Assembly: GCA_024278345.1 (NCBI GenBank)
Contig: JAJRTK010000130.1
Span: forward strand, 1-28,818
From: a bacterium
GTDB taxonomy: Bacteria > CSSED10-310 > JAJRTK01
DNA length: 28,818 nucleotides
Direction: 5' to 3'
Positions 1 through 28,818 of this stretch are shown here, in pieces. Made by a program: the position numbers and the translations under genes. Position 1 is the first letter of the stretch. Every line of letters starts with the position of its first letter. The notes beneath the pieces were generated by a model. It was not told the DNA's origin. It searched no databases and worked only from the letters and a program-made list of their open reading frames with translations.

Positions 1-134
1 CCCGGCGGAGGCTCCGCCTCCGGACCTCCGCTGGGAGCGCCGCTCCCAGACCCACGCCAGGGAGCCAGCTCCCTGGACCCACATCTTTGTGCGCTGCGCG
101 CTTTTTTCGGGTGGCCGGTACCATGACCGAGGCC
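1..134. repeat. Palindrome-rich terminal repeat, left copy
   Basis: Three short hairpins lie in a row: arms of 7 bases around one base at 4-18, arms of 8 around three bases at 31-49, and arms of 9 around two bases at 57-76. Bases 1-72 are identical to the last 72 bases of the window (28747-28818), in the same orientation. Bases 111-134 are the exact reverse complement of 28680-28703. The stretch 78-111 (cccacatcttt, then a T-rich run ending in ttttcggg) resembles 15978-16010. No ORF here has coding character. The simplest reading is a multi-copy intergenic palindromic element in which the contig ends. A circular assembly is the alternative. Confidence 0.8.
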
Positions 135-283
135 GCAAAGCCCTGCCAGGGGACGGGGGACAGAGTCCCCAGACGACCGCCAAGCGGAGCGAGGCGTTGC
201 CCAGACGATTGGATTTTCCACAATCCTTGAAGTGTCCCGCCTTGCGTGGATGGCCTCCAGTCCTAAGGGAAGGGGCACGGATC
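135..283. other. Non-coding stretch with a short hairpin
   Basis: This holds the space between the left repeat and the stop codon of the large minus-strand gene. It contains a perfect hairpin at 156-170, with arms of 6 bases (GGGGAC / GTCCCC) around a 3-base loop. No T-run follows it on either strand, so it is not a typical intrinsic terminator, though it may still stabilise the 3' end of the minus-strand transcript. No gene is seen. Confidence 0.5.
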
Positions 284-3200
284 TTATTTTTCCAGCGGTG
301 AGATCAGCTTGGTGATCCGGTGAGTCACCATGTCGGCGACGAGGATCTCGCGGCCCCGAATATCGATCCCCGTGGGTCTTGAGAACCTGACACCGGGCAT
401 CTTCAGCTCGCTTGCCTGGAACCCTTCTCCCTCCTTTTGGATGATGACCAGCGTTCCTTTTCCCGGTGAGGTGGCAAACAAAACGCCTTGTTCATCCATG
501 GTAAGATGGGGCTCGCCACCCTTCTCCGGCCAGCCGGGAATGTGGATTGCATCCAGAAACTTACCTTCGAGACTGAAGACCTGGATCCTCTGGTTGCCGG
601 CATCAGCGACAAAGACTCCGCCGTCGCCAACGACGATCCCGTTGGGCTCCTTGAACTGGCCGGGTTCAGATCCCTTGCCGCCCCACTCCCGCAGCTTTCT
701 TCCGCGAAGATCAAAGACCTTGATGAGGCCGTTCCCCGTGTCGGTGACGAAAAGCTGTTCGTCCGGGCCAAGAGCAATGCCACGGGGGCCGAAGAAACCA
801 CCAAACTCCCGAAGAAACGTTCCCTTCCGATCCAGGATCTGGACGCGGTGATTCCAGGTGTCAGCGACGGCGACGCTCTCATCAGGCAGCACGGCGATGT
901 CGCAAGGCTGGTTGAACTGGCCCCGGCCCTGGCCGCGCTCGCCAACGGCCAGCAGGAAAGTGCCATCGCTCCGAAACTTCTGGACCCGGTGGTTGTCAAA
1001 GTCAGCCACCCAGAAGGAGCCATCGGGGCTCCAGGCAACTCCTCGTGGCTGCTTCATCTGTCCGTATTCCTTGCCGGCACCGCCCTTAAAAGCGTTGAAG
1101 CGAAGAGCCCGTTTGATGCGATAGACGCCCCCCTCAAGGCCGTCCCCCACATAGACCTCTCCCCTCAATCCGATGGCAAGTCCCGTGGGAACGGCTGGAG
1201 CCCCTTCCACGGTCTGGAGGCGACCGCGGGCCTCGTACTGGTAGAGGCGCCCGGACGAGGGATCGGAGACCAAGAGCCGCCCCTCCAGATCAAAGATGAG
1301 GCTTGCCTGAAAATCCAGGAGCGACCGGTCGCCGAAGGGAAGGCGGAGCATGCGGCTCACCTCGCCATCCTCTGCAATCCGGTAAACACTCCTCCGCCCC
1401 AGATCCAGCACCACGACACCACCGTCGGGATGCGCGGCCATGGCGGCGGGCAAGCTCAGCGGGCCGTCGGGAGTCTCCTTGATCTCCAACGGCTCGTCGG
1501 TCAGTCGGAGCACCCGGCCTTGCCCCGTATCGGCGACCCAGAGGCTCCCGGCGGCATCCATGGCGATCCCGCGGGGGAATCGGAGCGCCTCGCCGGCGGC
1601 CCGATCCCGTAGCCGGCCATGGGCCGGTTCCCATTCCACGACGCGGCCACTCCGGGGATCGGCTCCGTAAAGACGGCCGTCCGGGCCCACACAAAACGTC
1701 CCGACCAAGACATCCGCCACGTCGAGAGTCATGTCGGCGGGCTGGAGCTTCTCCGCCCCGGGCCTCCACACACTCACCGATCCAGCCAGCCAATCCTGAA
1801 GATAAAGCTCTCCATCTACGCCGACGGCCAGGCTTCCCACGTGTTCCGCCCCTTTGAGGCCGACCGAGATGAGAGGGATGGCACCGGCGGTTGTCTTCCG
1901 AAGCGAGGAGGCCGCCAGGGCCGTCGTCGTGGCGCTCCGCCGGTAAATCCTTGTTTTGCGCCCATCGTAAACAAGGCCTAGCTCGGGAATGGCATCGAAT
2001 CTTGTCAAGACCTTCTCACCGTAGAGTCTTCGCTCCAAAAGCCCGACAAAAACGTAATCGACATCGTACTGAGCCAAAAGTCTCCGCACCTGTGCGGCAT
2101 CTTCGGATCGGTACATGATGCCGATATCCCGCTTGCGCCGACGGACGTCCGCGGGCGACTGTCCCCGCTGTTGCACGTGGTATTCCCACCCCAGCACCGT
2201 GTTCAGACCGGTGTGCATCGCCACTCGCGTGTAGTCCTGGTAGGAGGGGCCCCAAGCCTCCAACAACGTGGCCTTCCCCACGACGTGGCGGTTCAACCAA
2301 TCAATGGCCGGGGCGTCGGAGGGAAACTTCTCCCGCAAGTAGGCCGTGCCATCCAAGGTTGGCCGCGGCCCTGGAACCCGCTTGACGCCGACGAGCCCCT
2401 TCACTCCAAGAGGCAGTGAGACGGCGGCGGCAGCCAAGACGCCAACCGTCGCCACTCCCCAGAGCAGCATGACCGCCCCATACCCCCAAAAACGGAGCCC
2501 CACCCCCTTGTGGCAAGGCCTCGTCCAAAAAGCCTGTAGGGTCCGAAGAAAGCAGCCCGCGGCTGAGAGCGCGAACAGGTACCAGACAGCATTATAGAAC
2601 TTGAAAATCGTGTTCATCCGGTCGGCCAGAGTGATCACTTCGATCCCCGCCAGCAAAAAAGCGCCCGAGGCCAACAGGCCCCATACAGGAATGAACCGCT
2701 TCTCCGGCTCTCCGAAAAGCGCGGTCCCCACGGCAAGCAAGCCCAACGCGGCAAACAGAATGGCGGTGACGAAGGGCTCCGCCGCCCAGCCCATGAGAAA
2801 AACCCCGGCAACAGCCAGAACCCAAGCGGAAGCCAGCAGCCAAAGCTTGTGGTGAGCCGCTCTCTTGCGCCTGTGGGGCGTGGCAAGCTCGAGCCCGTGG
2901 CGGTGATGGACGATGAGCAGCGAACTCCAATGGATCCACAAAAACTGCCCGAACAAGAGAAGCGGCGCACCAAGCTCCACGAACCCGTCGCGGTTCCAGC
3001 CGTGGACCGTGGAACCGGCACGGAAGTTTTGGAAGTACGGCCAATAGAGGGCAAGTCCAACAGCAGCAAAACCAAGAGCAACAAAACCGCTCTGAAAGAT
3101 CGCGCGGGTCCATGCGCCGGGAAACTCCCGCCACCGGTTCGGAAGAGTTCCCGAAAGCGACGCCACGACGGCCAACCCGCCAAAAACGGCGGTCCATGAG

Positions 3201-6190
3201 ATGAAGTCCCATGCATTGGTGACGAAAAGCGAGCCCAGGGAGAGGGCCAACAGCAAGGCTAGAATCGGGTTCTTTTCCCTTTCCACGCCGGCAAACACTG
3301 GCATTAACAGTGCAAAAACGCAAAGGAGAGTCAAGAGCACTAGGGGCATCGCCATCACGTGAGCGTGCAAATCCGAAAACAAAAAGGTCCAGAGAGGATA
3401 CTCCTCGATGGCCGCACCTTTGATCACCCTCGACGTAGCCCAAAACAGGTCGAAGCCCCGGCGCACCGGAAGAGTGAAATAGAGCTCCCGTATCCATGCC
3501 AGGTTTCCCAAAAAGACCACCATGATCCCGGCAAAAACGGGGAACCAGAGGCGCCTGGTCAAGAGCCTTCCAAGACTCAGCACCAAAAGGAAAACCAGGG
3601 CGGGAACAACCGACACCGCCAGATTGTAGAGAATGCCCGGCGCGATGGCCGTCAACTTCCCCGCCACCGCCACCATGACAAATCCGAAATAGTAGTAGTT
3701 CATGGAAGCCCCGGCGAACCAAGGCTCATCGGGCGGAAACTGCTCTGTCCTAAGAAAGGAATTGAGGAAGCTGAAATCCATGGGCTTCTCGCCCCAATAG
3801 ATCTCGGGGTTCCATGCCCGAATCGCCAAGAAAATCAGCCAGACAAGCAGGAAGCAAGCCTCCCAACAAACCACCAGGCGGACATTTTTTTGAAGCCAAC
3901 GAAGCATCTCCTCTCGCCGCGCCTGGAAGCAAAGAGCCGACAGGAGTGCCAAGATCGCCAGGATCGCCACGAGCCACGAAACCGTAAACTCCGTAAACCC
4001 AAGCATTCCCGTGACCCACACAAGATAGGCAAGGACAAATAGGCCCACGGTTTTGGAGGCCCCAAACCCCCGGTCCGGCAGGCTTCGAAACAGAGTGAAG
4101 ACCAGCGGAAAAAAGAGCCACCCAATCCCCACAAAGAAGAGCCACCAAATGAGGGCCGCTCCAAGATGCCACCGCCCCGTGGCTGGAGGCCCGGAGATCC
4201 TTGGCAAAAGATCCAGCGCCGCCCCAAGATCGAGGTCGTCCATGGCCGGTCCCCGGGTCCGCAGGATCTCCTCGATCCGCTCCGCCCCCAGCTTTCCCCG
4301 GTTGCGGAAAACCAGCACCGTGGGGTGATCGTAGTTGATGAAGCTCTCGTCGGCATCCCAGTCGTCGATGCTCAACCCGAAAAGAGTGGGCGGCGAGCTG
4401 AATTTCTGTTCCAGCTCGTATCCCAGCTTCCCAGCAAAGAGCAGTTTGTACAAACGCGATGTCACGGGCCAGCGGCTCGGCCAACCGAGGATCGTCCCGT
4501 AGATCCTGTCGCTGGAAAGGAAAAAATAGTCATGCCCCGCCAGAAGCAGCGCCATTTTTTTTGTCTTGACAGGGGAATCAGGTTCGTAGCTCGGAATCTG
4601 CGCTGCCTGGAATGACGGGGCTTTTGGCAGCCGGTAGGGGAGAGTCTCATCCCAGTGCTCCTGCAAGATCCGGCTTCCATCCCGCGCCGTTTCCGCAAAC
4701 CAGGCAGACGCCTGCACGTGGGTGTGGGGCTTCAATAAGATATTTGAATAAGCCGCTGAATATACAAGAGAATAGACCAAGACAACCCAAACTGCTCCAC
4801 GCCCTGCTCGCGACATTTTCCTATCCCGCGAACGAACAAGATCCAAAAGGAGCTTCGCCCCCGCCAGACAGAAAAAGGGAAGGAGCGGCGCCAAATACCG
4901 AAGAAATTTGACCTTGAAACCGCCCACCAAATAGAGATTCGGAAGCAGCCAAGCCAACAAAATCAGCATCCCCCCCAAACTTCTCCACGGATCCCCGGCC
5001 TGCCCTCCGGACTCCCCAGCAAGAGCCTGTTCACCCGCCGTTTCATCCTCTTCTTGGGTTGTGTTCCGCTCCCGTCGCTCTCTCCGCGCCGCGCCAGTCG
5101 CCTCTTCTTCGCCGTCTTTCCGGTTTCCGGCCCCCAAGAACCCCTTCATCCTCCAGATCGCCGGAAGACCCCCGGGCAAGTTGGCGCCAAGTCCCGCCAG
5201 GGCCCGCCAAACCACGTAGGCTACGCCAGCCAGGCTGGCCAGACCCAACGGCGGACCCATCCCCCAAAGAAGCAATTGCCGGAGCTGATACAGATAGGGG
5301 GTCGTTTTCTCGTAAACCGCCACATAGATAGGCTGGCTGATGCCCCGGACCATGTTGGACTGTTCCCAAAAGTCCCGCAGGAACTGGTTGGAAAAGAGAT
5401 TCCTCCCCACTTCCCCCCAGAAGTCTACCGTGAACCAGCCGTGGGCCGACTGCCAGAAGGTGCTCCAGGGAAGGGGGAAGGTGCGAAAAGCGTAGGGCTC
5501 GCACAAGAAAAACGTCCCGTATGCCAAAAGGAAAGCGGCCGCCAGGAAAGCCCAACTTCGATGGAAGAAGGCCCGTTTCTCGGCTAAGCTGACACCGTGA
5601 GCCACCACCAGAACCCCCAGGAGCGGCAGCGCTGACAGCTTCGTCGCCACGGCGGCTCCGATGGAAATACCGGCAATGATGTAGTCGATCAACCTTCCCC
5701 TCCGGGCCAACCTCAGGTGGAGCCAGACAGAAAAAGTCACGGCAAGGACCAGAGGCGAATCGACGGTGCAGAAATGGGAAAGCTCGATGTGAAGGACCGT
5801 CAAACCCAGCATCGCGGAGGCCAGCAACCCCGTTTGGGCATCAAACACCCGCTTTCCGAAGGAATAGACAAGAAGGATTGTCAAGAGAGCCGCCAAAGTC
5901 GCCAAAGCCCGGCCAATCAAGAAAAACGACCAGTACTCGGTCGCCTTTGGCCCCAGAATCGCCCTTGCGGCCGAGGCCGTCGCCCGCGTCAGGTAGAGGG
6001 GAAGCGAACCATAGGCGAAATTGCCGGGATCGAGCTGACTCCAGGACAATTTCTGGACCATACTCACCACGTGCCGTTCATCGGGATGGATGGGATGGCC
6101 GTCACCCCACCCGATTCCTACAAGCCGAAGCGCTGCCGCAAGAAGAAGGACAACGGGAATGCTGCGCGAAAATCTGAGCAGGCGAGCCAT
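284..6190 (-). CDS. Giant GT-C glycosyltransferase / DUF2298 (YYY) membrane protein with twelve C-terminal NHL repeats
   Basis: About 1968 residues in three parts. Residues 1-640 look like a GT39/PMT-type polyprenyl-phosphate-sugar transferase: an N-terminal membrane helix, then an HPDE motif at 35-38 in the first periplasmic loop, where GT-C enzymes carry their acidic catalytic residues, then many hydrophobic segments. A charged, Arg/Glu-rich cytoplasmic-looking insert lies at about 345-400. Residues about 665-1330 match the DUF2298 or Chlor_Arch_YYY type, with MNYYYFG at 830-836 and SDLHAH further on; the function of this family is unknown. Residues 1443-1968 form twelve NHL-like repeats (PxGIAxxPDGxxxVADxxNxRVxxF), enough for two six-bladed propellers, probably periplasmic. 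Two in-frame ATGs lie six bases apart; GGAG is 9 bases before the inner one (6190) but only 3 before the outer (6196), so I chose 6190. The upstream methyltransferase/GT2 gene may supply its sugar donor. Domain identities are firm; the substrate is unknown. Confidence 0.9.
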   Translation of the reverse strand: MARLLRFSRSIPVVLLLAAALRLVGIGWGDGHPIHPDERHVVSMVQKLSWSQLDPGNFAYGSLPLYLTRATASAARAILGPKATEYWSFFLIGRALATLAALLTILLVYSFGKRVFDAQTGLLASAMLGLTVLHIELSHFCTVDSPLVLAVTFSVWLHLRLARRGRLIDYIIAGISIGAAVATKLSALPLLGVLVVAHGVSLAEKRAFFHRSWAFLAAAFLLAYGTFFLCEPYAFRTFPLPWSTFWQSAHGWFTVDFWGEVGRNLFSNQFLRDFWEQSNMVRGISQPIYVAVYEKTTPYLYQLRQLLLWGMGPPLGLASLAGVAYVVWRALAGLGANLPGGLPAIWRMKGFLGAGNRKDGEEEATGAARRERRERNTTQEEDETAGEQALAGESGGQAGDPWRSLGGMLILLAWLLPNLYLVGGFKVKFLRYLAPLLPFFCLAGAKLLLDLVRSRDRKMSRAGRGAVWVVLVYSLVYSAAYSNILLKPHTHVQASAWFAETARDGSRILQEHWDETLPYRLPKAPSFQAAQIPSYEPDSPVKTKKMALLLAGHDYFFLSSDRIYGTILGWPSRWPVTSRLYKLLFAGKLGYELEQKFSSPPTLFGLSIDDWDADESFINYDHPTVLVFRNRGKLGAERIEEILRTRGPAMDDLDLGAALDLLPRISGPPATGRWHLGAALIWWLFFVGIGWLFFPLVFTLFRSLPDRGFGASKTVGLFVLAYLVWVTGMLGFTEFTVSWLVAILAILALLSALCFQARREEMLRWLQKNVRLVVCWEACFLLVWLIFLAIRAWNPEIYWGEKPMDFSFLNSFLRTEQFPPDEPWFAGASMNYYYFGFVMVAVAGKLTAIAPGILYNLAVSVVPALVFLLVLSLGRLLTRRLWFPVFAGIMVVFLGNLAWIRELYFTLPVRRGFDLFWATSRVIKGAAIEEYPLWTFLFSDLHAHVMAMPLVLLTLLCVFALLMPVFAGVEREKNPILALLLALSLGSLFVTNAWDFISWTAVFGGLAVVASLSGTLPNRWREFPGAWTRAIFQSGFVALGFAAVGLALYWPYFQNFRAGSTVHGWNRDGFVELGAPLLLFGQFLWIHWSSLLIVHHRHGLELATPHRRKRAAHHKLWLLASAWVLAVAGVFLMGWAAEPFVTAILFAALGLLAVGTALFGEPEKRFIPVWGLLASGAFLLAGIEVITLADRMNTIFKFYNAVWYLFALSAAGCFLRTLQAFWTRPCHKGVGLRFWGYGAVMLLWGVATVGVLAAAAVSLPLGVKGLVGVKRVPGPRPTLDGTAYLREKFPSDAPAIDWLNRHVVGKATLLEAWGPSYQDYTRVAMHTGLNTVLGWEYHVQQRGQSPADVRRRKRDIGIMYRSEDAAQVRRLLAQYDVDYVFVGLLERRLYGEKVLTRFDAIPELGLVYDGRKTRIYRRSATTTALAASSLRKTTAGAIPLISVGLKGAEHVGSLAVGVDGELYLQDWLAGSVSVWRPGAEKLQPADMTLDVADVLVGTFCVGPDGRLYGADPRSGRVVEWEPAHGRLRDRAAGEALRFPRGIAMDAAGSLWVADTGQGRVLRLTDEPLEIKETPDGPLSLPAAMAAHPDGGVVVLDLGRRSVYRIAEDGEVSRMLRLPFGDRSLLDFQASLIFDLEGRLLVSDPSSGRLYQYEARGRLQTVEGAPAVPTGLAIGLRGEVYVGDGLEGGVYRIKRALRFNAFKGGAGKEYGQMKQPRGVAWSPDGSFWVADFDNHRVQKFRSDGTFLLAVGERGQGRGQFNQPCDIAVLPDESVAVADTWNHRVQILDRKGTFLREFGGFFGPRGIALGPDEQLFVTDTGNGLIKVFDLRGRKLREWGGKGSEPGQFKEPNGIVVGDGGVFVADAGNQRIQVFSLEGKFLDAIHIPGWPEKGGEPHLTMDEQGVLFATSPGKGTLVIIQKEGEGFQASELKMPGVRFSRPTGIDIRGREILVADMVTHRITKLISPLEK

Positions 6191-6307
6191 GGACATGGTC
6201 TCCGAAACAGTCTTGAAACTCTGGACGGCGGGGAATGGAGCTGAAAAAGGCGAGGGGCGGCGGCCGGATGGCCGGCGACGTGAGCGGACTCAACCCAAAA
6301 GAAACCT
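6191..6307. other. Intergenic spacer between the GT2 fusion and the giant GT-C gene
   Basis: This 117-base spacer lies between two minus-strand genes, so they may share a transcript. It contains a small GC hairpin around 6261-6275 and, at 6275-6300 on the plus strand, one copy of a dispersed motif (gagcgga..caacccaaaa) also found on the minus strand at 5051-5077 and 21396-21422. No T-run marks a terminator. Confidence 0.4.
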
Positions 6308-7762
6308 TCAGACGAACTTGATCCGGCTAGCAGCGAATGCCACCATCTTCAAGAGTAACCACCCGTGACGCCACCTTTGGATGTTGGTGGAACCGTAGGT
6401 CCGCTCCCGATATCGGACAGGCAAATCCACGATTCTCAGGTTCAATTTTGCCGCCCCGAAGAGCAAATCGAAGTCGCCGAAGGGATCGAAATCACCAAAA
6501 TATGCTCGGTGGGCCGCAATCCGTTCGTAGTCCGCCCGCCACAAGACTTTCGTGCCGCACAAGGTATCCTTGATGGATTGGCCCAACAACCAGGAGAAAG
6601 CCAAGCTGAAAAACTTGTTTCCCAACAGGTTCAAGAAGCGCATGGCTCGCTCTTCCATGGGGTAGACGAGGCGCACGCCGTTGATGAACTCCCCCTTACC
6701 GGTGACCAGAGCTTCATAGAAGCGGGGAAGATCCTCGGGAGGCACGGTGAGGTCGGCATCCAAAATCATGAGGATATCCCCCCTTGCCTGAGAAAAGCCA
6801 AGGCGAACCGCATCCCCTTTCCCTTCGCCCTTCTGGCGAAAGAGTCTGGCATTCCTCTCCGGATGGGCTTTCATGACCCTCTCGATGGTCTGATAGGTGT
6901 CGTCGGTGGAATGGCCCTCCACGAACAGGAGCTCCGTGCCGCCGCCGAGTTCGGGAGTCTCCGCAAAGATTCTTTCAATGTTCCCCGCTTCATTGCGGGC
7001 CGCCACAACTACGGTCACCGTGGGCGGCTTGGGGGCGAGGAGGCGCTGACCGGCCGCGGGCCTGGCCACGAGGAAGTTGGTGAGCGCCGCCACGCGAAAG
7101 GGCCAGAGCTTGACCAGATACCGGTTTGCCAAAGTTCCAAGGAGAGGCACTTTCAAGGGCAAGAGGACCTCCTGGAAATGGCGCATGACTTCCAGGCCCG
7201 TGAGGGCGAAAAGGTTCGTCATGTCCTCGGGCGTCAGCCAGTTTTGGTAGAGGACCGGCTGAGCGAGGCCCAGCTTCTGTACGGCGAGAAGAGGCAACTC
7301 CCAAAGCCGCGAATAGAGGTTCACCACAACCCGCGTGTGGCTCTGGCAGACGGCGGAAACCCGCGCCAGGACTCGCTGCACGTCCCAAAGATCGTTCACC
7401 AAATCGGAGAGAATGATAAAATCGAACTTTCCGGAAAGCTCCAGGTCGTGGACATCCCCTTGAAGGAATTCGAGGGCTGGATGACGTTCCCTTGCCAGTG
7501 CGAGCATCTCCGGGGAGAAATCGACTCCCACGCCCCGGCTTGGCTGGAGACCGGCCAGAAGGTCTCCTGTTCCGCAGCCGAGCTCCAGGACGCGGCTGCC
7601 GGGAGGAACCAAAAACCGGTAGACCTCCAGCAACCTCCCATGGTAGGCCGCGGCAGCGCCCCGGCGGACTCGCCTTTCCCGCGCCGCCTTGTCCCACCGG
7701 ACACGGCGCGAATGGCAATAAGTTTGCTTCGGCCCCACGAGTCCTTCTTCTCCTTGAGTCAT
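6308..7762 (-). CDS. Methyltransferase - family 2 glycosyltransferase fusion
   Basis: About 484 residues. The N-terminal half is a class I SAM methyltransferase with motif I VLELGCGTG at 58-66 and a GVDFSPEML acidic strand soon after. From about residue 246 the protein is a GT-A family 2 glycosyltransferase of the dolichyl/polyprenyl-phosphate sugar synthase type: VVVAARNEAGNI at the start, the metal-binding DAD at 335-337 within LDADLT, and an RERTYGSTNIQRW segment near the end. It has no obvious transmembrane helices, so it is probably cytoplasmic or peripheral. By family it should move a nucleotide sugar onto a polyprenyl phosphate; the methyl acceptor is unknown. A longer reading from 7798 is possible, but the ATG at 7762 has GAGG 5 bases and GGGAG 10 bases upstream, so I prefer it. 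It is followed by the giant GT-C gene on the same strand, which fits a donor-maker plus donor-user pair (inference). Confidence 0.88.
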   Translation of the reverse strand: MTQGEEGLVGPKQTYCHSRRVRWDKAARERRVRRGAAAAYHGRLLEVYRFLVPPGSRVLELGCGTGDLLAGLQPSRGVGVDFSPEMLALARERHPALEFLQGDVHDLELSGKFDFIILSDLVNDLWDVQRVLARVSAVCQSHTRVVVNLYSRLWELPLLAVQKLGLAQPVLYQNWLTPEDMTNLFALTGLEVMRHFQEVLLPLKVPLLGTLANRYLVKLWPFRVAALTNFLVARPAAGQRLLAPKPPTVTVVVAARNEAGNIERIFAETPELGGGTELLFVEGHSTDDTYQTIERVMKAHPERNARLFRQKGEGKGDAVRLGFSQARGDILMILDADLTVPPEDLPRFYEALVTGKGEFINGVRLVYPMEERAMRFLNLLGNKFFSLAFSWLLGQSIKDTLCGTKVLWRADYERIAAHRAYFGDFDPFGDFDLLFGAAKLNLRIVDLPVRYRERTYGSTNIQRWRHGWLLLKMVAFAASRIKFV

Positions 7763-7900
7763 GCCACCCTCACTCCCGCAATCACGGCCTGTTCCCATTC
7801 CCGTTTCTATTCCCGCCCGCGTCCAAGACGATCTCCACGGTCTTTGTTGCTAACCATCGGAACCCGTTTCCGTCCCGAAAGAGAACTCTACCTCGAAGTT

Positions 7901-7909
7901 TGCTAGAAT
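7901..7909 (+). promoter_or_regulatory. Possible extended -10 promoter for the kinase gene
   Basis: TGCTAGAAT fits the extended -10 pattern TGnTAnnnT exactly. No good -35 hexamer lies 16-18 bases upstream, which extended -10 promoters tolerate. Transcription would begin near 7916, about 43 bases before the kinase start codon. This is a pattern match only. Confidence 0.3.
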
Positions 7910-7958
7910 CCCAATCGGAGTCCGCTCGCGTCAATCCCACTCGAACCCACTCAACGCC

Positions 7959-10900
7959 GTGAACAAAATCCCAGAGACAATCGGACCCTACCGCATTCTC
8001 GGGCCCCTTGGCCGCGGCGGCATGGGCGTCGTCTTCCGAGGCGAGCACGTGAGATCAGGCCTGTCCGTGGCCGTGAAGACCGTTCGCGTGCCGCGGCGGG
8101 GCCAACTGGCGTGCATCCGGCGGGAGATCCGGGCGCTGGCCCGCGTGCATCACCCGGATGTGGTGAGGATCGTCGATCACGGCCAACATGGCGGGCTTCC
8201 GTGGTACGCCATGGAGCTCTTGGAAGGCACGACTCTCAGGCGGTACACCAAGAAGATTCTCGAAGACGAGCCCACCGATTTTCTGCCGCCGGCGGAAGCT
8301 GTCGCCCTGGGGCCAGCGAAGGAGAAGTCTCCCCAGCCGGGGGAATGGTGGACCGATGTTCTGGGCTCTGACGGAGTGGATGGGTCGGCTCTCCTGGGGA
8401 CTTCGGAGATTTTGGAGCACTTTCGCGAAGAGGCTCCTGGCCCGGAGCCGAAGCCGAGTAGCTCGGCGCTATTCCAGGCGAGCTCCGATCTCCTGGACAG
8501 CGCGGACTACGAGAACCTCATCCCCCCAGCGGTCCCTGAGGAGCGGCGGCTTCCGGCGGCGGGCGATCATTTGGAGCACCTGCTCCTCCTTGTGCGCCGC
8601 CTCTGTTCGCCGCTGGCCTTCCTCCACGGAGAGGGGATCGTCCACGGGGATCTGAAGCCGGAAAACATCCTTGTGAGAAAAAACGGGACTATCGTCCTTG
8701 TGGATTTTGGATTGATCCACCAGTTTAGCGGCCCGCGTGGCCGCGAAGCACTGGAGGTCTCCGACAGCCTGGTGGGCACGGTGGCGTACATGTCTCCGGA
8801 GCAAATCCGGCAAGACGTCGTCGATGCCCGCGCCGATCTCTACGCCCTTGGCTGTATCCTTTACGAATTGGTCACGGGAGAACGCCCCTTCCGCGGCCCC
8901 AGCGTCAAAGAGATCATGCGCGCCCACCTCTACGTGCCGCCGCGCTCCCCCTCCGAGCTCGTGGAAGCGCTCCCCGCGGCTCTGGAGACACTCATTCTTC
9001 GGCTGTTGGAAAAAGAGCCCTCAAAACGCCTCGGCCACGCCCATGATGTCGCCACAATCCTCGAATCCCTGGGCGTCACGTGCCCCCCGTCCGGGGACCG
9101 GCCCAGGCCCCGGGCCTACCTTTACCGCCCCAGCCTTGCCGGCAGAAGCACGGCCCTCCGGCGCCTTGGCGCGGAACTGGCGCGGACCCGGCAAGGTCGT
9201 GGCGGCGTGCTCATCATCGAGGGCGAAAGTGGCGTGGGAAAGACCCGGCTCGTCATGACTCTTGCCCAAAAGGCACGGCGCAAGAAACTGCGAGTCCTCA
9301 GCGGCGAATGCCATCCTTCGGCGGCCTCTGGCGGGCGCACACTCCGCTCCAGCAGCCCTCCGCTTCAAGCCTTTGCCCGTCCGCTGCGCGCCATCGCTGA
9401 TCGCTGCCTGGAACTGGGACCCGCCGCGACCCGAAAGCTCCTGGGAAGGCGTGGGAAGGTCTTGGCCCTCTACGAGCAGTCCTTCGCTTCGCTCCCGGGC
9501 CTCGAGGAGTTCCCCTCTCCCCCTGAATTGCCGGCGGAAGCAGCTCAGGTGAGGCTCTTTACGTACCTTGTGGAGACATTTCACCGCATCGCCTACGATC
9601 AGCCCCTGCTCCTGGCTCTGGACGATCTCCAGTGGGCAGACGACCTGAGTCTCGAGTTCCTCCATCATCTGGCAAAGACCAACGATCTTGCGGACAAACC
9701 CGTTCTTCTCATCGGGACGTGTCGAAGCGAAGAGCTTGACGATTCCCTGGTGACTCTCTTGGAAACGCCGGGAATTCGGCGCCTTCACCTCCGGCACCTC
9801 GACGAGCGAGCCATTGGAAACATGGTGGGTGACATGCTAGCCATCAACCCACCGCCAGCGGAATTCGTCCGGTACCTGGCGCGCCAGAGTGGCGGCAACC
9901 CCTTCTTCGTGGCTGAGTATCTCCACGCTGCCGTGGATGAAGGGCTGCTTTTCCGGGACACCTCGGGCCGTTGGCAGGTGGCCCAGGAGCGGGATCAGAG
10001 GGCGACTCTCGCCGTTTATGCGGCGCTTCCGCTGCCACGATCTCTCAAGGACCTCATCGGGCGACGCCTCCAGCAGCTCAGCGAACGCCCGGCCCGCCTT
10101 CTGGAGTTCGCCGCGGCGGTGGGCCGCGAAATCGAGACAAACCTCCTGGGGCGGATAACCCGTTTCTCCAGGCCGGAGCTCGACGAAATCATGGACGAGC
10201 TCATCCAGCGCCAGCTCTTGGAAGAGAGCAGTCCCGAGCATTTCCGTTTCGTCCACGACCAGATCCGGGAGGCGACCTATCTGCGCATCGCCAATGCCAC
10301 TCGGAAAAAGCTCCACTATAGAATCGCCACGACCCTGGAAGAAGCGTATGGAACGGTCATCGAACAACACCATGCGGCACTGGCACTCCATTGGAACCAG
10401 GCCGGAGAGACCCAGCGCGCCCTCCCCCATTATCTGGCAGCCGCCAGAGAAGCCGTCGTGCGAAATGCCCTGGGTGAGGCCGAACGCCTCTATCGAGCCT
10501 ATCTAGCGCTGGCGCCGTCAGAATCTCGTTCCACCATCGACGGCCACCTGGAGCTGGCCCTCAAGGTTCTTCGGCTCCGCGGCCGGACCCGCCACGCCTT
10601 CGACGAACTTGCCAAGGCACTGGAAGCCGCCGTTCTCCTAGGTGACATCCCGGGCGAAGGCGAAGTCTACCAGGGACTGACAGGGCTCGCCCTGGACACC
10701 GGTCAGTTTCGGAAATCCCGCCAGTTTTGTGCCAGGGCCTTGGAGATCCACCGCTCTCTTGGCAATCGCAAGCAAGAGGGAATTGATCTCAAGAATCTTG
10801 CCGCCATCTACTGGCATCGCAGCAAGCTGGAGAAAGCCCGCCGAATCTCTCAAGCCGCGCTCCAGATCCAGCGAGGAATCGGGGACAAAAAAAGCGAAGG

Positions 10901-11555
10901 CGCAACCCTCAACAACCTGGCTGGCATCGAGTGGGCCCTGGGAAGACCGGAATGGGCCTGCACTCTCTTCGAGGAATCCCTCACCATCCACCGCAAGCTC
11001 GGGGACCGCCGAGGCGAGGCGACATGCCTCAACAACGTCGCCAGCATTCACTTCAGCCAGGGGCAGTTCTACCCGGCTCGACACAGCTACGAGCTCGCTC
11101 TACGTCTCAATCGGGAAGTGGGTGATCGGCGAAGCGAAGGCGTCGTCCTCAGCAATCTAGGCGAGCTCCAGTTAGGGCTCGGACACACGCCTCAAGCCGA
11201 ACGCCTTTTCGACAGAGCCCTGGAGCTCCACCGCCAGACAGGAGACAAATTCGCCGAAGCGAGCACCCTCGCCCGCCTGGCCGCCCTCTACCGGGCCAAG
11301 CACGAAGACTACCCGCATGCCCGGCTCCTCATCAATAAGGCGGAGAAAATCTTCGACGAGCTGGGAAATCCCATCGGGCAGGCCGAGGTGCTCTGTGAAC
11401 GTGGATATCTGGAAATCGCCGAAGGCCGCGATTCCAGCGGCCTTCTGATCCGAGCCGAAAAGCTGGCGAAAGAAGCCAAGGTAGGCCCACGCAGCGAGCT
11501 CTCCACGAACATCGAAAAACTCCGTCAGGCCATTGAGGGGTTCAAGGCCAGGTGA
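7959..11555 (+). CDS. Ser/Thr protein kinase - AAA ATPase - TPR signalling protein
   Basis: 1198 residues. The kinase domain spans about 1-375, with glycine loop GRGGMG at 18-23, VAVK with Lys40, catalytic HGDLKPEN at 229-236 (Asp231), DFG at 249-251 and the SPEQ segment. Arg of the usual HRD is replaced by Gly, making it a non-RD kinase. About 95 extra residues (roughly 103-196), acidic and proline-rich, sit between the hinge and the helix before the catalytic loop. An AAA_16-type ATPase follows, with Walker A GESGVGKT at 422-429 and LALDD ending at Asp556. From about 800 on come TPR repeats; those after 900 have a regular 40-residue spacing with GDRRxEA-type linkers, like kinesin-light-chain TPRs. 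No membrane helix or DNA-binding domain is seen. It should be a cytoplasmic sensor/scaffold of the PknK/PkwA-like class, partners unknown. The start is GTG without a Shine-Dalgarno site, and Met22 is too far inside the P-loop to be an alternative. Confidence 0.92.
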   Translation: MNKIPETIGPYRILGPLGRGGMGVVFRGEHVRSGLSVAVKTVRVPRRGQLACIRREIRALARVHHPDVVRIVDHGQHGGLPWYAMELLEGTTLRRYTKKILEDEPTDFLPPAEAVALGPAKEKSPQPGEWWTDVLGSDGVDGSALLGTSEILEHFREEAPGPEPKPSSSALFQASSDLLDSADYENLIPPAVPEERRLPAAGDHLEHLLLLVRRLCSPLAFLHGEGIVHGDLKPENILVRKNGTIVLVDFGLIHQFSGPRGREALEVSDSLVGTVAYMSPEQIRQDVVDARADLYALGCILYELVTGERPFRGPSVKEIMRAHLYVPPRSPSELVEALPAALETLILRLLEKEPSKRLGHAHDVATILESLGVTCPPSGDRPRPRAYLYRPSLAGRSTALRRLGAELARTRQGRGGVLIIEGESGVGKTRLVMTLAQKARRKKLRVLSGECHPSAASGGRTLRSSSPPLQAFARPLRAIADRCLELGPAATRKLLGRRGKVLALYEQSFASLPGLEEFPSPPELPAEAAQVRLFTYLVETFHRIAYDQPLLLALDDLQWADDLSLEFLHHLAKTNDLADKPVLLIGTCRSEELDDSLVTLLETPGIRRLHLRHLDERAIGNMVGDMLAINPPPAEFVRYLARQSGGNPFFVAEYLHAAVDEGLLFRDTSGRWQVAQERDQRATLAVYAALPLPRSLKDLIGRRLQQLSERPARLLEFAAAVGREIETNLLGRITRFSRPELDEIMDELIQRQLLEESSPEHFRFVHDQIREATYLRIANATRKKLHYRIATTLEEAYGTVIEQHHAALALHWNQAGETQRALPHYLAAAREAVVRNALGEAERLYRAYLALAPSESRSTIDGHLELALKVLRLRGRTRHAFDELAKALEAAVLLGDIPGEGEVYQGLTGLALDTGQFRKSRQFCARALEIHRSLGNRKQEGIDLKNLAAIYWHRSKLEKARRISQAALQIQRGIGDKKSEGATLNNLAGIEWALGRPEWACTLFEESLTIHRKLGDRRGEATCLNNVASIHFSQGQFYPARHSYELALRLNREVGDRRSEGVVLSNLGELQLGLGHTPQAERLFDRALELHRQTGDKFAEASTLARLAALYRAKHEDYPHARLLINKAEKIFDELGNPIGQAEVLCERGYLEIAEGRDSSGLLIRAEKLAKEAKVGPRSELSTNIEKLRQAIEGFKAR

Positions 11556-11559
11556 CGAT

Positions 11560-12579
11560 TCAACGTCGCACGAACCGCCGCAAGGACTGATAGCCCACCA
11601 GATTCTCCAGGGCGAACGCCTTGAGGTTCTCGCTGGGAATCCCCAAAGTCGTCGGACGGCAAATCCGGTCGCACTTGGCGCAGATGGGGTAATCTTCGAG
11701 CTTCCGTGTCACCATTTTGCCGCGAAGCCTTTGAAGCGGAGCTCCGTTCCAGATCTCCCAAATGCTCTGAGTCCGGAGGTCTCCCAAAGGCATTCCGCCG
11801 TACCAATCCTGGGGACAGGGATTGACCGCGCCGCTGTACTGGATCGTGAGGGAGTACCACAGGAAAGTGCAAGGCGTGAACCGGCCTAACCCGGTCTCCC
11901 CCACCTTTTTTTCCTGGATGTTCCCGGCCCAGTTGTGTGCCGCCTTGACGTAAAACTTGTCCAAAGACGCCCGCCGGAGCAGAGTTTCCAGTTCCCGTTT
12001 CACCCGTTTCTGGCGAGGGTTCAGCGGAGTGCCTTCAATGACTTGAAGGACGATGTAGGGCCGCCTCAGCCCACGTTGCCGCCGCCGCGCAAGCAGGGCT
12101 AATACCTTGCCAAGGGTCTCCTCGAATGTCGCCCCCTTGCGGGCCGCCTCATAACCTTCCTTGTCGTATCCATCAAAAGAAATCGACAAAAGATCCAGCC
12201 CGGAATCCAGCAACCCATCGATGTTGCCCGGCCGAAGCGGCGTGGCGTTGGTGTGAAGCCGAACCCGAACGCCCCTCTGCGCCGCGTATCGGGTCATCTC
12301 CGTGATGCGGCGGTGGAACAGGCTCTCGCCCCGGTGCGTCAGATTGATATCGTAAACCTTCCCCTGGACCTCGTCGAGGATCTTCGCAAAAAGATCGAAC
12401 TCCATGAACCCGCGCTTCTGCCAGTCATCCTCGCTCTGCGGGCAAAGAGGACAACGTAGGTTGCACAAATTGGTGGGCTCAATCCAAAGGCGTAGCGGGT
12501 AGTAGGGCAACCGCGTTTTCCGGGTCCGGTAAGCCCAGAAGATCTGGGCCATTCTCGTGATTTTTTCCCCTCGCCTCAT
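11560..12579 (-). CDS. Radical SAM / SPASM domain protein
   Basis: 339 residues. The radical SAM cluster motif CNLRCPLC has Cys39, Cys43 and Cys46 to bind the 4Fe-4S cluster that cleaves S-adenosylmethionine. A C-terminal SPASM-like cysteine set follows (TPCTFLW with Cys237, NPCPQDW, then YPICAKCDRIC), expected to hold auxiliary iron-sulfur clusters, with the common phrase GDLxxxSIWEIWN between. SPASM enzymes often modify peptides or other large substrates; no precursor peptide gene is visible next to it. The start at 12579 overlaps the flippase stop as ATGA, with AAGGA 8 bases upstream, so the two are translationally coupled. A longer open frame continues upstream to 13074, but it only shadows the flippase gene. 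The last gene of a three-gene operon, it faces the kinase gene tail to tail with 4 bases between stop codons. Exact reaction unknown. Confidence 0.88.
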   Translation of the reverse strand: MRRGEKITRMAQIFWAYRTRKTRLPYYPLRLWIEPTNLCNLRCPLCPQSEDDWQKRGFMEFDLFAKILDEVQGKVYDINLTHRGESLFHRRITEMTRYAAQRGVRVRLHTNATPLRPGNIDGLLDSGLDLLSISFDGYDKEGYEAARKGATFEETLGKVLALLARRRQRGLRRPYIVLQVIEGTPLNPRQKRVKRELETLLRRASLDKFYVKAAHNWAGNIQEKKVGETGLGRFTPCTFLWYSLTIQYSGAVNPCPQDWYGGMPLGDLRTQSIWEIWNGAPLQRLRGKMVTRKLEDYPICAKCDRICRPTTLGIPSENLKAFALENLVGYQSLRRFVRR

Positions 12580-13580
12580 CCCATCGTTCCTTCCCGCTTC
12601 GCCATGGCCGAAGCCGCTGCTTTCTCCCGCGCCTCCCTCTCTACGGGAGTCTCCTGACGGAATGCGTAGACGAAGCCGCCAACAATCCCGAAGGCGAGAA
12701 TCATGGCGAAACTCGTCGCGGCGAAGGCCACGGCCTCCTCCGAAGTCCGGCCCATGAGCTGAAAAAAGACCACGTTCCCGCCCTCCCGAAGCCCCATCCC
12801 GGAAAAGGTCACCGGCAACATCAAAAGAACACTCATCATGGGAACCATGACGAAATAGAAGTCCGCCCCCAGAGGGACCCCCAACGCCAGCCCAATGAAA
12901 TAATAGTGGAGAACATAGTTCACCTGGAGCAGGGCCCCAAGGAAAAGGGCCCAAGCAAACGGCTTCGGAGAACTGGCATAAAGAGTCAGGGAATTGTGGA
13001 ACTCCCCCACGAACTTCGAAAGCTTCCGGAGGGGTCCCACCGACAAGATTTTCTGCAAAACTCCCACAAGGCAAGGCACAAAAAGCGAGGCCGCACCCAA
13101 AGACATGGCCAACAACAACCCGGCAACCCCCAGCGTTACGCGCTGCTTTCCGGGAAACTCAAACCCCAGGGCCAGGGCACCCAGTGCCAGAAGAAGCAAA
13201 GTAAACAATCCAGAAACCCGCTCCACGACAATCACACCGAAAGGCCGGGCCACCGACTCGCCCTTCTTCCGAGTGTCCAGCCCCCGCACCAAATCACCAC
13301 CCACGCGAGTGGGCAGAAACAGATTGAAAAACCCGCCCACCAGATAGGACTGTACCAGCGGCCACAACCGGCAGTCGATCCCCTGCACCCTCAAAAGCAC
13401 CCGCCAACGCGCCGCCGACAAGTAGAGGCCCACGAAATGGAGGCTCACCGACACCGCCAGAGGCACCCAACGAAGTTCCGCCAAGAGCGCCAGAATCCGA
13501 CCCGGATCCTGCACCTGCACCAGCAGCACAAAACTGATGAGCAGCCCACTGCCAAGAATCTTCACACCCAACTTCTTCAT
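12576..13580 (-). CDS. Flippase-like membrane protein, lysylphosphatidylglycerol synthase TM family
   Basis: 334 residues with about eight hydrophobic helices. Signature segments of the LPG_synthase_TM (UPF0104/AglD-like) family are present: AARWRVLL near 56-63, NLFLPTRVGGDLVR at about 84-97, the following VVERVSGL, and GLREGG later. The charged tail (EREAREKAAASAMAKREG) should be cytoplasmic. The lysyltransferase domain of true MprF proteins is absent, so this is only the membrane half, which in relatives flips or handles lipids or lipid-linked glycans. ATG at 13580 has AGGGA about 8 bases upstream. It lies 34 bases after the AMP-ligase homologue and overlaps the radical SAM gene by four bases. 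The link to a modified lipid or small molecule is inferred from this neighbourhood. Confidence 0.87.
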   Translation of the reverse strand: MKKLGVKILGSGLLISFVLLVQVQDPGRILALLAELRWVPLAVSVSLHFVGLYLSAARWRVLLRVQGIDCRLWPLVQSYLVGGFFNLFLPTRVGGDLVRGLDTRKKGESVARPFGVIVVERVSGLFTLLLLALGALALGFEFPGKQRVTLGVAGLLLAMSLGAASLFVPCLVGVLQKILSVGPLRKLSKFVGEFHNSLTLYASSPKPFAWALFLGALLQVNYVLHYYFIGLALGVPLGADFYFVMVPMMSVLLMLPVTFSGMGLREGGNVVFFQLMGRTSEEAVAFAATSFAMILAFGIVGGFVYAFRQETPVEREAREKAAASAMAKREGTMG

Positions 13581-13614
13581 CCGTCCATCCCTTGACCGCT
13601 TCCGGTACTACAAG

Positions 13615-15033
13615 CTAGAGAACGAACCGCCGCGGCACCTTGTACGCCGAGAGCCGACGGCGGCACCAGCTCGCCAGTTCCCGCTCCGACACACTGATCC
13701 CCGGTTCCAGCTCCAGGTGAGCCTCCAGTTGGTCTCCGTAAACCGGGTCGGAAACCGAACGGATTTTCACCGAGACAACCGCCGGATGCCCGGCCAGGAC
13801 GCGCTCCAGCTCGGCAGGATAGACATTGAACTCCCCGACAATGGCCAAGGGCAACGCCCTGCCAGTCAAGAAAAGATAGCCATCCTCCCCCAGATATCCC
13901 AAGTCCCGCGTCCGGAGCCAGCCATTTTTCAGGAAACGGGCGGTCAGCTCCGGGGCATCGTGATAACCGGCCATGACCGATGGGCCATGAACAAGAATCT
14001 CTCCCACTTTCCCGGGCCCAAGGCGCTCTTCGAATGTCCCTACGGCGACTTCGACACCGGGCAGCGGGAGGCCCACCGACCCCGGCCGGTTCGACTGGGC
14101 GTCCCGGTTGACACTGACAACGGGGGAATTCTCCGTAAGACCGTATCCCTCCAAGACCGTCACGCCGCAGGCGTGGCCAACGCTCACCGCAAGTTCCCTT
14201 GGGAGCGCCGCGCCACCGGCGGTGATGTTTCTTACGGAACGAACGGCATCGGAACCCAACGATCCATCACCCAACATCTGAGCCAACATCGCCGGGACCG
14301 CTGGAAAGATCGTGACTCCCTTGGAAGCCAAGATCTGGGCAGCGGTGGACGGAGCAAAACGTTCCAGGAGAACGCTGGTTCCACCGGCCAGCAATGGAGT
14401 GATGAGGCAAGTCATGGTGCCAAATCCGTGAAACAGCGGCAAGAAGGCGGCGACCCGGTCTTCCGGCACCACTTGCCACGTCTCCACGCAGGCCCGGGCG
14501 TTGGCCGCTAGGGAACCATGAGTCAGGATCGCCGCACGCAAATATCCGTCATAGGCGGCCGTGAAGGCGAAGACGGCGGGATCGTCCGGATCCCTAGAAG
14601 CAGGACCGGATAGCGAAGATCCCGCCAGATCAGGAAATGTGCCAGTCTCAGGCGATGCCTCTACCAGGCGGATTTTCCCTTCCTCGGCGGTCTCTCCTAA
14701 AAGGCGGCCCATTCGGCCATCCACCAACTGGAGCCCTATCCCGGCCTCCAGTGCGAGCTCCCGCCATTCCGGGGGCCGGAGCAACGGGCTCAAGGGAACC
14801 GCCACTCCCCCGGCGGCGAGAATCCCGAAATAGGCGGCGACGAAAGCCGGACCATTGGGAAGGCAAAGACCCACCCGGCCACCCTCCTCCAGCCCCAAAC
14901 GCCCAAGCCCGGAAGCGACTTCCAGGACCCGGTCCAGAAGCTCCTGGCGACCCATGGAAAAGTCCCGACCCATCAACGCCGGCTCCCACGAGCCAACATT
15001 TCTTTTTCCCAGCACCAGCTCCACCAAATTCAT
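13615..15033 (-). CDS. AMP-dependent synthetase/ligase homologue with degenerate ATP loop and short C-terminus
   Basis: About 472 residues with the ANL acyl-ligase fold. Recognisable motifs: LPNGPAFVAAYFGILAAGGV near the N-terminus, GYGLTE at 296-301, VGEILVHGPSVMAGY, RTRDLGYLGEDGYLFLTGR and NVYPAELE. The phosphate-binding loop, normally TSGTTGxPKG, reads TAAYDGYLRA at 158-167: the Ser/Gly/Thr residues are lost and Lys is replaced by Arg166. The protein stops at YKVPRRFVL, so the C-terminal segment carrying the catalytic Lys (usually PRTxxGKxxR) is missing, and the bases after the stop do not encode it in any frame before the next gene. It may be a divergent subfamily, a binding protein, or a ligase with altered chemistry. 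Start 15033 is preferred over 15045 because AAAGGA directly abuts the outer ATG, while GGA lies 7 bases before the inner one. First gene of a three-gene operon. Confidence 0.85.
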   Translation of the reverse strand: MNLVELVLGKRNVGSWEPALMGRDFSMGRQELLDRVLEVASGLGRLGLEEGGRVGLCLPNGPAFVAAYFGILAAGGVAVPLSPLLRPPEWRELALEAGIGLQLVDGRMGRLLGETAEEGKIRLVEASPETGTFPDLAGSSLSGPASRDPDDPAVFAFTAAYDGYLRAAILTHGSLAANARACVETWQVVPEDRVAAFLPLFHGFGTMTCLITPLLAGGTSVLLERFAPSTAAQILASKGVTIFPAVPAMLAQMLGDGSLGSDAVRSVRNITAGGAALPRELAVSVGHACGVTVLEGYGLTENSPVVSVNRDAQSNRPGSVGLPLPGVEVAVGTFEERLGPGKVGEILVHGPSVMAGYHDAPELTARFLKNGWLRTRDLGYLGEDGYLFLTGRALPLAIVGEFNVYPAELERVLAGHPAVVSVKIRSVSDPVYGDQLEAHLELEPGISVSERELASWCRRRLSAYKVPRRFVL

Positions 15034-15380
15034 CGAACTTTCCATTCCTTTCTTCGAACTCTACCCTCACAGCAATAGCACCTTGTTCCACCACACCGTA
15101 AATCCGGATTCCTCACCGCGGAGCGTCGCAAGGTACCGGAAACCCCTCGCTACCCCGCAGCGCTCCAACCCTTCCTGGCTCTCCCCCGAAAGACCCACCC
15201 CACGAGTCCATCCCCGGTTCCAAGTCCAGAACGGAGATTCGCCGCGAACGCCATCCATGCCCCGCGGAGCACAGGATTGCCCGGAGAGCCGAGAGGTCGG
15301 AGAGCTGGAGGATGGCCAAGCGCATGGCGCGACGGGCGGCCGTGCCTACCGCCATGCAGCCCACGCCACCTGGGACCTTT
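15034..15380. other. Stretch without a recognised gene
   Basis: Nothing in this stretch between the divergent AMP-ligase and cupin genes resembles a known protein. Short open frames exist on both strands (for example 15067-15258 and 15113-15364 on the minus strand), but they lack a ribosome binding site and a recognisable motif. The region must hold the promoter of the minus-strand operon; I could not identify a convincing -35/-10 pair for it. No strong repeat or hairpin array was seen. Confidence 0.4.
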
Positions 15381-15410
15381 TTGACGACGGATAGGCTGGA
15401 ATGCTAGCTA
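15381..15410 (+). promoter_or_regulatory. Weak candidate promoter for the cupin gene
   Basis: TTGACG at 15381-15386 is one base from the -35 consensus. After 18 bases comes TAGCTA at 15405-15410, a poor -10 that is however preceded by TGC as in extended -10 sites. It would give a leader of about 85 bases before the cupin gene. Confidence 0.22.
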
Positions 15411-15485
15411 TTGGCTCACCTTACCACCGACAACAAGAAAACCAGTGGGGAGAAAACCGGGCGAAAGCGCCTGGGAATCCCTGTC

Positions 15486-15492
15486 AAAGGAG
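15486..15492 (+). promoter_or_regulatory. Ribosome binding site deciding the cupin start
   Basis: AAAGGAG lies 9 bases before the ATG at 15502. The longer open frame from 15445 has no such site, so translation should start at 15502. Confidence 0.75.
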
Positions 15493-15501
15493 CACTCGAC
15501 C

Positions 15502-15822
15502 ATGAAAGAGATCATCGGACAGGCAACCTCCCTCGCGGCGCTCGTGGAGTACCAGGAAGGCTCCGTGGTGAGCCGCCAGGTGGTGAAGCAAAAAACTGGA
15601 AACGTGACGTTGTTTGCCTTCGCCCAGGGGCAGGAGCTGAGCGAACATACGGCACCGTTTGATGCCCTAGTCATTGTGTTGGAGGGGGAGGGCGAGGTGA
15701 TCGTCTCAGGGAAGCCCATGACCCTCCGCGCCGGAGACGCGACCCTCATGCCGGCGGACGAGCCCCACGCGTTGAAAGCCCATCAACGATTCAAGATGCT
15801 CCTTGTGATGATCCGGAGCTAG
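15502..15822 (+). CDS. Small cupin-domain protein
   Basis: 106 residues, a single cupin_2-type beta barrel. Seen: LSEHTAPFDALVIVLEGEGEVIVSG (first cupin motif, with one His and Asp in place of the usual HxH plus Glu), then LRAGDATLMPADEPHALKA (second motif with its His), then a final FKMLLVMIRS strand. The metal site is thus reduced, as in related small cupins of unknown function that serve as ligand-binding or sugar/lipid isomerase-like proteins. No signal peptide, so cytoplasmic. It stands alone, divergent from the AMP-ligase operon and convergent with the gamma-glutamyltransferase gene. The strong AAAGGAG site supports the start. I do not assign a reaction. Confidence 0.85.
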   Translation: MKEIIGQATSLAALVEYQEGSVVSRQVVKQKTGNVTLFAFAQGQELSEHTAPFDALVIVLEGEGEVIVSGKPMTLRAGDATLMPADEPHALKAHQRFKMLLVMIRS

Positions 15823-16025
15823 GCCCGGGAAACTTTTCCTTCTTTGCGAGGGCTTCCTTCTCCCGCTTCTGGCGGGGCTTTGGCCTGCACCACCAGCCCC
15901 ACATCGGGAGTGGTCATCGTTTCTTATTGGATGGCCGAAACGATGGACGAGGCCGGTGGAAACGATGACCGAGGCCCCCCACATCTTTATGCCGTGCGCT
16001 TCTTTTCGGGCCATGGCCCGGTTCG
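15823..16025. repeat. Intergenic cluster of short direct and inverted repeats
   Basis: Between the convergent cupin and gamma-glutamyltransferase genes. GAAACGATGGACGAGGCC at 15937-15954 is repeated with one change at 15959-15976, 22 bases on. GGTCATCGTTTC at 15912-15923 is the reverse complement of 15959-15970 and could pair with either copy. Then cccacatcttt (15978-15988) and ttttcggg (16003-16010) copy the order seen at 78-111 of the left-end repeat, and atgaccgaggcc (15965-15976) copies 123-134. A perfect 14-base palindrome, CGGGCCATGGCCCG, lies at 16007-16020. No T-run follows it on either strand, so if it ends transcripts it does so atypically. Confidence 0.65.
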
Positions 16026-17786
16026 TCAATACCCGGCGGCCTGGCCGTCCTTTCTGGATTCGGAGGCTCCATAGTAGACGTCTTGTTCGGCATCGTAGAG
16101 GATTGCCTGGTATCCTCCGTAGGTGCCGACGGCCCAGCCCACCTGGTGGCCTTTTTGAACGAGTTCGCGGATGGATTCGTAGGGAATTCCGGTTTCCAGA
16201 ACGAGCCGTCCTCCATCCGTCATGACCTCCCCCGTGGGCTGCGAGGAACCCTGGTGAAGGATCCTCGGCGCGTCGCCAGCCTCCTGGAGGTTCATCCCGA
16301 AATCCAGCCAGTGGATGAGGATCTGGGCGTGGGCCTGGGGCTGGGTGGCGCCGCCCATGACGCCGAAGCTCATGAGAGGTTTTCCATCCCTGGTGACGAA
16401 GGCCGGAATGATGGTGTGGAAGGGGCGTTTTTTCGGCGCGTAGACGTTGGCGTGCCCTTCCTCCAGGGTGAAGAGCTCGCCTCGGTCCTGCAAGATGAAG
16501 CCCAGGCCATCGGGGGTCATTCCGGACCCCATTCCCCGGTAGTTGGACTGGATGAGGGAGACCATGTTCCGCTGGTTGTCAGCCACGGTGAGATAGATAG
16601 TATCCCCTTGGTCCAGGGCGGGGTTTCCGGAATCGTATCGTCTGGCGGCGCGGTGGGGATCGATGAGTTTCCGGCGGCGGGCCGCGTATTCCTTGGAGAT
16701 CAGACCCTGAATGGGAAGATTGGCGAAATCGGGATCGGCGTACCACCTGGCGCGGTCCTCGAAGACCAGCTTCTTGGCTTCCACGAAACGGTGGATGTAG
16801 TCCGCGCTCCCGAATCCCATAGCAGCAAGATCGAAGCCCTCCAAGATGTTCAGGATCTGGAGTGCGGCGATCCCCTGACCGTTGGGCGGCAATTCCCAGA
16901 GCGTGACACCGCGGTAATCGACGCCCAGCGGCTCCACCCATTCCGAGCGGTGGCTCGCCAGGTCTTCATAACTCAGAAATCCGCCATTTCGCTTCATATA
17001 GGCGGCGATGGTTTTCGCAATCTCCCCTTTGTAGAAAGCGTCCCGCCCGCCGGAGGCTATCTTGCGAAGGGTGGAGGCCAGGGCGGGGTTCTTGAAGATC
17101 TCACCCTTCCGGGGAGCCCTGCCGTCGATGGTGAAAATCTCCAGGAAGCCGGGCCACTTCCGTAGAATCGGGACGCTTCGATCCCAGTAGTAGGCGATAA
17201 GCTCGGTGACCGGGAAGCCCTCTTCGGCGTAGCGAATAGCGGGCTCCAGGATCCGGGACATGGGCAACTTACCGAAACGCCGGTGGAGCTCGAACCAGCC
17301 ATCGACGGCGCCGGGAACGGTGACGGGCAGCGGCCCGTAGGGTGGAATCTTCTCGAGGCCTCGTCTTTTCAGTTCGGCCAGGGAAAGGGAGGCTGGGGAG
17401 CGACCGCTGGCATTGAGGCCGTAGAGCTTCTTCGAACCATCGTGCCAGACGATGGCGAAAAGATCACCGCCCAGGCCGCAGCCCGTCGGCTCCATGAGCG
17501 CCAGAACCGCGTTGGCGGCGATGGCCGCGTCGATGGCATTGCCACCGGACTTGAGGATATCCAAGGCCACCTGCGTGGCCAGCGGCTGGCTGGTGGCGGC
17601 CATTCCATGCCTGGCCAAGACCTCCGAGCGCGTAGCAAAGGGGCGGCCGGTGATCCGATCCGCGGCCTTGGGCGCCACGGACCCGCCCAGTTCCAGGAGT
17701 AAGCCCGTCACCAAGGCCGGCAGGCCAAAACGGCCATGGCGAAACGGGGCCGGGAGACGAAAAAGCGGCAACGTGGCGATCTTCAC
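16026..17786 (-). CDS. ggt: Gamma-glutamyltransferase
   Basis: 586 residues, about the usual length for the family. It should cleave the gamma-glutamyl bond of glutathione-type peptides and pass the glutamyl group to water or an amino acid. By family, the proenzyme cuts itself before the catalytic Thr, here Thr396 in the GDTIYLTVAD segment. Other landmarks: GGNAIDAAIAAN near 80-91, the CGLGGDLFAI stretch, PPNGQGIAALQILNILEG, the glycine-rich oxyanion region GMGSGM, and MGGATQPQAHAQIL. The N-terminus is basic, then hydrophobic (FGLPALVTGLLLELGGSVA), compatible with export to the periplasm. The start codon is GTG with AAGGAG 9 bases upstream. It lies 34 bases after the sulfatase-fold gene and is the last of a five-gene operon. 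Family assignment is firm; the physiological substrate is not known. Confidence 0.93.
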   Translation of the reverse strand: MKIATLPLFRLPAPFRHGRFGLPALVTGLLLELGGSVAPKAADRITGRPFATRSEVLARHGMAATSQPLATQVALDILKSGGNAIDAAIAANAVLALMEPTGCGLGGDLFAIVWHDGSKKLYGLNASGRSPASLSLAELKRRGLEKIPPYGPLPVTVPGAVDGWFELHRRFGKLPMSRILEPAIRYAEEGFPVTELIAYYWDRSVPILRKWPGFLEIFTIDGRAPRKGEIFKNPALASTLRKIASGGRDAFYKGEIAKTIAAYMKRNGGFLSYEDLASHRSEWVEPLGVDYRGVTLWELPPNGQGIAALQILNILEGFDLAAMGFGSADYIHRFVEAKKLVFEDRARWYADPDFANLPIQGLISKEYAARRRKLIDPHRAARRYDSGNPALDQGDTIYLTVADNQRNMVSLIQSNYRGMGSGMTPDGLGFILQDRGELFTLEEGHANVYAPKKRPFHTIIPAFVTRDGKPLMSFGVMGGATQPQAHAQILIHWLDFGMNLQEAGDAPRILHQGSSQPTGEVMTDGGRLVLETGIPYESIRELVQKGHQVGWAVGTYGGYQAILYDAEQDVYYGASESRKDGQAAGY

Positions 17787-17820
17787 GGTGGAACTCTCCT
17801 TGGAGGCTCAGGGTCTCCAC

Positions 17821-20013
17821 TTATTCCGACAGATAACCGACGGATCGTAACGCATCGAGCTGTTCTTGGGAAGCCGCCCAGTCAGCCCCCTTTCCCGGAA
17901 CACTCGCTCCGGCGGCGTAACCCTCAAGCCAGTGGAGAAGGCGTTGCTCCGCCTCTCCCCTTGGCTCCTGGCAATTCAATTCCCCGGGATCGCTGGCTAA
18001 GTCGCAAACCCGCGGCCGGCCTTCAGGACCCAGGATCAGCTTCTTCCACCGATCTCGAACGGCAAAAACCGGACGGGAAAATCCCTTCTGGCCGGCAATC
18101 AGGTGAACGGGACCGGATCGCTCCTCGGAGACAGCCAGCTCCACGGGGCCGGCTTCCAAGGGTGGCGGAGCGCCAGAGGGCAGAGCAATTTCCGCCCACC
18201 GAAGGAGCGTCGAGAATAGCCCACGCGGCTCTCGAAGCCCGGCCTCCAACCTTCGCGATTCCCCTTCCATCGACTGAACTCTGGATGAATAAGTGGCCAA
18301 CGCGCCCCCGATGAGCTCCTGGTGCAGATAAAAAGCGTGGGCGATTGCCCCGTCGTGCTCGCCGAACAGCTCGCCGTGATCACTGACCAGGGCGATGCGA
18401 TAGGGCCGGCCGGTTCGTGCCTTCTCCATCGCCTCCACCAGGCGTCCCACCTGACGATCCAAGGTGGCCAACTCTCCTCGGTATCTCCGGCGCCATTCGT
18501 CCAACAGCTCCCGCGTCAACGGCACAGCCATCTCATCGCTGTACCATGGCTCCGGAAGAGTTTTCCTGGAAGCGCCGAACTGCCGCCGGAACTCCGGTGG
18601 CGGCGCGTAGGGCTGGTGGGCTTCGAAAAGATGCACGAAGAGGAAAAGTGGCTGATGAGATCTCCGCCCAAGCTCGTCCAGGGCAAAGGAAAGGGGCTCC
18701 TGTCCACTGCCGGGCCCAGCGATAAATTCGTGATAGAGATCAAAGCCCACCTGAAATCCGTATTGGAAATTCAGGATCTCAGCTCCTGAAATCCCCACGG
18801 TCCGGTAACCGGCGCGGGAGAAGATCTTCGCCAGGGTCTCCGCCGTCTCCGGGATGGCCCCCTGCTGAAACCCGATACCGTGAACCATGGGACGGCTTCC
18901 CAACATCAGGCTTCCATGGGAGGGCAAGGTCCAGGGGGAGGCGGTGACGACATCCGCGTACTGGGTGCCTCGCCGAAAAAGGCGGTCGAGGTTGGGCGTC
19001 CATGCGTCGGGGTCGCCGTAGGCGCCAAGATATCCGGCCCGGACGGTGTCCAGGGAAACCAGGAGGATATCGGGCTTCCGCGCCAGGCGCTCCGGGAAAA
19101 CCACGACGGAGCCGCTCACGGCCATCAGGCTCGACGGATCGCCCAAAATCTCCAAGGAGAGGACTCCCGATGCTCCACAATCCTTCGGCAAGGCCACGTC
19201 GATCTCTTCCCAGCCGCCACCCGGCGGCGGCCGAATGCGAAAAACCTCCCGGGCGCACTCTTCGCCGGCCCAGCGCAGGACAAGCTCCACGGGACTGCCC
19301 GTCAGCCCCCCCGTGGTCATCCGAAACCTGCTACCGGCAACCCGCGCAAGTTCCCAGCGCCAGCGCGTCCCGGGAACGGCCGGTACCGAGGGCCGGATCC
19401 CACCGCGCCAGGCGGCCCACCGCGATTTCATGCCCCATTCCCCTCCCACAACTCGCTTGAGGATCGACCCATCGCCGCCAATCTCCAAGCGGCGCCAGCG
19501 AACTGAAAGAGAGCGAGGATCCCCTTCTCCACGGCTCTCTCGCGGCGATGCCGCATCTTGAGCACGAAAGGTGATCCGGTGCCAGCCGACCGTCAACAGC
19601 CGGGAAGGAAGCCTCCAGGTCACGCGATTCCAGCGAAGCTCCAGCGGCACCGTCCCCACGGGCTCACCATCCAAAAGAAGCTCCAAGGGCTGGGGCAGGG
19701 GAAGCCCGGCGTACGGCTGCACCTCGCCTCGCACTCTCACTGGGCGCCGGGCCGTCTCTCCAATCCAAAGATGGATCTGCCCCTCCCTTCTCACCATCCA
19801 GCGCCATTCCCCCTCCCGGCCACGCTCCAAGAGGTCGAACCCTTGGCCCAAGGCGCCAATCACTTTTGGAATGCCTTCCAGCCGGCCGGGAAGCAGGGCC
19901 GGCGTCTCGGTTTCGCCGCCTCCGCAGAAAACGGCTCCCAAGAGAAGCAATGAACACAACGCGAAGCGACATCGGCAAAAAAAACTGGCTCGGCGGCCAA
20001 GGGCACGGAACAT
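17821..20013 (-). CDS. Sulfatase-fold (alkaline phosphatase superfamily) exported protein with Thr at the nucleophile site
   Basis: 730 residues. A basic N-terminus and hydrophobic stretch (LCSLLLLGAVFC) mark export, possibly as a lipoprotein with a non-canonical lipobox. Residues about 40-300 form a beta-rich region I do not recognise. The sulfatase domain begins near 315 with DILLVSLDTVRAGYLGAYG (metal-binding Asp322). It has SPWTLPSHG where sulfatases carry C/S-x-P-S-R, so the nucleophile position is Thr362 and cannot become formylglycine. A second metal motif, SDHGE, has Asp545 and His546. Thr at this site is typical of phosphoethanolamine and phosphoglycerol transferases and other phosphodiesterases of the superfamily, so sulfatase activity is unlikely. 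The longer frame from 20217 overlaps the patatin gene; ATG at 20013 has GGAGG 7 bases upstream and is clearly better. It lies 19 bases after the patatin gene. Confidence 0.88.
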   Translation of the reverse strand: MFRALGRRASFFCRCRFALCSLLLLGAVFCGGGETETPALLPGRLEGIPKVIGALGQGFDLLERGREGEWRWMVRREGQIHLWIGETARRPVRVRGEVQPYAGLPLPQPLELLLDGEPVGTVPLELRWNRVTWRLPSRLLTVGWHRITFRAQDAASPRESRGEGDPRSLSVRWRRLEIGGDGSILKRVVGGEWGMKSRWAAWRGGIRPSVPAVPGTRWRWELARVAGSRFRMTTGGLTGSPVELVLRWAGEECAREVFRIRPPPGGGWEEIDVALPKDCGASGVLSLEILGDPSSLMAVSGSVVVFPERLARKPDILLVSLDTVRAGYLGAYGDPDAWTPNLDRLFRRGTQYADVVTASPWTLPSHGSLMLGSRPMVHGIGFQQGAIPETAETLAKIFSRAGYRTVGISGAEILNFQYGFQVGFDLYHEFIAGPGSGQEPLSFALDELGRRSHQPLFLFVHLFEAHQPYAPPPEFRRQFGASRKTLPEPWYSDEMAVPLTRELLDEWRRRYRGELATLDRQVGRLVEAMEKARTGRPYRIALVSDHGELFGEHDGAIAHAFYLHQELIGGALATYSSRVQSMEGESRRLEAGLREPRGLFSTLLRWAEIALPSGAPPPLEAGPVELAVSEERSGPVHLIAGQKGFSRPVFAVRDRWKKLILGPEGRPRVCDLASDPGELNCQEPRGEAEQRLLHWLEGYAAGASVPGKGADWAASQEQLDALRSVGYLSE

Positions 20014-20032
20014 ACCGGTTCCTCCCCGCTCT

Positions 20033-21358
20033 TCACGCGTTTTGAGAAGTCTCTGGAGCTCGGATGAAGGCTTCCTGAGCAGTTCTTCCACCAGATCCGA
20101 AAAAGCGACGAATTCCCGCCTCTCGACACCGGGCATCCTTCCGGCCCAGCTCCACCAGCGCGGCAGCGAACTCCCCGTCAAACAAAACATAGGAAGCGAG
20201 ATCCGAGTCCAGGGCATTCACGGAGCTCGACATCCTGCGAAGCAGCCACCGAGTCCAGTATCCCACGCGCCAGCGGCCCAGGTTTTTCGCCAGGTGCTCC
20301 GCCGCCATCACCCCGATATCCACCGACGGCGAAAAGAAGAGCGTCTCGATCTTGTGGTAGCGGCTGCCCCGGGTCTCGACGAAGACTTTCTGCAACCGCT
20401 CGAACTGGTCCGGAGCCAAAGTCTTTTCCAGAGTCTCCACCAGGCGGTTGATGCGGCGGAGGGTCTGGAGATCGTGGACAATGGGATCCAGGAGAAGCGC
20501 GTCGAGCACTTTCCCCAGAAGAAAAACGGGGTCGGGATAGGATTCGGCAAAGCCGGTGAGAGTTTCCTCCATTCCCTTGAGGTCGGGAGTCTCCACCGAC
20601 CGCGCCGAAGAATCGTGGCGGAGAGAGACGACGATGAGCCGCTTCGCTCCGGACCTGAGAGCGGGAGAAATCGGCGTGTTGAATCGCAGCCCGCCGTCGC
20701 AATAGTAGAATGCGCCGACCTTCCGCGCCGGGAAGAGCACGGGGATTGCCGCCGAAGCCAGCACCTGATCGATGCCGATCTTCTGCTGGAATGCCTCCCG
20801 CGTGGGATCTCTTGACGGCCGATAGACGACTCCGGGCGCAAGCTCCGCGAAAACCGTCGTGCCACCGCTGCTCAGATGAAGGGCCGCCACAAAAAGAGCC
20901 TGCGCGGCGCCCGAATCGATGTTTTCCCGAAGCCGGTCCCAGAGAATCGCTTTCTTTAGAATCCGTTCCAAGGGCTCGGCATCGAGGATGGAACGGCCTA
21001 GGGTCCGCTTGTCCCGGCGCCCCGAGAAACGAGATGCCTGACGGCGCAACCAATCTCCTCCACGAAACCACTGCAGAATGACCAGAGGATCGACTCGCAG
21101 GAACTCCTCCATCTCCAGGCTAGACCAGAGGCGAACAAGCTCGGCCACGCCAAGATCCCCTCGATCCGCGCGGGAGGCCAGAAATGTGCCGTTGATGGCT
21201 CCCACACTGGTGCCGGCGAACATCCGCCAAGGGGGGGGATCTTTCTCTTCAAGGCCGAGGATTTCCACGATCCCCGCCACGAGCCCCGCTTCGTAAGCAC
21301 CCCGAGCACCGCCCCCGGACAAGACCAAAGCCGTTCGGTCGGAACCGTTTTGCCCCAT
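20033..21358 (-). CDS. Patatin-like phospholipase
   Basis: 441 residues. The patatin hydrolase domain occupies about 8-235: oxyanion glycine loop SGGGARG at 14-20, nucleophile elbow GTSVG with Ser51, and the dyad Asp221 in YYCDGG. The remaining 200 residues are helical and charged, without a recognised domain. No signal peptide is seen, so the protein may act in the cytoplasm or on the inner membrane, or leave by another route. Expected chemistry is hydrolysis of acyl esters of phospholipids. ATG at 21358 is preceded by AGGGG 7 bases away. It is 123 bases after the TPR lipoprotein gene and 19 before the sulfatase-fold gene, so it is probably cotranscribed with a set of envelope proteins. Confidence 0.92.
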   Translation of the reverse strand: MGQNGSDRTALVLSGGGARGAYEAGLVAGIVEILGLEEKDPPPWRMFAGTSVGAINGTFLASRADRGDLGVAELVRLWSSLEMEEFLRVDPLVILQWFRGGDWLRRQASRFSGRRDKRTLGRSILDAEPLERILKKAILWDRLRENIDSGAAQALFVAALHLSSGGTTVFAELAPGVVYRPSRDPTREAFQQKIGIDQVLASAAIPVLFPARKVGAFYYCDGGLRFNTPISPALRSGAKRLIVVSLRHDSSARSVETPDLKGMEETLTGFAESYPDPVFLLGKVLDALLLDPIVHDLQTLRRINRLVETLEKTLAPDQFERLQKVFVETRGSRYHKIETLFFSPSVDIGVMAAEHLAKNLGRWRVGYWTRWLLRRMSSSVNALDSDLASYVLFDGEFAAALVELGRKDARCREAGIRRFFGSGGRTAQEAFIRAPETSQNA

Positions 21359-21481
21359 CTTGCGACCCCTCTCTCTAGGTAAGGTGGTTGTTCTCTTTTT
21401 GGGTTGGGTTCCGCTCCCATCGGCGGCAGTCCGTCCGCCGCTACTCGCCTCTCACCGCCGCCATTGGAAGTGAGCCAACCA
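21359..21481. other. Intra-operon spacer with hairpin and dispersed motif
   Basis: A 123-base gap inside an otherwise tight minus-strand operon. It has an inverted repeat around 21421-21440 (CGGCGG with CCGCCG across about 8 bases) and, at 21396-21422, a copy of the motif also present at 5051-5077 and 6275-6300. It could attenuate transcription or hold an internal promoter; neither is demonstrated. Confidence 0.4.
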
Positions 21482-23761
21482 TCACCAAGGATTCCGGCAG
21501 GGCCGGCCCTGGCGATAAAGCCCAAGATTCTTCTGAAGCCGATGGATCAAACCGGGGGATGCCGTTTCCTTTCCTTTCTCCAAAAGCTCGGTCTGCAAGG
21601 AGACCGCTTTCTCCATCTGCCCGGATTCCGCCAAGGCCATGGCCAGAATCTCGGCATGGTTCACCGTCTGAAAGGCATTGTAAAGGCTGCTGGCCAGTTT
21701 CAAGGCGAGGCCGCCGTCCCGGATCCCGTCGTCGGGGGACGCGGCAAGGATCCGAGCCTCCGCCGCCGCCAAACGGGGTTCTTCGGGGGCGAACGCCCGG
21801 GCGATCTTTAACCAGCGAAGCGCTTCGGCGTCGCGGCCCAGCTTGGACAAAGCCGCCGCGAGAGTGACGCGGGCCGGAACGTCCTCGGGACTGAAGTCCA
21901 CCACCTTGCGGTACTCTTCCACCGCATCTTCCAACCGGCCCTGCCGCTCCAAGACACGGGCAAGACTCCAGTGGGCTTTCTTGTCCCCCGGCTTGAGGTC
22001 CAGCGATGCCCGAAAATGGTCCACGGAGCCTTGATAGTCCCCGGCTTCCGCCACCAGACGGCCCAGGTTGAAGTGCGCGGTTGCCTGAGCCTCGGGATTC
22101 TTGGAGGATTCCACGATCTCCCCGTAGATCTTCAGGACGTCGTCCCGCTGTCCCAAGTGGAGTAATACGAGAGCCAGGTCGAACCGTGCCCTGGAATCGG
22201 CCGGCCGTTCTCTGAGATCCCGCCGAAGCTCCGTCTCTAGCAGATTCAATCCGGCCCGGGCGGCCTCCCCCTTTCCCAGGGCGACGACAATCTCCTGGAT
22301 ACTCCGGCGTTGTCGAAGCCAGGGGGAAGCCTGCTCCAAAAGCCTTCCAAACCATCTTTCAGCCTCCTTCGTTCGATTCAAAGCACGAAGAAGGTCCGAA
22401 AGCTCCAGCACAATCTCCGGATTCTCCGGATCCAACTCCGCCGCACGCAAAAAATGGTCCACAGCCTCCCGGGGCCGGTGGAGCTTCCACAGGATCTCGC
22501 CCGCCCGACGGTGTGCTTCAGGATCAGCTTCGTGAAGCTCAAGAGCCTTGTTATATCTGGAGAGAGCATCCTTATTTTTTCCGTAGCTCAAGGCGTAAGC
22601 CCCAAGATTCGCCTGGGCCATGGCCGCCAGTTCGGGGTCGGGCTTGAGCTCCAGGAGCTTCACGTATTGCCTGGCGGCATCCTGATGCCGCCCGAGGCCG
22701 GCATAGACGAAAGCCAAGTCGTGGCGGGCAGCCGGGTTCTCCGGATCATTTTGGACCGCTTTTTCGAAGAGCTTCAGGGCCTCCTTGTATCGTTTTTGGT
22801 CCAGGAACCTCCGCCCTTGGGAAAGGATGGGTGAGACGCCCCTGGTGAGCTCCCGCACCGCTGCGATATGGGGATCCTTGAACTCCACCAGTGTGCGCCC
22901 ATGGAGCTTCAGGTGTTCTTCGGCCTTGGCCTCCTGGCCCAGCCGCCGGTAGGCCATACTCAGGGGATAGTGAATCGCCGTGGCCTCGGGCTGAAGCTTC
23001 AGGGCCTCCTCGAACCGGTCGGCGGCGGCGGAGTATCGGCCCTCCACCGACTCGATCTTCCCAAGCCCGACCAAAGCTGCAGCCGTGTCAGGTTTCAGAT
23101 CCAGGACCCGTTGAAAAAAGTGGCGGGCCTTTGCCGAACGGCCCAGCTCCGCCAGGGCCTCCGCCTCCAGAAGGAGAGCAGGCAGATCCTTGGGTTCCCG
23201 CGAAAGAGCGCGCTCACTCTGGACGACGGTCTCCTCCAACCGCCCGCGTTCCCGAGAGAGGCGGGCCAAATAATAGGGCCATAGAAATGCCTCCGGCTGG
23301 AGCCGCAGAGCATTCCGATAACAGACGGCAGCGCTGTCCAGGACCTCGTATGCATGGTAGAGCATCCCCATTTGCCCGATCACCTGGCCCGCTTCCGCCG
23401 GATCGGCATCCTTCCGCTGCAGCATGCTCTGGAGCAACTCCCACTGCCTCTCGAATTGTTCCACCGCCACATCTTCCAGGCCATCCAAGTCGGGCCTTGG
23501 TATCGGCTCTAGATCAGCCATGCCAGCAGGAGTGGGAAGAGGAGGCTCTTTCGGGGTTTCCTCGGGCCGCGGCGTGGCCAAAGATCCGAAAGATCTCTCT
23601 TCTCCAACGGAAGGTGTCCCTTCTCTTGCCCGTTGATTCTCCTGTCCCGTAGTCGGCTCGCCGGGCTGGTCACTGGTCGTGCAGGCCGCCAAATAGACCA
23701 GGGCCACCGCCAAACAGGCAACTTCGGGGATCCACCAAAGGCCACCCCTTTCACTTTTCAC
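21482..23761 (-). CDS. TPR-repeat lipoprotein
   Basis: 759 residues. I set the start at the GTG at 23761: the protein then begins MKSERGGLWW and has a hydrophobic stretch ending in the lipobox LAAC (Cys27), an excellent lipoprotein signal. GAGGT lies upstream, and an adjacent GTG at 23764 is equally possible. The longer frame from 23824 would bury the signal. After a proline-rich linker (about 30-90) come more than a dozen TPR units of about 34 residues (A..LxxxGRxxEAxxxFxxALxLxPxxxxA) running almost to the end. The start overlaps the 3' end of the ASPIC/UnbV gene by about 11 bases, so translation is coupled. TPR plus ASPIC/UnbV neighbours are a recurring pair in Acidobacteria and related groups; their job is not known. 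Expected location is the periplasmic face of a membrane, as a protein-binding scaffold. Confidence 0.9.
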   Translation of the reverse strand: MKSERGGLWWIPEVACLAVALVYLAACTTSDQPGEPTTGQENQRAREGTPSVGEERSFGSLATPRPEETPKEPPLPTPAGMADLEPIPRPDLDGLEDVAVEQFERQWELLQSMLQRKDADPAEAGQVIGQMGMLYHAYEVLDSAAVCYRNALRLQPEAFLWPYYLARLSRERGRLEETVVQSERALSREPKDLPALLLEAEALAELGRSAKARHFFQRVLDLKPDTAAALVGLGKIESVEGRYSAAADRFEEALKLQPEATAIHYPLSMAYRRLGQEAKAEEHLKLHGRTLVEFKDPHIAAVRELTRGVSPILSQGRRFLDQKRYKEALKLFEKAVQNDPENPAARHDLAFVYAGLGRHQDAARQYVKLLELKPDPELAAMAQANLGAYALSYGKNKDALSRYNKALELHEADPEAHRRAGEILWKLHRPREAVDHFLRAAELDPENPEIVLELSDLLRALNRTKEAERWFGRLLEQASPWLRQRRSIQEIVVALGKGEAARAGLNLLETELRRDLRERPADSRARFDLALVLLHLGQRDDVLKIYGEIVESSKNPEAQATAHFNLGRLVAEAGDYQGSVDHFRASLDLKPGDKKAHWSLARVLERQGRLEDAVEEYRKVVDFSPEDVPARVTLAAALSKLGRDAEALRWLKIARAFAPEEPRLAAAEARILAASPDDGIRDGGLALKLASSLYNAFQTVNHAEILAMALAESGQMEKAVSLQTELLEKGKETASPGLIHRLQKNLGLYRQGRPCRNPW

Positions 23762-25652
23762 CACGGCAACACCTCTTCCCGCTCCCCTTGAGCAAAATAT
23801 GGTAGGCACCGCTCCCGAGGCCAACCCATTCTTCCCATGTCAGGTCCGGCCACCGAACGCGGACCTTTTCCACGGCTCCACCTTTTCCCAGCCCCACCAC
23901 AACCCGCGGGTCCCTGGAAGAACAGTAGCTTCCACCAACTCTGACCCGCCGCCAGAGCGGAGGGGCGCCCTTCCTAAAAACGCCGAGCCTCGCCCCGATT
24001 GGCACGCGGCCAGGGCGCCCTTCCAACAGACGAAACCCGATCCATAGGTTCCGGTTTCCCAGTTGGTTCAAGAGCAAGCGCACCGGCCCCGCATTGTTGG
24101 CAATCAACACATCGACATCCCCATCGTTGTCAACATCGCCAAACGCGGCGCCGCGGCTCACGTCCGACAACCGAAAAGCAGGTCCCGCGCGGCGGCTCAC
24201 ATCCTTGAAACGCCCGTTTCCAAGATTCCGGTAGAGCTGGTTCACCTCGTGAAGTGGATAGGGGTCTCCCTTTTCCACCAGCTCGCGGATCACGCCCACA
24301 GCCCCGTTGGCCACCAACAGATCCAGCAGCGAATCGTTGTCGTAGTCGAACCATGCCACCCCAAAACCGGTCCGTGTCAAGCTACCCGCGGCCAACCCCG
24401 AAAGAGCCGTCCGGTCCTCGAAAAAACCGGCGCCATTGTTGACGTAAAGAGTATTTGTCTCCCGGGCCCAGTGGGTCATGAAGAGATCTTCGTCGCCATC
24501 GCCGTCAAAATCCCCGGCATCGACTCCCATGCTCGATTCGGCTTCACCGTCGGCATTAAAGGCACACCCGGTTTCAAGCGCCCTCTCCCTGAAGCTGCCG
24601 TCTCTTTGGTTGATCCACAAGAAGTTGGGAGTGTTGTCGTTGGCCACGTAGAGATCGGGCCACCCATCATCGTTGGCATCGACAGTCAAGACACCCAACC
24701 CCTTGCCCCGGGCGCCACCGACCCGGCTTGCGGCAGAGACGTCCTCGAACCGTCCAGCCCCCAGGTTCCGAAAAAGAGCGTCGCCCACCGCTTGGTAGTT
24801 GTTGGGGGAACAATAGCTTCGAGCGCCCCAGGAGGTGCGGCAGACCTGCCTCTCGTCGGGCCGGTAGCGAACGTAGTTGGCGACGTACAGATCCAGGTCG
24901 CCGTCTCGATCCATGTCAAAAAAGACCGCGCTGGCGCTCCACCGTGGATCATCGACTCCAGCCTCGGCTGTCACATCGCGAAACGTCCCGTCGCCGTTGT
25001 TCCTGAAAAGTTGATTGGGCCCGTCATTGGTCACGTAAAGATCCAGCCACCCATCGTTGTCGATGTCACCCACGGCAACCCCCATCCCGTAGCCCGTCGC
25101 CATGATCCCGCTCTCTCTTGTCACATCGGTAAACTTTAGAAGGGTCGTTCCATCCGTCTCGACTCGAAGGTCGTTGCGAAACAGTCGATCCCGGGGCGGC
25201 AATTCCCCCTTGGGCGGAATCCTTGCATCCGCGTAACTCTTCTTCTCCCCCAGGATGTTCCCCTGGACCAGGTAAACGTCCAGGTCGCCGTCCTTGTCAT
25301 AGTCGAATAAGGCAGCACCGGCACCCATATTCTCATTGAAATAGGATTCTCCGGACATCCCGTTGAAGTGGACGAAATCGAGCCCGACCGCGGCCGCCTT
25401 TTCCAGAAACCACGGACCTCCTCCTTGATCCCGCCCAATCTTCGTGTCATCCAAGAAAGACGTGGCTCCGCCGCCACCTGCAGTCCTGTCATTTTTCCTT
25501 GCCTCAGGATAGTTCAGAGCCTCTCCGCCACCCTCCAGATCCACCTTCTCTTTGGAGCAGCCATTCAAACCGCATCCCACACCGCCGGACAATACCAGCA
25601 CCAAGAGGGTCAGGCCCCCTCGCCAACGGATCGCCGTCTGCCTTTCCTTCAT
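23751..25652 (-). CDS. FG-GAP/VCBS seven-bladed propeller with ASPIC/UnbV C-terminus
   Basis: 633 residues. A hydrophobic signal (LTLLVLVLSGGVGC) is followed by cysteines, so it is exported, perhaps as a lipoprotein. Seven calcium-binding repeats of the DxDxDGxxD type can be counted: DYDKDGDLD, DIDNDGWLD, DMDRDGDLD, DANDDGWPD, DFDGDGDED, DYDNDSLLD and DVDNDGDVD. This fits a seven-bladed integrin-like propeller, and the sixth blade has Ser in place of the Gly. The C-terminal 100 residues (NRNLWIGFRLLEG, PIGARLGV, YCSSRDPRVVVGLG, RVRWPDLTWEEW) are the ASPIC/UnbV domain, as in CRTAC1-like proteins. ATG at 25652 has AGGAGG 5 bases upstream. First gene of a five-gene operon leading to a TPR lipoprotein, patatin, sulfatase-fold protein and gamma-glutamyltransferase. 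Ligand unknown; adhesion or surface binding is a guess from the fold. Confidence 0.92.
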   Translation of the reverse strand: MKERQTAIRWRGGLTLLVLVLSGGVGCGLNGCSKEKVDLEGGGEALNYPEARKNDRTAGGGGATSFLDDTKIGRDQGGGPWFLEKAAAVGLDFVHFNGMSGESYFNENMGAGAALFDYDKDGDLDVYLVQGNILGEKKSYADARIPPKGELPPRDRLFRNDLRVETDGTTLLKFTDVTRESGIMATGYGMGVAVGDIDNDGWLDLYVTNDGPNQLFRNNGDGTFRDVTAEAGVDDPRWSASAVFFDMDRDGDLDLYVANYVRYRPDERQVCRTSWGARSYCSPNNYQAVGDALFRNLGAGRFEDVSAASRVGGARGKGLGVLTVDANDDGWPDLYVANDNTPNFLWINQRDGSFRERALETGCAFNADGEAESSMGVDAGDFDGDGDEDLFMTHWARETNTLYVNNGAGFFEDRTALSGLAAGSLTRTGFGVAWFDYDNDSLLDLLVANGAVGVIRELVEKGDPYPLHEVNQLYRNLGNGRFKDVSRRAGPAFRLSDVSRGAAFGDVDNDGDVDVLIANNAGPVRLLLNQLGNRNLWIGFRLLEGRPGRVPIGARLGVFRKGAPPLWRRVRVGGSYCSSRDPRVVVGLGKGGAVEKVRVRWPDLTWEEWVGLGSGAYHILLKGSGKRCCRGEK

Positions 25653-25692
25653 CGAAGCCTCCTGGCCTTGCGAATTGGACTCGACTCAAGGA

Positions 25693-25721
25693 ATAATCCA
25701 ACTCTGATGCCGGTCTGACAA
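25693..25721 (-). promoter_or_regulatory. Candidate promoter for the ASPIC/TPR/patatin operon
   Basis: Read on the minus strand: TTGTCA (-35, one mismatch; plus positions 25716-25721), exactly 17 bases, then GATTAT (-10, four of six; 25693-25698). Transcription would start about 35 bases before the ATG at 25652. It is well placed, but it is a pattern match. Confidence 0.42.
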
Positions 25722-25763
25722 GACCACTTCTTGAGCCAGCCTGGCAAGACCAGGTAGAAAATC

Positions 25764-26491
25764 CATACTTCGGGCTCGGGAAAGAGCACGCTCCTGAACC
25801 TCATCGGCGGCCTCGATCACCCCGCCTCTGGCAAGCTCGTCGTCGCCGGGCAAGACCTGGGCAGCCTCAGTCAGGGAGATCTTAGCCGCTGGCGTGCTCG
25901 GAATGTGGCTTCATTTTTCAACTGTACAATCTGATTCCCGTTCTCAGCGCTTGGCGCAACGTGGAGCTCCCGCTCTTATTGACTCGACTCGGGGCTGGGG
26001 AGCGGCGCCAACGGGCCGAGCTCGCCCTTGACCTTGTGGGGCTTGGAGACAGAAAAAAACACCGGCCCAGTCAGCTTTCCGGTGGCCAGGAACAAAGAGT
26101 CGCCATCGCCAGGGCGATTGTCACCGATCCAAAGCTTTTGGTGGCGGACGAGCCCACCGGGGACTTGGACCGGGCGACGGGCGACGAGATCGGGACCTAT
26201 CAAATCCCCGCGTTTTTGCTTTACACTCTGCGGCGCCGCCCTGGTGGCACCGGCATCTTGCCGGTGGCCGGCTGGACGGGATTGACGGAATTGAACGGTG
26301 GGTTCCTTTCGTGCGTGGACTTGTCAACCGGATCTGATAGGTCCCACGAGATCCTTTCCCTTCTGCGCCGCCTCAACACGGAGCAGGGGAAGAGCATCAT
26401 CATGGTGACCCACGATCCCCACGGAGCGGCACAGGCAGACCGCGTGCTCTATCTTGACAGCGGCCGGCTCGTCGGGGAGCCCGAAGAATGA
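25764..26491 (+). pseudogene. Decayed ABC transporter ATPase (LolD/MacB type), interrupted by a MITE-like element
   Basis: Three lesions are visible. First, the gene begins inside Walker A: TSGSGKSTLLN from 25767 has an in-frame TAG at 25755-25757, and no sequence like the first 40 or so residues lies upstream. Second, the frame to about 25907 (LIGGLDHPASGK ... RWRARNV) must shift to continue as [20 protein letters not shown]; a single G seems lost near 25905-25908. Third, 162 bases are added at 26192-26353 between the D-loop (ADEPTGDLD) and the H-loop (IMVTHDP). Otherwise the Q-loop, signature [14 protein letters not shown] and Walker B are well conserved, so decay looks recent. An open frame from the GTG at 25961 to 26491 may be annotated as a protein but lacks Walker A. 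The family powers FtsX/MacB-type permeases, encoded just downstream; the TGA overlaps the next ATG as ATGA. Confidence 0.85.
26192..26345. mobile_element. 154-bp MITE-like element with terminal inverted repeats and 8-bp target duplication
   Basis: Ends are GGGACCTATCAAATCC (26192-26207) and GGATCTGATAGGTCCC (26330-26345), inverted repeats matching at 15 of 16 bases. The flanks are an exact 8-base direct repeat, ACGAGATC (26184-26191 and 26346-26353), as left by transposition. Near the middle is a perfect hairpin, CACCGGCA-tct-TGCCGGTG. There is no room for a transposase, so it must be mobilised in trans. Element plus duplication add 162 bases, exactly 54 codons, with no stop in the ATPase frame. 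Removing them rejoins ATGDEI to LSLLRRLN as in normal ATPases. I cannot name the parent IS family. Confidence 0.88.
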
Positions 26492-27459
26492 AGACCATCC
26501 CTTTGAGCTATCGGTCAAAGATTCTCTCCCTGCCCGGCGTCGAGCAGATCTCGGCAGCCGTCTGGTTCGGCGGAGTCTACAAGGAGCCGGAGAACTTCTT
26601 CTCCAGGATCGCCGTGGAAGTTGAACCGTTCTTGGAGATGTACCCGGAGTATCGGCTCACGCCCAAAGAGAAAAGTGACTTTCTCCGGGAAAAGGGCTCC
26701 TGCATCGTGGGGGAAGGCACGGCAAAAGCCTATGGGATGGCGCTCGGCCAGACCGTCCAGCTTCGTGGAGACATCTTTCCCGGCGCATGGGACTTCACCA
26801 TCCGCGGCATTTATACGACGGATCAGGAAGGCGTCGATAACACACAGATGTTCTTCCACTGGAGTGCCCTCAACGAACGCATCAAAGCCCAGATTGCCGA
26901 GATGACCGATTTTGTGGGGTGGTACTGGGTCAAGATCGCCGATCCCGGGAAAGCCGCTGAAATCTCCAGGCAGATCGACGACAACTTTGAGAACTCCAGC
27001 GCGCAAACCCGCACGGAAACGGAGGAGGCGTTCCTTCTGGGCTTCATTTCCATGATGGGCAATATCCAGTTCCTGTTGACTGTCATCGGGATCGCCGTTT
27101 TCGCCGCCATGACCATGGTAGCCATGAACACGATGATGATGTCGGCTAGAGAGCGGACGAATGAAATCGGAGTCCTCAAATCAATCGGCTTTACTGGTAC
27201 GAGCATCACGGGGCTCATCCTTGCCGAGGCCCTCTGGATCTCCGGGATGGGTTACGTTTTGGGAACGGTGGGAAGCCTGGGGCTGGAATCAGCTCTACGA
27301 CCCCTCCTCTCCGCCGTCGCACCCACCTTCTACATCCCCTTCCGCGCACGGGCGTTAGGCTTTGGCATCGCGCTCCTTATCGGGCTTGCCAGCGGCCTTC
27401 TTCCGGCAATTCGGGCCTCTAGGCTCAAGCCTGTGGACGCACTACGCACCGTGCAATGA
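26488..27459 (+). CDS. ABC transporter permease, N-terminally truncated (MacB/FtsX type)
   Basis: 323 residues. The sequence opens [20 protein letters not shown], which corresponds to the start of the periplasmic domain in full-length relatives; the cytoplasmic N-terminus and first membrane helix, about 60-70 residues, are missing. The rest is well kept: a periplasmic domain ([24 protein letters not shown]), then three helices (around [35 protein letters not shown], and [20 protein letters not shown]) with the FtsX-type [17 protein letters not shown] loop. The ATG overlaps the ATPase stop (ATGA) and has GGAG 8 bases upstream, so it could still be translated. With TM1 lost it probably cannot assemble a working exporter. 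It is best read as part of a decaying ABC operon. Confidence 0.8.
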
Positions 27460-27470
27460 GGTGAAAGAGA

Positions 27471-28652
27471 ATGTCCCTTCCCATCGCTTACAGCCTGCTC
27501 AATCTGCGAGAACGCTCCACGGGCTCCATCATGACCGTGGGCGGAATTTCTCTGGTTGTCGCTACTTTTATCCTCATCTTGGCCCTTGCCGACGGATTTA
27601 CGAGGGTCCTGGCCAAAACCGGGTCGGAACGGAACGCCATCCTCCTCCGGGAAGGTTCGACCGCGGAACTCAACAGCTATATCAGCCGGAACCAGGCACG
27701 CCTCATCGCCGCCAGATCCGAGAACTTTACGGAAGTCTCAGCCAAGGGGCAGCCCCTTATCAGCCCTGAAATGCTGGTGATCATCAGCCAGCCGAAGAAA
27801 GGGGCTCCCAACCAGCCGGCCAACGTCAACGTGAGGGCTGTTTCTCCGCTCGCCAACGAGGTAAGGCCCGCCCTCAAGGTTACCAGCGGCCGCTGGTTCG
27901 AGCCGGGAAAAGGCGAGATCGTCGCTGGCTCCGCGCTGAGCCGCCGAGTGGCGGACCTGGAGCTGAACGGGACCATCCACTTCGCCAAACGGGATTGGAA
28001 GGTCGTGGGCATCTTCGAGGCCGGCGGAAGCTCGTTCGAATCGGAAATCATGGGTGATATCGAAGAGCTCCAGAATGCCTTCAACCGCGGTGACGGCTTC
28101 CAGTCCATGACCCTCCGCCTCAAACGGCTCGGAGATCTCGAAGCTCTCAAGGCGGAACTCCAGAAGGAAAAAGAGCTCAATCTGGCGGTCTACCGCGAAC
28201 AGAAATACTATCTCCAGCAAGCTGGAGCTCTCCGGACCTTCATCGTCGTCGTTGGCATTGTCATTTGCGGAATCATGGCCATCGGCGCCATGGCCGGGGC
28301 TCTCAACACAATGAGTGGCGCCTTGCTGAACCGGACGCGGGAGATCGGCACGTTGCGGGCCCTTGGCTTCTCTCGCACCGCGGTACTCCAATCTTTCATG
28401 ATCGAAATCCTGCTCCTTTCGGCCATAGGAGGAGTCGCCGGCTGTCTTCTCTCGCTGGCCTTCGACGGCATGGAAACCGGGACCATGAACTGGACAACCT
28501 TCTCCGAGCTCAGCTTCACTTTCCACGTGGACAAGATCCGCCATTTCGGTCTAGGACTGGCCTTCGCCCTGGGAATGGGCGGGCTCGGCGGCCTGATTCC
28601 CGCGGTTCGGGCGGCCAGAAGGAATATCACCACGGCCCTAAGACAGTTGTGA
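27471..28652 (+). CDS. ABC transporter permease, apparently intact (MacB/FtsX type)
   Basis: 393 residues, a normal length for the family. There is a cytoplasmic start, a first membrane helix near 20-42 (IMTVGGISLVVATFILILAL), then a MacB_PCD-like periplasmic domain (about 45-255). Three C-terminal helices follow, with the FtsX loop LNRTREIGTLRALGFSR and the ending LIPAVRAARRNITTALRQL. ATG has GAGGTG 7-8 bases upstream and lies 11 bases after the first permease. By family it should work with an ATPase and the other permease to move lipids, lipoproteins or small molecules out of the inner membrane. With the ATPase gene broken and its partner truncated, it is likely non-functional here unless another ATPase serves it. 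No frameshift or internal stop is seen. Confidence 0.88.
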   Translation: MSLPIAYSLLNLRERSTGSIMTVGGISLVVATFILILALADGFTRVLAKTGSERNAILLREGSTAELNSYISRNQARLIAARSENFTEVSAKGQPLISPEMLVIISQPKKGAPNQPANVNVRAVSPLANEVRPALKVTSGRWFEPGKGEIVAGSALSRRVADLELNGTIHFAKRDWKVVGIFEAGGSSFESEIMGDIEELQNAFNRGDGFQSMTLRLKRLGDLEALKAELQKEKELNLAVYREQKYYLQQAGALRTFIVVVGIVICGIMAIGAMAGALNTMSGALLNRTREIGTLRALGFSRTAVLQSFMIEILLLSAIGGVAGCLLSLAFDGMETGTMNWTTFSELSFTFHVDKIRHFGLGLAFALGMGGLGGLIPAVRAARRNITTALRQL

Positions 28653-28679
28653 GGCTCAAGATGCTGGATGCGGACCTGC

Positions 28680-28818
28680 GGCCTCGGTCATGGTACCGGC
28701 CACGGTTCAGATTTCAGACGCCGCCCCGGGGCTTCCAGCCCTGGAACCCGGCGGAGGCTCCGCCTCCGGACCTCCGCTGGGAGCGCCGCTCCCAGACCCA
28801 CGCCAGGGAGCCAGCTCC
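28680..28818. repeat. Palindrome-rich terminal repeat, right copy
   Basis: Bases 28680-28703 are the exact 24-base reverse complement of 111-134. Bases 28747-28818 equal 1-72 and again contain the hairpins (28750-28764, 28777-28795, and a third cut by the window end). Joined to the left end across the shared 72 bases, they give a unit of about 201 bases with perfect 24-base inverted ends and three internal hairpins. No coding potential. Confidence 0.8.

Follow-up and report, generated by a model that had tools for sequence, protein, structure and literature searches.

A 154-bp element lies in frame within an ABC transporter ATPase gene, and the question that it raises is whether a piece of mobile DNA has here added a peptide segment to a protein, as the initial annotation of the locus had proposed. 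The window examined is a stretch of 28,818 nucleotides from a bacterial draft genome (6.06 Mb in 550 contigs, 87.9% complete). The element occupies positions 26192-26345 on the + strand, and its terminal inverted repeats, GGGACCTATCAAATCC on the + strand at 26192-26207 and GGGACCTATCAGATCC on the - strand at 26330-26345, are complementary at 15 of 16 bases (94%). It is flanked by an exact target-site duplication, ACGAGATC, at 26184-26191 and 26346-26353. In its central part is a hairpin, CACCGGCA-TCT-TGCCGGTG (26248-26266), with perfect 8-bp arms and a 3-base loop, which translates as TGILPV on the + strand and as TGKMPV on the - strand. In a single-stranded DNA fold it is far stabler than shuffled versions of itself (z -3.9), a stability that the inverted ends and the hairpin explain. 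The element and one copy of the duplication together make 162 bp (154 + 8), or 54 codons that read through in the ATPase frame without a stop. The initial annotation had described the near-perfect 16-base ends and 154-base body, the exact 8-base duplication, the open ATPase frame, and both readings of the hairpin, and in each of these respects it was correct.

The element is one of many in its own genome, where BLAST returned 42 matches, the best of the other copies being 97 to 98% identical to it. The 16-base end, allowing up to 2 mismatches, matched 337 times genome-wide, compared with 3 matches for a reversed-pattern control. Complete copies whose ends are exact number 54, compared with none for the control; other copies with matching ends, whose absence would have told against a mobile element, are thus plentiful. 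We took a census of duplications in 66 unique copies from the retrieved loci for which both flanks were present. An exact 8-bp duplication borders 49 of them and a duplication with one mismatch borders 10 more, while 58 of the 66 are exactly 154 bp long. The copies fall into two subfamilies, A (to which the window copy belongs) and B, which have their ends and hairpin in common and differ in the remainder, and some copies, such as L058, look like A/B recombinants. At L007 (1381-1696), an A copy is nested within a B copy, each with a separate 8-bp duplication, which gives the relative order of the two insertions. Copies are approximately 98% identical to the consensus of their own subfamily, indicating that the spread was fairly recent. 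Inverted ends, duplications of fixed length, small size, the lack of a transposase gene, and multiple copies are the features by which a MITE is structurally defined, and this element has all of them, as the initial annotation had recognized in calling it MITE-like. We consider it very probable that the window element is one copy of a lineage-restricted family of nonautonomous DNA transposons that spread by transposition with a transposase supplied in trans.

How far does the family extend beyond this genome? A search of 59 further genomes, including seven of the same phylum, returned no match to the element, and the plasmids and phages searched gave no sequence match to it. The hairpin, counted in its exact form only, occurs 222 times in the host genome and once among 192 others. 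The initial annotation had associated TGILPV and TGKMPV with PVC and acidobacterial proteomes, an association that found no backing here: a single one of the 192 other genomes contains the exact hairpin, and TGILPV was not found in the literature searched. In viral contigs, an exact match to one end occurred 15 times and never with a partner end, as chance would predict, and of four matches to a 20-base end pattern in genome contigs, three were chance-like and one was real. A truncated copy of subfamily B, with up to 99% identity, is present on a contig assigned to a Myxococcota metagenome-assembled genome (MAG) (JAJRTE010000302.1; L185, 4819-5042), where it adjoins another repeat that is also present in the window at 168-258. 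This contig may have been misbinned from the host or a close species, or it may reflect transfer. The family is apparently an undescribed, lineage-restricted group of MITEs with clean 8-bp duplications. It adds a new MITE family to a sparsely sampled phylum and, with many contig breaks falling inside its copies, helps to explain the fragmentation of the draft genome.

The gene that received the insertion lies at 25767-26491 on the + strand and is followed on the same strand by two permease genes, an FtsX/MacB-type permease at 26488-27459 and a second permease at 27471-28652. An orthologous operon in the related genome G003 (L130), and relatives in G001, G002, and G007, encode an intact ATPase of 228 to 241 residues and two permeases. 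When the G003 ATPase was compared with the window by tblastn, residues 42 to 99 aligned at 25770-25943 and residues 87 to 222 aligned at 25904-26473 in another frame, placing a frameshift near 25904; the ABC_tran profile is likewise split, with positions 20 to 55 and 80 to 136 in separate frames. The N-terminal 41 residues, which include the start of Walker A, are missing. The first permease lacks its first 66 residues (tblastn covers residues 67 to 379 of the orthologue, and the MacB_PCD match begins at profile position 65), the second is full length and 60% identical to its G003 counterpart over residues 1 to 392, and the membrane-fusion protein encoded beside the operon in G003 had no match in the window. 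Judged from these alignments, the ATPase host gene is a truncated, frameshifted pseudogene. The frameshift is read from one assembled sequence, and a sequencing error could account for the one-base shift but not for the two truncations. The initial annotation was therefore right that the insertion sits in an ATPase frame, but the gene is itself broken, which is invisible from the letters of the window alone. The insertion point falls between what we take, from general knowledge of ABC ATPases, to be the D-loop and the H-loop. An open frame would also be seen if the 54 residues were native to a divergent ATPase and the repeats were coincidental; the initial annotation had named an orthologous ATPase with the same 54 residues and no duplication in many lineages as evidence that would refute its reading. 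We regard a native origin as vanishingly improbable, as the ATPases of four related genomes lack exactly these 54 columns and the same DNA is found at dozens of intergenic places.

The positions of the other copies bear directly on whether the open frame matters. At 53 insertion points the available sequence extends for 300 bp or more to either side, and to the empty site of each we applied a home-made codon-usage statistic, trained on 55 long open reading frames. Only one point, that of the window copy, scored as coding, whereas about 57% of positions 700 to 1000 bp away did so, with fractions of 0.56 to 0.61; the family is thus essentially intergenic, the window copy being an unremarkable exception. 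The next-highest scores, those of L104 and L022, belong to insertions no more than 15 codons from the start of a stop-to-stop segment, which probably lie outside a real gene. A near-exclusively intergenic location would arise if insertions in genes were purged or if the transposase avoided genes, and the window copy probably persisted within coding sequence owing to the decay of the ABC transporter operon, whether before the insertion or after it.

A selfish element that codes for protein in the manner of the Rickettsia palindromic elements, with an open frame kept so that insertions in genes are tolerated as added peptides, would account for the 54 codons open in the host frame and for a unit of element plus duplication that is a multiple of three, the 154-bp length being so widely retained. 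We find this reading highly unlikely. The one coding site belongs to a broken gene, and among the six frames, the A consensus has one that is stop-free, on the + strand, the B consensus has one, on the - strand, and the window copy has two. Since 162 is a multiple of three, the phase is kept at every insertion site and only stops matter, so roughly a third of random insertions of the window copy into genes would be expected to remain open. Counted along the open frame, the A copies differ by 33, 32, and 19 substitutions at first, second, and third codon positions. Third positions have changed least, the reverse of what coding sequence would show, and substitutions in B show no agreement with the open frame of B. 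The initial annotation had suggested comparing how often in-gene copies keep the frame with one in three, a comparison for which there is a single in-gene copy, and its proposal that such elements add peptide segments to proteins was not supported by these results. The open frame through the window copy is incidental; it would follow from the divisibility of 154 + 8 by three and from a window phase that happens to be stop-free. There is very little likelihood, in our estimation, that the 154-bp length was selected for phase-neutral insertion and that rare copies in dispensable genes are translated and seed peptide segments. The lesson is that the integrity of the host gene and the full set of copies should be checked before an open MITE frame is read as protein innovation.

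The intergenic distribution also fits a different account, in which the element is a regulatory or structural repeat of the REP/ERIC type whose hairpin acts in RNA or DNA, transposition explaining only its past spread. The hairpin is among the best-conserved internal parts of subfamily A, with 2 substitutions in 29 copies. Related hairpins (window 26248-26266; L159, about 1580-1598; L165) show paired arm changes, namely, CACCGGCA/TGCCGGTG, CACAGGCA/TGCCTGTG, and CAGCGGCA/TGCCGCTG, which suggests that the hairpin stem itself is maintained across related elements. Against this account, positions 25900-26700 had no Rfam match at the gathering score, no promoter-like or terminator-like site was found in the element, and the orientation of neighboring genes around the copies is mixed (17 tandem, 12 divergent, and 9 convergent). 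Purging of in-gene copies also explains the intergenic bias, and we regard a REP/ERIC-like role as unlikely, though less so than a coding one.

Under the transposition reading that we prefer, a transposase acting in trans would recognize GGGACCTATCA ends and cut the target with an 8-bp stagger. The inverted ends, near-fixed length, duplications, copy number, empty site, and nesting are all observed directly, and from them we infer the transposase. An 8-bp duplication together with inverted ends implies a transposase of the DDE type, and insertion sequence families with duplications of about 8 bp include ISL3, IS1595, ISAs1, and IS256; ISL3 and IS1595 resemble the MITE further in having ends that begin with GG. 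In the host genome, though, copies of both have ends unlike those of the MITE: the ISL3 copy, which an unrelated repeat has split, ends in about GGCTCTTCGCC, and the IS1595 copy has ends of about GGCTCTATAT. A DDE_Tnp_1 match, presumably ISAs1-like, is a C-terminal fragment with other ends, the IS1 copies have other ends as well, and no IS256 transposase was found in the host genome. No transposase with MITE ends was present among the PF01609, PF01610, PF00872, PF03400, and PF12762 matches in the 87.9%-complete draft. The partner may have died out, or it may be missing from the draft, given that insertion sequences in multiple copies would end up on short contigs. A MITE left end with a different interior, on contigs C390 and C395 (L155 and L156), leads into a fragment that by eye resembles a phage terminase rather than a transposase. 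At the end of C390 (L156, 1614-2334), this terminase-like fragment is followed by a frame that, again named by eye, resembles the zinc ribbon of IS1 InsA.

Other repeats accompany the family. Another family of dispersed repeats, with ends that read approximately GGCCTCGGTCATGGTACC and GGTACCATGACCGAGGCC, is represented at 28660-28818 of the window, which appears to break off within this copy, and at L135 (345-536) and L041 (1658-1797). One of its copies, bordered by a duplication near GTTCAAGCG, splits the longest of the ISL3 transposases detected, which lies at a contig start (C5), and a further copy has inserted into an element related to the MITE. An element related to the MITE at L165 (1501-1779; G000:C116:8213) has a central hairpin, in the form CCAGCGGCAGGATGCCGCTGCCACC, that is expanded as an array up to the contig end, and four hairpins at 35-bp spacing occur at C28:5722-5845.

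Two described systems invite comparison. The Rickettsia palindromic elements code for a conserved peptide, and of the first ones to be reported almost half are located within genes (PMC10969869). The element studied here is similar in its size of approximately 150 bp, its palindromic character, and the readability of one copy in the frame of a host gene. It differs in that insertion into coding sequence is confined to one pseudogene among the sites scored, where frequent in-frame insertion into functional genes would be expected, and in that its open frame is unconserved, lying on opposite strands in A and B where a conserved encoded peptide would be expected. QMITE2 of Coxiella burnetii, of 150 to 190 bp and with duplications of 7 to 11 nucleotides, occurs for the most part between genes or in 3' untranslated regions (PMC5896051). 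Our family is like QMITE2 and bacterial MITEs in size, inverted ends, direct repeats at the insertion, a mostly intergenic location, and occasional in-frame copies in genes, and is set apart by its own ends and sequence, a uniform duplication of 8 bp, and a length of 154 bp.
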